A stretch of DNA of 64,000 bases from Synechococcus sp. MU1642. GTDB taxonomy: Bacteria > Cyanobacteriota > Cyanobacteriia > PCC-6307 > Cyanobiaceae. A program made the position numbers and the translations under genes. Below, one piece after another: positions 1-64,000 of this stretch (its first letter is position 1; each line of letters begins with the position of its first letter). The stretch covers positions 62,001 through 126,000 of the forward strand of contig NZ_VTKZ01000004.1 in the NCBI RefSeq assembly GCF_020514115.1. The letters run 5' to 3'. The notes below the pieces were generated by a model. The model ran no database searches, had not been told where the DNA came from, and worked only from the letters and a program-made list of their open reading frames with translations.

Positions 1-2
1 TA

Positions 3-686
3 CTGACCCCTCCTTGTGGATCGGCTCTGGTCACCGAGCAGCTGGAGGCTTTGTTGTGCCTGGCTGATCGCCATGACTGCGGCGTCGATTTGCACATCGA
101 TGAAGCGGACCATGGTCCGGCGGAGGGCATGGTTCAGCTCCTGAAGGCTCTGCGGCGCGTACCAGTGCAGGTTCCAGTCACCTGCAGTCATGCCAGCAGT
201 CTTTCCCTGCTGCCGGCACCACGCCTTGCGCGGTTGGCGGAGCGCATGGCCGCTGCAAATCTCAGCGTGATTGCCCTCCCCCTCACCAATGCCTGGTTGC
301 TGGCTCGGGCGGATGAAGCCACACCACTTCAGCGTCCGCAGGCCCCGATCCGTCAGTTGCAACGTTGTGGTGTTCCCGTGGCTGTGGCGGGTGACAACGT
401 GGCCGACCCGTGGTTCCCGGGAGGAGACTTCGATCCATTGGCCTTGCTGGCTGCATCAATGCCGTTGACCCAGTTGTTGCCCTGGCAGCGCTTGGGCCTT
501 GCCCCTTTCACCACTGCACCGCCCGCCATTCTGCAGTTGGAGTGGGATGGGGTGCTGCGGGCTGGGGCTCCAGCTGATCTGATCTGCATGGAGGGCCAGG
601 GATGGTCAGATCTGATCCAGTGTTCTTCCCAACGTCAGATTCTCGTGAAAGGCCACTGGCAGGCGTCACCGAGCGCTAGACCCTGA
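3..686 (+). CDS. cytosine deaminase-like amidohydrolase, 5' truncated by window edge
   Basis: The frame is open from the first bases of the window, so only the C-terminal 227 residues are visible. The stretch GDNVADPWFPGGDFDPLAL matches the metal-binding Asp region of the cytosine deaminase branch of the amidohydrolase superfamily (family usually GTDNVRDPWYP). An HIDEAD motif near the start fits the histidine that contacts the substrate ring. It ends 3 bases before the FAD oxidoreductase start, so the two are probably co-transcribed. The exact substrate cannot be told from this part; other cyclic amide hydrolases are possible. Confidence 0.7.
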   Translation: MTPPCGSALVTEQLEALLCLADRHDCGVDLHIDEADHGPAEGMVQLLKALRRVPVQVPVTCSHASSLSLLPAPRLARLAERMAAANLSVIALPLTNAWLLARADEATPLQRPQAPIRQLQRCGVPVAVAGDNVADPWFPGGDFDPLALLAASMPLTQLLPWQRLGLAPFTTAPPAILQLEWDGVLRAGAPADLICMEGQGWSDLIQCSSQRQILVKGHWQASPSARP

Positions 687-689
687 CCA

Positions 690-2054
690 GTGTTTCGCCA
701 CGTCATGGGTCGCGCTGAAGACTTAATAGCTCTGCGTCAAGCCCTCAGCGCTGTTCCGGATCTGGAGCTGTTGGAGGAACCGGGGGACCTTCAGCGCCAT
801 TCCCGGGATGCCTTTGAGTACTCCCCCGTTTTGACGCCGCGCCTGGAGGCCTGCCGTGCTGAGTTGGTGCTCCGCCCCCGCTCGGTGGACGCCGTCGAAC
901 GACTGGCTTCGGCCTGCGCTGAGCATCAGGTTCCCTTGACCCTGCGGGGTTCCGGGACGGGGAACTACGGCCAGTGTGTGCCTCTGCAGGGCGGCGTGGT
1001 GATGCTCACCACGGCCCTGCGGCAGATCCGTTCGATTGATCCGATCACTGGGGTGGTGACCGTGGAACCTGGCTGTGTGATGCGTGATCTGGATCAGGAG
1101 TTGCGCCGGCATGGACGCCAGCTGCGCTTGATGCCCAGCACCTGGCGCAGCGCCACCATTGGCGGCTTTGTTGCAGGGGGGTCTGGGGGCATCGGTTCGC
1201 TGCGTTGGGGCTTTCTGCGGGATCCAGGCCATCTGCTCGGGTTGGAGATCGTGCCGCTACGCCCCGATGCCCAGCGCCATCAACTCGGCGAGATGGATGC
1301 GGAGCCCTTGAACCACGCCTACGGCACCAACGGCATCATCACGGCCCTCAGCCTGGCCACAGCACCAGCGGTCAACTGGCACCAGGTGAGTGTGGACTGC
1401 GAGCATTGGGAGCAGGCGGTTGAGCTGATGCACCGGATTGCTGCCTCGGCCTTGGATCTCCATTTGGCGAGCCTTCTGGAACAGCCGCTGCTGTCGCGGA
1501 TGCCCGGTTGGGGTGGCCCTGCTGTCTCAGCTCACCGGCTGCTGTTGCTCGTCGCACCCGATGGGCTCAAAAGCTTGCAAAGGATGGTGCAGTCAGCCGG
1601 CGCGAGCCTGCGGGATCTCGGCCCTGAGGATCTCTCCGGAGGCAATGGCTTGCGCGAGCTGAGCTGGAATCACACCACCCTGCATGTGCGGGCTTCAGAG
1701 CCGGGATGGACCTACCTGCAGATGCTGTTGCCGCAACCGGAGGCCCCAGCGATGGCGGCATTGAAGCAGCATTGGGGTGATGCCCTTGTCTGGCATCTCG
1801 AGCTTGTGCGGCAGCAGGGCTGTCCCCGCCTGGCTGCTCTGCCGTTGGTGCGTTGGCAGGGACCAGATCAGCTGAACCGGTTGATGGATGACTGCAGGGC
1901 CGCTGGTGCCGTGCTGTTCAACCCCCACGTGATCACTGTGGAAGACGGCGGCCTTGGCGTCATTGATGCCGATCAGGTGGCGGCCAAGCAGCGCTTTGAT
2001 CCTGCCGGTCTGCTCAATCCAGGCAAGCTTCGGGGTTGGGAGGAGCGCTCCTGA
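690..2054 (+). CDS. FAD-binding oxidoreductase (GlcD/lactate dehydrogenase-like)
   Basis: A 454-residue protein starting at GTG 690. Residues about 70-250 form a PCMH-type FAD-binding domain (LRGSGTGNYGQ, then TIGGFVAGGSGGIGSLRWG), and the C-terminus carries the family signature FDPAGLLNPGKL. Such proteins oxidise 2-hydroxy acids such as glycolate or D-lactate using FAD. The electron acceptor and substrate are not visible here. It follows the deaminase-like gene by 3 bases and converges on the pentapeptide gene. Confidence 0.8.
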   Translation: MFRHVMGRAEDLIALRQALSAVPDLELLEEPGDLQRHSRDAFEYSPVLTPRLEACRAELVLRPRSVDAVERLASACAEHQVPLTLRGSGTGNYGQCVPLQGGVVMLTTALRQIRSIDPITGVVTVEPGCVMRDLDQELRRHGRQLRLMPSTWRSATIGGFVAGGSGGIGSLRWGFLRDPGHLLGLEIVPLRPDAQRHQLGEMDAEPLNHAYGTNGIITALSLATAPAVNWHQVSVDCEHWEQAVELMHRIAASALDLHLASLLEQPLLSRMPGWGGPAVSAHRLLLLVAPDGLKSLQRMVQSAGASLRDLGPEDLSGGNGLRELSWNHTTLHVRASEPGWTYLQMLLPQPEAPAMAALKQHWGDALVWHLELVRQQGCPRLAALPLVRWQGPDQLNRLMDDCRAAGAVLFNPHVITVEDGGLGVIDADQVAAKQRFDPAGLLNPGKLRGWEERS

Positions 2055-2057
2055 GGA

Positions 2058-2579
2058 TCAGCAGCCCAGACTGTCGAAGGTGGCGACTCCGGTACTGGGG
2101 TTGATGCCATCGGCCTCGCCACAAAGGCGGCGTTGATCATCACGATCGAGCAGGGCGTCAGTGAAATCAGCCCCTTCGATTTGAGCGTTGCTGAAGCTGC
2201 TGCCCGACGCAATGATCCCAGTTAGGACGGCATTGCGTAGATCTGTGGCGACGAAGTCGGCGCGATCCATCAGGGCATCGGAGAGGTCAGCGCCTTGGAA
2301 ATCAGCCTCGGCGAAAGCCCCTTGGGTGAGGATCGCGCCATGCAGGTTGGCGCCCCGGAAATTCGCTCCGCGGCCCACAGCTCCGGCGAAGGATGTGTTG
2401 GCCAGGTTCTGCCCCTCGAAGTCGCCGTTGCTCTGGTTGGTGAGCGTGTAATCCACCTTTTCCTGGAAAAGGGCCCGGTCCTGCAGCCCCACCCCAGCTG
2501 AGGTGTCCAGGGCTTGGGCAGGCGTTGCAATAAGCAGAAGGGGCAGGAGAAGGCCCAGTAACCAGGAGATTCTCAGCAC
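2058..2579 (-). CDS. secreted pentapeptide-repeat protein, probably thylakoid lumenal
   Basis: A 173-residue protein with an N-terminal signal peptide (about residues 1-24, cut near AQA-LD). About 15 tandem A(D/N)LxX-type pentapeptides follow (NFRGANLHGAIL, ADFQGADLSDAL), which fold as a right-handed beta helix. The C-terminal block LLDRDDQRRLCGEADG with two Cys resembles the conserved tail of lumenal pentapeptide proteins in cyanobacteria and chloroplasts (TL20.3-like). Its function is unknown. It ends 3 bases from the convergent oxidoreductase gene. Confidence 0.85.
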   Translation of the reverse strand: MLRISWLLGLLLPLLLIATPAQALDTSAGVGLQDRALFQEKVDYTLTNQSNGDFEGQNLANTSFAGAVGRGANFRGANLHGAILTQGAFAEADFQGADLSDALMDRADFVATDLRNAVLTGIIASGSSFSNAQIEGADFTDALLDRDDQRRLCGEADGINPSTGVATFDSLGC

Positions 2580-2599
2580 AGTCCACGCTCAAGCTGTGC

Positions 2600-3814
2600 T
2601 CACTCTGCCGTTACAACGCCACGAGCGAACAGGTCACCGATCAGATACAGCGATCCGGCAACAATCGGCACCGGTGTCGGCCATTCGTTGCTGCTGAGGT
2701 GGTTCAGTACGGTTTCGAGGCCGTCGGCCTCTTGCAGCTGGTGCTCGAGCTGAGGCAGCTCCTGGAGGAGGGCCGACCGGTTCCAGCTCTTGTGGCTCGG
2801 TACCGGAATAATCCAAGCCTGGTCCTTCGGCTGCAGCAGCGTCTGGAGCATGGCGACAGCATCCTTGTGGGCCTGGATTGCAAGGATCCACACCACGCCA
2901 GTGGAGGCATCGATCCACTGGCTGCGTTCTTCGGCCAGCTGCACCGCTGCCGGTGGATTGTGGGCTCCATCCAGGCGAAGCTTTTGGTCCCCCCAATGCA
3001 CGGTTTGCAGGCGGCCGGGCCACTGAGCTGTGGCAAAGCCCTTCTGGATCACGGCTTCAGGCAAGGTCCAGCCCAAGCCCGAGAGGGCTTGTAAGGCACC
3101 GAGGGCCACAGCCGCGTTGCTTCGCTGAATGGCGCCGGGCAAACCCAGTTGCCAGGTTGAATCCAGGGGCTTCACCCAGTGGAGCTTGGCCTGCTGGGTG
3201 AAGCAGGTTGTCTCCAGGACTTCCCGCACCTCAGGGGCTTGAACGCAACTGATCACGGTGGCCTGCGGCGGGATCGCTGCCGCTTTTTCGGTTGCGATGG
3301 CGGTGAGGCTGTTCCCTAGGTGCTCGCAGTGGTCCAGGCCAATGCTGGCGACGGCAACCACAGGGCGGCATGGGTGGGCCGTGGTTGCGTCAAGTCGTCC
3401 TCCCAGCCCCACCTCCAGCACCAGCAAGTCGCAGGCGTGACGTTGGAACTCCAAGAAGGCTGTGGTCACGAGCAGTTCAAATGGGGTAAGTCGATGCCGT
3501 TCGTTCAGGGCCTGAAGCGCCTGCAACTGGGTGCGCAGCGTTTCAACTGCAATGGGCTTTCCCTTGATCCGGATGCGTTCGCACCAGCTCACCAGGTGGG
3601 GGGAGGTGGTGACCCCGCAGCGGAGGCCGGCGGCACAGAGGGCTGATTCCAGCAAGCTGACGATGGAACCCTTCCCGTTGGTGCCCAGCACCTGAATCGC
3701 GGGAATCGTCCGACAGGGATGGTCGAGCTCGTGCAGGGCCGCATGCATGCGATCCAACTGCAGATCCATGCCACGCAGATCGAAGCGTGGAATCAGATCA
3801 GACAGATCGTCCAC
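2600..3814 (-). CDS. folC: folylpolyglutamate synthase / dihydrofolate synthase
   Basis: A 404-residue Mur-ligase-fold enzyme that adds glutamate to dihydropteroate and folates using ATP. The ATP loop GTNGKGSIVSLLES is at about residue 43, and the C-terminal ligase motif DGAHNP at about residue 283. The length is normal for bacterial FolC. Its start codon abuts the stop of argD (3815), so the two are likely translated from one mRNA in the order argD-folC. Confidence 0.93.
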   Translation of the reverse strand: MDDLSDLIPRFDLRGMDLQLDRMHAALHELDHPCRTIPAIQVLGTNGKGSIVSLLESALCAAGLRCGVTTSPHLVSWCERIRIKGKPIAVETLRTQLQALQALNERHRLTPFELLVTTAFLEFQRHACDLLVLEVGLGGRLDATTAHPCRPVVAVASIGLDHCEHLGNSLTAIATEKAAAIPPQATVISCVQAPEVREVLETTCFTQQAKLHWVKPLDSTWQLGLPGAIQRSNAAVALGALQALSGLGWTLPEAVIQKGFATAQWPGRLQTVHWGDQKLRLDGAHNPPAAVQLAEERSQWIDASTGVVWILAIQAHKDAVAMLQTLLQPKDQAWIIPVPSHKSWNRSALLQELPQLEHQLQEADGLETVLNHLSSNEWPTPVPIVAGSLYLIGDLFARGVVTAE

Positions 3815-4996
3815 TCAGCTGACGCTGGAGAGGGTTGCCGCCAGGCGGCGCAGCAGTTCGCGCACCTCGCGAGTGTTGATGGTCAGTGGGGGCACCATGC
3901 GCAGCACCGAGGGGCCGGCCGCCACCAGCAGTAGGCCGTGGTCGATGGCGGCTTTTGCCAGCGAAGGGGCCTTCCAACTGCTGCCCTCCCGGATCACGAT
4001 GCCTTGCAGCAGGCCCCAGCCCCGCACGCCTTGCAGGTGCTCGGGGAAGCAGTTCACCAGCTCTTGGAGCCCATCGCGCAGTTGTTCGCCGCGGGCTGTG
4101 ACGTTGGTTAGCAGTCTTCGTCGTTCGATTTCGGTGGCTACCGTCAAACCCGCACGGCAGGCGAAGGGATTGCCGCCGAAGGTGCTGGCATGGTCGCCTG
4201 GTTCAAACACATCCGCGGATGCGTTCACCAGTAAGGCACCAATGGCATGGCCACCGCCTAGGCCCTTGGCCAGGGTGAAGGCGTCAGGGCTGATGCCCAG
4301 CTGCTCATAGCCCCACAGGCGGCCACTCCGCCCCATGCCCACCTGCACCTCATCAAGGATCAGCAGGATGTTGTTCTCTGTGCAGATCTCGCGCAGGCGT
4401 GAGAAGAAAACGCGGTCTCCAGGGTTGACGCCACCCTCACCTTGCAAGGGTTCAACCAGAACAGCTGCGATCGAGGGACCGGCCTTTTCGTAGCGGTTGA
4501 TCAGGGCTTCGAGAGCCTTCAGATCGTTGTAAGGGAAGTAATCAAACCCGGTCACCATGGGCTCAAAACCCTTGTGGTACTTGGGTTGACCGGTGGCGGT
4601 GACAGCCGCGAGCGTGCGGCCATGGAAGCTGGCTGCTGCCGTGAGGATCACGGGGTGTTCGATGCCGCGGCGTTGATGTCCGTGTTTGCGGGCCAGCTTG
4701 ATCGCGGCTTCATTGGCTTCGGCTCCGGAATTGCAGAAGAAGACGCTGTCGGCACAGCTGTTGCGCACTAACCAGCTAGCCAGCTCTTCCTGTTCCGGAA
4801 TCTGATAGAGGTTCGACACGTGCTGGAGCCGTCCCAGCTGCTTGCGCAGAGCCCGCTGCATGGCTCTGTCGCTGTGGCCCAGGGTGCAGGTGGCGATGCC
4901 AGCGACTGCATCAAGGTAACGCCGCCCTTGGGTGTCCTTGACCCAGCAGCCTTTCCCCTTGGCCAGCGCCAAAGGGAAACGGCCGTAGGTGTTCAT
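3815..4996 (-). CDS. argD: acetylornithine aminotransferase
   Basis: A 393-residue PLP enzyme of arginine synthesis that converts N-acetylornithine to the semialdehyde. Visible are FCNSGAEANEAAIKLARK, the cofactor aspartate in LILDEVQVGMGR, and the Schiff-base lysine in TLAKGLGGG. The ATG at 4996 (MNTYGRFPLAL) is chosen. A longer frame reaches 5077 but runs through tRNA-Leu and is not credible. Confidence 0.94.
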   Translation of the reverse strand: MNTYGRFPLALAKGKGCWVKDTQGRRYLDAVAGIATCTLGHSDRAMQRALRKQLGRLQHVSNLYQIPEQEELASWLVRNSCADSVFFCNSGAEANEAAIKLARKHGHQRRGIEHPVILTAAASFHGRTLAAVTATGQPKYHKGFEPMVTGFDYFPYNDLKALEALINRYEKAGPSIAAVLVEPLQGEGGVNPGDRVFFSRLREICTENNILLILDEVQVGMGRSGRLWGYEQLGISPDAFTLAKGLGGGHAIGALLVNASADVFEPGDHASTFGGNPFACRAGLTVATEIERRRLLTNVTARGEQLRDGLQELVNCFPEHLQGVRGWGLLQGIVIREGSSWKAPSLAKAAIDHGLLLVAAGPSVLRMVPPLTINTREVRELLRRLAATLSSVS

Positions 4997-5009
4997 CACA
5001 GCGGATGGA

Positions 5010-5092
5010 TGGGAGCCGGGGGACTTGAACCCCCAAGACCAGTGGCCGGCTGATTTTGAGTCAGCTGCGTCTACCAATTCCGCCAGGCTCCC
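5010..5092 (-). tRNA. tRNA-Leu (anticodon CAA)
   Basis: An 83-nt cloverleaf with acceptor stem GGGAGCC pairing with GGCTCCC and discriminator A. The anticodon stem GCTGA/TCAGC encloses loop CTCAAAA (anticodon CAA). There is a long class II variable arm and a GGTTCAAGTCC T-loop. CCA is not encoded. It lies 13 bases upstream of argD on the same strand. Confidence 0.96.
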
Positions 5093-5125
5093 GCACAGGA
5101 ATTGTATTGATTGAAGGGCCCCGTT

Positions 5126-6427
5126 TCAGGGGATGTTGCGCTTCACCTCAGCGCCGGCAGCGATGAGCTTTGCTTCGAGGTCGTCGTAGCCTCGATCGAG
5201 GTGCTTCAGACCAGCCACTTCGGTGATTCCTTTGGCAGAGAGGCCAGCCAGCACCATGGCAGCTGCTGCACGAAGGTCGGTGCCGGTGACTGGAGCTGCG
5301 CTCAGCTGAGCCACGCCTTCAACAATGGCTGTGCTGCCCTTGAGACGAATGGATGCCCCCATGCGCTGCAGTTCGGCCACATGCTGCAGCCGGTTTTCGT
5401 AGATCTTTTCGCTGATCACACTGGTGCCCTTCGCGGTACACATCAGGGCCATGAAAGGTGCCTGAAGATCGGTTGGGAACCCTGGAAAAGGTTGGGTAGT
5501 GATGTCCACGGCTGTGATCTCGCCCGGGGTGATAGTTACGGCCCTCCCATTGATGTCGATGGAGCAGCCGCAATCCCGAAGTTTTTGGATCACAGCGCTG
5601 AGGTGCTCGGGAATGACTGGCTCCACCACCAGTGGTGAGCGCGTGATTGCTGCCGCCATCAGGAAAGTTCCGGCTTCGATGCGATCCGGGATCACCGCAT
5701 AGTTGTTGCAACCATGGAGACGCTCCACTCCTTTAACGGTGATCACCGGGCCGCCAGCGCCGCTGACCTGGGCTCCCATGCTGTTGAGCAAGTTGGCCAG
5801 GTCCTGCACTTCAGGTTCCTGAGCAGCGTTTTCGATGGTGGAGACCCCATCGGCCAGAACCGCTGCCATCAGAATGGTTTCAGTGGCGCCAACGCTGGGG
5901 CAGTCGAGCACGATCTGAGCGCCTGTCAGGCGTTTTTTGATGCCCGGCACTGAGGCTGTGACAATCCCGTGCTCCACGTTGACGACGGCACCAAGGGCTT
6001 TCAGGCCGCGGATGTGCTCGACGACGGGACGTGCCCCGATGCGGCAACCCCCAGGCAGGGGGACCCGCGCGTGTCCCAGACGTCCAAGCAAGGGGCCAAT
6101 GCTGAAGAAACTGGCGCGAAGGCTGTTGACCAGTTCGTATGGAGGGGCTGAGCCGCTGAGCTCGGCGGCGGTGAGGCGAATGCGGTCCGTCCTTCGGTCC
6201 ACTTGAACCCCCAGAGATTCAAGGATGGCGCTCATTCCATCGATGTCTGTGAGGGAGGGAATATTGGTCAGCTCAATGGTCTCCTCGCTGAGGAGGCTGG
6301 CTGTCATCAGCACCAGGGCAGAGTTTTTTGCGCCGCTGACTCGAAGCGTTCCTGTCAGTGTCTGGCTGCCACTGACATTGAGGCGTTGCTTGAGACTCCC
6401 CTGAGACACTTCTGCAACGGCCTTCAT
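5126..6427 (-). CDS. murA: UDP-N-acetylglucosamine 1-carboxyvinyltransferase
   Basis: A 433-residue enzyme of the first committed step of peptidoglycan synthesis, transferring enolpyruvate from PEP to UDP-GlcNAc in the cytoplasm. The KNSAL motif sits near residue 35 and the active-site loop LPGGCRIGARPV contains the catalytic cysteine (the fosfomycin target). The length and two-domain repeat layout are normal. tRNA-Leu(CAA) follows on the same strand. Confidence 0.95.
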   Translation of the reverse strand: MKAVAEVSQGSLKQRLNVSGSQTLTGTLRVSGAKNSALVLMTASLLSEETIELTNIPSLTDIDGMSAILESLGVQVDRRTDRIRLTAAELSGSAPPYELVNSLRASFFSIGPLLGRLGHARVPLPGGCRIGARPVVEHIRGLKALGAVVNVEHGIVTASVPGIKKRLTGAQIVLDCPSVGATETILMAAVLADGVSTIENAAQEPEVQDLANLLNSMGAQVSGAGGPVITVKGVERLHGCNNYAVIPDRIEAGTFLMAAAITRSPLVVEPVIPEHLSAVIQKLRDCGCSIDINGRAVTITPGEITAVDITTQPFPGFPTDLQAPFMALMCTAKGTSVISEKIYENRLQHVAELQRMGASIRLKGSTAIVEGVAQLSAAPVTGTDLRAAAAMVLAGLSAKGITEVAGLKHLDRGYDDLEAKLIAAGAEVKRNIP

Positions 6428-6577
6428 CGATGAGCTGAACCCCTATATCCGGGATATTGGCAACGTTCTTTGAGACCGTCTAGACGGCCGGCGTTCAAAC
6501 TGGACAGTCTGTTACTGGGCTGGGGCAGTCAGGAATCGGTTATGCCCTATGTTCTTTCGGTCGAACACGACACGCCA

Positions 6578-6661
6578 GCGGATGTGGCGGAATTGGTAGA
6601 CGCGCTAGTTTCAGGTACTAGTGGTGGCAACATCGTGGGAGTTCAAGTCTCCCCATCCGCA
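6578..6661 (+). tRNA. tRNA-Leu (anticodon CAG)
   Basis: An 84-nt class II tRNA. Acceptor GCGGATG pairs with CATCCGC and the discriminator is A. The anticodon stem CTAGT/ACTAG encloses loop TTCAGGT (anticodon CAG). A long variable arm and GTTCAAGTC T-loop are present. CCA is not encoded. Confidence 0.96.
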
Positions 6662-6693
6662 CTAACTTTGTCGGGTAGCAACGCCCGACAATC

Positions 6694-6942
6694 ATGATCG
6701 TTCTCAAGATCTCTAACGCATCGGAAGTGGTTGCTTCCAAGGTTGGCAAATTCCTTGAACTGCTAACCCCTGACTCGATCGATCACACAACCGTTGAGGA
6801 TCAGGTGATTAAAAAAATGATCGAAAATCTTGCGGCGGAAGGGATTAAAGGTGAAATCGCAGCCATCAATGGCCTCCAGCTTGATGGCGACAATCTGAGC
6901 GTTCACAAAGGCTTGAACGTGCGCAAACACGCAGCGTTCTGA
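6694..6942 (+). CDS. small conserved-looking cyanobacterial protein, unknown function
   Basis: An 82-residue acidic and basic mixed protein with ATG start, no signal peptide and no membrane segment. Residues 30-60 look helical (DQVIKKMIENLAAEGIKGEIAAING). It sits 32 bases after tRNA-Leu and just upstream of the TrmH-family gene, whose likely start lies about 27 bases downstream of this stop. I recognise no domain. Confidence 0.7.
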   Translation: MIVLKISNASEVVASKVGKFLELLTPDSIDHTTVEDQVIKKMIENLAAEGIKGEIAAINGLQLDGDNLSVHKGLNVRKHAAF

Positions 6943-6971
6943 GTCATTTTCTGGATTCCTCCTCTCCCCTG

Positions 6972-7802
6972 ATCAGCAGCCGACGCAATCCCCTGGTCAA
7001 ACGGCTGCGAACCCTGGCCACCCGTGAGGGGCGACAGGCCGAGGGGCTGTTGCTTCTTGAGGGCACCCACCTGTTGCAGGAAGTTCTAAGGAAGGGCAAC
7101 GCACCCGAGGAAATCATCGCAACTGAAGCTTGGTTGCAAGGTCATCCGGCCCTGGCTGAACGTTGTTCCCAGGCGCGATGTCGGATCGTCACCGATGAGG
7201 TGTTGCGGGCTGCTCTCACAACGGTCACACCCGATGGTGTTGCCTGCCTGAGCCCCCTGGATCGACTGCCAACCGTCCCTCCAGAGCTGGACTTCCTCCT
7301 AGTTCTGGATCGGATTCAGGATCCAGGAAATCTGGGTACTTTGCTGCGCACGGCCCTGGCTGCTGACGTCAACGCGGTCTGGATGGGGGCTGGTGTCGAT
7401 CCACTCGGCACGAAGGTGTTGCGGGCCTCAGCCGGTGCTCTGCTTCAACTGCCGCATCAACGCTTTGGCCCGAGCGAAGCGGTGGCGATTTCACAGCTTC
7501 AGCAGGAACTGACGCGGCTGGTGGCTTTGGGTGTGCAAGTGGTAGCCACTCTGGTGCCCGTTTCGACCAAGGCTGAGCCTCCCTCTCCCTACTGGGATCT
7601 GGACTGGACGCTGCCGACGGCGCTGGTGCTGGGAACCGAGGGAGCAGGTTTGCATCCGGATCTGCAGGCCTGCTGTACCCATGCCGTCACGCTCCCCCAC
7701 AGCGCACGGGTGGAATCCCTGAATGTGGCGTCTGCCGCTGTTCCTCTCCTTCTGGAGCGGCGAAGGGCGACAATGACCGCCACATCGCAGCAGTTCGGGT
7801 GA
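6972..7802 (+). CDS. TrmH/SpoU-family RNA 2'-O-methyltransferase
   Basis: A SPOUT-fold RNA methyltransferase using SAM. Motifs are the N-terminal substrate-binding part EGTHLLQE, then LLVLDRIQDPGNLGTLLRTA, LGTEGAGL and SARVESLNVASAAVPLLLE at the C-terminus. The usual N-terminus of the family (ISSRRNPLVKRLRTLA) is encoded in frame upstream of the first standard start (TTG 7050). No ATG, GTG or TTG precedes it, so initiation is probably at CTG 6969 or ATC 6972. The target RNA (23S rRNA or tRNA) cannot be told. Its stop overlaps the lpdA start. Confidence 0.85.
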   Translation: MSSRRNPLVKRLRTLATREGRQAEGLLLLEGTHLLQEVLRKGNAPEEIIATEAWLQGHPALAERCSQARCRIVTDEVLRAALTTVTPDGVACLSPLDRLPTVPPELDFLLVLDRIQDPGNLGTLLRTALAADVNAVWMGAGVDPLGTKVLRASAGALLQLPHQRFGPSEAVAISQLQQELTRLVALGVQVVATLVPVSTKAEPPSPYWDLDWTLPTALVLGTEGAGLHPDLQACCTHAVTLPHSARVESLNVASAAVPLLLERRRATMTATSQQFG

Positions 7803-9241
7803 GCGACGCCAGCTTCGACTTCGACGTCATCGTTATTGGAGCCGGCTACGGCGGCTTCGACGCTGCCAAACATGCCGCCGAGCACGGCCTGAAGACGGCG
7901 ATTGTTGAATCCCGCGACATGGGTGGCACCTGTGTGAACCGGGGCTGTGTTCCCTCCAAGGCACTGTTGGCTGCCAGTGGAAAAGTGCGGGAACTTGCGG
8001 ACAACAAGCACCTGTCGAGCTTCGGAATTCACGCTGCTCCTGTGCGGTTCGAACGGCAGAAAATCGCTGATCACGCCAATCAGCTGGTTCAGACCATCCG
8101 TACCAACCTCACCAAAACCCTGGAACGGGCCGGGGTGACGATCCTTCGGGGACATGGCCGTCTGGAGGGCAGCCAGAAGGTGGGGCTGCGGGAGCCCAGC
8201 GGGGTGGACAGGGTGCTGACCGCCAAGGACGTGATCATCGCCACGGGGTCTGATCCCTTTGTACCGCCAGGCATCGAAACCGATGGCCGGACGGTGTTCA
8301 CCAGTGACGAGGCCATTAGCCTGGAATGGCTGCCCCGCTGGATCGCCATCATCGGCAGCGGTTACATCGGCCTTGAATTCGCTGATGTGTACACCGCCCT
8401 CGGTTGCGAAGTGACGATGATCGAGGCTATGGACAAGGTGATGCCCACCTTTGATCCTGATATCGCCAAGATCGCTGGGCGTCATCTGATTGACAGTCGC
8501 GATATCGATGCGCGTTCCGGTCTGCTGGCCCGCAAGGTCACACCGGGCTGTCCAGTGCAGATCGAACTGGCTGATTTCAACAGCCGTGAACTGATCGAGA
8601 CCCTTGAGGTTGATGCCGTTCTGGTGGCGACAGGGCGTGTTCCCAGTAGCAAGGATCTCAACTTGGAGTCACTGAATGTGGAGACGAATCGCGGCTTCGT
8701 CCCGATCGACGACGCCATGCGGGTCTTGGTCAACGACCAGCCTGTTCCCAATCTCTGGGCTGTGGGAGACGTGACAGGCAAGCTGATGTTGGCCCACACC
8801 GCCGCTGCTCAAGGCACCGTTGCCGTGGACAACATCCTGGGTCATGCGCGCGAGATTGATTACCGCAGCATTCCGGCAGCCACCTTCACCCATCCCGAGA
8901 TCAGCTCTGTTGGCTTGACAGAGGCGGATGCCAAAGCTTTGGCCGAGAAGGATGGCTTCCAGCTGGGTTCCGTTCGCAGCTACTTCAAGGCCAATTCCAA
9001 AGCTTTGGCAGAGCTGGACAGCGACGGTTTGATGAAGCTGCTCTTCAACAAAACCAGTGGTGAAGTGCTGGGGGCCCACATTTACGGACTTCACGCCGCC
9101 GACCTCATCCAGGAGGTGGCCAATGCCGTTGCCCGCCGTCAGAGCGTGAGTCAGCTCGCCACCGAAGTGCACACTCACCCGACCCTCAGCGAGGTGGTGG
9201 AGGTCGCTTACAAGCAGGCTGCCGCCCAAGTGGCCGCCTGA
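7799..9241 (+). CDS. lpdA: dihydrolipoyl dehydrogenase (E3)
   Basis: A 480-residue FAD/NAD disulfide oxidoreductase that reoxidises lipoamide in the pyruvate dehydrogenase and glycine cleavage complexes. The FAD loop IGAGYGG is N-terminal. The redox-active disulfide is in GGTCVNRGCVPSKALL, the NAD loop is IGSGYIGLEFA, and the C-terminal active-site His-Glu is in HTHPTLSE. The GTG start overlaps the preceding stop. The E1-alpha gene pdhA is also in this window (17,396). Confidence 0.95.
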   Translation: MSDASFDFDVIVIGAGYGGFDAAKHAAEHGLKTAIVESRDMGGTCVNRGCVPSKALLAASGKVRELADNKHLSSFGIHAAPVRFERQKIADHANQLVQTIRTNLTKTLERAGVTILRGHGRLEGSQKVGLREPSGVDRVLTAKDVIIATGSDPFVPPGIETDGRTVFTSDEAISLEWLPRWIAIIGSGYIGLEFADVYTALGCEVTMIEAMDKVMPTFDPDIAKIAGRHLIDSRDIDARSGLLARKVTPGCPVQIELADFNSRELIETLEVDAVLVATGRVPSSKDLNLESLNVETNRGFVPIDDAMRVLVNDQPVPNLWAVGDVTGKLMLAHTAAAQGTVAVDNILGHAREIDYRSIPAATFTHPEISSVGLTEADAKALAEKDGFQLGSVRSYFKANSKALAELDSDGLMKLLFNKTSGEVLGAHIYGLHAADLIQEVANAVARRQSVSQLATEVHTHPTLSEVVEVAYKQAAAQVAA

Positions 9242-9280
9242 TCACCACCAGCTTTTTCGTTCCAGCTTTTTCCCTGTTCC

Positions 9281-10168
9281 ATGGAGATCCGCCGTCGTCC
9301 CCCCAACCCCAAGGTACGGGTGGCACATCTCGAATATGCGGTGCCCCACGACGACGAAGCACCTCGTCACATTCTCGAGAAAATTGTCTGGGAAAAAGAC
9401 CGTGAGATCGATATTGCTCGTGACAAGGTTCCCCTCGACAACCTGAAGCAGCAGATTGCCAAGCTTCCCCCCACGAAGGATTTCCTGGGGGCACTTCAGG
9501 CTGCCGCAACGAAACCAGCGGTGATTGCTGAGGTGAAAAAAGCGAGTCCCAGCAAAGGGGTGATTCGCGAGGATTTCGACCCGGTGGCGATTGCCAAGGC
9601 CTACGCAGCTGGCGGTGCAAGCTGCCTCTCGGTGCTTACCGACAAGACGTTTTTCCAGGGCGGGTTTGATGTCTTGGTGGAAGTGCGTCAGGCCGTCGAC
9701 CTGCCTTTGCTCTGCAAGGAGTTTGTGCTGAGTCCCTATCAGCTGTTTCAGGCCCGGGCGGCTGGCGCTGATGCGGTGCTTCTGATCGCTGCCATCCTGT
9801 CGGACCAGGATCTTCGCTATCTCAACAAGGCTGCGGCGGCGCTGGGCCTCACGGTGTTGGTGGAGGTACATGACGCCACCGAAATGGACCGTGTGCTCAG
9901 CATTGGTGGCTTCCCCTTGATCGGGATCAACAACCGTGATCTCGCCAGTTTCGAGACGGATCTAGCCACGACCGAGCGGCTGATGATTGACTTCAACGAC
10001 CGGTTGAACCAACAGGGGGCGCTGCTTGTGAGTGAATCGGGCCTGTTCAGCCGGGCCGATCTCGATCGGGTGCAAGCCGCCGGTGCGGGGGCTGTGCTGG
10101 TGGGAGAAGCCCTGATGCGGCAGCCGGATGTTGAAGCTGGTCTGATGCAGTTGATCGAGGCCGGTTAA
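9281..10168 (+). CDS. trpC: indole-3-glycerol phosphate synthase
   Basis: A 295-residue TIM barrel of tryptophan synthesis that closes the indole ring. The substrate lysine lies in [13 protein letters not shown], followed by [20 protein letters not shown] and the phosphate-binding end [12 protein letters not shown] and AVLVGEALM. The N-terminal 40 residues ([17 protein letters not shown]) form an extension common in cyanobacterial homologues. The gene is 39 bases downstream of lpdA on the same strand. Confidence 0.95.
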
Positions 10169-10207
10169 GGCCATTCGCTATCTCACTGCTGATGCAGAAT
10201 TGCAATA

Positions 10208-10891
10208 TTGAGGCGGTTCTTTGTGCTGATTAGCCTTTTGACCGGTATTGCAGCCGGGGCCGTTCATGTGGTGGGTGGTGCTGATCACCTGGTGGCGATG
10301 GCTCCCTTCTCTCTGAACAAGCCGTGGGCTGCCTTTCGTCACGGCTTGGCGTGGGGTGCCGGTCACTCCACCGGAGTTGTGGTTTTGGCGTTGATCGCCA
10401 TTGGTCTGAAAGACCTGGCCCATGTGGAGGCCATGTCGTCCTGGGCGGAATTCCTCGTGGGCGTTGCCCTGCTGGTGGTGGGTGCCCTGGCCGTACGCAC
10501 GGCCTTCGGGCTGAAACTGCACACCCATGAGCACCGCCACGACGGTGCCTCCGAGCATCGTCATCTTCACCTGCATGTGCACGGTGCCAGCAACCACCGT
10601 CGCCACGTCCATGCCTCCTCCGGCCTGGGTCTGCTGCATGGCCTGGCGGGGGCCAGCCACCTGCTCGCGGTGATCCCTGCTTTGGCTCTGCCGACCCACG
10701 CCGCTGTTGGCTATCTGGTGGCTTACCTGCTTGGATCCATCGGCGCCATGGTGGCTGTGGTGTCTGTGGTGTCGTTCCTCACCCTTCGCAGCGGTGCCCG
10801 GCTGATGCCCTTCATCGTGGGCGGTACGGGTGCTCTCTCGATTGTCACCGGGGCCATCTGGCTTCAGAAGACCTCACCGGCCCTGTTCTGA
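10208..10891 (+). CDS. nickel/cobalt permease-like membrane protein beside the Ni-SOD genes
   Basis: A 227-residue protein with about six hydrophobic segments. HVVGGADHLVAMAP lies in the first helix region and a His-rich loop is at about residues 98-140. GHSTGVVVLALIAIG and HGLAGASHLLAVIPALAL follow. HxxxxDH-type motifs in membrane helices are typical of nickel and cobalt permeases of the UreH/HupE/NiCoT type. It converges on sodX and sodN, so nickel supply for the dismutase is the likely role (inference). The start is TTG 10208; later starts would remove the metal motif. Confidence 0.7.
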   Translation: MRRFFVLISLLTGIAAGAVHVVGGADHLVAMAPFSLNKPWAAFRHGLAWGAGHSTGVVVLALIAIGLKDLAHVEAMSSWAEFLVGVALLVVGALAVRTAFGLKLHTHEHRHDGASEHRHLHLHVHGASNHRRHVHASSGLGLLHGLAGASHLLAVIPALALPTHAAVGYLVAYLLGSIGAMVAVVSVVSFLTLRSGARLMPFIVGGTGALSIVTGAIWLQKTSPALF

Positions 10892-11206
10892 TCTACCGCG
10901 CAGGAGCCGGCCTACCACCTCGCCAATCAATAGTTTTGTTGGCACCGCTCCCAATTGGCGGCTGTCGATGCTTTCGGCGGGGTTGTCTCCCAGCAACCAA
11001 AGCCCCGTTTCCTCAACGCTCTTCAGGCGCTTAATCAGGCGCAGCTTGCTTCGCTGCGGATGCCAGGTCACGACCACGGATCCCAGGCTGGGCGTGGGGT
11101 CCCGTCCCAGCCGTCTGACCAGAACCCGGTCTCCGGGTTCAAGGGTGGGCTGCATCGATCGTCCTTCGATCCGCAGCAGCAGCCGTCGCCCACAAAAAAG
11201 CAGCAA
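10874..11206 (-). CDS. sodX: nickel-type superoxide dismutase maturation protease
   Basis: A 110-residue S26-family signal-peptidase-like serine protease. The nucleophile is in EGRSMQPTL and the general-base lysine in LRLIKRL. It removes the NiSOD propeptide so that the N-terminal His can bind nickel. It lies 50 bases downstream of sodN on the same strand and overlaps the tail of the convergent permease by 18 bases. Confidence 0.9.
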   Translation of the reverse strand: MLLFCGRRLLLRIEGRSMQPTLEPGDRVLVRRLGRDPTPSLGSVVVTWHPQRSKLRLIKRLKSVEETGLWLLGDNPAESIDSRQLGAVPTKLLIGEVVGRLLRGRSEQGR

Positions 11207-11256
11207 CAGATCGCGAAGACCTGCTGCTGCGATGGGGGGAATGGTTCTGTTCGAAC

Positions 11257-11730
11257 TCAGGATGCGGTGACCCAGGCGTCGGAACGGCCCTTGGACTGCC
11301 AGAACATGCCGTGGATTTTTTCAACGGCAGCCATCAGTTCTTCTGCCTTGGCCTGATCGATGTTCACCTTGCAGGCGCTGCAGAGCTTGGCGGCTTTCCA
11401 GAAGGTGTCGTGCAGGTCAGGGAAGGTGGCCAGGTGATCGGGCTTGAAATAGTCGGTCCAGAGGATCAACAGCTCTTTCTTGGTCTTTTGTGCTTCCTCT
11501 TCTTTGATAGCGACGTAGCGGCCGAAGGTGTTGTTGTAAGCAGCCAGGGCAGCGGCGTCGCCAGCTGCGGGAGCTTCCAACGCCTTCAGCTTTTTGGTCA
11601 TCGACAGCACGGCTTCGGCTGCCACACGAGCGGAAGCCGGGTCGTACACGCCACAAGGACCGTCGCAATGGGCTTCTGCCACGGCAGCAGGGAGGGCACA
11701 TGCAAGGGCGGAAAGGGCCGAGCGCAGCAT
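11257..11730 (-). CDS. sodN: nickel superoxide dismutase
   Basis: A 157-residue precursor. After a 20-residue propeptide comes the nickel hook HCDGPCGVYDP, whose His1, Cys2 and Cys6 bind nickel, leaving a mature four-helix chain of about 137 residues. It dismutates superoxide without iron, as is usual in marine picocyanobacteria. The maturation protease lies directly downstream. Confidence 0.97.
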   Translation of the reverse strand: MLRSALSALACALPAAVAEAHCDGPCGVYDPASARVAAEAVLSMTKKLKALEAPAAGDAAALAAYNNTFGRYVAIKEEEAQKTKKELLILWTDYFKPDHLATFPDLHDTFWKAAKLCSACKVNIDQAKAEELMAAVEKIHGMFWQSKGRSDAWVTAS

Positions 11731-11772
11731 CGGTTCAGAGCGGAATTGGCTTGAGATGAGCCTAGCTTCCGC

Positions 11773-12372
11773 TCACTTCTTCACGTCGAGGAGTTCCACC
11801 TCAAAGATCAAGGTTGCGTTCGGGGGAATCACGCCACCGGCGCCTCGGGTTCCGTAGGCCAGGTCGGAGGGGATCACCAGCTTGCGCTTGCCGCCCACTT
11901 TCATCCCGGCGACGCCTTCATCCCAACCCTTGATCACCCGGCCAGCACCGAGGGGAAAGCTGAAGGGGGTGCCCCGGTCGTAGCTGGCATCGAACTGCAG
12001 TCCGTCTTCAAGGGTGCCGCGGTAGTGCACCACAACCGTTTGGCCGGGGGTGGCCTCTTCGCCGTTGCCAACCTCCAGCTCAATGATTTTCAGACCACTG
12101 GCTGTGATGGTGGTGTCAGGGGCATCGAGGGGGCCGCCGAGGGCTGAGGCGTCGGCGGGAGCGGAATCGTTGGCCATGGCGAAAAGAGTCGGGTTGGGGT
12201 CGTCAGGGTCAAGTTCGAAGCTCAACGCCTTTTGGGGTTTCGAAGCCTCGGTGCGAACGGCAGCCGGCTGCGCTGGGGCTGCGGAAACGGTGGAGGGGGC
12301 CACGATCTGGCTCACCAGAGCCAGGAGAAGGCAGGCCACGCAGATCGTTGTGCTGATGATGATGTCTCGCAC
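11773..12372 (-). CDS. FKBP-type peptidyl-prolyl cis-trans isomerase, membrane anchored
   Basis: A 199-residue protein. An N-terminal hydrophobic segment (about residues 5-28) acts as signal or anchor, and an Ala/Pro-rich linker follows. Residues 95-199 are a complete FKBP domain ([62 protein letters not shown]). It probably folds periplasmic or lumenal proteins. Confidence 0.92.
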
Positions 12373-12423
12373 GGAAAGGCTTCTGTTACGTCGATTCTGA
12401 CCTCCGGTCCGCGGCGTTGGCGT

Positions 12424-12753
12424 TCATTCAGGGCGGTTCATCTGCCGCAGCTGTTGCTCGAGGCGATCAATCCGGCCGCGCAGCTCATCCACTTCCTTCT
12501 GGCTGGGTACGCCAAAGTCCTGGAGCAGGTTGTCGCGGTTGCGTTCCAGGTTGCGCCCCATCTGCTGTTCGAGTTCGGGGGTTTCACCGCGGAGGGCCTT
12601 AAGCACGTCGTCCACCAGAGCGGACGCTTCATTGGGATCCAGCCGTCCACTGTTCACCCAGTTCTGGGTAACGCCGCGTAGATGGTCAGCAACGAGGGTG
12701 GTTGTGCCCAGGCCGCGGAGCAGCAGTTGCTGAAGAGGATTCGCGGCATCCAT
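12424..12753 (-). CDS. small coiled-coil protein of unknown function
   Basis: A 109-residue protein with ATG at 12753. The N-terminal half is amphipathic, and the C-terminal 25 residues (KEVDELRGRIDRLEQQLRQ) form a clear heptad coiled coil. The layout recalls phasin-like or poly(3-hydroxyalkanoate)-associated proteins, but that link is weak. A longer frame upstream overlaps the divergent lnt gene and is not preferred. Confidence 0.75.
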   Translation of the reverse strand: MDAANPLQQLLLRGLGTTTLVADHLRGVTQNWVNSGRLDPNEASALVDDVLKALRGETPELEQQMGRNLERNRDNLLQDFGVPSQKEVDELRGRIDRLEQQLRQMNRPE

Positions 12754-12806
12754 GGCGACAGGTGGGCGGGTCCGATCCAGGATGCCTTCGGCCGGGACTG
12801 CTGACC

Positions 12807-14222
12807 ATGGGAAATCACCAACTGCAGGCCGGATCGCGGGCGCTGCTTGGCGGCGTCTTTGCAGGCGTGGCTCCATCCCTTGGCGGGCCATTGCTGATGG
12901 TCCCCGCCCTGGCGCTGCTCTGGTCTGTCGTTGAGCGTCCCAGGTGGTCGGCGGGCTGGGGACTGCTGGCTGTTTTGGTCAGCCACCGTTGGTTGCTGGC
13001 CTTGCATCCACTCACCTGGATGGGTGTTCCCGCCTGGCTCAGCATGCCGGTGGCGCTGGCCCTCTGGCTGGCCTGCGGGAGCCTTGCCGCTCTGCTCTTG
13101 GCCGGATGGTCTGTGCTGGCGCGGCGGCTGCCTCGCCGCTGGCCGCGTCTTGTGCGGCTGGTGCTGTTGGCCGGGCTCTGGGCTCTGGCTGAAGTGGTGC
13201 TGTCGGGGTCGCCGCTGTTCTGGATCGGCGTCGGCGGCACCACCCTGCCTTGGGACCGTCCTTTAGCGGGGTTGGCCCGCTGGTTCGGTTCCGGAGGGCT
13301 GACATTTCTGCAGTTGTGCTGGGCCTGTTGCCTTCTGACGCTGTTCGAGCAACCCGCTGCCTGGCGTCGCTGGGGCTTGCTCGGATTGGCCAGTGTTCTT
13401 CTGGCCCATGGCTTGGGGAGCTGGCTGTTGTTGGCGCCCCCGCCGCCGGTCGGCTCCTTTGCTCTGGGGGTTTGGCAACCCGCCGTCCCCACACGAGAAA
13501 AATTCGATCTGGAGCGTCAACAGGCGCTTCCAGAAGCTCTGGTGGATGCGATGCGTCAGCTGGAGCCAAACAATCCAGCTGCTGTGGTGGCTCCGGAAGG
13601 AGCGCTGCCGGCGCGTTTTCAGCTGCCAGCCGATGCTCCAGCCATCCCCCTGATCAGTGGCGGTTTTCGTTGGGTGCGGGGTCAGCAACGCAGTTCTTTG
13701 CTGCTGTACGAGCCGCAGGCCCGTTCTCCTGTTCCCTTGGCTGATAAGCACCGTTTGGTGCCGATCGGGGAATGGATCCCGCCCCTTCCCGCCGGGCTGA
13801 CGGCGGGACTGTCTGCGGTGGGTGGATTGTCCCCCGGTCCGGCTTCAAGAACGATGGCGGTGGTTGAACCCCCTGCGGCCGTAGCGATCTGCTATGAAAT
13901 CGCCGATGGTCTGGCTCTGGCGCGCGCCGCTGCCGATGGTGCGACCTGGCTCCTTGCCATTGCCAATCTGGATCCCTATCCGCTTCAGCTGCAAAACCAG
14001 TTTCTGGCGCTGGCGCAGTTACGGGCTATCGAGACAGGACGGGATCTCCTCAGCGTTGGCAACACGGGCCCCACGGCGCTGATTTCGGCCAATGGGTCTG
14101 TGCAGTGGTTGCTTTCGCCTGAGGCCCCGGGCGTCGCCGAGGCCGTTGTTCAGGTCCGCCAGCGCGTCACTCCCTATTCGCGTTGGATCAGCCCGCCACC
14201 GAGAACAGTTTCACCGTCGTAG
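12807..14222 (+). CDS. lnt: apolipoprotein N-acyltransferase
   Basis: A 471-residue inner-membrane enzyme that N-acylates lipoproteins. The first 200 residues carry five or six hydrophobic helices. The nitrilase domain follows with the catalytic Glu (VAPEGALP), Lys ([13 protein letters not shown]) and Cys (AICYEIAD). ATG 12807 (MGNHQLQAG) is chosen over an upstream frame lacking hydrophobic sequence. Its last 49 bases overlap the 3' end of mnmA. Confidence 0.9.
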
Positions 14223-15325
14223 AAGACAGCCGCCTGGCCTGGTGTGATCGAGAACTGCTCCTCCTCAAAGCTGAGACGGCAGCGATAGGGCCGCTCTCGC
14301 TGCTGATCTGCCTCGGTGGTCGGGAGGGGTGAAAGCTCCGCATGCACCGGCGAACTCCGGTAGCGCACCTGCACCTCAACGGTTTGCGGCGCCTCGATCG
14401 GGTCAATCGAGACCCAGTTCACCGCGCCCACCACGCAGCCGTCTCGGCCGGCTTCGGCCCGTGGTGCGACGACCACTCGATTCATCGCAGCGTCAAGGCG
14501 GATGACGTGAAGGGGCTCGCGCCAGGCCACCCCGAGACCTTTGCGCTGACCGATGGTGAAGTGTTCAATGCCATCGTGCTCGCCCACAACGGTCCCGTCC
14601 GCCAGCACGATTTCCCCCTGCCTCGGTGGCAGATAGGCATCCAGGAACGCTCTCATTGATCCGTGGTGGTCTGCCAGGCAAAGATCCTGGCTCTCCGGTT
14701 TTTTTGCGGTGCGCAGACCGTGTCGGGCGGCTTCGAGCCGCGTGTCGGGTTTGGTCAGTTCCCCCAGGGGAAAAACGATGCGCCCCAAAACGTCCTGGGG
14801 CAGGTCATAGAGGAAATAGCTCTGGTCTTTGCGGGTATCGAGGCCCCGCAAAAGCTGATGTCGACCTTTATCGCCGCCATGGCGTATTCGGGCGTAGTGG
14901 CCGGTAGCTATTCGGGGCAGCTTGCGCTCTTGCAGAGCCCAATCGAGCATCGGTCCAAATTTCACCGATCGATTGCACTGGGAGCAGGGCAATGGGGTGA
15001 TCCCATCGCGATAGCCATCCACCAGCCGTTGAACGATCTCCTGTTGAAACGTCTCCCGCGTATCCACCACGTGGTGGGGAATGCCCAGTTGTTCACAGAT
15101 GCCGGCCGCATCTACCAGCCCCTCGGCGCAACAGGCCCCTTTCCCGCTCATCAGCCAGAGCGTCAGGCCTTCCACCTGCCAGCCCGCCTCCACCAGCAGC
15201 GCAGCAGTTAGAGAACTGTCAACGCCTCCAGAGAGACCAACGGCCACGCGATGGTCCCCAGGCCATTGCCGGAGGCGCTCAAGAGCAGCTTCTCCAGCGC
15301 TGGTTGTGGTGGATCCGACGGCCAT
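14174..15325 (-). CDS. mnmA: tRNA-specific 2-thiouridylase
   Basis: A 383-residue enzyme that thiolates U34 of tRNAs for Lys, Glu and Gln. The ATP PP-loop is [12 protein letters not shown]. The catalytic cysteines are in [13 protein letters not shown] and in [11 protein letters not shown]. The ATG at 15325 ([11 protein letters not shown]) is preferred; a GTG at 15403 would extend it into the decayed divergent gene. The 3' end overlaps lnt. Confidence 0.94.
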
Positions 15326-15394
15326 GGGCGGCGCAGGAAGTTCTCTCCATAGTGAGGTCCCGGCAACCTGCAACTGGTGTGGCCTCCCGCTGAT

Positions 15395-16150
15395 GCCGAT
15401 CACTTACTGGTAGGTGCAGTGTCCATGGGCGCCGCGGAACAGAGGTTGTTCGACAGCGGAATGCCCGTCGCTGCCTGGTGGTGGCGGGCAGTGATCACTG
15501 CGGCTCATCTGGCGCTGCGGGGGGCCATGGCCAGTGGCTGCGGCTGCGTTTAGGCAGTTGTACCGCCTCGTCTTCAATCCAGCTGGTGGCAGGTTTTGCC
15601 GGAGGTGATGCAACTAAAGGATGGGGTTGATATCAGAGTGTCTGGCTGCGGTTTTGGTCGTTCCCGGTCTGGGGGAGTCCAGTCATTGGTCGAACCAGTG
15701 GTCGGAGCAGATGCTCAGCGTTGCCGGTTTGCTAGTGCTCGATGCCGATGGCATTAATGGGCTGGCGGCCAGTCCGGAGGGGTGGCGTTGGTTGTTAAAG
15801 CGGCAGGGGCCGACCTGGCTGACGCCCCATGCGGCCGAGTTTGCGCGGTTGTTCCCAGACTGTGGATCGCGTGATGCGCTGGAAAGGGCGATTTCCGCAG
15901 CCCGCTGCAGCGGTTGTTGCATTTTGCTGGAGGGAGCGCATTCCGTGCTGGCGGATCCATCGGGTGCGGCGGCGGTGTTGACAGGCACGACCCCTCGGGT
16001 GGCCCGCACCGGCCTTGGTGACCTGATAGCCGGTTTTGCCACCGGTTGAGGCGCCCAGGCGGTTGCAGCCCAGCATCAACCTGGATTGGAGAGCTTCTCT
16101 GCCGCTGCGTCTTTGCATGGTTTTGCGGCATCTCGTGCTCACTCCAGCGA
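15395..16150 (+). pseudogene. decayed bifunctional NAD(P)HX epimerase/dehydratase (YjeF/NnrDE) gene
   Basis: Pieces of the family appear in order but in shifting frames. The epimerase N-terminus (MGAAEQRLFDSGMPVAA from 15425) jumps straight to the start of the dehydratase domain (LVVAGSDHCG, then HLALRGAMASGCG in another frame, a TAG, then WQVLPEV). From 15621 a frame of 142 residues gives VLVVPGLG, LLVLDADGING, LTPHAAEFARLFP and RTGLGDLIAGFATG. It ends in TGA 16047, after which the homologous sequence continues in frame (AVAAQHQ, AASLHGFAAS). There is thus a large internal deletion, frameshifts and two stops. NAD(P)HX repair from this locus must be lost. Confidence 0.82.
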
Positions 16151-16411
16151 TGCTTCAACAATTGCGGATTGTTTGAAAATCAATACAGCGCAGTGTCAGA
16201 AAAAGCAAACAACGATGTTCAACGAAGTCTGAACTAATGATTCGTTTTGATTGCCTCGTCATCCAGGTCTCAAAAAAGCTTTTCTTGGGTTTTGAATCTT
16301 TTGCAAATATGAAATGTTGCGGTTTGCTGTTCTAAACCTGAAGGGTTGCTGAAAACACATCGACATTCTTTCTGTTCGTAGGAAAGTCATTTCACTTCCG
16401 CAGCACCCAAG
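16151..16411. other. AT-rich intergenic region upstream of the sigma factor gene
   Basis: Apart from the last fading codons of the pseudogene, I see no gene here. The stretch is notably AT-rich compared with its neighbours and should carry the sigma factor promoter. I cannot fix a -10/-35 pair with confidence. Confidence 0.5.
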
Positions 16412-17350
16412 GTGTCCACAGCTTCCAAGCCGCTGGAGACGCAACGCCGGCGCAGCAGCGACCCAGTCAGTTGGTATCTCGCCACCATCGGCAGAATTCC
16501 ACTACTGACACCAGCTGAAGAAATCGAACTGGGCAATCAGGTGCAGGCCATGATGGCCCTCACCGAAGACGGTTCCCGTGAGTTCAAGGATGGAGAACTC
16601 ACCACGCCACAGCGCCGGCTTTTGAGGATCGGTCGCCGCGCCAAAGAGCGGATGATGAAGGCCAACCTTCGTCTTGTTGTCAGCGTTGCCAAGAAATATC
16701 AAGGCAAAGGCCTGGAGTTACTCGACTTGATTCAGGAGGGCTCCCTCGGGCTTGAACGTGCTGTAGAGAAATTTGATCCCACCCGGGGGTACAAGTTCTC
16801 CACCTACGCCTTCTGGTGGATCCGCCAGAGCATGACCCGCGCCATTGCCTGCCAGTCGCGCACGATCCGGCTTCCTGTTCATCTCAGTGAGCGGCTCACC
16901 ACGATCCGCAAGGTCAGTCTTGATCTGGCTCACAAGCTCGGCGCCATGCCCAGCCGTGTAGAGATCGCAGAAGCCATGGATATCCCCTTGGATGAACTGG
17001 ATTCGCTGCTGCGTCAGGCCCTCACCACCAGCAGCCTGGATGCTCCCGTTAATGGCGAGGAGGGGCGCAGCTTCTTAGGGGATCTGATCGCTGATTCATC
17101 CCTCGATGAACCGCTCGATATCGTGGAACAGCGGATTCATCACGAACAGCTGGGCCGCTGGCTGAGTCACTTGAGCGAACAGGAGCAGCACGTCCTGCGC
17201 ATGCGCTTCGGGCTTGAGGGTAACGAGCGTCACACGTTGGCCGAAATCGGACGTCTGATGGAGGTGTCCCGCGAGCGGGTGCGTCAGGTTGAACTCAAAG
17301 CGTTACGGAAGCTTCGCAACCTCACCCGTCGTCTTCCGAGCGGCATCTGA
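16412..17350 (+). CDS. group 2 RNA polymerase sigma-70 factor
   Basis: A 312-residue sigma factor starting at GTG 16412. Region 1.2 is DPVSWYLATIGRIPLLTPAEE and region 2 is EGSLGLERAVEKFDPTRGYKFSTYAFWWIRQ, with core-binding and -10 recognition residues. Region 3 follows, and the region 4 helix-turn-helix ends LMEVSRERVRQVELKALRKL. It lacks the long region 1.1 of the principal factor, so it is a non-essential group 2 type used in stress or circadian adjustment (family knowledge). Confidence 0.93.
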   Translation: MSTASKPLETQRRRSSDPVSWYLATIGRIPLLTPAEEIELGNQVQAMMALTEDGSREFKDGELTTPQRRLLRIGRRAKERMMKANLRLVVSVAKKYQGKGLELLDLIQEGSLGLERAVEKFDPTRGYKFSTYAFWWIRQSMTRAIACQSRTIRLPVHLSERLTTIRKVSLDLAHKLGAMPSRVEIAEAMDIPLDELDSLLRQALTTSSLDAPVNGEEGRSFLGDLIADSSLDEPLDIVEQRIHHEQLGRWLSHLSEQEQHVLRMRFGLEGNERHTLAEIGRLMEVSRERVRQVELKALRKLRNLTRRLPSGI

Positions 17351-17395
17351 GCCACCTCGGTACACGATGGACATAACAGATTCAGTTCAGCTGAA

Positions 17396-18487
17396 TCAGT
17401 CTTCCGCCCAGATGTAGCGGGTCAGTTCCGAGGGGTCTGGCTCGGGTGCGGAGAGGGCAAAGTCAACGCAGTCTTGAACGATGCTGTCGATGTCCTTTTC
17501 GATCGCGCGCAGTTCATCGCTGTTCACCAGACCCGCTTCAGTCAGGTCCCGCTCGAGCGCTTTGAGGGGATCACGCTTGGCCCAGAACTGCTTTTCCTCC
17601 TCCGCTCGCAGTTCGTCCGGGTCAGCCAGGGAATGACCGCGGAAGCGATAGGTCAGGCACTCCAGCAAGGTCGGCCCTTCACCCGCTCTGGCTCGTTCCA
17701 CTGCGCGTTGGGCCGCTGCCCGCACCGCTAGAACGTCCATGCCGTCGACTTCCTCTCCGGCCATGCCGAAGGAACTGGCCTTCCGCCAGATCTCCGGGTC
17801 ACTGGTGGCCCGGTCGTGGGCCATACCGATGGCCCACTTGTTGTTTTCGACCACGAAAATGATCGGCAGCTTCCACAGCTGCGCCATGTTCATGCACTCG
17901 AAGAACTGACCGTTGTTGCAGGTTCCATCGCCGAAGAATGCAGCTGTCACGGCGTTGCTGGAGGCATCACCGAGTGCGTCACGCTTGTAGCGGCTGGTGA
18001 AGGCAGATCCGAGTGCCACGGGAATGCCTTCGGCGATGAAGGCAAATCCCCCCAGGAGGTGATGCTCCTTGGAGAAGAGGTGCATCGAACCCCCGCGACC
18101 CTTGCTGCAACCGGTCTCCTTGCCGAAGAGTTCGCTCATGACTTCGCGGGCAGGCACGCCGGCACTCAAAGCATGCACGTGGTCGCGATAGGTGCTGCAG
18201 AACCAGTCGTGCTGCCGCTTCATCGCACCGATCACACCTGTGCTGACCGCTTCCTGACCGTTGTAGAGGTGCACGAAACCAAACATCTTGCCCCGGTAAT
18301 ACATCTCGGCGCATTTGTCCTCAAAGCGCCGGCCCAGGGTCATGTCTCTGTAGAGGTCCAAACCGGTGTCCCGGTCCACGGTGGCCCGTTGTGCCGTGAC
18401 CAGTTTGGAAAGCCGTTCGGCATGGGGACCAGCAGTCGCAGTGCCAATCGGAGCGGAATCGACAGCGAGGTCCTGACCCATGTCCAC
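17396..18487 (-). CDS. pdhA: pyruvate dehydrogenase E1 component, alpha subunit
   Basis: A 363-residue thiamine-diphosphate enzyme that feeds acetyl-CoA synthesis. Motifs are [26 protein letters not shown], the ThDP/Mg motif [12 protein letters not shown]...NNKWAIG, and the phosphorylation-loop-like [15 protein letters not shown]. The beta subunit is not adjacent. It is divergent from ftn2. Confidence 0.95.
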
Positions 18488-18576
18488 CTAAGGGATTGCG
18501 CTCAACTTTAAGGGCCCACCGATGAGCGATGGGCAAAACCCCAGACACTGACTAAGATCCGCGTCTCCTCGCAGCG

Positions 18577-20544
18577 GTGCTGTTGGATCTGCCCATCGAT
18601 CATTTCCGACTTCTGGGCGTCAGTCCATCGGCAGAGCCTGAGGCGATTCTGCGTCGCTTGGAAACCCGCTGTGACAGTCCACCGGATCAAGGCTTTACCC
18701 ATGAGGCTCTGCTCCAACGGGCCGACCTGCTGCGTCGCTCCGCCGATTTGCTGACCGATCCCGCCGATAGGGCTGAATACGAAGCAGCTCTATTGCGCCT
18801 CAGTGAATCCCATCCCAACGGCACGGTGGGGTTGGACCTCCCCACCAGTAGTGAAGTGGCGGGCCTGATTCTGCTCTGGGAGGCCCATGGAGCTCTCGAG
18901 GCCTTTCAATTGGCGCGGCAGGGTCTTCAACCCCCTCAGGCCCCGGCCCTTGGTAGCGGCCGTGAAGCGGATCTGACGCTCCTGGCCGCCTTGGCCTGCC
19001 GCGATGCTGCCCTGGAGGAACAAGACCAACGGCGCTACGAGTCGGCGGCCCAGCTTTTGATTGACGGCATTCAGCTGCAACAGCGGATGGGCAAGCTGCC
19101 CGACCAGCAGCGCCAGCTGGAAGACACCCTGCAGAGGCTCACTCCCTTCAGAATTCTGGATCTGCTTAGCCGTGATCTTGGCGATCAGGACTCCCATCAA
19201 CGGGGTTTAACGCTGTTGGATGAGCTGGTCGTGGCTCGTGGTGGTCTGGAGGCTGCCGATACTGATGTTGATCAGCCTGGAAGCCTCAGCCAGGACGATT
19301 TCGAATCGTTCTTTCATCAGATCCGTCGCTTCCTGACCGTGCAGGAGCAAATCGATCTGTTCAGCCGTTGGTTTGAGGGGGGTGCCGCCGATGCCGGTTT
19401 CCTGACGGTTCTGGCCCTCAGCGCCGCGGGCTTTTCGCGGCGCAAGCCCGAGTTCCTCGAGCAGGCGCGCGACCGGATGCAGACGCTTGCCAATGCCGAC
19501 CTTGATCCCATGCCGCTGCTTGGGTGTCTGGATCTGCTGTTGGGCAACGTCAAGGATGCGGATCGGCATTTCGCCGTCTTGAGGGATCCGGATCTGCAGG
19601 CCTGGTTTCTGAACCACCCCGGTGATCGGCTTGCAGCGCAATGCGAATACTGCCGGGCCTGGCTTGAACGCGATGTCTTGCCGGGCTATCGCGATGTCGA
19701 TTCCGCGGGCGCTGATTTGGATGCCTGGTTCGCTGACCGTGACGTGCAGGGCTTTGTCGATCGTCTCGATCGCAAGGCGTGTCGCCAGATCGGTTCTGAA
19801 GAGATGACCCTGGCCTGGGCATCGGTAGAGGATGCAGCTCTTGGTGCGTCGAGTGAACCGGCTGAATCGGACCAGGAGGTTGAGTCCGAAGACTCGGGTG
19901 CCACACCGCTCTGGCAGCAACGCTGGGTTCGCCCCGCTGCTGCAGCTCTTGCACTGGTCGGAATCACCGTTGCAGGTTCCGCCTTGCTTCGACGCAACTG
20001 GAATCCTGCTCCGCTGTTACCGGAAATCGCTTCATTACCCGCTGAGGAGGAGCAGGTTGAAGAGACGCTGGAGCTCGGCGCTGTTTCATCCCCCGTGGAT
20101 GACGAGCCTGTAGCGAGCCTGAAGGCCAATCTTGAGCCTTCAGTACCTTCTGAGCCACTGGTCAGTGATGACCCGTCGGAAGCTGAGCTTCAGGCCTTGC
20201 TCCAGGGATGGCTTGATGCCAAGGCGTTGATGCTGTCTGGTCAGCAGGCTGATCTTTTCGTCGTGGCAAGGGAGCCCCTGGTGAAGCGCGTGGAGCTGGA
20301 GCGGGCCGCTGATCAGGCTGCAGGGCGATCGAAGTCTATTGATGCTGCTATCACCACCATCGAGGTGGTCGACCGCAAGCCTCAGAGGATCGAACTGCTG
20401 GCCCAGGTGGCCTACAGCGATCTCCTTCAGGCTGCCGACGGAACCGTCATTGAAGAGACAGCACCGACTGTTTTTATCGTGACGTACGTGCTTGGTAGAG
20501 ATGGAACCCAATGGCTTTTGCACGACTACATCCCGGGCTCCTGA
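18577..20544 (+). CDS. ftn2: cell division protein Ftn2/ZipN (ARC6 family)
   Basis: A 655-residue protein. The N-terminus is a divergent J-like domain (DHFRLLGVSPSAEPEAILRR), followed by a long helical region. A single membrane span (AAAALALVGITVAGSALL, about residue 455-473) and a C-terminal IMS/DUF4101 domain (ELQALLQGWLDAKALMLSG) complete it. Homologues anchor FtsZ rings to the membrane in cyanobacteria and chloroplasts. The start is GTG 18577. Confidence 0.87.
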   Translation: MLLDLPIDHFRLLGVSPSAEPEAILRRLETRCDSPPDQGFTHEALLQRADLLRRSADLLTDPADRAEYEAALLRLSESHPNGTVGLDLPTSSEVAGLILLWEAHGALEAFQLARQGLQPPQAPALGSGREADLTLLAALACRDAALEEQDQRRYESAAQLLIDGIQLQQRMGKLPDQQRQLEDTLQRLTPFRILDLLSRDLGDQDSHQRGLTLLDELVVARGGLEAADTDVDQPGSLSQDDFESFFHQIRRFLTVQEQIDLFSRWFEGGAADAGFLTVLALSAAGFSRRKPEFLEQARDRMQTLANADLDPMPLLGCLDLLLGNVKDADRHFAVLRDPDLQAWFLNHPGDRLAAQCEYCRAWLERDVLPGYRDVDSAGADLDAWFADRDVQGFVDRLDRKACRQIGSEEMTLAWASVEDAALGASSEPAESDQEVESEDSGATPLWQQRWVRPAAAALALVGITVAGSALLRRNWNPAPLLPEIASLPAEEEQVEETLELGAVSSPVDDEPVASLKANLEPSVPSEPLVSDDPSEAELQALLQGWLDAKALMLSGQQADLFVVAREPLVKRVELERAADQAAGRSKSIDAAITTIEVVDRKPQRIELLAQVAYSDLLQAADGTVIEETAPTVFIVTYVLGRDGTQWLLHDYIPGS

Positions 20545-20612
20545 GTTGCTGGATTGAGTTGCTTGACCGTCGCTTTTTACGATCACCACATTGATCCAGG
20601 GGCGTAACGCCG

Positions 20613-22103
20613 ATGTTCGACGAGCTTTCAGCCCGTTTTGAGGATGCGGTCAAGGGTCTGCGTGGCCAAGACAGCATCAGCGAAACCAACGTCGATGGAG
20701 CCCTGAAGGACGTCCGTCGGGCCTTGCTTGAAGCCGACGTCAGCCTGCCGGTGGTGAAGGAGTTCGTGGCTGATGTCCGCGACAAAGCCGTTGGTGCCGA
20801 GGTAGTGCGCGGGGTCAGCCCGGATCAGAAGTTCATTCAGGTGGTCCATGAACAGCTGGTGGAGGTCATGGGGGGCGATAACGCTCCTCTGGCGAAGGCG
20901 GCTGAAGCTCCCACCGTTGTGTTGATGGCCGGCCTTCAGGGTGCCGGTAAAACCACAGCGACGGCCAAGTTGGGCCTCCACCTCAAGGATCAGGGTCGCC
21001 GAGCCCTGATGGTGGGTGCCGACGTCTACCGACCAGCCGCCATCGAGCAGTTGAAAACGCTCGGTGCTCAAATTGATGTGGAGGTGTTTAGCCTCGGTGC
21101 TGAAGCCAAGCCTGAAGACATTGCGGCCGCTGGTCTGGCCAAGGCGCAAGAGGAAGGGTTCGACACGCTCCTGGTTGACACCGCCGGTCGCCTCCAGATC
21201 GACACCGAGATGATGGAGGAGATGGTGCGGATCCGCACCGCTGTGCAGCCCGATGAGGTGCTGCTGGTGGTGGATTCGATGATCGGCCAAGAAGCGGCCG
21301 AACTCACCCGCGCCTTCCACGACCAGGTGGGGATCACCGGAGCGGTGCTCACCAAACTCGATGGTGATTCCCGCGGCGGTGCCGCCCTCTCGATCCGCAA
21401 GGTGAGTGGTCAGCCGATCAAGTTCATCGGCACCGGCGAGAAGGTGGAGGCCCTGCAGCCGTTCCATCCCGAACGGATGGCCAGTCGCATCCTCGGCATG
21501 GGTGATGTGCTGACGCTGGTGGAGAAGGCCCAGAAGGAGGTCGAACTCGCTGACGTCGAAAAGATGCAAAAGAAGCTGCAGGAGGCGACGTTTGATTTTT
21601 CGGACTTCGTGAAGCAGATGCGCTTAATCAAACGCATGGGCTCGCTTGGAGGTTTGATGAAAATGATCCCGGGCATGAACAAGATCGATGACGGCATGCT
21701 CAAGCAGGGGGAGCAGCAGCTCAAGCGCATCGAGGCCATGATCGGCTCCATGACACAGCAGGAGAGGGAAAACCCCGACCTCCTGGCGAGTCAACCCTCA
21801 AGGCGTCGCCGGATCGCCAGCGGCAGCGGTCATCAGGCTGCAGATGTGGACAAGGTGTTGGCCGACTTCCAGAAAATGCGCGGCTTCATGCAGCAGATGA
21901 GCCAGGGCAACATGCCCGGCATGGGAGGCATGCCTGGGATGGGCGGAATGCCAGGTATGCCCGGAATGGGTGGAATGCCGGGCATTGGTGGTGGAATGCC
22001 TGGTATGGGAGGTATGCCCGGGGGCGGTGGTCGCCCCGGTCGCGGTGGACCGCCGAAGCGGCAGCGACCCGTCAAGAAGAAGAAGGGCTTCGGGGACCTG
22101 TGA
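20613..22103 (+). CDS. ffh: signal recognition particle protein Ffh
   Basis: A 496-residue GTPase that escorts ribosomes to the membrane. The N and G domains hold GLQGAGKTTATAKLG, DTAGRLQID and TKLDGDSRGG. The Met-rich M domain follows (about residues 300-440). The last 60 residues are an unusual low-complexity Gly/Met/Pro tail built of GMGGMPG units ending in a basic KRQRPVKKKKGFGDL. rpsP and phoH follow closely. Confidence 0.96.
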   Translation: MFDELSARFEDAVKGLRGQDSISETNVDGALKDVRRALLEADVSLPVVKEFVADVRDKAVGAEVVRGVSPDQKFIQVVHEQLVEVMGGDNAPLAKAAEAPTVVLMAGLQGAGKTTATAKLGLHLKDQGRRALMVGADVYRPAAIEQLKTLGAQIDVEVFSLGAEAKPEDIAAAGLAKAQEEGFDTLLVDTAGRLQIDTEMMEEMVRIRTAVQPDEVLLVVDSMIGQEAAELTRAFHDQVGITGAVLTKLDGDSRGGAALSIRKVSGQPIKFIGTGEKVEALQPFHPERMASRILGMGDVLTLVEKAQKEVELADVEKMQKKLQEATFDFSDFVKQMRLIKRMGSLGGLMKMIPGMNKIDDGMLKQGEQQLKRIEAMIGSMTQQERENPDLLASQPSRRRRIASGSGHQAADVDKVLADFQKMRGFMQQMSQGNMPGMGGMPGMGGMPGMPGMGGMPGIGGGMPGMGGMPGGGGRPGRGGPPKRQRPVKKKKGFGDL

Positions 22104-22181
22104 GGGCGGAACGGTATGGTGGTTGTTTGGCGGGCGTTTAGGCCTCGCCGGACCACCTCTTTCCTTCATTCCAGGGCCACG

Positions 22182-22562
22182 ATGATCAAGCTCCGCCTGA
22201 AGCGGTTTGGCAAGAAGCGGGAAGCGAGCTTCCGCCTCGTGGCCTGCAACAGCACCTCACGTCGGGACGGACGTCCCCTTCAGGAGTTGGGCTTCTACAA
22301 CCCGCGGACGAAGGAAACGCGTCTCGACACCGAGGCCATCCGTGAGCGTCTTGGTCAAGGTGCCCAACCCACAGATGTCGTGCGCACGCTGCTCGAGCGC
22401 GGCGGTCTTCTGGAAAAGACCGTGCGTCCTGCTGAGACCGTCGGCAAGGTCAAGCAAGCGGCCAAGCGTGAAGCTGATGCCAAGCAAGCCGCCAAGGAGG
22501 CTGCTGAGGCCAAGGCTGCTGAAGCTTCCGATTCCGCAGAATCCGAATCCACCGAGGGCTGA
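22182..22562 (+). CDS. rpsP: 30S ribosomal protein S16
   Basis: The ATG at 22182 gives [20 protein letters not shown], the standard start; an upstream in-frame ATG adds unrelated residues. The S16 core takes up about 80 residues. It is followed by an Ala/Lys/Glu-rich tail of about 45 residues ([13 protein letters not shown]), longer than in most bacteria. The order ffh-rpsP-phoH suggests one transcript. Confidence 0.96.
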
Positions 22563-22570
22563 TCATTCCG

Positions 22571-23566
22571 GTGTCTGACGACGGCGAACGCGGCCGTTTC
22601 GTTCTCGACCTGCCTGATCCTGATGCTGCACTGGCCCTTGCTGGTGAAGCAGAAACAACCCTGCATCGCCTTGAAGCTCTTACAGGAGCCTCCATGGTGT
22701 TGCGGGGTCTTCAATTGGTGATTACCGGGCGGCCAACGCAGATCGAGCGGGCTGCTGCGGTGGTTGAATTGGTGCGCCCGATCTGGCAGGACGGGCAGTC
22801 CGTGTCACCGGTGGATCTGCAATCGGCCCTGGGCGCTCTCAACACCGGCCGCGGCGATGACCACGCCGCCATGGGTGAGCAGGTGTTGGCGAAGAGCCAG
22901 AAGGGCAACCTGCTGCGCCCGCGCACCCTGCGCCAAAAGAAATACGTGGATGCCATGGAGCGCCACGACCTCACCTTTGCTCTCGGCCCTGCCGGTACCG
23001 GTAAAACCTTTCTTGCCACCGTTCTTGCGGTTCGGATGCTCACCGAACGCAAGGTGGAGCGCCTGATTCTCACCCGGCCGGCTGTTGAAGCTGGGGAGCG
23101 CCTGGGGTTCCTGCCGGGCGACCTGCAACAAAAGGTGGACCCCTATCTGCGTCCGCTCTACGACGCTTTGCATTCCCTGCTCGGCGCGGAGAAAACCACT
23201 GTGCTGCTGGAGAAGGGCGTGATTGAAGTCGCTCCCCTGGCCTACATGCGGGGCCGCACCCTCAGCGATGCCTTCGTGATCCTGGATGAGGCGCAGAACA
23301 CCACGCCAGCCCAGATGCGCATGGTGCTCACCCGGCTAGGAGAGCGTTCGCGAATGGTTGTGACCGGCGACATCACCCAGGTTGATCTTCCCGCCACTGT
23401 GCAGAGCGGTTTGGTGGAGGCGTCCGAGGTGTTGGAGGGCGTGGAAGGAGTCGCTGTCTGCCGCCTCACCGCGGCGGATGTGGTGCGCCACCCCCTCGTG
23501 CAGCGAGTGGTGGAGGCCTATGCCCGACGGGACGAACGCAGAACGCCCAAAGTTCAACGTCGATAG
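22571..23566 (+). CDS. phoH: PhoH-like ATPase
   Basis: A 331-residue protein. An N-terminal KH-like segment (MVLRGLQLVITGRPTQIERA) precedes the PhoH domain, with Walker A GPAGTGKTFLATVLA and Walker B AFVILDEAQN. ATP-binding proteins of this type are linked to phosphate starvation and RNA metabolism. The start is GTG 22571, 8 bases after rpsP. Confidence 0.92.
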   Translation: MSDDGERGRFVLDLPDPDAALALAGEAETTLHRLEALTGASMVLRGLQLVITGRPTQIERAAAVVELVRPIWQDGQSVSPVDLQSALGALNTGRGDDHAAMGEQVLAKSQKGNLLRPRTLRQKKYVDAMERHDLTFALGPAGTGKTFLATVLAVRMLTERKVERLILTRPAVEAGERLGFLPGDLQQKVDPYLRPLYDALHSLLGAEKTTVLLEKGVIEVAPLAYMRGRTLSDAFVILDEAQNTTPAQMRMVLTRLGERSRMVVTGDITQVDLPATVQSGLVEASEVLEGVEGVAVCRLTAADVVRHPLVQRVVEAYARRDERRTPKVQRR

Positions 23567-23634
23567 GGAGATCCACACCCCAATCCCTTGTCACCGCTGG
23601 CAGGATGTGATGAGTCTTTGGTGACCTGGTCGAC

Positions 23635-24366
23635 ATGCCAGCTAGCAGCAATTTCCAGGAGGCGATCCGCGAGGCGCAATCGAGCGCACTTGTCGGGCCC
23701 AACGTTGTCAATAAGGCGCTGCCCTACGTCGGCGGCGGCATGGTGCTCACCTCGATCGGGGTGATCGGTGGTCTCTCGATGATGGCTACTCCGCTGTTCA
23801 TGCCCCTGTTTTGGGTGGCAGTGATCGGCAACCTGGTGCTGTTCTTCGTGGCGCAGAACGTCGCTTTGAAGGGCAACAACGCCACAGCCTTGCCGCTGCT
23901 GTCCATCTACAGCCTGATCACTGGTTTCACCTTGAGTGGTCTCGTGGCTTTTGCTGGAGCCGTTGCCGGTGTAGGTGCGGTCGGCACCGCTGCGCTAGCC
24001 ACCGGAATCACCTTCGTGATTGCCTCGATCGTCGGCCGTCGCATGAGCGATTCGGTTGGACAGGCACTCTCCGGTGTGGTTGGTCTCGGTCTGATCGGCC
24101 TGATCCTGGCGATGGTCGTCCAGTTCATCGGCGGAATCTTTGCCCCTGCCATGTTCCATGGCACCAGCTTTGAGCTAATGATCGCCGGCTTCGGCACCGT
24201 CCTCTTCGTGGGCGCAGCCTTCGTCGACTTCTACACGATGCCTCGGTCTTACCGGGATGACCAGTACCTGGCAGGTGCTCTGAGCATGTATCTCACGTAC
24301 ATCAACCTGTTCATCTTCATCCTGCGCCTGATCATCGTGCTCAACGGTGGTGGTCGTCGCGACTGA
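23635..24366 (+). CDS. Bax inhibitor-1 / YccA family membrane protein
   Basis: A 243-residue protein with seven hydrophobic helices after a hydrophilic 25-residue N-terminus. The signature region is AAFVDFYTMPRSYRDDQ followed by LYITYINLFIFILR-like sequence, as in the BI-1 family of calcium-leak or proton-sensitive membrane proteins. Its physiological role in cyanobacteria is unknown. A strong terminator follows. Confidence 0.86.
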   Translation: MPASSNFQEAIREAQSSALVGPNVVNKALPYVGGGMVLTSIGVIGGLSMMATPLFMPLFWVAVIGNLVLFFVAQNVALKGNNATALPLLSIYSLITGFTLSGLVAFAGAVAGVGAVGTAALATGITFVIASIVGRRMSDSVGQALSGVVGLGLIGLILAMVVQFIGGIFAPAMFHGTSFELMIAGFGTVLFVGAAFVDFYTMPRSYRDDQYLAGALSMYLTYINLFIFILRLIIVLNGGGRRD

Positions 24367-24394
24367 CGATTTCAACGCGATCGAATCAGCCTTC

Positions 24395-24420
24395 GCCCCG
24401 GTTTGTCCGGGGCTTTTTTT
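24395..24420 (+). terminator. rho-independent terminator after the Bax-inhibitor-like gene
   Basis: The 7-bp stem GCCCCGG/CCGGGGC with loop TTTGT is followed by seven T. It ends the plus-strand transcript just before the convergent gene at 24,424. Confidence 0.9.
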
Positions 24421-24423
24421 GGC

Positions 24424-24945
24424 TCAACCCTCGGCCACGGCATAGACACTGTTCCCGATGGCTTGTTTCTGCTCGGCGTCGTACCCCCACTTCTCCAGGA
24501 AGGCGACGTCTTCGCCGCGGTTGTCGAGGGCGGCGGCCAGCAGTTGCTCCAGACGCTCCTTCACCTCCGCTGGTTCCAGCAGCCTGAGCAGTTCAATGCA
24601 GCGGTTGCTGACCCGCTCCGAGCCGGCCTGCTGCACCTCATCTCCCGTGCGCCGGTGATGAACGGCCATGGCCGTGCTCATGGCCAGATTGCGAACGCTT
24701 AGATCTACAACTCCAGCACCGGCTCCGCGTAGTTGGCCGACGACGGCGTCGGGCAAGCGATCCATCAGCACGCTCTCGCCTGCCAGGCTCACCACGAAAA
24801 ATCCCCGGGCGCCATCGCGGCTGGCCACCATTTCACCGATGCGGTCGGCCAGCACCTCATCGCTGATCTCCTCGTTGTCCCATTGCTGCAGCCAGGCCGC
24901 TGTGATTTCCATGGCCTGCTGGAAGGTGGGCTGCTGATCCGCCAT
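24424..24945 (-). CDS. conserved-type protein of unknown function
   Basis: A 173-residue soluble protein, ATG at 24945 (MADQQPTFQQAME). A TTG four codons upstream is possible but less likely. It is helical and acidic, with RGFFVVSLAGESVLMDRLPD in the middle. I recognise no domain. It is divergent from era and its composition matches core genes. Confidence 0.72.
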   Translation of the reverse strand: MADQQPTFQQAMEITAAWLQQWDNEEISDEVLADRIGEMVASRDGARGFFVVSLAGESVLMDRLPDAVVGQLRGAGAGVVDLSVRNLAMSTAMAVHHRRTGDEVQQAGSERVSNRCIELLRLLEPAEVKERLEQLLAAALDNRGEDVAFLEKWGYDAEQKQAIGNSVYAVAEG

Positions 24946-25007
24946 GGACCTGTCCAATTCCTGCCCTCAGGCTATGGGTCGATTCAACGGCGGCGCAGAC
25001 TTAGAGC

Positions 25008-25943
25008 ATGCACGCAACTCCCCTGCCAGAGGATTACCGCTCTGGCTTCATCGCACTGATCGGTCGCCCGAACGTGGGCAAATCCACGCTGGTGAATCAG
25101 CTGGTGGGTGAGAAGGTGGCGATCACATCGCCCGTGGCCCAGACCACCCGCAACCGCCTGCGGGCGATCCTCACCACTGAGGTGGCCCAGATGGTGCTGG
25201 TGGACACGCCTGGCATTCATAAACCCCACCATTTGCTGGGGGAACGGCTGGTGAAGAGTGCGCGCAGCGCCATCGGTGAAGTCGACCTGGTGGTCTTGCT
25301 GTTGGAGGGATGCGAGCGCCCGGGTCGCGGTGATGCCTTCATAGTGAATCTGCTGCAGCAGCAGACCCTGCCGGTGCTGGTGGCCCTGAACAAGTGGGAC
25401 AAGCTGGCGGAGGAGCACCGCTCTGAAGCGGAAGAGGCCTATGCAGCCCTCCTGCAGGAGACTAATTGGCCGGTGCACCGCTGCAGCGCCCTGTCAGGCG
25501 ATGGCTGCGCAGAGCTCACAGCAGCGATGGCGGCTCAGTTGCCCTTGGGCCCACAGCTGTATCCGCCCGAAATGGTGAGTGATCAACCGGAGCGTGTGCT
25601 GCTGGGGGAACTCATTCGCGAGCAGGTGCTTCTGCACACCCGGGAGGAGGTGCCCCACAGCGTTGCCGTCACCATTGATCGCGTTGAGGAGTTGCCGGCC
25701 AAGGGCAAGGGTGCGGGTCGGACGGCCGTCTTGGCCACGGTTCTGGTGGAACGGAAAAGTCAGAAGGGGATCCTGATCGGCAAAGGCGGGGTGATGCTCA
25801 AGACGATCGGCCAGGGGGCGCGGCTGCAGATGCAGGTGCTGATTGATGGCCCGGTGTATCTGGAGCTGTTTGTCAAGGTCGTGCCGGATTGGCGCAGCAA
25901 GCCCGCCCGCTTGGCGGAGCTGGGTTACACGGGGAATCAATAA
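25008..25943 (+). CDS. era: GTPase Era
   Basis: A 311-residue ribosome-assembly GTPase that binds 16S rRNA. G motifs are GRPNVGKSTLVNQL, the T of switch I, DTPGIHKPHH and NKWDK. The C-terminal KH domain carries GILIGKGGVMLKTIGQGAR. It opens a plus-strand run with the CpcS-like gene, trmD-ispF, the TIGR03792-type gene and larB. Confidence 0.96.
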   Translation: MHATPLPEDYRSGFIALIGRPNVGKSTLVNQLVGEKVAITSPVAQTTRNRLRAILTTEVAQMVLVDTPGIHKPHHLLGERLVKSARSAIGEVDLVVLLLEGCERPGRGDAFIVNLLQQQTLPVLVALNKWDKLAEEHRSEAEEAYAALLQETNWPVHRCSALSGDGCAELTAAMAAQLPLGPQLYPPEMVSDQPERVLLGELIREQVLLHTREEVPHSVAVTIDRVEELPAKGKGAGRTAVLATVLVERKSQKGILIGKGGVMLKTIGQGARLQMQVLIDGPVYLELFVKVVPDWRSKPARLAELGYTGNQ

Positions 25944-25981
25944 CCAATAACCGCCAGCCCCACAGCTGAGAGGATGGGCGC

Positions 25982-26443
25982 ATGAGTGAACAAGCCTTTC
26001 CCCCGGAAGACCCTGGCTCCTTTCTGAGCCTCTGCGACGGGGAGTGGATGAGCCTGCGCAGTTGCTTTGAGCTGGCTGCCGGTGGTGATGACGAATGGCA
26101 CAGCAGCGAACGGGGTGAACTCACCGTCCGCTGCGTGAGCCAGAAGGGGGCTCTCGGCCAACTGCAGGTGCAGGCCCCTGGTGGAATCAGCAGCATCCTC
26201 ACCTTCGCCGCTGATGGACAGCTGATCCTCGATGGTGATCCCCCAGGCAACTGGAGGTTCTGGCCCGACGGCAGCATGGAGCTGAACCTCAGCCGGGCTG
26301 ACGGCGTGCAGGTTCAGGAGCGGATCTGGTTTACGCGGGCCAACCTGCGCCTGCGCAGCACCACGGCGGTGGATGTGCAGGGAACACCGGTGCAGGGCAG
26401 TTTCTGCACGGACATCCGCAGGGTGTCCAAACCAGCGGCCTGA
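25982..26443 (+). CDS. CpcS/CpeS-type phycobiliprotein lyase
   Basis: A 153-residue lipocalin-fold protein. The diagnostic C-terminal block is WRFWPDGSMELNL, then ERIWFTRANLRLRSTT, then GSFCTDIRRV, as in the S-type bilin lyases that attach phycobilins to phycobiliprotein cysteines. The exact paralogue (CpcS, CpeS or CpeU) cannot be told. It fits an organism with phycobilisomes. Confidence 0.72.
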   Translation: MSEQAFPPEDPGSFLSLCDGEWMSLRSCFELAAGGDDEWHSSERGELTVRCVSQKGALGQLQVQAPGGISSILTFAADGQLILDGDPPGNWRFWPDGSMELNLSRADGVQVQERIWFTRANLRLRSTTAVDVQGTPVQGSFCTDIRRVSKPAA

Positions 26444-26449
26444 GGCGGC

Positions 26450-27655
26450 ATGGCGCCCTATCGCCTTGATGTAGTGAGCCTGGCGCCGCAGGCGTTTGCT
26501 CCTCTGCTGGAGCTGGGGGTGATCGGTCGTGCCTTCAACGCGGGCATTGCCGAGTTGCATCTGCACAACCCCAGGGACTTCGCCACGGATCGCCATCGCA
26601 AAGTGGACGACGAGCCCTACGGGGGTGGTGCCGGCATGGTGCTCAAGCCCGAGCCGGTGTTCGCCGCAATGGAGGCGATTCCCCGAAGTCCTCGCAGCCG
26701 GGTGCTGTTGATGTCACCGCAGGGGCGCCCCCTGCAGCAGGCAGATCTGCAGCGTTGGTCCAATGACCACGATCAACTGGTCTTTCTCTGCGGTCACTAC
26801 GAGGGCTTCGACGAGCGGATTCGCGGCCTGGCCGATGAGGAGGTGTCGATGGGTGATTTCGTCCTCACCGGTGGTGAGCTGCCGGCGATGACGGTGATCA
26901 ACGGTGTTGTGCGCCTGCTGCCCGGCACGGTGGGGACGGCGGATTCCCTGGTGGAAGAAAGCCACAGTGCACTCCTCCTGGAACACCCGCATTACACCCG
27001 CCCCGCCGACTTCCGCGGCATGACCGTTCCGGATGTGCTGCGCAGTGGCGACCACGGTGCGATCGCCCAGTGGCGCCAGGAGCAGCGGGAGCAGCGCACC
27101 CGCGAGCGGCGGCCCGATCTGTTTGTCCGCTGGCAGACCGCGACAATGAATGACTTTTCAGATCCCGCCATGGAGCTGCGCATCGGCAACGGATACGACA
27201 TCCATCGGCTGGTGCCCGGACGGGCCCTCATCTTGGGGGGTGTGACCCTGGATCATCCCGACGGTCTTGGCCTGGATGGCCACAGCGATGCCGATGTGCT
27301 GGTGCATGCCGTGATGGATGCGCTGCTCGGGGCCCTCGCCCTTGGTGACATCGGCAAGTACTTTCCCCCGACCGATCCCCAATGGAAAGGGGCCGACAGC
27401 TTGAAGTTGCTGGATCAAGTGGTGAAGCTGGTGAGGGAGCGCGGCTGGTCGGTAGTGAACATCGATGCGGTGGTGATTGCTGAGCGCCCAAAACTCAAGC
27501 CGCATATCGCCGAGATGAGCGGCCGGATGGCGTCAGCGATCGGGATTGCCCCCGATGCCGTGGGTGTCAAGGCCACCACCAACGAAGGCTTGGGTCCGGA
27601 GGGACGGGAAGAGGGCATCAGTTGCCAGGCTGTGGCTCTGCTGCAGCGGAGCTGA
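26450..27655 (+). CDS. trmD-ispF: tRNA (guanine37-N1)-methyltransferase fused in frame to 2-C-methyl-D-erythritol 2,4-cyclodiphosphate synthase
   Basis: One 401-codon frame encodes two complete enzymes. Residues 1-232 are TrmD ([46 protein letters not shown]). Residues 241-401 are IspF of the MEP isoprenoid pathway, with metal ligands in [21 protein letters not shown] and the end [17 protein letters not shown]. No stop separates them; the linker is only about 10 residues. Internal ATGs at 27146 and 27170 could also start a separate IspF, so fusion at the protein level is likely but not certain. Confidence 0.9.
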
Positions 27656-27658
27656 ACC

Positions 27659-28099
27659 GTGCATCACCTCCGGTCTGTACTGCTTAGGGTCATCGCACCG
27701 TGTTTGGCGCTGGTTCTCTTGTTGGGCGGGCTTTCGGAGACAGAGGTTCGGGCAGAGTCCGACCCGAAGCTTGGTGATGTGGTGGCTGTGGTTGAGCACC
27801 TGCGGATACAGGTTCCCCGGGAGAGCCGTGAGCATTGGATGGCGGCGGAACGTGGCAGCTGGGAGCCTTGGTTGAAGCAACAGCCTGGTTTTCTGGGCCG
27901 TGATCTGTTCTGGGATCCGGCAACCGAGGAGGGAACTCTGCTGATTCGTTGGAGCAGTCGTAAGGCATGGAAATCGATCTCCCTTGCCGAGGTGGAGACG
28001 GTTCAGGAGCGCTTCGAGACCTTGGCCCGCGAGCAAACAGGACAGCGCCAGGGCAACCCGTTCCCGCTCGTGTTTGAGGGGGAATTGTTGCCGCAGTGA
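27659..28099 (+). CDS. exported protein of the TIGR03792 type, unknown function
   Basis: A 146-residue protein with a signal peptide (about residues 1-32, ending VRAES). A compact domain follows in which KQQPGFLGRDLFWDPATEEGTLLIRWSS-like sequence recalls the antibiotic-monooxygenase-like fold of cyanobacterial TIGR03792 proteins. It starts 3 bases after ispF, and its stop overlaps the larB start (GTGA). Confidence 0.75.
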   Translation: MHHLRSVLLRVIAPCLALVLLLGGLSETEVRAESDPKLGDVVAVVEHLRIQVPRESREHWMAAERGSWEPWLKQQPGFLGRDLFWDPATEEGTLLIRWSSRKAWKSISLAEVETVQERFETLAREQTGQRQGNPFPLVFEGELLPQ

Positions 28100-28770
28100 C
28101 CACACCGGATGCTCGCCTCGATCTGCAGCGCCGCCAGCGCCTTGGCATGGTCGAGGCCGTTTGGGGGGAACACAAGACAGCCGATCAGATCATCGACATC
28201 CTTGAGAGCTTTTCCGCAGCAGGGGAACTGGGTCTGGTGACCCGGGTGGCTCCCGAAAAGGCTGCACGGGTGTGTGAGGCGTTGCCGGCGGTGGAGCTGC
28301 ATGCCGTCGCTCGCTGTCTCACCCTGGGTGCACTTCCTCCTGTGCCTGCGCCACCGGCTGAGGTGGCGGTGCTAAGTGGAGGCAGCAGTGATCGCACGGT
28401 GGTGGCGGAGATCAGCTTGGCGCTGCGTTGCCATGGCATCGGCGTGGATCCTGTGATGGATGTGGGGGTGGCTGGATTGCACCGCTTGCTGGATCAACTG
28501 CCCCGTCTGCAGACGGCGCGGATTCTGATCACCTGCGCGGGAATGGAGGGTGCGTTGCCGACGGTGCTGGCTGGACTGGTGCCGCAACCCGTGATCGGCG
28601 TCCCGGTTTCGGTTGGCTATGGAATCAGTGCGGGGGGACGAGCTGCTTTGGAAGGAATGCTTGCCAGCTGTGCTCCAGGCCTGACTGTGGTGAATATCGA
28701 CAACGGCTATGGCGCAGCCATGGCTGCATTACGGATGCTCAGGGGCTGTGCCACGGACGCTTCAAGCTGA
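28096..28770 (+). CDS. larB: nickel-pincer cofactor biosynthesis protein LarB
   Basis: A 224-residue protein with a PurE-like C-terminal domain that carboxylates and hydrolyses nicotinate adenine dinucleotide for the nickel-pincer nucleotide. Motifs are VLSGGSSDRTVVAEI, MDVGVAGLHRL, CAGMEGALPTVLAGL, PVIGVPVSVGYG and NIDNGYGAA. LarC and LarE are not in the window. Confidence 0.87.
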   Translation: MTTPDARLDLQRRQRLGMVEAVWGEHKTADQIIDILESFSAAGELGLVTRVAPEKAARVCEALPAVELHAVARCLTLGALPPVPAPPAEVAVLSGGSSDRTVVAEISLALRCHGIGVDPVMDVGVAGLHRLLDQLPRLQTARILITCAGMEGALPTVLAGLVPQPVIGVPVSVGYGISAGGRAALEGMLASCAPGLTVVNIDNGYGAAMAALRMLRGCATDASS

Positions 28771-28774
28771 GGCT

Positions 28775-28912
28775 TCAAGCCGCAGCGGAAGGATCGATCT
28801 GGCCGAGACGCTGCAGCTCAGCGCTGTTGTGATCGCACTCCACCTGCTGAAGCGCGTGCACAAGAGCATCAAGGTCAGCCCTTGCCAGCTCACCGTCCTG
28901 TTGCCAATGCAT
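28775..28912 (-). CDS. candidate 45-residue protein
   Basis: A minus-strand frame with ATG at 28912. The peptide is acidic and helical (GELARADLDALVHALQQVEC) with codon use like core genes. An in-frame TTG 8 codons upstream is an alternative start. It converges on larB. No family recognised; the short length makes this tentative. Confidence 0.4.
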   Translation of the reverse strand: MHWQQDGELARADLDALVHALQQVECDHNSAELQRLGQIDPSAAA

Positions 28913-29031
28913 GGAGCGGGGATCGGGAGCCAACGCTGTAGGTAAAAAATCTAATCAAATCAATTTAGACCTGATAGCTGGGGAGAAATACTCAGAAAAC
29001 CTGTAGATGAGCCATGAGGGGATTTAGCTTC

Positions 29032-29985
29032 TCAGAGGTGTTGGAGGTTGGGGTAAGCCGTCACAAGGTCGTTGGCGCTCAGCACATCTCCACGGCCTTC
29101 CGGTTGCCAGATCACTTCCAGGGCCATGAGTTCACTGGAGGCTGTGGAACCAAGAATGCGCAGGGTCTGGCGCAGATCTTCTCCGGTGTCAGCCCCTGCG
29201 AGCTTCGCCGATGCCGTGGAGGCCACCAGCAAAGTTACAACGATGAATTCGTTGGTGGCATCAGCGTCTCCAGAGCTGCTGCTCGTGTCCGTCGTCCGTT
29301 GCCCGCCGACGTTGCTGGTGAGCTCAGCGTCCAGCTTGCTGCGCTCGTTCATCGAGAGGCGATTGAACGTCGATTCAGCTGAACTGAAGGGAACACTGCC
29401 GCTCTCGGCATTGGCGTAAACCCAGAGGTCCGGTTGGCGCAGCAGGGCCAGGGTTGTCTCCTGCAGCAGCCTTTGCAGACCAGCAGAACTGCTGGTGTCG
29501 GACGAGGAGGCCAAAGAGCGCAGATCCTCCTGCAGGGATTTGGCACTGGCCAGCAGCCCCACCTGCACCTGAATCATGTTCACGTTGCGCGGCATGGCTG
29601 GTGCAGCAGCGCCACCACCGATTGCTGGGGCAGTGCCGCCCCGGACGGCGTTGACCAGAACACCCGCGATGGCCATCAGGATCAGCAGCCCGAACAGACC
29701 ACCACCACCGAAGCCGAAGATTGGAATGAGGAAGGGGAAGCCCATTCCGCCGCCGCGGTAGCCACCCCCGCGGTATCCGCCGCGGTATCCGCCGCCGTAG
29801 CTGCCACCGGATCGCGGCATCGAAGGAGCGCGGAAGCTGCCCCCTCCCATGCGCCCCCCGCGGGCGGCATCAGCCGGCTGTGCCTGGAACAAGCAGAGCC
29901 CCACAATCACCAGCGGCAAAAGTAGTGATGCGAGCAGTCGTTGGGGTCGTTTCAACAGTCGGGGGGTGGCCAAAGCAGCGACCAC
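29032..29985 (-). CDS. DUF1517 membrane protein
   Basis: A 317-residue protein. It has a signal or anchor segment (residues 16-40), a Gly/Arg/Tyr-rich linker of YRGG repeats, a second hydrophobic segment (LIPIFGFGGGGLFGLLILMAIAGVLV) and a C-terminal DUF1517 domain (QVQVGLLASAKSLQEDL). Chloroplast and cyanobacterial homologues are membrane proteins of unknown role. Confidence 0.87.
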   Translation of the reverse strand: MVAALATPRLLKRPQRLLASLLLPLVIVGLCLFQAQPADAARGGRMGGGSFRAPSMPRSGGSYGGGYRGGYRGGGYRGGGMGFPFLIPIFGFGGGGLFGLLILMAIAGVLVNAVRGGTAPAIGGGAAAPAMPRNVNMIQVQVGLLASAKSLQEDLRSLASSSDTSSSAGLQRLLQETTLALLRQPDLWVYANAESGSVPFSSAESTFNRLSMNERSKLDAELTSNVGGQRTTDTSSSSGDADATNEFIVVTLLVASTASAKLAGADTGEDLRQTLRILGSTASSELMALEVIWQPEGRGDVLSANDLVTAYPNLQHL

Positions 29986-30003
29986 AGCATCAGTTAGGCG
30001 ACT

Positions 30004-30222
30004 CTAGGAACCACCACCAACGATGGTGACGATCTCAAGGCTGTCGTCATCCTTCACCACGATGTTGTTCCAACGGCTGCGGGGTGCGATCACCCCGTTG
30101 TGCTCGGCGACCACTAGCTGGGGGTTGTTGGCCAGCAGGGCAACAACGGCCGCCAGGCTGGCGGGGGTCGGTGCTGGATCCAGCACGCGGGTTTCACCGT
30201 TGACCATCAGGGTGAGAGGCAT
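30004..30222 (-). CDS. thiS: sulfur carrier protein ThiS
   Basis: A 72-residue ubiquitin-like carrier that supplies sulfur for the thiazole of thiamine. The beta-grasp pattern is clear (MPLTLMVNGETR...DSLEIVTIVGGG). The chain ends GGGS, with a Ser after the diglycine that is normally C-terminal and adenylated. It follows thiE by 3 bases, so the two form a thiamine operon. Confidence 0.9.
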   Translation of the reverse strand: MPLTLMVNGETRVLDPAPTPASLAAVVALLANNPQLVVAEHNGVIAPRSRWNNIVVKDDDSLEIVTIVGGGS

Positions 30223-30225
30223 GGC

Positions 30226-31284
30226 TCAGAACGTGGCGTGGTCCAGCTGCTGGAGCAGTTGCCGCGAGGCCTGCCCGCTGTCATCTGCGTGCATGATCGC
30301 GCCGATCACCGCCGCACGTTGGCCGCCGGCCGAAAGCAGTGCCGGCAGGTTGGCTGTTGTGATTCCACCGATGGCAAAGACGGGGCGTTGGCTGATCGCA
30401 GTGGCCTGCGCCAAGAGCTCCACACCAACAGGGTTCCGCTCGGGTTTGACTGCTGTGGAGTGGATCGGGCCGAAGCCGAGGTAGTCGATCGGATCCTGCT
30501 GAGCCTGATGAACCTGCTCGATGCTGTGGGTGCTGCGGCCCAGCAGACGATCGGTACCCAACAAATCGCGGGCCACCTCACTGGGCATGTCCTCCTGGCC
30601 CAGGTGCACCCCATCCGCATCGACCGCCAGGGCCAAGTCCACACGGTCATTTATGAACAACAGAGCCCCGAAGCGGTTGCAGAGCTGCCTGAGCTGCTGG
30701 GCCTCCTGCAGACGTTCGCGGTCGTGTCCCGCTTTGCAGCGGTACTGCACCATGCCCACGCCGTTTTGCAGGGCGGCGTGCACCCGATCGCTCAGGTCAT
30801 TGCAGGGCGTTGTGATCAGGCAAAGGCGACAGTCCTGAAGCTTGTTGCGTCGCCTTGCTCCCAGGGTGGCGTTGAGGCAGGTCACCTCCAGGTCGTAAAG
30901 GCCGTAGCGGATCGCAGCGGCTTCAGCAGCTAGGGCGGGATCGATGTTGCGGCCGTACTCCTCCAGCACCCGCAGCGCTTCCTGCACCCGGGCGCAGTTG
31001 GCCGCTACCACGTGGTCGGGGCTGTGGCGATCCAGTTGGGCTGGATGCTCCAGTCCGGCGCCGGTGTCAGTGCTGGTGGAGCGGGCCTGCTTGTAGCTGT
31101 CGTGGTGGAGCCGTCCGAGCCGTTGACGCCAATCCTTGAGGCGCACCACCAGATCCTGTTGCTCCAGCCCGAAGCGGCACCAGTCCTCAACAACCCTCAA
31201 ACCTTCCCGGGCACGGTCGAGGTTGGCGTCGATCAGGCGTGCCACCCGTGAATCCAGGGATGTCTCGCTTGGGGTTGGATTCAT
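30226..31284 (-). CDS. thiE: thiamine-phosphate synthase, cyanobacterial two-domain type
   Basis: A 352-residue protein with ATG at 31284 (MNPTPSETSLD). The first 130 residues are a helical domain of unknown role found in cyanobacterial ThiE (DANLDRAREGLRVVEDW). The rest is the TIM-barrel enzyme that joins hydroxymethylpyrimidine-PP and thiazole-P (MVQYRCKAG, LFINDRVDLALAVDADGVHLGQEDMP, GPIHST, FAIGGIT). It is co-directional with thiS and divergent from a 39-residue membrane protein gene. Confidence 0.94.
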   Translation of the reverse strand: MNPTPSETSLDSRVARLIDANLDRAREGLRVVEDWCRFGLEQQDLVVRLKDWRQRLGRLHHDSYKQARSTSTDTGAGLEHPAQLDRHSPDHVVAANCARVQEALRVLEEYGRNIDPALAAEAAAIRYGLYDLEVTCLNATLGARRRNKLQDCRLCLITTPCNDLSDRVHAALQNGVGMVQYRCKAGHDRERLQEAQQLRQLCNRFGALLFINDRVDLALAVDADGVHLGQEDMPSEVARDLLGTDRLLGRSTHSIEQVHQAQQDPIDYLGFGPIHSTAVKPERNPVGVELLAQATAISQRPVFAIGGITTANLPALLSAGGQRAAVIGAIMHADDSGQASRQLLQQLDHATF

Positions 31285-31317
31285 GGCACCCTGTGGGCAA
31301 CGGTTTCTGCGTTGGTC

Positions 31318-31437
31318 ATGGAGAACGGTGGTTCTGAGAGCACCATGCACGTTCTGGTTTGGGGAATCGTTCTTCTCGGCGGCATCGGCGTGTTCATCGT
31401 TTGGGGCCTGGTGAATGCCTATCCGACCGTGGCCTGA
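31318..31437 (+). CDS. 39-residue single-span membrane protein
   Basis: ATG 31318 to TGA 31437. The peptide has one strongly hydrophobic helix (VLVWGIVLLGGIGVFIVWG) after a short polar N-terminus. An in-frame ATG at 31345 would give 30 residues. The size and topology are like small photosynthetic-complex subunits, but I cannot match it to a known one. It is divergent from thiE, and its end overlaps the ribF stop by 19 bases. Confidence 0.6.
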   Translation: MENGGSESTMHVLVWGIVLLGGIGVFIVWGLVNAYPTVA

Positions 31438-32360
31438 GAGCCGGTCTGAAGGATCTCGCGGGCTTGAGCTGCGTCGTGGCCGATCTGGCTGCTGAGCTCC
31501 TCGAGACCACTGAATTTGGTCTGGCCGCGCAGGCGCTGCACAGGCTCGACGCCCAAGTGCCGGCCCTCCAGCTCCAGGCTCTGATCCAGCAGGTGCACCT
31601 CAACTGCCGAGGGCGATGTGGGATCGATTGTGGGTTGGGGGCCGAGGTTCATCACGGCCGGGAGGCGATCACCCTCCCCATCCAGTTGGGCCCAGGCGGC
31701 GTAGACGCCAAGTCCTGGCAATGCCTTGCGCCCATCCACCTGGAGATTGGCGGTGGGCCAGCCCAGTTCACGCCCCAGGCCTCGGCCCCGAACCACCCGT
31801 CCCTGAAAGCGGTAGGCCCGGCCCAGCAAGGCTTTGGCGGTGGTTAGGTCGGCCTGGTCGAGGGCCGCGCGGATTCTGCTGCTGCTCATCCGGCCCTCTT
31901 GGTCTTCAACGATCGGCACCACCTTCACCTCAACGCCGTTCCGAGCCGCAAGCCGTTCCAGCATCTCTGCGTCACCGCGCCGCTGATGACCGAAGCGGAA
32001 GTTGGTGCCCACGGCAATGCGCCTGGCCTGAAGTGTGTTCAGCAGCACGCTGGTGACGAAGTCTTCCGCACTCAGCTGAGCGAGCTCGCGCGTGAAGGGC
32101 ACCAGCACGAGCTGCTGGATCCCCAGGGGTTCCAGCAGGGCGAGTTTTTCGCTAGGTAGATCCAGCCTGAGGCGTGCTTCGCCGAACAGCACCTCACGGG
32201 GATGGGGCCAGAAGCTCACCACCGAGGCAATGGCCTCATCCGGGCTGCCCTGGATGGCCTCGGCGATCACGCTGCGATGGCCGGCGTGCAAGCCGTCGAA
32301 ACTCCCCAGCGCCAGGGCAGTGGGCCGACGGGCTTCCTCTGGAGAACAGAGCGGGATCAA
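31419..32360 (-). CDS. ribF: bifunctional riboflavin kinase / FAD synthetase
   Basis: About 313 residues from TTG 32360 (next to IPLCSPEEARRPTALAL). The N-terminal adenylyltransferase domain has ALGSFDGLHAGH, RFGHQRRGD and the SSSRIRAAL-type motif. The C-terminal kinase domain carries RGLGRELGWPTANLQV. A GTG at 32408 is an alternative start. The open frame continues to 32918, but that part lies antisense to the DUF3611 gene and is not homologous. Confidence 0.92.
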   Translation of the reverse strand: MIPLCSPEEARRPTALALGSFDGLHAGHRSVIAEAIQGSPDEAIASVVSFWPHPREVLFGEARLRLDLPSEKLALLEPLGIQQLVLVPFTRELAQLSAEDFVTSVLLNTLQARRIAVGTNFRFGHQRRGDAEMLERLAARNGVEVKVVPIVEDQEGRMSSSRIRAALDQADLTTAKALLGRAYRFQGRVVRGRGLGRELGWPTANLQVDGRKALPGLGVYAAWAQLDGEGDRLPAVMNLGPQPTIDPTSPSAVEVHLLDQSLELEGRHLGVEPVQRLRGQTKFSGLEELSSQIGHDAAQAREILQTGSQATVG

Positions 32361-32414
32361 AGAGGTGCAGAAGGTGCGCTTTGGTGGCAAGTTTGAACGA
32401 CAGAGCACCAGGGC

Positions 32415-32975
32415 ATGCCAGACCGCCTCGATTTCCAGAAGTTGTCGTTCGGCGTGCGTCGGATGGGATGGATCCGCTTCTGGATCCAGGTGGTCCTCGG
32501 CATCGTTGTGGTGGGCGTTCTGCTGTTCAACAACATCGGCGGCAGCCTGGCCCGCAATTCCGAACGTGCCGTGGGCCTGGGACCTGGCCTGTCGCTTACC
32601 TCCCTGGCCTTTCTTGTACTGCTGTTCAGCCTCTGGCAGGGCTGGCTGATCGTCCGTACCGGTCGGGCGATCGATAGTGGGGCCCGTCCCAGTCGGGGAG
32701 AGGTGGCGCGGCTGATCAAACGGGGGCTGTTGGCGGATCTCCTGGGTCTCACCTTTGCCACCATCGGCTATCAGGCCCTCGCCGGCAGCCTGTTCGTGCA
32801 GGCCTCCATGCAGACTCCAGGCATTGCCATCGGCGGCCGCGGCATGGCCGACAACCTGGCGATCACCTCCCTGGAAATGCTGTCCGTGCTCAGCAACACC
32901 CAGGTACTGTTCGCTCACCTGATCGGAGTGTTGTTCTCCCTTTGGTTGTTGCAGCGGGTTTACCGCACCAGTTGA
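32415..32975 (+). CDS. DUF3611 membrane protein (Tic21/PIC1-like)
   Basis: A 186-residue protein with four membrane helices ([70 protein letters not shown]). The family includes chloroplast Tic21/PIC1, linked to protein import or iron permeation; the cyanobacterial function is unsettled. It is divergent from ribF and overlaps the tail of surE. Confidence 0.8.
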
Positions 32976-33769
32976 TCCTTGAGCTTGAGCTGCGGAAGTC
33001 CGCCGAGGGGCCCCCTCCAGAACAGGTCGGGCTGGATCGGCGTGAGTGAGGGTGAATTGGCATGAATCTGTGCCACATCACTGGGCCAATCCCGGGGGCC
33101 TTCTCCGGCTGATTCGAGATCCTGCACGGCTTCTCCGGCCAGCCAGTAGTAAGCGCGGCCGCGGGGGTCTTCCCGACGGCTGAATTGCTCGTCGTATCTC
33201 CTGATCGAGAGACGGGTCCAGCGCAGTGCTCCCATCTCCTCCCGGGCACAGGGGGGGATGTTGAGGTTGAGCAACAGGTTGTCGGGCCACTGGTCTGCGA
33301 TGGCTTGTTCACTCACCTCCAGAGCAAGGTCGGCAGCCGCCTGGAACTGACGCCACTGGAAGCAGGCGCTGCTCACAGCCAGGGAACGAATGCCCTCAAG
33401 GGTGCCTTCCATCGCTGCGGCAACGGTGCCCGAGCAGAACACGTCTGTTCCCAGGTTGGGGCCGTGATTGATACCGGAGAGCACCAGGTCCGGCTTCTCT
33501 TTCACCAGTTCGAACAGGGCCAGCTTCATGCAGTCGGCGGGGGTGCCGCTGCAGGCCCAGGCGGTGACCCCTGGGGCGAACAATTCGTCGGCCCGCTCGG
33601 CACGGATGGGGGTCTGCAGGGTGAGGCCATGACCAGTGGCAGACCGTTCCTGATCTGGGCAGACCACCGTCACCTGATGGCCGCGAGCTGAAGCTGCGGC
33701 GGCCAGGGTTCGGATGCCGTCCGCAAAGACCCCATCGTCATTGCTGATCAGGATCCGCAGCGGGGCCAT
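32960..33769 (-). CDS. surE: 5'/3'-nucleotidase SurE
   Basis: A 269-residue metal-dependent nucleotidase and survival protein. The acidic metal site is [14 protein letters not shown], followed by [20 protein letters not shown] and [19 protein letters not shown]. Its 3' end overlaps the convergent DUF3611 gene by 16 bases. It is divergent from pheS. Confidence 0.95.
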
Positions 33770-33840
33770 GGGGTCATTCGCACTGAGGTGAACCTAAGCG
33801 GCTTGGCTGCTTACAGTCGGCAGCTGTCTGTTTCATCCCT

Positions 33841-34848
33841 GTGAGCGCACCGGTCACCCTGCAGCAGCTCACCGATCAACTCGATGCCCTCGAGCAGCAG
33901 GCCGCGGCTGAGATCGCCGAGGCAGCCGATGCCGCTGCGCTCGAGCAACTGCGGGTCGGGCTGCTGGGCAAGAAGGGCCGCATCTCCGGTGTGCTCGGGG
34001 CCATGGGCAAGTTGCCCGGTCAGGAGCGTCCTCTGGTGGGCCAGCGCGCCAATGTGCTGAAAACACAAGTGCAGTCGCTGCTGGGAGAGCGGCTACAGGC
34101 CGTGAAGCAGGCGGCCATGGCAGAGCGCATTGCCAAGGAAAGTCTCGATGTCACCGCTCCGGCTACTGGGGTGCCGATGGGGCATCGCCATCCCCTGGTC
34201 ACCACTACAGAAGAGATCGTCGATCTGTTCCTGGGCCTCGGCTACAGCGTGGCCGAGGGGCCTGAAGTGGAGCGGGACCACTACAACTTCACCGCCTTGA
34301 ACATTCCCGAGGACCATCCGGCCCGGGACATGCAGGACACCTTCTATCTCGGGGGTGACCTGCTGATGCGGACCCACACTTCGCCGGTGCAGATCCGTCA
34401 CTTGGAAGACAACCCTCCGCCGGTGCGGATCGTGGCTCCCGGTCGGGTTTATCGCCGCGACGCCGCCGATGCCACCCATTCGCCGGTGTTCCACCAGGTG
34501 GAGGTGCTGGCCATTGATGAGGGACTCGATTTCAGCCACCTGCGCGGCACGGTGATGGCCTTCCTCAAGGCCTTCTTCGGCGACCTGCCGGTGCGCTTCC
34601 GGGCCAGTTATTTCCCCTTCACCGAGCCTTCCGCCGAGGTGGATGTGCAGTGGCGCGGCCGCTGGCTTGAGGTGATGGGCTGCGGAATGGTGGATCCCGC
34701 CGTGTTGGAAGGGCTGGGCCTCGATCCGGAGCGCTACAGCGGTTTCGCCGCGGGCCTGGGGGTGGAGCGCTTCTGCATGGTGCGCCATGGCATAGACGAC
34801 ATCCGCCGTCTGTACACCAGCGATCTGCGCTTCCTCGAGCAGTTCTGA
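33841..34848 (+). CDS. pheS: phenylalanyl-tRNA synthetase alpha subunit
   Basis: A 335-residue class II synthetase subunit starting at GTG 33841. An N-terminal coiled coil is followed by the catalytic domain with [26 protein letters not shown], motif 2 ([20 protein letters not shown]) and motif 3 ([18 protein letters not shown]). The beta subunit gene is not nearby. Confidence 0.96.
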
Positions 34849-34928
34849 TCGGGAACCTTCGTTACTGAGCGGCGTTCAGTTCTCGCGCGTCCCATAGGCT
34901 GAGGCTGACCTCTACCCGTCGTTGATCA

Positions 34929-35837
34929 GTGCCCCGGATTGGACTGATCGTCAATGACGGCAAGCCGCTGGCGGTGCAGACGGCGGACACGATTCAGCAG
35001 CGTCTGGAGGCAGCCGGCCATGCCGTGGAGCGGGCCAGCAGCTCCGGGGGCATGGTGGGCTTTGCCAACCCTGATCAGCACCTGAGGCTGCGGGGCTACA
35101 GCGCCTGTGTGCCCAAGGGCTTTGATCAATCGATGGTGCTGGCCATCGTGTTGGGGGGTGACGGCACGGTGCTCTCCGCCGCGCGGCAGACCGCCCCCGT
35201 GGGGATTCCGATTCTCACGATCAATACCGGTCATCTGGGATTCCTGGCCGAGGCCTATCTCGAGGATCTGGACCGGGCCCTCGATGTGGTGCTCACCCAG
35301 CAATGGACGATCGAGGAACGCAGCAACCTTGTGGTGAGCGTGATGCGGGGCGATCAGCGCCGCTGGGAGGCGTTGTCCCTCAACGAGATGGCCCTGCACC
35401 GTGAGCCGCTCACGAGCATGTGTCACTTCGAGATCGCCATCGGCCGCCATGCCCCGGTGGACATCGCTGCCGATGGTGTGATCCTCTCCACGCCGACGGG
35501 ATCAACGGCCTATGCCCTCAGCTCCGGTGGGCCAGTGATCACGCCGGATTGTCCGGTGCTGCAACTCACCCCGATCGCACCCCATTCCTTGGCCTCCCGC
35601 GCCTTGGTGTTCAGTGACCGTGAGCCCGTCACGGTGTTTCCCGCCACTCCAGAGCGCCTGATGATGGTGGTGGACGGCAGTGCTGGTTGCTATGTCTGGC
35701 CGGAAGATCGGGTGCTAATCCGTCGCAGCGATCACCCAGTGCGCTTTGTGCGCCTCGCCGACCACGAGTTTTTCCAGGTGCTTCGCAACAAGCTCGGATG
35801 GGGTCTGCCCCACATCGCCAAGCCCGAGCGGGAATGA
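34929..35837 (+). CDS. nadK: NAD kinase
   Basis: A 302-residue enzyme making NADP from NAD. Motifs are [31 protein letters not shown] and [15 protein letters not shown]. The start is GTG 34929. Its TGA overlaps the ATG of the response regulator gene, implying coupled translation. Confidence 0.95.
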
Positions 35838-36511
35838 ACGCTGATCCCCTGTTGCTGTTGGCAGGTCCTGCGGCTGTGTCCCTGGCGCCCCGACTGGCCG
35901 CATCGGGCTACGCCACCCTCGATTGGCTTAGTGCAGGTCCCTCGGCCCATGCCCCTGAACCGGGTGAATCGCCTGTGGCTGCTGTGCTGGCGGCCGATCA
36001 GTCCGCATTGATTCAAGACCTGCGCAGCCGTTTCGGAGGTATGCCGATCCTGTTGGACCTGGAACGGGACAGCGTTGAGGCCCGCGCCGCCTGCCTGGGA
36101 ACCGGCGCCGACGATTTCTGGCTCTCGGAGATCGGGCCCAGCGACCTGTTGTTGCGTTTGCGCTTGCACCGCACGATTCAACAGCGGTCAGGTCAGCGAC
36201 CGGCGCTGCTACAGCTCGACGATCTCAGAGTCGATCCCACCACCCGAACGGTGCAGCGGGGAGAACGTGTGGTGGCTTTGACAGCTCGGGAATTCATGCT
36301 GTTGCAGGTGCTGTTGCGGCGGCGGGGCCAGGTGTTGAGCCGCGAGATGTTGCTTCAGGAGGTGTGGCAGGGGGAGAGCTCCAGCAGCAATGTTGTTGAG
36401 GTGTATGTGCGCTACTTGCGTCAGAAGCTGGAGGCCGGTGGTGAGCGCCGTTTGCTCCACACCGTGCGCGGTCGGGGTTACTGCCTCGGCCAATTGATGC
36501 CGGAGGTTTGA
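35834..36511 (+). CDS. OmpR/PhoB-type response regulator with degenerate receiver domain
   Basis: A 225-residue protein. Residues 130-225 are a standard winged-helix DNA-binding domain ([47 protein letters not shown]). The N-terminal receiver is atypical: the acidic pair normally after strand 1 is replaced by LLAGPAA, and the phosphoacceptor Asp position is unclear (VLAADQ). It is likely a phosphorylation-independent or pseudo-receiver regulator. It is coupled to nadK by an ATGA overlap. Confidence 0.85.
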
Positions 36512-36961
36512 GTGGCTATGGATGCTCTGCCCCCTGAGCCGCCTCCGCAGTGGCTCTCAGTTGCTGCCCGCTGGTGTGTGGACCAGCAGCGTTGCATTGA
36601 TCTCGAGGTAGCCCGCACTCCGGAGCAGCAGCGGCTGGGGTTGATGCAGCGGCCGGCCCTGTCGCCCTTGCGCGGGATGTGGTTTCCCTTCTCCACCCCG
36701 CAGCCGCAGCGCTTCTGGATGTTCAACACCCTCGCTCCTCTGGACATGATCTTTGTGCGCGATGGGCGGGTGCTCGATTTGGTGCGTGCCGTTCCAACCT
36801 GCGCTGCGCTGCCCTGTCGCTCCTACGCCGCCGATGCGGATGGCAATGGGCGGGCTGATTTCGTTGATGCAGTGATTGAAATCGGTGCCGGGGAGGCGGA
36901 GCGTCTTGGGATTGACATCGGCGATCCGGTTCGAATTGCTCCGCTCACGCCTTCGGAGTGA
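36512..36961 (+). CDS. DUF192 protein
   Basis: A 149-residue protein with GTG start at 36512. The DUF192 pattern is clear (ARTPEQQRLGLMQRPAL, GMWFPFSTPQPQRFWMFNTLAPLDMIFV, VIEIGAGEAERLGI). No signal peptide is obvious. The function is unknown. It begins one base after the response regulator stop and converges on cobL. Confidence 0.85.
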   Translation: MAMDALPPEPPPQWLSVAARWCVDQQRCIDLEVARTPEQQRLGLMQRPALSPLRGMWFPFSTPQPQRFWMFNTLAPLDMIFVRDGRVLDLVRAVPTCAALPCRSYAADADGNGRADFVDAVIEIGAGEAERLGIDIGDPVRIAPLTPSE

Positions 36962-36968
36962 AGCCGCC

Positions 36969-38228
36969 TTAAGCCGGCTTCGTTCCCGTCACGATCAACG
37001 TCGGGTTCATCGGAGCCAGGCGCGTGCCATCCCCCAGCGGTTGTCCACGCCAGGCCTGCAGTTGCTGTACGCGCACCGCCAATCCGGCGTTTTCGAGCAG
37101 TGGTCGAACGTTGGCCAATGCCTCAATGCTCGCCAGGGGGATCACTACAACGCCACCAGACCGCAGCTGTGCCAGCACGTCTTGCAGCAAGCGTTCGCGT
37201 TGGGCACCACCGCCTCCAAGCAGAACCCGATCGGGCTGGCTGAGATGGCTGGGGAGTCCGCCGTTCAGTATCCCGGTGGCGTCGGTTTCCAGCACGGCTG
37301 CGGGGTTAACCCCGAGCCGTTGCGCATTGCGCTGGATCAGTTGCGCGCCGCCGGCGCGGCGTTCCACTGCCAGCAGTTGCAGCTCAGGGCGCAGGCGCAG
37401 GGCTTCCAGGCCGACGCTACCGGTGCCGGCCCCCAGATCCCAGAGCACGCCCTGCTTTGGCAGGGCGAGTTCGGCCAGCAGTTGGATGCGCACCTCCCGC
37501 TTGGTCATCAGTCCGGGGTGGTCGCTGTGCTGCAGGTAGAGCCCGTCATCGAGCCCGAACAACGGCAGCTGATGGGGATCTTGTGCGGCAGGTTCCCGGG
37601 CGATCAGTAGTGCAATCAGCAGCGGATGCAGGTCTGCTGGTAACGCGGTGCCGGGGGTGATCAGCTGAACCCGCTCATCGGCATGCCCGAGGTTTTCACA
37701 AAGCCACAGATCCGTGCTGGTCTCCAGGCCACTGCTGCGCAACATCCGCTGCACGCTGCTGGCGCCCCCCTGGTTTGGGTCCGTGAGCACCGCCAGGGCC
37801 GCCGGTCGTTTCTGCAAGGCGCTGGCGAGTATTTCGGGGTTCCGTCCGTGCAGGCTCACCCAGTCGGCGTCCTGCCAGGGGCGACCGATGCGGGCGAAGG
37901 CCAACTGCAGCGATGTGGGGGCGGGATGAAACCGCAGCCGCTCTGCCCCGATGCGGTCGCAAAGGATGCGCCCCAGACCGAACCAGAGCGGATCGCCGCT
38001 GGCCAGCACCACCACAGCTTGATCACCAGTTCTTGATTGCAGGCTGTCCACCAGAGCCCGCGGGTCATCGCTGCTGATCAGCTCAGGTTTGACGTCCCCC
38101 AGCCAGTCTTGCAGAGCAACTTGCAACCGCTGCGGTGCTGCAATCACGGCGGCCGCCCGCAGCAACGTCTGCTGTGGAGCTGGCAATGAGGCGGGCGCCC
38201 CGGCGTCGGTGCCGATCACATCGATCAT
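36969..38228 (-). CDS. cobL: precorrin-6Y C5,15-methyltransferase (decarboxylating)
   Basis: A 419-residue fusion of CbiE (residues 1-200; VLASGDPLWFGLGRIL, WVSLHGR) and CbiT (residues 230-419; KREVRIQLLAELALPKQGVLWDLGAGTGSVGLEAL). It methylates and decarboxylates precorrin-6Y, so this organism makes cobalamin or pseudocobalamin. That fits the cobalamin riboswitch at 59.2 kb. Confidence 0.93.
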   Translation of the reverse strand: MIDVIGTDAGAPASLPAPQQTLLRAAAVIAAPQRLQVALQDWLGDVKPELISSDDPRALVDSLQSRTGDQAVVVLASGDPLWFGLGRILCDRIGAERLRFHPAPTSLQLAFARIGRPWQDADWVSLHGRNPEILASALQKRPAALAVLTDPNQGGASSVQRMLRSSGLETSTDLWLCENLGHADERVQLITPGTALPADLHPLLIALLIAREPAAQDPHQLPLFGLDDGLYLQHSDHPGLMTKREVRIQLLAELALPKQGVLWDLGAGTGSVGLEALRLRPELQLLAVERRAGGAQLIQRNAQRLGVNPAAVLETDATGILNGGLPSHLSQPDRVLLGGGGAQRERLLQDVLAQLRSGGVVVIPLASIEALANVRPLLENAGLAVRVQQLQAWRGQPLGDGTRLAPMNPTLIVTGTKPA

Positions 38229-38329
38229 TCGGTCATTCTGGTGTCAGGGTTGTGGGGCCATGCGGAGGTAGGGGTGTGTTGGTCGATCGCTTGGTGGCGG
38301 GAGGCTTTGTGCGACCTACGGTGATGCTT

Positions 38330-38620
38330 AGAGGCTTGCAGCTCCGCCGCCCTGCCCATCGCCAGCCACTTGAGGCCTTTGAGGCGTCTAGGCGTCGGAT
38401 TCCCGTGGGGCAGTTGGTTGAGCTGCCCTATGAGGCATTAATTCGACAACCCCTTGTTGCGGTGAAACGGATCTATGACGAACTCGGGCTCAGCCGCTGG
38501 TCGGTGGCATAGGCTCCGGTGCAGGCTCGGATCGCCCAGGCCCGTAGCTACACCGCTAATCCGGTGACCCTGCCCTTATCAGCGCAACAGCGTTTGAGCG
38601 ACCTGATGGAGGAGGCATGA
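38330..38620 (+). pseudogene. C-terminal remnant of a sulfotransferase
   Basis: One frame reads RIPVGQLVELPYEALIRQP then LVAVKRIYDELGLSRW. This is the typical end of bacterial sulfotransferases (YEDL...DP...L..IYD.LGL). A TAG at 38510 interrupts it, then the same frame continues (IAQARSYTANPVTLPLSA, LSDLMEEA) to TGA 38618. The PAPS-binding N-terminal half is absent. It is a decayed gene whose last codon overlaps the start of the next gene (ATGA). Confidence 0.65.
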
Positions 38621-38859
38621 CCTCAGCCCACGCTCGCCGTCAACGATTGCACGATCTTGTGATTGCTCTGATTGCGCAGCAGGACGATCTGCCCCTGCTC
38701 GACCCCGATCAGCCCGACCTGGAGGGGACGGCCCCAGGCCGTTGGCTGGATCAGAACCGACGGAGTCTGCATCGCTATCAGGCCTTGGTCCGCACGGCGG
38801 TCACCTTGGATGCCCTGCTGGATGCCGAGGACAATCCCTCAACCTTGTCTGGAGGCTGA
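38617..38859 (+). CDS. hypothetical 80-residue protein
   Basis: A soluble, helical, acidic protein (HDLVIALIAQQDDLPLLDPDQPDLEG) with no recognised domain. Its ATG overlaps the end of the sulfotransferase remnant, as if once translated with it. It lies 59 bases before the GH116 gene. It could be an intact survivor of an otherwise lost gene pair. Confidence 0.55.
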   Translation: MTSAHARRQRLHDLVIALIAQQDDLPLLDPDQPDLEGTAPGRWLDQNRRSLHRYQALVRTAVTLDALLDAEDNPSTLSGG

Positions 38860-38918
38860 TCTCAACGGCTGGCTGATCGCGCCAAACCTGGCAATCTGGG
38901 TCGATTCTCGGCCCCTGC

Positions 38919-41417
38919 ATGGCTTCGTTCGGTTGGTCTGCTCTGAACTCCCTGCTCGGCCGTGGCAAGCAAGCCAAGCGATGGCATCCACCGGAGGCAT
39001 CCTGGAGTCGCCCCTTCGGCCTGGGCTGGGACAAGCCCTACACGGTTCGCTATGCCAGCAACCTCGACGACGGCCCCAACCACGGCATGCCGCTTGGGGG
39101 GTTTGGGGCCGGGTGCTTTGGGCGGGCGCCCGACGGCAACATCAACCTCTGGCACCTCGATGGCGGTGAGCATTGGTTCGGCGTGCTGCCCGACTGTCAG
39201 TTCGCTCTGTTTGAGGGGAATGGCCGCGGCAAGCGGGCCCATTCTCTGGCGGTGAAGCCCGGCGTCGATGCCTCCCGGCCTGATGCCGGTGAACCCCTGC
39301 AGGCTTGGGATTGGTACCCCGCCAGCACACCGGACCGCAGCACCGGCACTTATGCCGCCCGCTATCCCCTCAGCTGGACGAGCTATGAGGGCGTGTACGA
39401 CGCTGAAGTGCGCTGTGAGGCCTTCAGCCCGATCCTCCCGGGTGATTACCAGCGCACCAGCTACCCGGTGGCAGTGTTCATCTGGACGCTGCGTAATCCC
39501 ACCGACCAGCCTTTGGACTTGTCGTTGTTGCTGAGTTGGCGCAACACCAGCGGTTGGTTCACTAACACCGATGCCTCGGCTGAGGTTCACTTCCGCGATG
39601 ACGGCAGCCCGGAGCACAACTACGCCCCGGCCATCGGCACTACCGTCGGCCAGCGCAACCGTTTCATCGACGTTGGCTCCCTCAGGGGAGTGGTGCTCGA
39701 GGGCAACGTCTCCGAACCCGTTGTTGAAGGTGAGGGCCAGTGGTGCATTGCCACAGCTGAGCAGCCCGGTGTGACTATCCAGCGCTGTAGCCGCTGGAAT
39801 CCCAGCGGTGATGGCCGTGAGCTCTGGGACAGCTTCAGTGCTGATGGTTCCATCCCCGAAAGCAACAACGATCGACGCAGTGGAGTGGACGATCCTCTCA
39901 GTGCTGCGCTGGCGGTCCAGTGTCAGCTGGCTCCTGGGCAGAGCATTGAGATCCCGCTGGTGATCAGCTGGGACCTGCCAGTGACGGCCTTTGCCACTGG
40001 CAGCCAGGCTCTGCGCCGCTACACCGACTTCTTCGGTGTGAATGCCAACCAGGCTGTAGCCATTGCCGCTGAAGCGCTGCGCGACTGGCGCGATTGGCGC
40101 CAGCAGATCGAGGCCTGGCAGCAGCCCGTGCTTCAACGCCAGGACCTGCCGGAACCGCTGCGGATGGCTTTGTTCAATGAGCTTTACGACCTTTGCAGTG
40201 GTGGCAGCCTCTGGAGTGCGGCCTCAGCCGAGGATCCCCACGGCCGCTTCGGCGTTTTGGAGTGCCTCGACTACGCCTGGTACGAAAGCCTCGATGTTCG
40301 TCTCTACGGATCCTTTGCTCTGCTGCAGCTCTGGCCCGAACTCGACAAGGCCGTGTTGCGCAGCTTTTCCAGGGCGATTCCGGCGGCGGACGCCACCCAG
40401 CGCCCGATTGGCTGGTACTTCACCCAGGGCAAGGGACGGGTGGAGGCTGATCGCAAGGTGAAAGGGGCCACCCCCCACGACCTGGGGGCTCCCAACGAGA
40501 TCCCCTGGGATGCGACTAACTACACCGCTTATCAGGACTGCAACCTCTGGAAGGATCTCGGCAGTGATTTTGTGCTGCAGGTCTGGCGTACCTTCAAGCT
40601 GGCCCCAAGTGGCGAAGACATCCGCTTCCTCGCCGACTGTTGGACGGCGGCCATCGAGTCGCTGCGCTACCTCAAAACCTTTGATGTCAACGATGATGGG
40701 TTGCCCGACAACGGCGGTGCCCCGGATCAGACCTTCGACGACTGGCCCCTGAAGGGGGTGAGTGCTTACTGCGGAGCCCTCTGGATCGCTGCACTGGAGG
40801 CTGCTCTCGCCATTGCCCAGACCCTTCAGCTCAGCACTGGGCTGGATACTTCAGCCGAGCAGAAGGAATTCAGCGGTTGGCTCGAGCAATCCCGGGGCAA
40901 TTTCGACAAGCTTCTCTGGAATGGCGAGTACTACGACATCGATGCCGAGAGCGGCACGCCCGTAGTGATGGCTGATCAGCTGTGCGGCGATTTCTACGCA
41001 CGGCTTTTGGGCCTGCCGCCAGTGGTGAGTGATGCCAACAGCCGCAGCACCTTGAAGGCCGTCAAGGAGGCCTGCTTTGATGCCTTCGATGGCGGCTGCC
41101 TGGGCGTGGCCAACGGCTTGCGCCGTGATGGAACTCCCTTGGATCCCAATGGCACCCATCCCCTGGAGGTGTGGACTGGTATCAACTTTGGGATCGCCAG
41201 TTATTACCGGTTGATGGGAGAGAAGCAGACGGCGGAAGCGATCTGCTCAGCCGTTGTGGAGCAGGTGTATTCCGGTGGTCTGCAGTTCCGCACCCCTGAG
41301 GCGATTACCGCGGTGAACACCTACCGGGCCTGCCACTACCTCAGAGCCATGGCCATCTGGGGGCTCTGGGCCACGGAGACCGATTGGACGCTGATCCCAG
41401 GAGCGGATGCCCGTTGA
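38919..41417 (+). CDS. GH116 beta-glucosidase / GBA2-type glucosylceramidase-like protein
   Basis: An 832-residue protein with no signal peptide. The N-terminal beta domain (GMPLGGFGAGCFGRAPDGNI) precedes the catalytic (alpha/alpha)6 domain of the GBA2/DUF608 family. The probable nucleophile Glu is in YAWYESLDVRLYGSFALL and the acid/base Asp in GGAPDQTFDDWPLKG. Family members hydrolyse beta-glucosides or glucosylceramide; the cyanobacterial substrate is unknown. Confidence 0.87.
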   Translation: MASFGWSALNSLLGRGKQAKRWHPPEASWSRPFGLGWDKPYTVRYASNLDDGPNHGMPLGGFGAGCFGRAPDGNINLWHLDGGEHWFGVLPDCQFALFEGNGRGKRAHSLAVKPGVDASRPDAGEPLQAWDWYPASTPDRSTGTYAARYPLSWTSYEGVYDAEVRCEAFSPILPGDYQRTSYPVAVFIWTLRNPTDQPLDLSLLLSWRNTSGWFTNTDASAEVHFRDDGSPEHNYAPAIGTTVGQRNRFIDVGSLRGVVLEGNVSEPVVEGEGQWCIATAEQPGVTIQRCSRWNPSGDGRELWDSFSADGSIPESNNDRRSGVDDPLSAALAVQCQLAPGQSIEIPLVISWDLPVTAFATGSQALRRYTDFFGVNANQAVAIAAEALRDWRDWRQQIEAWQQPVLQRQDLPEPLRMALFNELYDLCSGGSLWSAASAEDPHGRFGVLECLDYAWYESLDVRLYGSFALLQLWPELDKAVLRSFSRAIPAADATQRPIGWYFTQGKGRVEADRKVKGATPHDLGAPNEIPWDATNYTAYQDCNLWKDLGSDFVLQVWRTFKLAPSGEDIRFLADCWTAAIESLRYLKTFDVNDDGLPDNGGAPDQTFDDWPLKGVSAYCGALWIAALEAALAIAQTLQLSTGLDTSAEQKEFSGWLEQSRGNFDKLLWNGEYYDIDAESGTPVVMADQLCGDFYARLLGLPPVVSDANSRSTLKAVKEACFDAFDGGCLGVANGLRRDGTPLDPNGTHPLEVWTGINFGIASYYRLMGEKQTAEAICSAVVEQVYSGGLQFRTPEAITAVNTYRACHYLRAMAIWGLWATETDWTLIPGADAR

Positions 41418-41532
41418 AGCGTGGCGCTAAAGCCCAGAGCCGAATGAAAAGCAATCTGGATTGATTAATTCTCAGTGAAAATCCTCTGAAGGACAGTTTT
41501 GTTGTGAGAATTCGCGGACTGTCGTGCTCCCT

Positions 41533-42021
41533 ATGCGCCGTTTACTCTGCTGTTTGTTGGCCGCACTTGGGCTCTTGCTGCTCACTCCGGGCATGGCCTG
41601 GGCTCTGGTGCACCAACATGAGAGTGAGGGGGGCGTCGCCATGGTGCGTTCGCTGGAAAGCCTGCGGGATCTCGATTACGACAGCTGGCAGGTGGTGGCC
41701 TACCGCGAAGGCCCTCCAGGCCAGCCGGTGGTGTTGCGCGTGGTCGGCTATCCCGGAAAGCTGAGGCTCGATCATCCGGTGACTCTCCAGGTGTTGGCTG
41801 GTCGACGCGAATGGCGGCTGGACGACATCACCCTGGCCAATCCGGTGCTGGCCAATGATGGCCGCGACGCAGCGGCTGAATTTGCCCTTGATCCCTTGCT
41901 GGACGACCTCAGCAACAACCGACCGCTGCGCTTGGCATTGCCGGGTGTGTTTACCGAGTTGCCGATCCCTCCTTATGTCGTCGGTGAATGGCGCTCGCTG
42001 CAGGAGTTGCCTCTCAGCTGA
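41533..42021 (+). CDS. exported DUF3122 protein
   Basis: A 162-residue protein from ATG 41533 (a GTG three codons upstream is possible). A signal peptide (MRRLLCCLLAALGLLLLTPGMAWA, residues 1-24) is followed by a beta-rich domain (QVVAYREGPPGQPVVLRVVG) of the cyanobacterial DUF3122 type. The function is unknown. Its stop overlaps the ribD start (TGATG). Confidence 0.78.
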   Translation: MRRLLCCLLAALGLLLLTPGMAWALVHQHESEGGVAMVRSLESLRDLDYDSWQVVAYREGPPGQPVVLRVVGYPGKLRLDHPVTLQVLAGRREWRLDDITLANPVLANDGRDAAAEFALDPLLDDLSNNRPLRLALPGVFTELPIPPYVVGEWRSLQELPLS

Positions 42022-43085
42022 TGTGGGAGCTCTGGATGCGGCGAGCCCTGGCCCTGGCCGCCCTTGCTGAAGGTCACACCAGTCCCAACCCTCTCGTGGG
42101 GGCACTGGTTCTTGATCGCGATGGGCGCCTTGTTGGCGAAGGCTTTCATGCGCGGGCCGGTGCCGCCCACGCCGAGGTAGGTGCGTTGCGGCAGGCCGGG
42201 GATGCGGCTCGGGGCGGAACCCTTGTGGTCACCCTTGAACCCTGCTGCCACCACGGCCGCACGCCCCCCTGCAGTGAGGCGGTGCTGCGTGCCGGCATTC
42301 GCCGTGTTGTGATCGCTCTGGAGGATCCCGATCCCCGGGTGGATGGGGGCGGCATCCGTCAGCTGCGTGAGGCTGGTCTGGAGGTGATCAGTGGTGTGCT
42401 GCGCGAGGAGGCTCGCCAGCAGAACCGGTCTTTCCTTCACCGAGTTCGTACCGGCCGCCCGTTCGGGATTCTCAAGTGGGCCATGAGCCTGGACGGCCGC
42501 ACCGCCTTGCCCAATGGGGCCAGCCAATGGATCAGCGGCCCACCCGCCCGCGATTGGGTGCATCGGCTGCGTAGCGGCATGGATGCTGTGGTTGTGGGGG
42601 GCGGCACGGTTCGCGGCGATGATCCGCTGCTCACCAGCAGAGGCCGGCGTTCACCGGAACCGCTGCGTGTGGTGCTGAGCCGCAGCCTGGATCTGCCTGA
42701 TCAGGCCAAGCTCTGGAACACTGCGGTGGCTCCAACTTTGGTGGCACACGGTACCGATGCTGATCCCCAGCGTCTGCCCTCTGGCCCTGAGGGACTTGAA
42801 CTCTCAGCCTGTGAGCCGATTCAGCTGATGGAGGCCCTGGCGGAACGGGGTTGCAATCAGGTGCTTTGGGAGTGCGGTCCTGAGCTGGCGGCAGCAGCGA
42901 TCCGGCAGGGCTGTGTGCAGGAGATTGCGGCGGTGGTGGCTCCGAAACTGATGGGGGGCAGGGCTGCCCGCACCCCTCTGGGCGATCTGAACTACAGCTC
43001 CATGAATCAAGTGCTGCAGGGGAGTTGGCATCAGTGCGAGCAGCTGGGGCACGACTGGTTGCTTCGTTGGAGCATTGGCACTTGA
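42021..43085 (+). CDS. ribD: bifunctional riboflavin biosynthesis deaminase/reductase
   Basis: A 354-residue enzyme. The N-terminal zinc deaminase domain has AHAEVGAL and EPCCHHGRTPPC. The C-terminal reductase domain has GPFGILKWAMSLDGRTA-like sequence (KWAMSLDGRTALPNGASQW), GGGTVRGDDPLLTSR and LWECGPELAAA. The ATG at 42021 (MWELWMRRALALA) is chosen; the track-like start upstream lies inside the DUF3122 gene. Confidence 0.94.
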   Translation: MWELWMRRALALAALAEGHTSPNPLVGALVLDRDGRLVGEGFHARAGAAHAEVGALRQAGDAARGGTLVVTLEPCCHHGRTPPCSEAVLRAGIRRVVIALEDPDPRVDGGGIRQLREAGLEVISGVLREEARQQNRSFLHRVRTGRPFGILKWAMSLDGRTALPNGASQWISGPPARDWVHRLRSGMDAVVVGGGTVRGDDPLLTSRGRRSPEPLRVVLSRSLDLPDQAKLWNTAVAPTLVAHGTDADPQRLPSGPEGLELSACEPIQLMEALAERGCNQVLWECGPELAAAAIRQGCVQEIAAVVAPKLMGGRAARTPLGDLNYSSMNQVLQGSWHQCEQLGHDWLLRWSIGT

Positions 43086-43087
43086 TG

Positions 43088-43816
43088 TCAGCGACCTTGG
43101 CTTTGGCGGTCGAGGCTGCTGGCGAAGCGGCCGATCAGCACCCCCATCACGGCCGCGAGGTAAAGCGGTCCGGCGACGCTGGTGGCCACACTCACCATTC
43201 TTGACAGGGGGAGCATCGGGCTGATGTCTCCGAAGCCCACGGTGGTGAGGCAAACGAAGGCGTAGTAGTTCAGCGCTGAAAAGATGCGGGCGTTGGCCAG
43301 AACACTCGTGTCGCTGATATTGGCCAGTTTCAAGGGCACGAAACTGCCCGGTTGAATCGTTTCAAGGGCACTCATCACCAGCCCTGCGGCGAGTCCGATG
43401 TGCAGGTACCCGGCCGTGGCACCCATCAGCAGGGCTTCGGTGACTCGCTTGGTGCTAGCGAAGCGCGTTACCAGGCGGATTACGCTCCAACCCACAAGCG
43501 CACTCCAGCTCAGGGCCAGCGGCATTCCGCTGTAGATCAGCTCCAGCGGCGTGAGCAGCCAGAGCCACATGGCTGCAACGGCGACAAGCCCCAGTCCGCG
43601 GTAAATGGCATCACTCCAATCCGGTGCCTTGCTCCTCCCCACCATCACCTGTGTGAGCAGCAAAGCAACCAGGGTGTAGCCGATGTAAGTCACCCAGTCC
43701 AAGCGAGGAAAGGCGAAGCCCACGGTTGCGATCAGGGTGAAGAGCAACAGCAGCTTCAGCTGCGTGTCATCACGCCGCAGGAGCCGCTGAACCAGTCCCA
43801 AAAGCACGACGACCAC
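43088..43816 (-). CDS. potassium-channel-like membrane protein
   Basis: A 242-residue protein with six hydrophobic segments. The pore loop FVCLTTVGFGDISPM near the C-terminus is a K+-channel selectivity filter, with GFG in place of the usual GYG. It is followed by a last helix. No cytoplasmic RCK domain is present. Hydrophobic residues continue in frame upstream of the first start codon (GTG 43816), so the true start may be a non-standard codon slightly earlier. Confidence 0.8.
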   Translation of the reverse strand: MVVVLLGLVQRLLRRDDTQLKLLLLFTLIATVGFAFPRLDWVTYIGYTLVALLLTQVMVGRSKAPDWSDAIYRGLGLVAVAAMWLWLLTPLELIYSGMPLALSWSALVGWSVIRLVTRFASTKRVTEALLMGATAGYLHIGLAAGLVMSALETIQPGSFVPLKLANISDTSVLANARIFSALNYYAFVCLTTVGFGDISPMLPLSRMVSVATSVAGPLYLAAVMGVLIGRFASSLDRQSQGR

Positions 43817-43864
43817 TGCTGCTGCTCCCAGGTTCGGCAGCCAGCGACGGCTGTCAAGCCTTGC

Positions 43865-44521
43865 TCAATCGAGCAAGGAGAGCTGCTGGTGGTTGTTTTT
43901 TGTCGCGGCTGGCTTGAGTGCTCTGCAGTCCCACGGGTCCGGTGGTGATGGCGTGAGCATCGGCTCGAGGGCGCGTCTATGGGCCCCATCACCGGGTTCG
44001 AGCCAGACGCTCTCCAATCCATCGGGAACGATCACCGGCATTCGATCGTGCAACGGCGCGACCAGGCTGTTGGGCCGTGTCGTGATAACGCAGCAGGTCT
44101 CCACTTCACTGCCATCGGGTCCGATCCAGCGGTCCCAGAGGCCGGCCAGCCAGAACATCTGCCGGTCTTTGCGATGGATCAGGTGCCCCTTTTCGAAAAA
44201 GCCCGTGCTGGGCAGAAGGCAGCGGTGATGACGCCATGGACCGCGAAAGGAGGTTTTCTCCGCAATGGTTTCGGCGCGGGCATTGATCGGTCGCGGCGCT
44301 TCTAGCGGGTCTTTGACCCAGCCCGGCAGGAGGCCCCAAAGCATGTGGGCGAGACGGTCTTCACCGTGCTCCCGCCGCACCGCCAGCACCGGTTCATGGG
44401 GACGGATCAGCTCGCGGGGGGCGTAATGCTCCAACCAGGCGCTGTCGTCCGCCCGCAGCCAGCTGCTCAGCAGCTGCTGCAATTCCGCTCGAGGCGTGTC
44501 GAGGCAATAGCGACCACACAT
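43865..44521 (-). CDS. SOS-response-associated peptidase (SRAP/YedK/HMCES family)
   Basis: A 218-residue protein with the catalytic Cys at position 2 (MCGRYCLD), the INARAET motif and HDRMPVIVP. The family crosslinks to abasic sites in single-stranded DNA and protects them during replication. Its neighbour is ftsH, divergent. No LexA box was recognised at its start. Confidence 0.93.
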   Translation of the reverse strand: MCGRYCLDTPRAELQQLLSSWLRADDSAWLEHYAPRELIRPHEPVLAVRREHGEDRLAHMLWGLLPGWVKDPLEAPRPINARAETIAEKTSFRGPWRHHRCLLPSTGFFEKGHLIHRKDRQMFWLAGLWDRWIGPDGSEVETCCVITTRPNSLVAPLHDRMPVIVPDGLESVWLEPGDGAHRRALEPMLTPSPPDPWDCRALKPAATKNNHQQLSLLD

Positions 44522-44605
44522 GAGCAGAACCTAGGAGCCGTTCGGTTCTCACACCCGTTAATTGCCAAAGATCCCTCGTAGCGTGTTTGGACTTTCAGGC
44601 CATCC

Positions 44606-46480
44606 ATGCCGATCCGCCAGGACGACAACCAGCCGAACCGTCGCTTCGGGATCATTAATCTGGTGCTGATCGGCTTCGGGGTGCTGCTGCTATTCAGCAG
44701 CTTCCTCCCCACCAACGGCATGCAGCAAGTGCCCAGGGTGCCCTATTCCCTGTTCATCGACCAGGTGAATGACGGTGCGGTGAAGCGGGCCTTTATTACC
44801 CAGGATCAGATTCGCTATGAGCTGAGCGATCCCGAGGAGGGCACGCCTCCGGTGCTGGCCACCACGCCGATTTTCGACATGGATTTGCCGCAACGCCTGG
44901 AGACCAAGGGCGTGGAATTCGCGGCAGCACCTCCGAAGAAGCCCAACATCTTCACCACCATCCTCAGCTGGGTGGTGCCACCCCTGATCTTCATCCTGGT
45001 GCTGCAGTTCTTCGCCCGTCGCTCGATGGGCGGTGGTGCGCAGGGGGCTTTGAGCTTCACCAAGAGCAAGGCCAAGGTCTACGTGCCCGATGAGGAGTCG
45101 CGAATTACCTTCGCCGATGTGGCGGGCGTGGATGAGGCAAAGCAGGAATTGACTGAGATCGTCGACTTCCTCAAGCGTCCTGAGCGTTATGCCGAGATCG
45201 GTGCCCGCATTCCCAAGGGTGTGCTGCTTGTTGGCCCTCCCGGCACCGGCAAGACCCTGCTGTCCAAGGCTGTTGCGGGCGAAGCAGAGGTACCGTTCTT
45301 CATCATTTCCGGCTCGGAATTTGTGGAGCTCTTCGTCGGAGCCGGTGCCGCTCGAGTGCGCGACCTCTTTGAAGAAGCGAAGAAAAAAGCGCCATGCATC
45401 ATCTTTATTGACGAACTCGATGCCATCGGCAAGAGCCGCTCGGGATCCATGGGAGTTGTTGGCGGCAACGACGAACGGGAGCAGACCCTCAATCAGCTGC
45501 TCACCGAGATGGATGGCTTCGCTGCGCAGGACAAGCCGGTGATCGTTCTTGCGGCCACCAACCAGCCCGAAGTGTTGGATGCGGCTCTGCTGCGCCCAGG
45601 TCGTTTCGACCGGCAAGTTTTGGTCGATCGCCCCGATCTCTCCGGCCGCAAGACCATCCTTGAGATCTACGCCAAGAAAGTGAAGCTGGCTGTAGGCGTC
45701 GACCTCGACAGCGTGGCCCAGGCCACCAGCGGTTTTGCTGGCGCTGATCTCGCCAACCTCGTCAATGAAGCCGCGCTGCTGGCAGCGCGTGCCCAGCGCA
45801 CCAGCGTCGAGCAGCAAGACCTCGGTGAAGCGATCGAGCGCGTTGTGGCAGGTCTGGAGAAGAAGAGCCGCGTCCTGCAGGACGACGAAAAGAAGGTGGT
45901 GGCTTATCACGAAGTGGGCCACGCGATCGTGGGTCATCTCATGCCTGGTGGCAGCAAGGTTGCCAAGATTTCGATCGTCCCCCGCGGCATGAGCGCCCTG
46001 GGCTACACCTTGCAGCTCCCCACGGAAGAGCGCTTCCTCAACTCCAAGGAAGAGCTCCAGGGTCAGATCGCCACGCTTCTGGGAGGCCGCTCCGCTGAGG
46101 AGATCGTCTTTGGCAAAATCACCACGGGTGCTGCCAATGACCTGCAGCGGGCCACTGATCTGGCCGAGCAGATGGTGGGCACATACGGTATGAGCGACAC
46201 CCTGGGCCCCTTGGCCTACGACAAGCAGGGCGGTGGCCGTTTCCTTGGGGGAGGCAATAACCCCCGCCGCTCGGTGAGTGATGCCACGGCCCAGGCCATT
46301 GATAAGGAGGTCCGCGGGCTGGTGGACCAGGCCCACGAAGACGCCCTTGCGATCCTGCGGGAAAACATGGCGCTGCTCGAGACGATTGCCCAGAAGATCC
46401 TTGAAAAAGAGGTGATCGAGGGGGATGACCTCAAGCACATGCTTGAGGCGAGTGTGCTGCCGTCGGGTGTGACCGCTTGA
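44606..46480 (+). CDS. ftsH: ATP-dependent zinc metalloprotease FtsH
   Basis: A 624-residue membrane protease. Two membrane spans (about residues 14-32 and 110-130) flank a lumenal segment. The AAA domain has [30 protein letters not shown] and [14 protein letters not shown]. The zinc site is [13 protein letters not shown]. Cyanobacterial FtsH hexamers degrade damaged D1 during photosystem II repair. A very long antisense frame over this gene is not real. Confidence 0.97.
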
Positions 46481-46525
46481 CGGCAACGGCCCTCATCCCC
46501 GATAACAGTCCTTTGAACCGTCGCG

Positions 46526-47482
46526 ATGGCTACCGCTTCTGCGGGCGTTGCTGCTGTCCTGTCTCCGCTGTGCGGGCGTGACTTCCTTTCCTCAGCGGAT
46601 TGTTCGGCTGAGGAAACAGCAGCGTTGCTGGACCTGGCTTCACAACTTAAGAGCGGCGATCGTCGGATCGATCTCGGTAACCGTGTGCTGGGTCTGATCT
46701 TCAGCAAGGCCTCCACTCGAACACGTGTGAGTTTTCAGGTGGCCATGGCCCGCCTCGGCGGCCAAACGGTGGATCTCAACCCATCTGTCACCCAGCTCGG
46801 CCGCGGCGAGCCGCTTGAAGACACGGCCCGGGTTCTCAGCCGTTACTGCGATGTGCTGGCGATTCGCACCTTCGCTCAGCAGGAACTGGTGGACTACGCC
46901 CACTGGGCTTCGGTGCCGGTGATCAATGCCCTCACCGATCTGGAGCATCCCTGCCAGGCCCTGGCGGACTTCCTCACCATGCAGGAGGCCCATGGTGCGC
47001 TTGCCGGCCAGACCCTGGCCTATGTGGGCGATGGCAACAACGTTGCTCACTCCTTGATGCTCTGCGGTGCGTTGCTGGGGGTGAATGTGCGGATCGGATG
47101 CCCTGAGGGCTTTGAGCCCTTACTGGGCGTGCTTGAGCAGGCCCAATGCCTGGCACAGCATGGTGCTTCGATTGAGGTGGTGAGCGATCCCGGTGAAGCG
47201 GTGGCGGGAGCCCAGGCCGTCTATACCGATGTTTGGGCCTCCATGGGTCAGGAAGCCGAACAGGTTCAACGGGAGCAGGCCTTCGCTGGCTTCTGTGTGG
47301 ATCAAGCCCTGATGGAGCAGGCGGCATCCGATGCGATTGTCCTGCACTGCCTGCCGGCCCATCGCGGTGAGGAAATCAGCGCTGAGGTGATGGAAGGAAC
47401 GGCGAGCCGCATTTTTGATCAAGCGGAAAACCGTCTGCATGCGCAGCAGGCCCTCTTGGCGGTGTTGATGGGTGGTCTGTAG
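46526..47482 (+). CDS. argF: ornithine carbamoyltransferase
   Basis: A 318-residue enzyme of arginine synthesis. The carbamoyl-phosphate site is SKASTRTRVSFQVA. DLEHPCQALADFLTMQE and the ornithine loop VLHCLPAHRGEEIS follow. It lies 45 bases downstream of ftsH and is the last core gene before the repeat-rich region. Confidence 0.96.
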   Translation: MATASAGVAAVLSPLCGRDFLSSADCSAEETAALLDLASQLKSGDRRIDLGNRVLGLIFSKASTRTRVSFQVAMARLGGQTVDLNPSVTQLGRGEPLEDTARVLSRYCDVLAIRTFAQQELVDYAHWASVPVINALTDLEHPCQALADFLTMQEAHGALAGQTLAYVGDGNNVAHSLMLCGALLGVNVRIGCPEGFEPLLGVLEQAQCLAQHGASIEVVSDPGEAVAGAQAVYTDVWASMGQEAEQVQREQAFAGFCVDQALMEQAASDAIVLHCLPAHRGEEISAEVMEGTASRIFDQAENRLHAQQALLAVLMGGL

Positions 47483-48077
47483 GGATTAGCCCGCTGCTAG
47501 CAAGAAAGGATTGGGGGTCTGGGCTGGGGTCCGTAAAACCAGCGCAGAAGCTCCAGTGTTTGCAGCTCTTCAGTGGATGAGAGCTAGGGGCCAACAAACC
47601 CTGTCTGAGGTGGCTAAGCAGCCAAGCAATTGGCATTGGCTTAAGAAGGCGAATCCGAAGTGACCAAAGGTCGAACAGCTCCGATGGCCCCTGAAGGAAT
47701 CCAACTCCCTGTCGTCTACAAATCCCCACTCCTCTATCACGCTCCTCCCTTGGAGTTCGTCTGTGCTGTTCCAGGTCAGAGGGGGTTGGCAACGGGTCAG
47801 GAGACGGGGTAACAAAAAATCTGGAAGCGGCTTCACTCCCAGACCTGTCTGAACTGCTGAGAGTTGCTTCCGTGTCAACCCTCTGCTCAACAACTAAACG
47901 CCTGCGGGGCCCTCCTCCACTACCTCCAGATGGGATCAGAGTGGCTTGGTAATGGTCATCAGTACCTCCATCACCAAGCTTCGCTTTATGGCTTCTGCAG
48001 GTCTGAATGCAGAGCTGCATCAGGCAGTTGGATGGTCTCCAGTACTGAGGGGTTCTAGAGATTTTTCTTTCAGTGTT
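47483..48077. other. gene-poor stretch, start of the accessory region
   Basis: About 600 bases downstream of argF in which every frame is short or has atypical composition. I find no recognisable domain, RNA gene or terminator. It looks like decayed or non-coding DNA. Confidence 0.5.
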
Positions 48078-48240
48078 GAGGGAGGAGCGGGCCGAGGGAA
48101 GCGGAAGCCCGCTGCATGCATTCCCATCTCCCAAGACGTGGCAGTGGTGCTCGCGTCATTTGGATCGTCAGACAAGTGGAAACGATTCTCACTGAGCTGT
48201 CATGCCTATTGGTTCTTGATTCGGTTCGTGGGGCTACGCA
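48078..48240 (+). repeat. dispersed repeat R1, copy 1
   Basis: About 160 bases that match the reverse complement of 53,461-53,635 with scattered changes. Shared blocks include CCCGCTGCATGCATTC and AGACAAGTGG. Both copies can encode a related peptide tail (IVRQVETILTEL here, IIRQVGTILIEL in the other), so a small decayed gene may underlie it. Confidence 0.65.
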
Positions 48241-48324
48241 GCTCAACCGCATCTGAGCCAGAGTTTGGTAGTGGTGTCTTAAGTGCATCGAGCATTTTTT
48301 TGAGGGGGGGGATGGCTGAGGGGC

Positions 48325-48504
48325 TTACCCGTTTTTTGTTGCCTGCCGCCTCAGCGCTGATGAGCGAATAACCACCTTCTGAATAGGGCAGTGTTCATTC
48401 GCCATCTGTCGTAAGACCGCAGCGACTCCGTGAGTGTTGCGGAATGCTTGGTAGATAGCCAATTGGTTGTTTAGGTGTTGGCAGCTCTTGCTTTTGGGAT
48501 CCAT
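48325..48504 (-). CDS. small two-copy protein, copy 1 (59 residues)
   Basis: ATG 48504 to TAA 48325. The first 47 residues (MDPKSKSCQHLNNQLAIYQA and on to CPIQKVVIR) match the frame at 53,838-53,981 with only two replacements (Asp/His and Asn/His). The other four base changes between the copies are all at third positions and synonymous. The copy here reads 12 residues past the point where the other stops. The peptide is soluble, has two Cys and no known domain. Confidence 0.55.
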   Translation of the reverse strand: MDPKSKSCQHLNNQLAIYQAFRNTHGVAAVLRQMANEHCPIQKVVIRSSALRRQATKNG

Positions 48505-48597
48505 TGGGTCAGTGCAGAGAACTGACTTGACGCTGGCCTTGGTTCGATATCGATTGAAGTGTGATCTGGCACAAATTGCTGACTACTGCTTTTGCCT
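48371..48597 (-). repeat. dispersed repeat R2, copy 1 (inverted relative to 53.75-53.98 kb)
   Basis: About 227 bases closely matching the reverse complement of 53,753-53,981. The similarity extends about 90 bases upstream of the shared ATG, including a block coding RTKASVKSV in both. Next to R1 in both places but in a different relative arrangement. Confidence 0.75.
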
Positions 48598-49386
48598 TAG
48601 TGGTTTAGGCCTCCTGGACTGGTGCCCTCGAGCTTCGGTTTGGTGTTGAACAATCACCCTCTTCAACGCGTGACGGTCACGTCAGTCGAACTCAGCCAAT
48701 ACGGTATAGACGTTCTAGGAGTGATGCGACGAGCATTCGCTCGCAGTAGTAGGTAATACAAAAAAGACGGCACTCAGTCGTTTTTCAGGGAATTGAGAAA
48801 TCGCTGCAGGGCTCCCGAACTGCCCCCATATTTGGTGTCCAGACGGTCTGCACGTATCACGTGTCACTGTCTTGGCAGCACGGGAGAGCGACCCGTCGGC
48901 TGGCAGTCAAAGCACCCTTGGCATGAGCGATGGTCAGGGGTTGCTTTCTGCGTTTTTTGCAAATTGGAAAAAATTTGTACTTTTTGACCTAAAGGTTTGT
49001 ATACCTTTGAACATGTTTATGCGGATGCTGCATCGCTCGGGGAGGACTCGTTCCTCCTTGCAGTTCCGTGACCCCAAGTCCTTGCTTCGGTTGTTGACAC
49101 ACCGACGGAGGGGTCTGTCAGCAAGTAGGGCGGTTCGGGTTCGCTGTTCGGATTTCAGGGAGAAGGAGGCAGCCGTAAGCCTCCAACTCCACAACGGCAA
49201 GAAAGACCCCTGGTGGTGTCAGTCCCAGGGGCTGAGCTCTTCTCGCTGAACTCAAGTTGATGCGCCCATGTGACCAGGTTTTGATCAACACGCTCGGATT
49301 TGATGAGCAGGTGCAACTGGCAGGCTTATCTCCCCACTGGCTCCCTTAGGTCTTGAACGCCCCCAGACAGCTAATCCGTCAAGAGG
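48505..49386. other. non-coding stretch containing repeat R3
   Basis: No intact gene found. A minus-strand frame ending at 48,777 reads VIRADRLDTKYGG then SSGALQRFLNSLKND. It looks like a true coding tail but opens right after a stop and has no upstream partner. The rest has no recognised content. Confidence 0.45.
48826..49060 (+). repeat. dispersed repeat R3, copy 1
   Basis: Similar in direct orientation to 63,757-63,995. Best-kept blocks are CCCCCATATTTGGTGTCCAG, CGTATCACGTGTCACTGTC, GGGAGAGCGACCCG and AGCTGGCAG/GGCTGGCAG. The block includes the palindrome CACGTG. The outer part is more diverged. Confidence 0.75.
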
Positions 49387-49461
49387 TCAGGGCCATTGGC
49401 GCGAAGTGCTGCCACCAGCTCCCCCCATCAGAAACAGGGCAATGAGGCTTTCGCGGGTCAT
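49387..49461 (-). CDS. possible 24-residue hydrophobic peptide
   Basis: ATG 49461 to TGA 49387, sequence beginning MTRESLIALFLMGGAGG. It could be a tiny membrane peptide or the start of a lost gene. Only the open frame and hydrophobic stretch support it. Confidence 0.25.
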   Translation of the reverse strand: MTRESLIALFLMGGAGGSTSRQWP

Positions 49462-49695
49462 GGGTCAAACGTGACTGTCTTGAGTGTTCCCTGCTCTGTT
49501 CAAGCAATGAAAAACAGATGCTGTTCCTTAGCGTGGGTCATCCTTGAACCCCTGTATTGAACCTGAGTACGGGTAACATTTTCTGAGGCTTAGCTGAGAG
49601 ACCTATTGGTATTCAGATGCTTATTGAGCCCAATTCACTTGCTTCTTCCATGAGTGTTTCCCGCTCATTCCAGAACGTCACTTCCCAGGCTAATG

Positions 49696-49995
49696 CTAGA
49701 TGGTTTGCCAACCAGGATCCCGCTCTAAAGCCGCCTTCTTTGCCCGATTCAATGCGTAATCTCCGAGATATTCACCCTTGATGAGAGTCGTTAGCCGTCG
49801 TAGTGCATATCTGCTTTGCTCGTCGCTGATCTAGCCAAGGTTGTAGTAGGTGCAGGTCACGTTTAGCCACCCCTTAGCTTCGCCTTTTAGCTCGATCTCA
49901 GTCTCATCTATTAGAGATAATGCCATTAAAGGAGCACCTTCGAAAACACCAGAGGCTGTAATAAGCAGAAGAGCCAGCAGAAATCTCGTCAACAC
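49696..49995 (-). pseudogene. small secreted protein gene interrupted by an in-frame TAG
   Basis: From GTG 49995 the frame gives a signal peptide (LTRFLLALLLITASG) and a short domain ending GWLNVTCTYYNLG, then TAG at 49831-49833. The same frame then stays open for 44 more residues of convincing protein (ISDEQSRYALRRLTTLIKGE, LNRAKKAALERDPGWQTI) before TAG 49696. The stop sits where a Tyr codon would fit. Most likely a recent nonsense mutation; sequence error or readthrough are other options. The family is unknown to me. Confidence 0.6.
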
Positions 49996-50156
49996 AAGAA
50001 GAGGTAGACGCGAATGATGCCGGTGATGTTCTCGGAGGTCACTCAGCGCTGTAACCCGGCTTCAGGAGCCCACCCCATCTCCCTATGCCACGTCGGCTCC
50101 ACGAGCTTGCAGCTTTCTTGTGTGAGGTGCACCCCAACATCTAGTGGAAGCTCATA
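49996..50156. other. short intergenic stretch
   Basis: I see no gene, clear terminator or repeat here. Confidence 0.4.
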
Positions 50157-50441
50157 TCAGATCAGCGTCACACCCTTGTTCCGGTAAAAGGCAAAGCGCT
50201 CGCGGATCTTTTCGGCGTCGGGCTTCGGGTTGTCGTAGGCCCACACCACATTGGCTATCACTTGATTGCCCACCACCACATCCCAGTAACGGGCCGTTCC
50301 CTTCCAGCCGCAGACGGTGGTGAGTCTCGAGTCACGAAAGAACTCTGTATTCATCGCTTCACGGGGGAAGTAGGGATTGCCATCCACCATCGCGATGTCG
50401 TCGCTCTCAGCAAGCACCGTGCCGTTAAAGGTCGCCTGCAT
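50157..50441 (-). CDS. DUF427 domain protein
   Basis: A 94-residue protein from ATG 50441 (MQATFNGTVLAESDD). The DUF427 pattern is complete: IAMVDGNPYFPREAM, TTVCGWKGTARYWDVVVG and WAYDNPKPDAEKIRERFAFY. A beta-rich cytosolic fold with no assigned function. The upstream in-frame extension is not homologous. Confidence 0.88.
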   Translation of the reverse strand: MQATFNGTVLAESDDIAMVDGNPYFPREAMNTEFFRDSRLTTVCGWKGTARYWDVVVGNQVIANVVWAYDNPKPDAEKIRERFAFYRNKGVTLI

Positions 50442-50482
50442 GGCTTCTGTATTGAGCGTTAGAGAGATCGACTCTAAGAAGG

Positions 50483-50698
50483 TCATCCATCCACTGTGCA
50501 CAGCACGCTGTTTCCACACTCGGCTGATTCACCCCAGAAGGCAATGAGCTCCATTTCAGTTGTTTGGGTACGAAAGACAGTGGGTTCCCTCTCCACGCCG
50601 CCTGAGGGTGCAAGGATTCTGAGGTTGACCTCAGTTGCTACCTGTTTTGCTATTCGCCGAGATGCAGCAACCTGCAGAACCGCGGCCACTACTGGCAA
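50483..50698 (-). CDS. possible 71-residue protein
   Basis: A minus-strand frame (MPVVAAVLQVAASRRIAKQV) lying directly upstream of the DUF427 gene. Composition is plausible for a protein, but no family is recognised and a plus-strand frame covers the same bases. Tentative. Confidence 0.3.
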   Translation of the reverse strand: MPVVAAVLQVAASRRIAKQVATEVNLRILAPSGGVEREPTVFRTQTTEMELIAFWGESAECGNSVLCTVDG

Positions 50699-50729
50699 TT
50701 AGTGTGTTGATTGTTGATCTGTGACGGTG

Positions 50730-51044
50730 ATGCACCGTTGGTTGGTGCCGTTTATTGTCACCGCCCATGCGGTGGCAGCTTCAGCGGACCAGGTCACCGA
50801 TAAAAAACAGCAGAGCACCATTGCCCGATGGACTGCCGAGAAAATCTGTGAGATGGGAGTAGATGCCTTTTATGCGTTGCAGGATTCTGAGCTCAAAATT
50901 ATGTTTGAAGGCGACACTTCGATGCGTTACGAGGATGTCCCTGCCGCACCAAATGACCAGGAGAGAGCACGCATCACCGGGCAATTGATGGGATATCTAA
51001 TGGCGGCTTGCCCGCAGCAGCTTGAGTCTTACAAAAACCGCTGA
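50730..51044 (+). CDS. small exported protein of unknown function
   Basis: A 104-residue protein from ATG 50730 (an in-frame GTG lies three codons upstream). The signal peptide HRWLVPFIVTAHAVAASA is followed by a helical domain with two Cys (EKICEMGVDAFYALQDSELK, LMAACPQQLESY). Unknown family. It is on the same strand as the next small gene, 12 bases away. Confidence 0.6.
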   Translation: MHRWLVPFIVTAHAVAASADQVTDKKQQSTIARWTAEKICEMGVDAFYALQDSELKIMFEGDTSMRYEDVPAAPNDQERARITGQLMGYLMAACPQQLESYKNR

Positions 51045-51055
51045 AGAGCAACGCG

Positions 51056-51280
51056 ATGCGTAAGGAACGCTGCTGGGTTTGGTTCAAAGGTGGACTCTCT
51101 GAAGAGGGCCACTGGATGTCGGGCTGGGTGGCCAGCACAAGCGAGGAGCCGGGGCTGCTGATTGAACATCCCGGTTACGTCTCCTGCCGGGTGCCGGAAT
51201 GGCGCGTCGTCTTCAAAGAGCCCAAAGACCTGAACCTGGCGCCGAGCATTCCCGACGCTGCGGTGTGGAAGCTGGTTTGA
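51056..51280 (+). CDS. small conserved-looking protein, unknown function
   Basis: A 74-residue Trp-rich soluble protein (CWVWFKGGLSEEGHWMSGWV, then VSCRVPEWRVVF). It ends 67 bases before the lexA start, so its transcript may read through to lexA. No domain recognised. Confidence 0.68.
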   Translation: MRKERCWVWFKGGLSEEGHWMSGWVASTSEEPGLLIEHPGYVSCRVPEWRVVFKEPKDLNLAPSIPDAAVWKLV

Positions 51281-51314
51281 GCTGAGCTTGCGCTTGCGGC
51301 GCAGGACAAAGAAC

Positions 51315-51328
51315 GGTACAAATGTATT
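51315..51328 (+). promoter_or_regulatory. probable LexA box upstream of lexA
   Basis: GGTACAAATGTATT fits the cyanobacterial LexA operator pattern RGTACNNNDGTWCB at all but one position. It lies 20 bases before the chosen lexA start, which suggests autoregulation. Confidence 0.55.
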
Positions 51329-51347
51329 GCCCGAACCTTTTCTTGCG

Positions 51348-51971
51348 GTGACCCGAGCCCCCCAGGAGCCCCTCACCACTGCTCAGCAAGAGCTTTACGA
51401 CTGGCTGGCGGACTACATCGGCACCCATCGCCACAGCCCTTCCATCCGCCAGATGATGCAGGCGATGGGGCTGCGCTCTCCTGCACCGATCCAGAGCCGG
51501 TTGCGCCATCTTCAGCAGAAGGGATGGATCACCTGGCAGGAAGGCCAGGCGCGAACTCTGCAGTTGTTAGGAGACATGGTCGGTGTCGCTGGGATTCCTG
51601 TGCTTGGCGCCGTTGCGGCGGGTGGCCTTGTGACGGCTTTTGATGATGTTCAGGAGCATCTCGACCTGGCACCGGTGCTGGAGACCCGTGGACTGTTTGC
51701 CCTGACGGTGAATGGAGATTCGATGGTCGACTCCCACATCGCCGATGGTGATGTGGTGTTGATGGAGCCTGTTCAAGATCCCCAGCGGCTGCGCAACGGC
51801 ACCGTGGTGAGTGCTCTGGTGGCCGGAAGCGGCACCACGCTCAAGCATTTTCATCGCCAGGGGGCGACGGTAGTTCTTGAAGCTGCCAACCCCGCTTATC
51901 AACCAATTGAGCTCCCTGCCGAACAGGTGGAGGTACAGGGTCGCCTGGTTGCCGTCTGGAGGCAGATCTAA
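51348..51971 (+). CDS. lexA: LexA repressor/protease
   Basis: A 207-residue protein from GTG 51348 (MTRAPQEPLTTAQQELYDWL). The N-terminal winged helix (SPSIRQMMQAMGLRSPAPIQSRL) is followed by the self-cleavage site region VLGAVAAGG. The catalytic Ser (NGDSMVD) and Lys (GTTLKHF) follow. The frame is open back to TTG 51288, but that would place the operator inside the gene. It controls the SOS response. Confidence 0.92.
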   Translation: MTRAPQEPLTTAQQELYDWLADYIGTHRHSPSIRQMMQAMGLRSPAPIQSRLRHLQQKGWITWQEGQARTLQLLGDMVGVAGIPVLGAVAAGGLVTAFDDVQEHLDLAPVLETRGLFALTVNGDSMVDSHIADGDVVLMEPVQDPQRLRNGTVVSALVAGSGTTLKHFHRQGATVVLEAANPAYQPIELPAEQVEVQGRLVAVWRQI

Positions 51972-52030
51972 GGCTCTCGCGGTGTAAGATTGCCCCGACA
52001 AAGGCGGCTCTGCAGCCACCACGTCGACAT

Positions 52031-52103
52031 GGGGCCATAGCTCAGCTGGTAGAGCACCTGCATGGCATGCAGGGGGTCAGGAGTTCGAGTCTCCTTGGCT
52101 CCA
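52031..52103 (+). tRNA. tRNA-Ala (anticodon GGC), integration target
   Basis: A 73-nt cloverleaf: acceptor GGGGCCA/TGGCTCC with discriminator A, and anticodon stem CCTGC/GCAGG with loop ATGGCAT (anticodon GGC). The T-loop is GTTCGAGTC. CCA is not encoded. Its 3' half recurs at 61,171-61,217, marking it as the attachment site of the adjacent island. Confidence 0.96.
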
Positions 52104-52108
52104 TTCTT
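52062..52108 (+). repeat. attachment site, tRNA side (47-bp direct repeat)
   Basis: These 47 bases, from the anticodon loop to five bases past the tRNA end, are identical to 61,171-61,217. Direct repeats of a tRNA 3' end bounding a recombinase gene are the hallmark of tyrosine-recombinase integration. This copy completes a functional tRNA. Confidence 0.93.
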
Positions 52109-52136
52109 GAAAACACTGTCCTAGATAGGGTTTTCG

Positions 52137-52158
52137 GCGGTCGCAAGACCGCTTTTTT
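52137..52158 (+). terminator. terminator after tRNA-Ala
   Basis: The stem GCGGTC/GACCGC with GCAA tetraloop is followed by six T. A similar hairpin follows the second attachment site at 61,250. Confidence 0.88.
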
Positions 52159-52166
52159 AGTGCCCT

Positions 52167-52248
52167 TCTGCGCATCGTGTCCTACCTGGGTAGTCCCATG
52201 TCTGCCCATTTCTGCGCATGATTCTGCGCATAGGAATTTTTCTGCGCA
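52167..52248 (+). repeat. recombinase arm-type direct repeats (TCTGCGCA x4)
   Basis: TCTGCGCA occurs at 52167, 52211, 52223 and 52241, all on the plus strand, between the tRNA and the recombinase start. The same octamer occurs twice near the other end (61085, 61097). Placement just inside the attachment core fits arm-type binding sites of a lambda-like integrase. Confidence 0.7.
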
Positions 52249-52249
52249 C

Positions 52250-52858
52250 ATGCCTCAGCAGAAGTGGTTCGCCCGCCTTCGTGGGCAGATAAAAGACAGA
52301 TGTGGACTGGGTTGGGGCATCGCTGATCGCAACGGTGACACCCAGCTCACCCGACGCATCAATGATGGAAAGCAGCACCAGAACCCGCGGCAATCGGTGC
52401 AGCTGGGGGTGCCATGGAACCCGGCCTGCAGCGGGGACATTTTTCTGAAGGTCTGCCAGCTCAAGCAGCTGGTGGACGAGCGCCACTGCTCGCTGGCTAA
52501 GGCCAAAAAGAAACTAGATGCCAAGGACAGCGCCACCCCCACCATCACCCGCTCGGTGGAGGACGAGGACAGCGGCTGGGAGGCCGTCATCGATGACTTC
52601 ATCGACAGGCGACGGCAGGTGAACCGCGCCACAACCATGCGCGACCTGAACTGCCATATGAAGCGGGTGCTGAAGACCCTGGAGAAGAAGCCACGCCCCC
52701 AGAGCGGAGCGGACTTGATGAAGGCTTATGCCCGGCAGCATTTCAAGCATTGCCGCCCCGGTGGATCAGGTTGTTTCGGAGACGCGGGAGTTTCACCAAC
52801 CTCCCGACACCATCGCAACCGTGATGATGCGCCACGTCCACAGCCTCAGCTGGGATAA
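52250..52858 (+). pseudogene. tyrosine recombinase (integrase), N-terminal remnant
   Basis: ATG 52250 opens a frame whose first 170 residues look like the arm-binding and SAM-like core-binding domains of picocyanobacterial island integrases (QKWFARLRGQIKDRCGLGWG, LTRRINDGKQ, KQLVDERHCSLAKAKKKL, LMKAYARQHFKHCRPGGSG). Homology appears to stop near 52,770 and the frame runs out into unrelated sequence. The catalytic domain with the R-H-R-Y residues is missing, so it cannot recombine by itself. Confidence 0.78.
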
Positions 52859-53042
52859 CGATCGTGTTCAGGATGAGTTGATCACCTGGCAGATCGCAAA
52901 GGACTGCGGCAACACCCCGATCCGCAAAGGTGGTGCGAAGGGCTTCAAAAAAGCCATCGCAGCTTTGGAGGAGCAGGGCTTGGGTGAAAGTCTCCTGGTG
53001 GGCACGGTGTGGGCGTTCAAAGCGTCCAAACCATGGCCGTAG
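52823..53042 (+). CDS. hypothetical protein fragment downstream of the integrase remnant
   Basis: About 72 residues from ATG 52823; the frame opens earlier, at 52728, overlapping the integrase remnant. DELITWQIAKDCGNTPIRKG and KKAIAALEEQGLGESLLVG look like real protein. It may be the C-terminal part of another gene joined at the deletion point. No family recognised. Confidence 0.4.
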
Positions 53043-53460
53043 ACACAGCAGACAGCGGTGGACATGTGGATTGTCTGCTGCAATCGCAGTGGTCAGCTGG
53101 GCTCTGCGTTGATTCAGACAGATGGACACGGTTCCGAGTTCACTGAAGCTCCAGGGAACCCCTCCTTGGGGGGGGGGCATCTCGAAGCATGTCTTCCTGT
53201 CCGAACCGGCTCAGAGCCACTGCACCGCATGAGATCTGAGCAGACAGCATCCCTGTCTGAGCGTGTCCATGGTGTCTGACCTCCTCATGGGGGACAGGTG
53301 GCCAATCGCTGAGTCAGCAGCAGATGCAGCTACAGCAATTGTCAGCGCACAGGCAGCAAAAAAAAGAGGCAGGCCCCTCAGCCCACCCCAAACAGACGCA
53401 TTAGAGGCACCACTGCCTCTTCAACCATTGTGGCTCTCGTGCGACTTGCTTGTGTAGCCC
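53043..53460. other. non-coding stretch in the island
   Basis: No credible gene. Notable are a run of seven G at 53168-53174 and an A-run at 53358-53365, next to a weak GAGG/CCTC hairpin that could serve as a minus-strand terminator. Otherwise nothing recognised. Confidence 0.4.
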
Positions 53461-53635
53461 TATGAACTAAATCAAGAACCAATTAGGCATAACAGCTCAA
53501 TGAGAATCGTTCCCACTTGTCTGATGATTTCCTTGGGGTGAGCACCACTGCACCGCCATCGGGAGATGTGAATGCATGCAGCGGGTTTCCCTCGGCCCGC
53601 TTCTCCCTCATTCTTCAGCGCACGGGCGGAGATGC
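53461..53635 (-). repeat. dispersed repeat R1, copy 2
   Basis: Inverted and diverged copy of 48,078-48,240. In that region R1 and R2 point toward each other; here they point apart. Confidence 0.65.
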
Positions 53636-53752
53636 ATCGCGTCGAGCGATGAAGGATGCGACTCCGCCACCGTTGTGCCCTCGAACGCACAGCCGGCATT
53701 TTGGTTTTATCCCTGGACCAGGGATAGAAATTGAGTCACTTACTACCGGCAA

Positions 53753-53981
53753 CAGCAGTCGGCAGTTTTGTGGCAGATCACACTTCAATTGCTTGCGAAC
53801 CAAGGCCAGCGTCAAGTCAGTGATCTGCACTGGCCACATGGATCCCAAAAGCAAGAGCTGCCAAGACCTGAACAACCAATTGGCTATCTACCAAGCATTC
53901 CGCAACACTCATGGAGTCGCTGCGGTCTTGCGACAGATGGCGAATGAAAACTGCCCTATTCAGAAGGTAGTTATTCGCTAA
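53753..53981 (+). repeat. dispersed repeat R2, copy 2
   Basis: Inverted copy of 48,371-48,597, over 90% identical across the coding part and less upstream. Confidence 0.75.
53838..53981 (+). CDS. small two-copy protein, copy 2 (47 residues)
   Basis: ATG 53838 to TAA 53979. The sequence MDPKSKSCQDLNNQLAIYQA continuing to CPIQKVVIR is the intact, shorter form of the peptide at 48,325-48,504. The surplus of synonymous changes between the copies argues that the peptide is or was under selection. The frame is open upstream to 53517, and part of that (RTKASVKSV) is also shared, so a longer start is possible. Confidence 0.55.
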   Translation: MDPKSKSCQDLNNQLAIYQAFRNTHGVAAVLRQMANENCPIQKVVIR

Positions 53982-54181
53982 TCACCGCACAGGCGGGGGG
54001 CAGCGCCTCCAGCCCGTCTTCTGCATCGTCTGCCAAGCCTCAATGGCGTTGTGTCGCAGCATCCGCCTGCGAGTCATCGGCTCAGGTGGGCGGGGCGGTA
54101 ATCACTAAACGCTCGCAGACACATTCCTAACGTCGAGCGATTTTTTCTTTTTAGTTTTTTACTCCGTTGATAAGGAGTGAG

Positions 54182-54376
54182 ATGCGAGCAGCCATAACTC
54201 CAATGGAGAGGCTGGAGTTCGGTCTTCGGTGGGAGGCTTATCGGCTTGCCTACTTCTCGTCCATTGGTCACAGCACGAAAGTTGCCGCTTTGACCGCAAA
54301 ACTACAAACGCTTGAAGAAGACCTGCGCAGAGAGAGCTACCAGTTCAGCGATGAAGGTCAAACAGCTTTCCAGTAG
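54182..54376 (+). CDS. small island protein, 64 residues
   Basis: ATG 54182 is preceded by a good ribosome site AAGGAG at 54172. The protein is amphipathic and helical (MERLEFGLRWEAYRLAYFSS, LTAKLQTLEEDL) with no known domain. A TTG at 54167 is an alternative start. Island cargo of unknown role. Confidence 0.6.
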   Translation: MRAAITPMERLEFGLRWEAYRLAYFSSIGHSTKVAALTAKLQTLEEDLRRESYQFSDEGQTAFQ

Positions 54377-54452
54377 TCGCTAGTTAGTCAACATCCTGAG
54401 CCAGCTCAATCACGTTCCGCAGCGTCATTGCTGAGTTCAAAGCCTGGATTGG

Positions 54453-54662
54453 TCAATTAAGGATGTCGTCCCAAAGGGACGGCTCGTCGAACTCCTCAAG
54501 CAGTGAGTTTGCTTCCCGCTCTTCGCCGTGCTCAAGCAGGCATACGACTCTCGCCCAAATAAATCGAGTCAGGCGCTCTGCCTCCCTTCCCTGGTGCCCA
54601 GTCGCGAACTTCAGCGGCGGGAGGTCGTCAGGGCCTTCATCAAGAAAAGATGCTTTAGACAC
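54453..54662 (-). CDS. small island protein, 69 residues
   Basis: GTG start at 54662. An acidic soluble protein (EGPDDLPPLKFATGHQGRE, LTRFIWARVVCLLEHGEERE, EFDEPSLWDDILN). It converges with the 64-residue gene. No domain recognised. Confidence 0.6.
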   Translation of the reverse strand: MSKASFLDEGPDDLPPLKFATGHQGREAERLTRFIWARVVCLLEHGEEREANSLLEEFDEPSLWDDILN

Positions 54663-54978
54663 AAGACGAGACCAGGTGACCTCTGTCGTAACTCTCCTGG
54701 GTTCGGCGTTGGAGTATCAATGCACTCCTAAAGCAATCTTTGCCTTGAACGTCTAACGCTCTAAGCATTAAATGAACTCAGCAAGCTGAATCACGTATCG
54801 CAGCGTCACCCACTGCAAATGAGGTGAATAAGCTCTGCCTTACGGAAGGGATCTATCGGTTAGGATGTATCTCTATATCAGTGAAGCCTGATCAAGCAAA
54901 ATCCTGTCAGAAGTTATGCCGAAAGGAGGTTTTTTGGGCCGAGACGTTGCGGTTCAAAAGGCCGTTAATTTCTTCGCC

Positions 54979-55179
54979 ATGAAACAACTGAACACGGCTC
55001 ACATCAGTGCCTCGTATGGCGTCTTACGCGTCCGTGCAGCTGTGGTAATAGCCGCGATCATGGCAGTGCTTGTTTTCGTTGGCGGAGCCAACGCTTGTCA
55101 TCACAACGCTGAGACAGCCGAGCAGACCTCCACCGAAGCTCCTCAGAAAGCTGACGAGAAGACTCAATTCAAAGCCTGA
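54979..55179 (+). CDS. small exported or membrane protein with CHH motif, module A copy 1
   Basis: 66 residues from ATG 54979. A hydrophobic segment (RAAVVIAAIMAVLVFVGGANA) precedes CHHNAETAEQTSTEAPQ, a short acidic Thr/Glu-rich tail. Layout and tail resemble the 63-residue protein at 57,176 (ANAGGC then STEATTEE). The Cys-His-His could bind metal. Two tiny membrane protein genes follow at once. An upstream start at 54916 is possible. Confidence 0.6.
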   Translation: MKQLNTAHISASYGVLRVRAAVVIAAIMAVLVFVGGANACHHNAETAEQTSTEAPQKADEKTQFKA

Positions 55180-55190
55180 GCAGCTTCCAA

Positions 55191-55325
55191 ATGGATGACC
55201 GCTTGAAGGTCGCTGTTAGTGCGGTGCTCATTGCTGCAATGTTTGTAACCGCGGCTGGCGGGAACTGGATGGTTTTCCTTGTCCTCACCTCTATGGCACT
55301 ACTTGTGACCCGGGAGTTCGGCTGA
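55191..55325 (+). CDS. 44-residue membrane protein
   Basis: ATG 55191 to TGA 55325. Two short hydrophobic stretches (VAVSAVLIAAMFVTAAG and WMVFLVLTSMALLV). It begins 11 bases after the CHH protein, so the two are probably one operon. Unknown function. Confidence 0.5.
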   Translation: MDDRLKVAVSAVLIAAMFVTAAGGNWMVFLVLTSMALLVTREFG

Positions 55326-55332
55326 GAAGTAG

Positions 55333-55494
55333 ATGAAAAAACTCCTACTGCTAGTAGTTGTTGCGGCATCAATCTGGTCTGGAATTGCTCTGGATAGAGC
55401 GGGTTGGCGATACCGAAAGGAGCTTTGGCAATTTCAAGGAGCCACAGCTGGCTTCGTTGCTGGATACCTACTAGGACGTTCAAGGCTTTTGTGA
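55333..55494 (+). CDS. 53-residue membrane or exported protein
   Basis: ATG 55333 to TGA 55494. It has an N-terminal signal-like helix (KKLLLLVVVAASIWSGIAL), a basic loop (RAGWRYRKELWQFQ) and a Gly-rich second helix (GATAGFVAGYLLG). Seven bases separate it from the preceding gene. Unknown function. Confidence 0.5.
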   Translation: MKKLLLLVVVAASIWSGIALDRAGWRYRKELWQFQGATAGFVAGYLLGRSRLL

Positions 55495-55581
55495 GTTCTC
55501 AGCGCCGTCTCCAAGACAGACGTCAAACAAAAAGCTGATTGATGCGATCGCTGCCAGCATGAGTCGAGTGGGTCCTTGCGC

Positions 55582-56706
55582 ATGACCACCGCACCAGCCA
55601 GTTCCGGCGTCCCGGTCACCATTCTCAGCGGCTTCCTCGGAGCGGGAAAAACCACGCTGCTAAACCACATCCTGAGCAATCAGCATGGGGTGAAGACCGC
55701 GGTGCTGGTGAATGAGTTCGGTGAAATCGGCATCGACAACGATCTGATCGTCACCACCGATGAAGACATGGTGGAGCTGAGCAACGGTTGCATCTGCTGC
55801 TCGATCAACGACGAGTTGATGGAGGCGGTGGAACGTGTGATTGAACGCCCAGAGCCGCTCGACTACATCATTGTCGAAACCACCGGTTTGGCCGATCCCC
55901 TGCCGGTTGCGATGACCTTCCTTGGCAGTGAGCTGCGGAGTCAAACCCGCCTGGATTCGATCATCACGTTGATCGATGCAGAAAACTTCGACGACGTCGT
56001 TCTGGACACGGAAGTTGGCCGGGCCCAGGTGATTTACAGCGACATCCTGCTGCTGAACAAATGCGACCTCGTCTCCGAAGAGCGGCTTGAGGTCGTCGAG
56101 AAACGCCTCAGAGACATCAGGAACGATGCGCGGATCCTGCGGTCGGTGAAAGGAGAGGTGCCCCTAGCCCTGTTGCTGAGCGTTGGACTGTTCGAATCCG
56201 ACAAGGTGAGTTCACCCGCCACCGATCCGAGCCTGGATCACAGCGACTGCGACCACGACCATGGCCACTGCAGCCATGACCACGACCACGGTCATGACGA
56301 CCATGGTCATGATCACAGCCATGGTCACGGACACCATCACCACAGCCACAACCACGGGGACCATCAAGACATCGAGGGATTCACCTCCGTGTCCTTCCAA
56401 AGTGATGGTCCCTTCTCCCTGCGCAAGTTCCAGAACTTCCTGGACAACCAAATGCCCGAAGAGGTGTTCCGAGCAAAGGGAATCCTCTGGTTCAACGAAA
56501 GCGAACACCGCCATGTGTTCCATCTGGCGGGTAATCGATTTTCTCTCGATGACACCGACTGGACCGGCGATCGCAAGAATCAATTGGTGCTGATCGGCCG
56601 AAACATCGACCACGACACAGTTAGAGAGCAACTCCAAGCGTGTGTGACAACAGATATTTCAGCTGATTCAGCAAAGCCTAAAAATGCTGCTCTAAAAATC
56701 GGTTAA
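55582..56706 (+). CDS. CobW/COG0523-family metal-chaperone GTPase
   Basis: A 374-residue protein from ATG 55582. Walker A is GFLGAGKTTLLNH, the metal motif is GCICCSI (CxCC), and switch and base motifs include ETTGLADP and NKCD. Residues about 215-265 are a loop very rich in His and Asp (DHDHGHCSHDHDHGHDDHG), then the C-terminal CobW domain with KGILWFNESE. Such proteins deliver or store zinc or cobalt. Its island neighbours are also metal related. Confidence 0.92.
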   Translation: MTTAPASSGVPVTILSGFLGAGKTTLLNHILSNQHGVKTAVLVNEFGEIGIDNDLIVTTDEDMVELSNGCICCSINDELMEAVERVIERPEPLDYIIVETTGLADPLPVAMTFLGSELRSQTRLDSIITLIDAENFDDVVLDTEVGRAQVIYSDILLLNKCDLVSEERLEVVEKRLRDIRNDARILRSVKGEVPLALLLSVGLFESDKVSSPATDPSLDHSDCDHDHGHCSHDHDHGHDDHGHDHSHGHGHHHHSHNHGDHQDIEGFTSVSFQSDGPFSLRKFQNFLDNQMPEEVFRAKGILWFNESEHRHVFHLAGNRFSLDDTDWTGDRKNQLVLIGRNIDHDTVREQLQACVTTDISADSAKPKNAALKIG

Positions 56707-56930
56707 TCGCTGTACGTGACCGTGCACCGCCAGCGTGTTTGGAATACATAGTTGATCTCCGTGCAAGAGGTGTCAGTAACCGTCGCTCCTTCAGGCACAC
56801 GGCGGTTCGCCCTGGCAGTCGCGACCTCCAGTGACTTATCTGAGGCACGTGCCTTGTGGGAGTCATGGGCATACACAACTCCTGGACTCAGCAACACCAG
56901 CGAAAGAAGCGCAGCAAGTCGCATCGGCAT
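56703..56930 (-). CDS. small secreted protein, 75 residues
   Basis: ATG 56930. Signal peptide (MPMRLAALLSLVLLSPGVVYA) then a short domain with two Cys (TDTSCTEINYVFQTRWRCTVTY) and a His-Asp-Ser-His start. Its 3' end overlaps the cobW stop by 4 bases. No family recognised. Confidence 0.62.
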   Translation of the reverse strand: MPMRLAALLSLVLLSPGVVYAHDSHKARASDKSLEVATARANRRVPEGATVTDTSCTEINYVFQTRWRCTVTYSD

Positions 56931-56987
56931 AGAGCCCAGTACATCAATTTGATAGCAGCTCCAGCAGGGACAGAACCTTCTGAGTTC

Positions 56988-57077
56988 TCAGCGACGTCTT
57001 TGGGAGCGCAAATTAATCACCGTGTTGATGGCCGCCAAAGTGACCAGACAGGTGAGGCAAAAATCCTTGTAATCCAT
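56988..57077 (-). CDS. possible 29-residue membrane peptide
   Basis: ATG 57077 to TGA 56988, MDYKDFCLTCLVTLAAINTV with a CxxC and a basic tail. The tail region (AGTTCTCAGCGxCGTCT) resembles 55,493-55,509. Too short to be sure. Confidence 0.25.
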   Translation of the reverse strand: MDYKDFCLTCLVTLAAINTVINLRSQRRR

Positions 57078-57175
57078 ACGTGCAATGCGAGAGCCCCGCA
57101 GATTGCCACGTTGCCCTTGCGCCGCATCGTCCCCAAGGCCTGAGTTGCACCGATAGGGTCTCTTGGCTCTTAGGC

Positions 57176-57367
57176 ATGCCTCTCGTGAACCGTCATCCGA
57201 ACATTGCCTTCTTCGGTGGCACCGTGGTCATCGCGATCATGGTTATGGCTGCCTTCGCCAACGTCGCCAACGCTGGCGGTTGCTCCTACACCAAGTCCAA
57301 ATCAACCGAAGCAACAACTGAAGAGATCAAAGGCACACCCGACCAAAAGTCTGAGGTTGAAGCCTGA
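57176..57367 (+). CDS. small exported or membrane protein with Gly-Gly-Cys, module A copy 2
   Basis: 63 residues from ATG 57176. Hydrophobic segment (FFGGTVVIAIMVMAAFANVA) then NAGGCSYTKSKSTEATTEE and an acidic tail. It is built like the 66-residue protein at 54,979 and is likewise followed immediately by a tiny membrane protein gene (ATGA overlap). Confidence 0.6.
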   Translation: MPLVNRHPNIAFFGGTVVIAIMVMAAFANVANAGGCSYTKSKSTEATTEEIKGTPDQKSEVEA

Positions 57368-57510
57368 TGACCGACTATTCATCAGCTATCACTGCGCTCG
57401 TCATCGTCACCGTGGTGATCTCAGCGGCAGTCGTTTACGTACTGGCTCAGCCCACTGACCTGCCGAGATACAAGGAGAACGATCCGAGATCTAAGGAGGA
57501 AGACCGCTGA
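57367..57510 (+). CDS. 47-residue membrane protein
   Basis: ATG 57367 overlaps the preceding stop; TGA at 57508. One membrane helix (ITALVIVTVVISAAVVYVLA) and a charged C-terminus rich in Lys, Glu and Asp. Translationally coupled to the 63-residue gene. Unknown function. Confidence 0.52.
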   Translation: MTDYSSAITALVIVTVVISAAVVYVLAQPTDLPRYKENDPRSKEEDR

Positions 57511-57511
57511 A

Positions 57512-57925
57512 CGTCGATCACGCCACTTGCCGTCCCAGCTTGAGGAGGTGTCGGCGCCCCGCTGCCGCAGCCAGCTTTTCGTCTTCTATTTCCGCCCGCA
57601 GAAACCGTTTTCTCTGGGCTGACTCGTAACCACTCAGATCTGTCTGTTTTTTGGAATGTGGTTTGGGCTTCGGTTTGTCCAAACCCATCAGCAGGGGTGG
57701 ATTCCTCTTCGGCTCATTGAACTCTTCTGATATGTGGTTTTCGCGTAGTGATCTGCCTGACCCAGCCGCGTCATTACGAGTATCTTGGCATTGGGCAAGG
57801 ATTGCGGTGTAGGGGACGACATTTGCACTAAAACGTCGATCACGTTGGACGTTGAGTTGCCTAACGCCACAGGTAAGACATCACGCCGACGTAGCAGAAG
57901 GTGATGGGCTTAGCGTATGAGGCGG
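57512..57925 (-). repeat. inverted repeat R4, copy 1
   Basis: About 415 bases that match, inverted, 63,225-63,645. Shared blocks include GCAAATGTCGTCCCCTACAC, the coding region of a small basic protein and TGCTGxGTCGGCGTGATGTC-like sequence at the outer end. Several small indels separate the copies. Confidence 0.8.
57518..57688 (-). CDS. small basic protein, R4 copy 1, shortened by a frameshift
   Basis: The 66-residue protein of the other copy (63,426) begins MSRRGIHPLLMGLDKPKP. Here one base is missing in the CCGCTG that follows the ninth codon region, so the first ATG (57717) runs to an early TGA. An ATG at 57688 still gives 56 residues (MGLDKPKPKPHSKKQTDLSG to LGRQVA). Either it now starts there or it is broken. 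Confidence 0.5.
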   Translation of the reverse strand: MGLDKPKPKPHSKKQTDLSGYESAQRKRFLRAEIEDEKLAAAAGRRHLLKLGRQVA

Positions 57926-58065
57926 GGTGACGCCAAAGCAGCAAACCGTGTCGTCGGAATTACCTTCTTTGAGGGTGATTAAGTAACTCAAAGTTGGTAT
58001 CAAGCGGTAAAGTCACTCCACCGCAGTGGATTTACATAACTCATTCTGGAACCACATGAAACGCA

Positions 58066-58227
58066 ATGCTGGATATTCCGATTGCCTTTAGGTTTTTCCT
58101 ATGGCATTCGCGGGGGGCAATCGTTGCAACTGTGGCTAACTCCAAAAAAGACTTTGCCTTGCTCGCGGGCACCTTCCTCTTAGGGCTTGGAGCCTTAGAA
58201 GCAGTCCTTAATTTCTTCGGCATCTAG
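58066..58227 (+). CDS. possible 53-residue membrane protein
   Basis: ATG 58066 to TAG 58225. The C-terminal half is a clear membrane helix (FALLAGTFLLGLGALEAVL). A GTG in frame before ANSKKDFALL would give 31 residues. It converges on the solute-binding protein gene. Unknown function. Confidence 0.4.
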   Translation: MLDIPIAFRFFLWHSRGAIVATVANSKKDFALLAGTFLLGLGALEAVLNFFGI

Positions 58228-58266
58228 GCCCTCCAAGTTGCAGAAAAAGATGGGCTGGGGAAAGAC

Positions 58267-59199
58267 TCAGTTGCCCACTGTTTCGTCTGCTGACAATCCC
58301 CTAATCAACAGTTCGACGTTGTGACGCTGCAGCTTCAGCAGTGATGGAGCCGGTCCATCTTCAGTTGAGAGAGAGTCCACATAGAAGGTCCCTCCGAAAC
58401 GAGCACCGGATTCGGCTGCGACCTGTCTCTGATTTTTGTCGCTCACTGTGCTTTCACAGAAGATCGCTGGGATCTGACGTTCGCGCACGGTGTTGATCAA
58501 ACGCGCCATGCGTTTTGGTGTGACCTGGCTTTCAGCATTTACAGGCCATAGGTAAGCCTCATCAAGGCCGTAATCGCTGGCTAGATATGTGAAGGCTCCT
58601 TCGCAACTCACCAACACCCGGCGCTTTTTGGGAAGCGTTGAGAGTGCGGCCCGCAACTCCTGGTCGAGCCGATTCAGTTTCTGCTTGTAGGAGGAGGCGT
58701 TGGTAAGGAATTCATCAGCTCCTGCAGGATCCAGCTCACGGAATGCTTGCTCGAGGCGATCCACGTAGTCCATCGTGCGCTGGGGTGACATCCAGGCATG
58801 GGGGTTGGGCTTACCGGCGTAAGCGTCTTCTTCGATTAGCAGAGGCTCCATGCCCTCGGAGAGGGTCAGGGTGGGTATGTCGCCGCCGGCGCTGGCGGTG
58901 AATTTCCTCGCCCAGAGTTCCAGCCCCAGCCCGTTCTCAACGATCAGATCGGCTCCACTGGCCCGTTCGATATCACTAGGCGTCGGCTGGTAGCCGTGAA
59001 TTTCTGACCCTGGCTTCACGATTGATCGAACGGTCAGGCGATCCCCTGCCACATTCCTGGCAAGGTCTGCCAGCACCGTGAAGGTGGTCAGAACAACAGG
59101 CTTGGCGGGGCTGACGTTGTCTTGTCTGACTTGCCTGCATCCACTGCTGAAAACTGCAAGAACTGTGAGGAAGAGCCCGGCGGCGAGGCGTTTCAACAA
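58267..59199 (-). CDS. Mn/Zn-type ABC transporter solute-binding lipoprotein (cluster 9 family)
   Basis: A 310-residue lipoprotein: signal and lipobox (AVFSSGC) then the two-lobe fold. The expected metal ligands are all present: His in GSEIHGYQPT, His in KPNPHAWMSP, Glu in IFCESTVSD and Asp in YVDSLS. It lacks the His-rich loop of ZnuA and is closer to MntC/SitA types, so Mn or Zn is the cargo. No permease or ATPase gene lies nearby, so it must use a transporter encoded elsewhere. Confidence 0.88.
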   Translation of the reverse strand: MLKRLAAGLFLTVLAVFSSGCRQVRQDNVSPAKPVVLTTFTVLADLARNVAGDRLTVRSIVKPGSEIHGYQPTPSDIERASGADLIVENGLGLELWARKFTASAGGDIPTLTLSEGMEPLLIEEDAYAGKPNPHAWMSPQRTMDYVDRLEQAFRELDPAGADEFLTNASSYKQKLNRLDQELRAALSTLPKKRRVLVSCEGAFTYLASDYGLDEAYLWPVNAESQVTPKRMARLINTVRERQIPAIFCESTVSDKNQRQVAAESGARFGGTFYVDSLSTEDGPAPSLLKLQRHNVELLIRGLSADETVGN

Positions 59200-59230
59200 T
59201 TGACTAAGGACTTGCGGGCAAATCTCGCAT

Positions 59231-59362
59231 CCGTAGCGTTCGGTTCTGGTTTCAGCAGGGGTCAGCCGCTGAAGGAAACGGGGAAAGAGCAGTGAGAATC
59301 TGCCGCTGTCCCGCAGCTGTGAAACGTCGGCTCTTCGCCTTCGTCAGTCAGAACGCCCGCCA
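59231..59362 (+). promoter_or_regulatory. cobalamin riboswitch
   Basis: Conserved blocks occur in the usual order: GGTTCTGG, GAAACGGGGAA, GTGAGAATCTGCCGCTGTCC, CGCAGCTGTGA and the B12 box AGTCAGAACGCCCGCC. It sits directly upstream of the HupE/UreJ-like gene, so adenosyl- or methylcobalamin should repress that gene. Boundaries are approximate. Confidence 0.88.
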
Positions 59363-59385
59363 GGATTCCAAACGACGCGGATCGT

Positions 59386-60021
59386 ATGAGCGCACTTTCG
59401 AAAGCCAGCCCCATGCTGAGGGCTGGTGTGATCTCCACAGCAGGATTGGTCGGCTTTTCCCTGTTCAGTCCTGCTCATGCCCATCATCCCTTCGGGATGG
59501 GAGACAGCACAGATCTATCTGCTCTGCAGGGATTCTTGAGTGGCATTGGCCACCCGCTGCTCGGTCCCGACCATTTGCTGTTTCTGCTGGCGATCGCCTT
59601 GATCGGCCTACCTCGACCTCGCACATGGGTACTCCCCTTGCTGGCTGCTGGCCTAGGGGGGAGTGTTCTGTCGCAGTTCATCCCCCTGCCGGATGCCGTG
59701 GCTCCCTGGGCTGAGGCGCTGGTGTCTCTCACCCTTGCAGCAGAGGGTCTGATGGCTCTTTTCGCCATCCCTTCCTCTCTTTTATTGCCGCTAGTGGCCC
59801 TACACGGTTTCCTGTTGGGCAGCACCATTGTTGGAGCGGAACCTACACCGCTGTTCACCTATTTCTTGGGTCTGCTTATCGGGCAAGGTGCCCTGCTGCT
59901 GGTGGTGACCAGCTGGTCCCAGTCTCTGCTTGAGCGCATCGGTGCCCAGGGCCAACGGCTTGGTGCTGGTATCTGGATGGGCATCGGCCTGGCATTTGCC
60001 TGGGTGGCTCTGATCGACTGA
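59386..60021 (+). CDS. HupE/UreJ-family transporter, probable cobalt (or nickel) uptake, B12-regulated
   Basis: A 211-residue protein: signal peptide (about residues 1-32, ending AHA) then six hydrophobic helices. HHPFGMGD and SGIGHPLLGPDHLLFLLAIAL carry the family's conserved His and Asp. The cobalamin riboswitch in its leader points to cobalt for corrin synthesis, as predicted for B12-regulated HupE in cyanobacteria. cobL is also in this window. Confidence 0.87.
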   Translation: MSALSKASPMLRAGVISTAGLVGFSLFSPAHAHHPFGMGDSTDLSALQGFLSGIGHPLLGPDHLLFLLAIALIGLPRPRTWVLPLLAAGLGGSVLSQFIPLPDAVAPWAEALVSLTLAAEGLMALFAIPSSLLLPLVALHGFLLGSTIVGAEPTPLFTYFLGLLIGQGALLLVVTSWSQSLLERIGAQGQRLGAGIWMGIGLAFAWVALID

Positions 60022-60049
60022 TCACGAGCACGTCGTTCACAACTTCTCG

Positions 60050-60075
60050 CCCCAGAGATCCCCTCTGGGGTTTTT
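60050..60075 (+). terminator. terminator after the HupE/UreJ-like gene
   Basis: Stem CCCCAGAG/CTCTGGGG with loop ATCCC followed by five T. Confidence 0.9.
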
Positions 60076-60183
60076 CTTTCCTGTACAAGCGAGCCAAGCC
60101 TTCGTCCTCTCGGGGAGAGCGTCCTTTCTCATTTGCTTGATCCAGTACTGCCACATCTCATCGCCTAAAAGCAGATAAATCAA

Positions 60184-60564
60184 TCAGCGCCGGTAGTGGT
60201 GGTTCGAGTGACCGCGAAATCCTTTCTGGTCAGCCCCCAAAGCCATCATTCGATTCAACGCAGTAATGGCACCGACTGCCGCTGAAAACTGTCCTGCATT
60301 TTCTGCCTTACGGGCGATGCGCTCTAGCCGTCCCACCTGCTGGAAAAGCAAGTCCCGCTGGTCGATCTCCTCAGATCCATAGCAAGCATCCAACCAGTCC
60401 TTGTGGGCCGCAGCGACGACATCACGAGCCTGTCTGCGGGAGCACCCCCATGTTTCGGCAGTAAAGGCGGTTAATTCGCTGAGACCCATTCCGGCGTCTA
60501 TCTGTCGCACCGCCCACTCATGGCGTTGTTTCTTCTCTCCCTTGGTGACTCTCTTCCGGGTCAT
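60184..60564 (-). CDS. small-terminase-like DNA-binding protein
   Basis: A 126-residue basic protein. The N-terminus reads as a helix-turn-helix (VRQIDAGMGLSELTAFTAET then CSRRQARDVVAAA). A helical middle (LLFQQVGRLERIARKAENAG) and a part resembling oligomerisation helices (FSAAVGAITALNRMMALG) follow. Size and layout match phage terminase small subunits, and an HNH-like gene is directly divergent, as in phage packaging modules. Assignment is by pattern only. Confidence 0.5.
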   Translation of the reverse strand: MTRKRVTKGEKKQRHEWAVRQIDAGMGLSELTAFTAETWGCSRRQARDVVAAAHKDWLDACYGSEEIDQRDLLFQQVGRLERIARKAENAGQFSAAVGAITALNRMMALGADQKGFRGHSNHHYRR

Positions 60565-60599
60565 GGCTACCTACAGGGCAGTGACTGATTGGTGTTGGA

Positions 60600-61034
60600 G
60601 TGAGTTGGAGTGCTCCTGCCTGGGTCGGGTTTAGCGATGGCAAGTACAGCGAACTGATCCAGTGGAAGGCTGTGGGAGTTACTAGACGCGAAAAGAGGCG
60701 TGGTGGCTAATACACCGTCAAGCAAGCGATAGAAGCCATTCATGAAGCGTTCCACCGTTGCAGCGGTTCTGACCCTTGCGACGGTTCCACGCTCGATCCA
60801 GAGCTGCTTGGCACCTACAGCAATGAGCGAAGTAAGGAGAGGGGTGCTGCTTACAAGCAGGAGATGGCGATTTTGCCGACCGTTGATCACGTCACAGCAG
60901 AGCCGGTCCCTGACTTTGAAATCGTCATCTGGCAGACCAATGACGCCAAAGGAGACATGCCTCCTGAGGAGTTCATCGCTTACTGCCGCAGAGTTGTTCA
61001 GGTCGCAGATCAACAAGGATCAGATCGACGTTGA
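60600..61034 (+). pseudogene. HNH-endonuclease-like gene interrupted by an in-frame TAA
   Basis: From GTG 60600 the frame gives WVGFSDGKYSELIQWKAVGV and a basic stretch, then TAA at 60708. It then stays open for 107 residues of convincing protein: KQAIEAIHEAFHRCSGSDP, LLGTYSNERSKERGAAYKQ, ILPTVDHV, IVIWQTNDAKGDMPPEEF, YCRRVVQVA. The TVDHV...WxTNDAK pattern resembles HNH-type nucleases beside phage terminases. There is no standard start after the stop. Probably inactivated. Confidence 0.55.
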
Positions 61035-61084
61035 TCAATTTTTACTGTGATCGCGGCCTGATCGGTGCCTGGCAGTAGGACAAA

Positions 61085-61104
61085 TCTGCGCACCTTTCTG
61101 CGCA
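61085..61104 (+). repeat. recombinase arm-type repeats (TCTGCGCA x2)
   Basis: TCTGCGCAC occurs at 61085 and 61097, 67 to 87 bases inside the second attachment site. It matches the four copies beside the recombinase remnant. Confidence 0.68.
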
Positions 61105-61170
61105 CATGTTTTGTATTAATTAGGCGTTAGCCCAGTACGGGCAGTGGGTTTCGGCCTCAAAAATACCTCT

Positions 61171-61217
61171 ATGGCATGCAGGGGGTCAGGAGTTCGAGTC
61201 TCCTTGGCTCCATTCTT
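61171..61217 (+). repeat. attachment site, distal side (47-bp partial tRNA-Ala)
   Basis: Exact copy of 52,062-52,108: the 3' half of tRNA-Ala(GGC) without its 5' half, so not a functional tRNA. It defines the distal island boundary. Confidence 0.93.
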
Positions 61218-61249
61218 TAAAAAGTCAGTCCAACACTGGCATTTTATTG

Positions 61250-61272
61250 GCGGTCCACACGGGCCGCTTTTT
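61250..61272 (+). terminator. terminator after the distal attachment site
   Basis: Stem GCGGTCC/GGGCCGC with loop ACAC followed by five T. It resembles the hairpin after the intact tRNA and is probably the original chromosomal tRNA-Ala terminator, displaced by the insertion. Confidence 0.82.
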
Positions 61273-61459
61273 GATGCCAAAACGCTGAATATCACTTTTG
61301 ATGCGCAAAATACTGAGGGGGCGGCTAATTCGTTCTGGTTACGGGTTCAGTGCCCTCGGATAGCCTTAGAAAGGGCTCATTGCTGGTATGAGCATTTATC
61401 TAAGTAATACAAGAGACGAATTGTCGTTCAGTTGGTCGGGGAGCATGAGTGATAGGCAG

Positions 61460-62270
61460 TATTTACTGACCTAAGGAATAATGTTTCAACTAAAATTACG
61501 CCAAGTAGCCATTGGTCTAGTAGTAGCAGGAGGCCAGTTGCAATTGCTCGTGCTTCAAGAGATTATCCCGATGGAAATACTTGGGGTCTATCGCTAGATG
61601 GAGAATATCTGGGGATAATTTGGAAGCAGCCGAACGATGCTTGGCAGCAGAGGCATTATGAATCTGGAAATGCTGGAAACTACTATTCTGGTGGCTTGAG
61701 TAGCACACTTCATCCTTACTACGTAGTTGGCGAGGACTATTTTCAATATGATTTGAACAGAAATGGCAAGATTGATGATCACTCTTTTTTGTTCTATAAA
61801 TAATACCAACGCTGTAGAAAGTAAGTCTGCAATTTTTCAGATAACTAGGTATTCGAGACTTGCTTGGGATGTAAAAGTTTTTCTTGTGCCTCCAAGTGTG
61901 GATATCATTTCAGGCGCAAAAGGGGCCAAGATGGAGAGGATCTTGAGTCGTTTAGTAAAACATTCTCTTTTGGACATGGTGAGACTTCTAAGACGGTTGT
62001 AATACCCACGATTGATGATTCCAGCCGAGAGGGTGACGAGCGAATTTCTTTATGGATGTCACCGGTAAATCACTCTTTTGTTGAAACAAAAAACCCACGG
62101 TACAGTGGCACATTAACGATAAAAGACGACGACGCCTTGCGTCCTTCTTACTATTCGTTGAGAACGATTGGTGATGTAGCTGAAAGCGTGAACGGTTGCA
62201 AGATTTTGCTCCAGACAAGTGGAGCCGTTGGTTGCAAGAAATATGGCTCCGCTGCACCGAGCAGATGAGC
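61460..62270 (+). pseudogene. remnants of a Calx-beta-type surface protein
   Basis: Frame pieces without a start form a broken protein. The first reads GNTWGLSLDGEYLGIIWKQP and ends DYFQYDLNRNGKIDD then HSFLFYK and TAA at 61801. Then VFLVPPSVDIISGAKGAK in one frame switches near 61,925 to EDLESFSKTFSFGHGETSKT and VIPTIDDSSREGDERISL in another, which together form a Calx-beta repeat (GETSKTVxIxxxDDxxxEGxE). Such repeats occur in giant cyanobacterial cell-surface proteins. AT-rich and decayed. Confidence 0.65.
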
Positions 62271-62456
62271 CCCGTCCCGATGCCTCAGTCGAAACCGTTC
62301 TGACTACGGCTATGTCGCCTCACCTACTACCGAATCGCAGACAGTCTTATCCATCGTGCATGGACCAGATCACCCGAGCCACACCTACCAACCTCTTGTG
62401 GGGAGTTTCTCTGTTGAGGTCATAGCTCTGTCGGCTTTGCCATACCGGATAGGAGT

Positions 62457-62660
62457 TCAGTCAACGAGTTCAGTGTCTTTGCGGACAAACCAGTCGGTCT
62501 CATCCGCGAATTCTTTGTCGATGCGGTGCCGAGTCTCGACGACTTGGCGGCGTTGTGCCCACAATTCACTTACGAACTTGGCGAGTCGTTCCCGGTGATC
62601 GCCAGGCTGCATGGCTACCAAGGGATCCTGTTCCGTTATTTCTGGATATCCAGAGGTCAT
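62457..62660 (-). CDS. small protein of unknown function, 67 residues
   Basis: ATG 62660. A charged helical protein (RERLAKFVSELWAQRRQVVE, IDKEFADETDWFV). It lies downstream of a minus-strand terminator at 62,748-62,720. No family recognised. Confidence 0.45.
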   Translation of the reverse strand: MTSGYPEITEQDPLVAMQPGDHRERLAKFVSELWAQRRQVVETRHRIDKEFADETDWFVRKDTELVD

Positions 62661-62719
62661 CTAGATCGGGATGGTTGAACTCAACCCACAGCCAGATCTT
62701 TGGTTGTAGGCCATTCCCC

Positions 62720-62748
62720 AAAAAGAAACCCCGGAGGTGTCTCCGAGG
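62720..62748 (-). terminator. minus-strand terminator
   Basis: Stem CCTCGGAG/CTCCGGGG, loop ACAC, then TTTCTTTT on the minus strand. Confidence 0.75.
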
Positions 62749-63060
62749 TCGCTCATCCTTTCGGTTGATCCCCATCACCCGACCGGACTGGACAAAACTA
62801 GCCTCGTTGGACTCAGAAGCGCCAACAAATCCATATTCCGGACATAGTGCGGTGAAGTTCTGTACCGACTCTTAAGACACCACATGTGGGGCTAGGCAGT
62901 GGCTTAGAGCTGGGCCATATTGTCAGTTCCCCCATCACCCGGCCCGATGTGCGTGTCACAGCGGGTTTTTTTATGCCTTGAACCACTAGCAGTAGTGCTT
63001 TTGAGGTGCTTTGAGGCTCGAAGCTGCAGTTAGCGCTACTTGGTATGTGGATAACGCGAG

Positions 63061-63090
63061 GCAAAAGGAAACCCCCGCCGAAGGCAGGGG
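63061..63090 (-). terminator. minus-strand terminator
   Basis: Stem CCCCTGCC/GGCGGGGG, loop TTC, then TTTCCTTTT on the minus strand. Confidence 0.75.
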
Positions 63091-63224
63091 CTCCAAAACG
63101 TCTCTCGGGAATGTGACCTTGTTTCCACCCCGTGAGGCGTTTTCCCTCACCTCATCACTATCCGCACCCAACTGGCACAGTGACAGTTGTGGGTGGACGG
63201 CTTGTGGCTTGTCCTTAGCCAGCT

Positions 63225-63645
63225 TCTTGAGCCCAGCCCATCACCCTCTGCTGTGTCGGCGTGATGTCTTGACTGTGGCATTGGGGTAACTCAACATCCA
63301 ACGTGGTCACGTTTTAGTGCAAATGTCGTCCCCTACACCGCAAATTCGTCCCACATAGGGATATTTATTTCACGCGGCTGGGTCAGGTAGACCACTACGC
63401 GACAACCACATATCAATCTAGTTCAATGAGCCGAAGAGGAATCCACCCGCTGCTGATGGGTTTGGACAAACCGAAGCCCAAACCACATTTCTCAAAACAG
63501 ACAGATCTGAGTGGTTACGAGTCAGCCCAGAGAAAACGGTTTCTGCGGGCGGAAATAGAAGAGGAAAAGCTGGCTGCGGCAGCGGGGCGCCGACATCTCC
63601 TCAACCTGGAACGCCAAGTGGCGTGATCGACGTCTGAAGTCTTTT
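63225..63645 (+). repeat. inverted repeat R4, copy 2
   Basis: Inverted counterpart of 57,512-57,925. The two copies bracket 5.3 kb that includes the solute-binding protein, the riboswitch and the distal island boundary. Confidence 0.8.
63426..63626 (+). CDS. small basic protein, R4 copy 2, intact (66 residues)
   Basis: ATG 63426 (MSRRGIHPLLMGLDKPKPKP) to TGA 63624. Basic N-terminal half, then a helical Glu/Arg/Ala-rich half (RFLRAEIEEEKLAAAAGRR). No known domain. The sister copy at 57.5 kb has lost one base near the start. Confidence 0.55.
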   Translation: MSRRGIHPLLMGLDKPKPKPHFSKQTDLSGYESAQRKRFLRAEIEEEKLAAAAGRRHLLNLERQVA

Positions 63646-63756
63646 GGCCACGGGCTGGTAGGCGTCTCGTCGGTAGTCCGCGATACCACTGAACAGACGT
63701 TCACGGAAGATTTTCTGGAAACTAAAACCTGTCCAAAAAGTTGCTGCAAACTCCGG
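63646..63756. other. short intergenic stretch between R4 and R3
   Basis: Nothing recognised here. Confidence 0.4.
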
Positions 63757-63995
63757 CGTTAGCCCCCATATTTGGTGTCCAGGCAGCAGACGCGTATCAC
63801 GTGTCACTGTCCAGGCAGCATCGGGAGAGCGACCCGGTAGCTGGCAGATACAGCCCCCATGGCAAGAGCGATTGTCATGGGGAGCTTTCTGCGCATTTCA
63901 GATCTCTGAAAAGAGTTGGTGCATTCTCACTAAAGCTGTGTATTGCAACGAACTTGTTTGCAGCGGATACCGCATCTCTCGCGGACAACGCCGTT
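63757..63995 (+). repeat. dispersed repeat R3, copy 2
   Basis: Direct, diverged copy of 48,826-49,060. On the minus strand it can encode MTIALAMGAVSASYRVALP, and the other copy has a related frame (TIAHAKGALTASRRVALP). It may be part of a multi-copy small gene or non-coding element. Confidence 0.7.
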
Positions 63996-64000
63996 CTCCT

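Follow-up and report, generated by a model that had tools for sequence, protein, structure and literature searches.

A family of short proteins in marine Synechococcus whose gene appears to relocate together with a predicted NtcA/CRP-type promoter

The window, the whole 64,000 nucleotide stretch of the Synechococcus sp. MU1642 genome analysed here, contains two copies of a small gene that belongs to a family of microproteins. Our main reading, to which we assign a probability of roughly 0.55, is that the gene encodes a two-helix microprotein which is induced by nutrient stress and works through binding to a partner, and that this gene relocates with an activator-type promoter of its own. Marine Synechococcus contributes heavily to primary production in the ocean, and the small proteins that take part in cyanobacterial nutrient control have been little explored; a solitary, selected, relocating gene with a conserved activator-type promoter is a directly testable candidate for a nutrient-stress effector. 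A full-text search of the literature, with subscription papers mostly outside its reach and without supplements or a sequence search, returned no paper on this protein, and the family could have been published already under a locus tag. Cyanobacterial microproteins whose genes have an NtcA-type site are known as a kind; the family and its accompanying promoter appear to be new.

Two copies in the window and their protein family

The two copies, A and B, and the conserved unit to which each belongs are as follows.

53838-53981 (+): microprotein gene copy B, 47 codons plus the stop codon TAA (53979-53981), from frame and alignment
48325-48504 (-): microprotein gene copy A, 59 codons, of which the 47 conserved codons are 48504-48364, from frame and alignment
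53747-53978 (+): conserved unit of B, from -91 to codon 47 (leader, predicted promoter and coding frame), from aligned relatives
48364-48595 (-): conserved unit of A, from -91 to codon 47, from aligned relatives

Over the 47 shared codons A and B differ at six positions, four of which are third-position synonymous changes. The two replacements are His (A) to Asp (B) at codon 10 and His (A) to Asn (B) at codon 38. The initial annotation had described the pair in these terms, and our alignment reproduces every one of them. At codon 48, B has TAA and A has TCA, and because the stop has been replaced the frame of A is extended by 12 codons, to 48325. The similarity exceeds the coding part, spanning 257 columns (48340-48596 and 53748-54002) at 89%, and a second stretch of 166 columns (81%; 48077-48240 on the minus strand and 53451-53610 on the plus strand) is found downstream of A and upstream of B. 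No third copy of the peptide or of the 166-column stretch was found elsewhere in the genome. Taken on its own, the A/B pair (dN/dS 0.12, binomial P 0.018) is modest evidence, suggestive only, for selection.

A search with the single peptide through 98 genomes chosen as relatives returned 21 matches, from 15 genomes that all belong to the window's genus. A profile search (E 0.001) of 400 Cyanobiaceae genomes found 31 copies in 25 genomes, 15 of the 34 in the window's genus and 10 in a second genus, g64. Across the class (E up to 0.05), 13 of 291 genomes had a match, near full length in only six (five in the window's genus and one in g64) and short or weak in the other seven. The best of these seven, in G089 (E 1.4e-4 over 21 residues), lies in a 141 aa ORF that resembles a coiled coil by eye and was rejected as a relative. 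With five representatives as queries, searches of Pfam, NCBIfam and PHROG up to E 5 gave a best E of 0.041, and no curated cut-off was passed where one is given. Four marginal sequence matches in the PDB (best E 0.014) were judged to be chance.

Measured from the aligned start, the frame is at least 41 codons long in all 31 copies and 41-49 codons long in 30 of them, while over 40-41 codons the other five reading frames are open in 0 to 17 of the 31 loci. In 13 non-overlapping pairs pooled (598 codons), which use 26 of the 31 loci once each (L063, L064, L065, L069 and L078 excluded), pS is 0.28, pN 0.064 and dN/dS 0.19, with a binomial P of 2e-23 that assumes independent changes in pairs that we picked and whose tree paths may overlap. 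Pairs of 30 or more codons and 0.02<pS<0.6 number 90, and none of them reaches a dN/dS of 1 (median 0.23, largest 0.78). Third codon positions vary most in three groups; in subfamily 1 the value is 0.239, versus 0.120 and 0.052 at the other two positions. These codon comparisons show the 31 copies to be a real protein family under purifying selection. The initial annotation had suggested selection on a protein, and had proposed that further copies be sought and their dN/dS computed; both the copies and the ratio agree with it. The frameshifts and equal rates that it named as contrary evidence were not seen, the irregular copies being A (stop loss), L073 (41 codons, with Tyr where Cys39 is expected) and L069 (no ATG at the usual place).

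Conservation is not confined to the frame but includes the leader, and dispersed segments abound in the region, features that could also belong to a conserved RNA or DNA repeat with no more than an accidental reading frame. Given the third-position variation, the pooled dN/dS and the lack of any Rfam family at A or B at gathering thresholds, we regard such a repeat as very improbable.

In a 24-row alignment of the protein family (A2), C8, L11, L15, Y18, A29 and R32 are invariant and M1, Q14, F21, A28, Q33 and C39 nearly so. No constant neighbour gene was found in the window's genus among the 45 largest clusters listed. One neighbouring ORF is common to three subfamily-2 loci (L062, L064 and L068), and seven g64 loci share synteny. 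The family is one of short proteins of marine Synechococcus, encoded by a gene that stands alone.

The leader and its predicted promoter

The NtcA consensus is GTA-N8-TAC, and in class II promoters it is followed, 20-24 nt downstream, by a -10 hexamer of the form TAN3T or a near variant. NtcA binding is stimulated by 2-oxoglutarate, and class II transcription starts about 41.5 nt from the centre of the site. The corresponding elements predicted at the two copies in the window, on which the initial annotation is silent, are listed here.

53770-53783 (+): predicted NtcA/CRP-type site of B, GTGGCAGATCACAC, 68 nt before the ATG
53807-53812 (+): predicted -10 hexamer of B, CAGCGT, 23 nt after the site
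48559-48572 (-): predicted NtcA/CRP-type site of A, GTGCCAGATCACAC, 68 nt before the ATG
48530-48535 (-): predicted -10 hexamer of A, CAGCGT, 23 nt after the site

In alignments of 22 of the 31 loci, made in two sets, leader conservation extends to about -91. GTR-N8-YAC is found 63-72 nt before the start in 28 of the 31 copies, a count that, like the other motif counts here, overstates independence, since the related leaders amount to about 10 effective sequences and the counting was done on the same data in which the motif had first been spotted. All 28 fall in the -80 to -61 bin, against a background of 0.012 per locus per 20 nt bin at -2000 to -200. The misses are L054, which has GTG-N8-GAC, and L069 and L073. 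The looser GT-N10-AC is present in 29 of the 31 loci and absent from L069 and L073, both of which are also irregular in the coding frame. In 28 of those 29 loci (the miss is L063) CANNNT follows the site after 22-23 nt, and YANNNT occurs at this spacing after only 28 of 835 GT-N10-AC sites elsewhere in the loci. As the rows of the leader column table were selected by the GT/AC core, its constancy there is no evidence.

The match to the NtcA consensus is incomplete. Full GTA-N8-TAC is found at the promoter position in two of the 31 copies (L057 and L063), the inner positions of the half-sites are mostly G and C rather than the preferred A and T, and all 28 spaced hexamers are CANNNT, none being a strict TAN3T. 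The most divergent copy in the genus, L063 in G015, has tandem GTA-N8-TAC sites at about -106 and -66. Leaders differ greatly in appearance between subfamily 1, subfamily 2, L063 and the seven g64 loci, yet each has the site, and shuffling any of seven representative leaders produces one in 1-2% of trials. A and B are the only places in the window that show the composite pattern with a 23 nt spacing (1.13 expected), and with a 22 nt spacing it is found nowhere (1.03 expected); as 31 of 100 window shuffles give at least two composite matches, it is the places that matter and not the number. The site with its spaced hexamer has the layout of an NtcA/CRP class II promoter, and nearly every copy found carries a predicted switch of its own, of a type that responds to shortage of a nutrient, probably nitrogen.

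The exact core GTGGCANTTGGCAC has 12 matches in nine of the 34 genomes of the genus, six of them at the peptide. Three others lie within one conserved coding sequence, presumably that of a photosystem I protein, and three at another conserved place; a reversed-pattern control gave three matches. No further targets of this core were found in the 34 genomes.

Three genes in the same genome were used as references, namely amt, glnA and ntcA, which are NtcA targets. Their start codons are not fixed and each has several GT-N10-AC sites, from which we chose the one with a hexamer: GTACCTCTTGATAC-N22-TACGGT for glnA, GTAATAACCGCTAC-N22-TAACTT for ntcA and GTAGCAGATCGAAC-N22-CAGCGT for amt, where the hexamer is identical to that of A and B. 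A second such site at amt has a 24 nt spacing. The amt and copy B promoters share TTTTGTRGCAGATC and CAGCGT, a likeness that is weak as plain sequence, since 4 of 500 shuffles score as high. Non-consensus forms of the site have precedents. Forms such as GTG-N8-CAC and CAN3T are among the NtcA sites predicted in WH7803 (PMC9430850), and in Anabaena the strongest bound NtcA region is reported to have GTG-N8-TAC (PMC3898017).

With the Pfam cut-off applied, this genome has four CRP-type proteins, whose recognition helices are similar; one of them, L087, we take to be NtcA. The same microprotein could therefore answer to another CRP-family regulator and serve in a response to phosphate or another stress. 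PtrA, the phosphate-stress regulator, is one such protein of marine Synechococcus (PMC11098088). Relatives of a second CRP-type protein, L088, are found in all 15 genus genomes with the peptide, versus 10 of 19 without it. That count is confounded by incomplete genomes, and the L088 relative has an internal stop in G014 and is split over two frames in G016, both of which bear the peptide. The L089 type is also present in 15 of 15 peptide-bearing genus genomes, and the presence of the L088 and L089 types does not settle which regulator acts. GTG-N8-CAC is nearer to the CRP consensus, while the layout is common to the amt, glnA and ntcA promoters. Control by another regulator such as PtrA is in our view unlikely, though to be kept in mind, and NtcA is the favoured, and likely, regulator predicted from the family promoter.

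The product and its proposed action

The product of copy B has a net charge of +3. A structure model (pLDDT 61.5) places helices at about residues 3-19 and 26-38, and with low confidence the protein would thus consist of two helices with the nearly invariant Cys8 and Cys39. Were the helices to pack as a hairpin, these cysteines would come near one another and, by conjecture, could form a disulfide clasp. A conserved stripe formed by L11, L15, Y18 and F21 may serve in packing or in partner binding.

From established NtcA biology we infer the following course. Under nitrogen shortage, with 2-oxoglutarate rising, the microprotein gene would be activated by NtcA, or by a different member of the CRP family, bound some 42 nt ahead of the transcription start, and its mRNA would have a leader of roughly 15-24 nt. 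The two-helix product would then bind and tune one partner protein. By analogy with other small cyanobacterial stress proteins, partner binding is the most likely mode of action; NblD, PirA, IF7 and CP12 are described as small proteins that act by tuning one target (PMC7760959; PMC5126843).

The closest parallel is NsiR6/NblD, a 66 aa protein that is likewise encoded by a very small solitary gene and has conserved cysteines; the centre of an NtcA-type site lies about 42 nt ahead of the start, and NsiR6 is induced by nitrogen starvation (PMC5126843). Unlike our family, NsiR6 has two conserved pairs of cysteines, one of them CPVC (PMC5126843), and is widely conserved in cyanobacteria. The family described here has single cysteines at positions 8 and 39, is shorter, and is patchy and relocating, the sequences having been compared by description only. 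As the two cysteine pairs, including C-X2-C, that mark the NblD family are absent, and only Cys8 and Cys39 are conserved in the 24-row alignment, we do not place it in that family. Going by description, PirA, IF7/IF17 and other small proteins that regulate nitrogen metabolism in cyanobacteria are similar in being tied to nitrogen control and in acting on a partner that they bind (PMC7760959).

Relocation and the tRNA-Ala-bounded segment

In eight subfamily-1 loci the unit (-91 to +141) is 73-95% identical between copies. The upstream flanks (-291 to -121) have identities of 0.41-0.51 in 27 of 28 pairs, the exception being B with L051 (0.70), and pairs of random DNA have a mean identity of 0.48 and a maximum of 0.51. 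The downstream flanks (+171 to +341) have identities of 0.44-0.64, and the values above random mostly involve a DUF1651 fragment that follows B, L051, L052, L053 and L054. As the units are alike and their flanks are mostly no better matched than random DNA, we conclude that in subfamily 1 the unit has moved to new places, its promoter included. Over the whole unit, A is nearest to L053 of G014 (0.95) and B to L051 of G001 (0.94), and A and B are 0.91 identical to one another. Thus, as each is closer to a copy in another genome, the whole unit is not the result of a recent duplication within this genome. Taken by themselves, the coding parts do not reveal this: A and B are 0.96 identical over the codons, and A, B, L051, L053 and L055 are all 0.93-0.96 identical apart from two pairs, at 0.91 and 0.97. 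The kinship of whole units and the mostly unrelated flanks lend support to the earlier proposal that the peptide gene is mobile or was recombined.

A mechanism for the movement was not found. In an unsystematic inspection by eye of the aligned leaders, no terminal inverted repeats, target duplication or attC were seen at the unit ends, nor did a transposase or recombination site come to notice. A repeat downstream of B, considered as an attC-like palindrome, proved to be the DUF1651 fragment.

53982-54098 (-): DUF1651 gene-end fragment, convergent, with its stop abutting that of copy B; named from a longer relative in L054

The DUF1651 name comes from a test of that L054 gene rather than of the fragment. 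This genome has the fragment in four places, including the copy B site, and recombination between fragment copies is one possible way in which the unit could be moved. G001 has several segments of the window's 53.6-64 kb region within 8 kb, in a different order and orientation.

Because the promoter travels with the gene, the same control would apply wherever the gene lands. A bolder proposal follows, which we hold tentatively and with less confidence than the main reading, that a stress cassette of about 240 bp, made up of a microprotein gene and its own NtcA-type promoter, plugs into the nitrogen control of its host at each new site. If true, a ready-wired nutrient-stress effector has spread through marine Synechococcus, and a regulatory connection would be seen to have been transferred together with its gene.

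One copy had been described as lying inside an island and one outside, and this holds.

52105-61222: tRNA-Ala-bounded segment (island) that holds copy B, from the repeat of the tRNA 3'-end

A tRNA-Ala(GGC) gene occupies 52030-52104, and a 58 bp repeat of its 3'-end, 94.8% identical, is found at 61165-61222. As B lies between the two, it is inside the tRNA-bounded segment; A is about 3.5 kb outside. The repetition of the tRNA-Ala 3'-end across a 9 kb segment with copy B resembles picocyanobacterial tRNA-associated integrative elements. A tyrosine recombinase, as another mark of such elements, was not recognised in the nine window ORFs tested, a subset of those in the segment; 52067-52858, 52728-53042 and the seven others had no Pfam match. 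Copy A and most relatives have no tRNA in the loci scanned. Among 29 loci of 5.3-12.1 kb, a tRNA was found in two and a tmRNA in one.

The position of B in this segment, the patchy distribution (15 of 34 genus genomes) and the DUF1651 fragments that adjoin several copies would also fit a selfish, toxin-antitoxin-like or phage-response element, with a peptide that serves the island or phage defence and not nutrient stress. A response to phage infection is reported for DUF1651 genes of WH8102, WH8109 and MED4 (PMC5490813). Such an element is improbable, as the genus has no constant partner gene among the clusters listed, tRNA and tmRNA genes are as scarce at the loci as stated above, and the peptide had no match in 50,697 phage records, 72,556 plasmid records or viral contigs.

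Several other features of the region were observed. DUF1651 fragments are dispersed near peptide copies. Between 55576 and 60021 the segment contains CobW, ZnuA and HupE/UreJ genes and a cobalamin riboswitch (59230-59378), contents that suggest a role in metal or B12 supply. Two small frames, 54916-55179 (+) and 57080-57367 (+), have the look of a signal peptide followed by a cysteine-containing tail and no Pfam match, and DNA covering parts of both recurs near a peptide copy in G001. An inverted repeat pair of about 400 bp (57511-57910 and 63235-63633, 89%) is also represented near a G001 peptide copy, and within it, on the minus strand at 57518-57688, is a 56-codon frame that begins MGLDKPKPKPHSKKQ and has no Pfam match. 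Cyano-2 RNAs (RF01702) were found at 48874-49076 (+) and 63814-64000 (+), the second truncated by the window edge, and Cyano-2-like segments are also present near G001 peptide copies.
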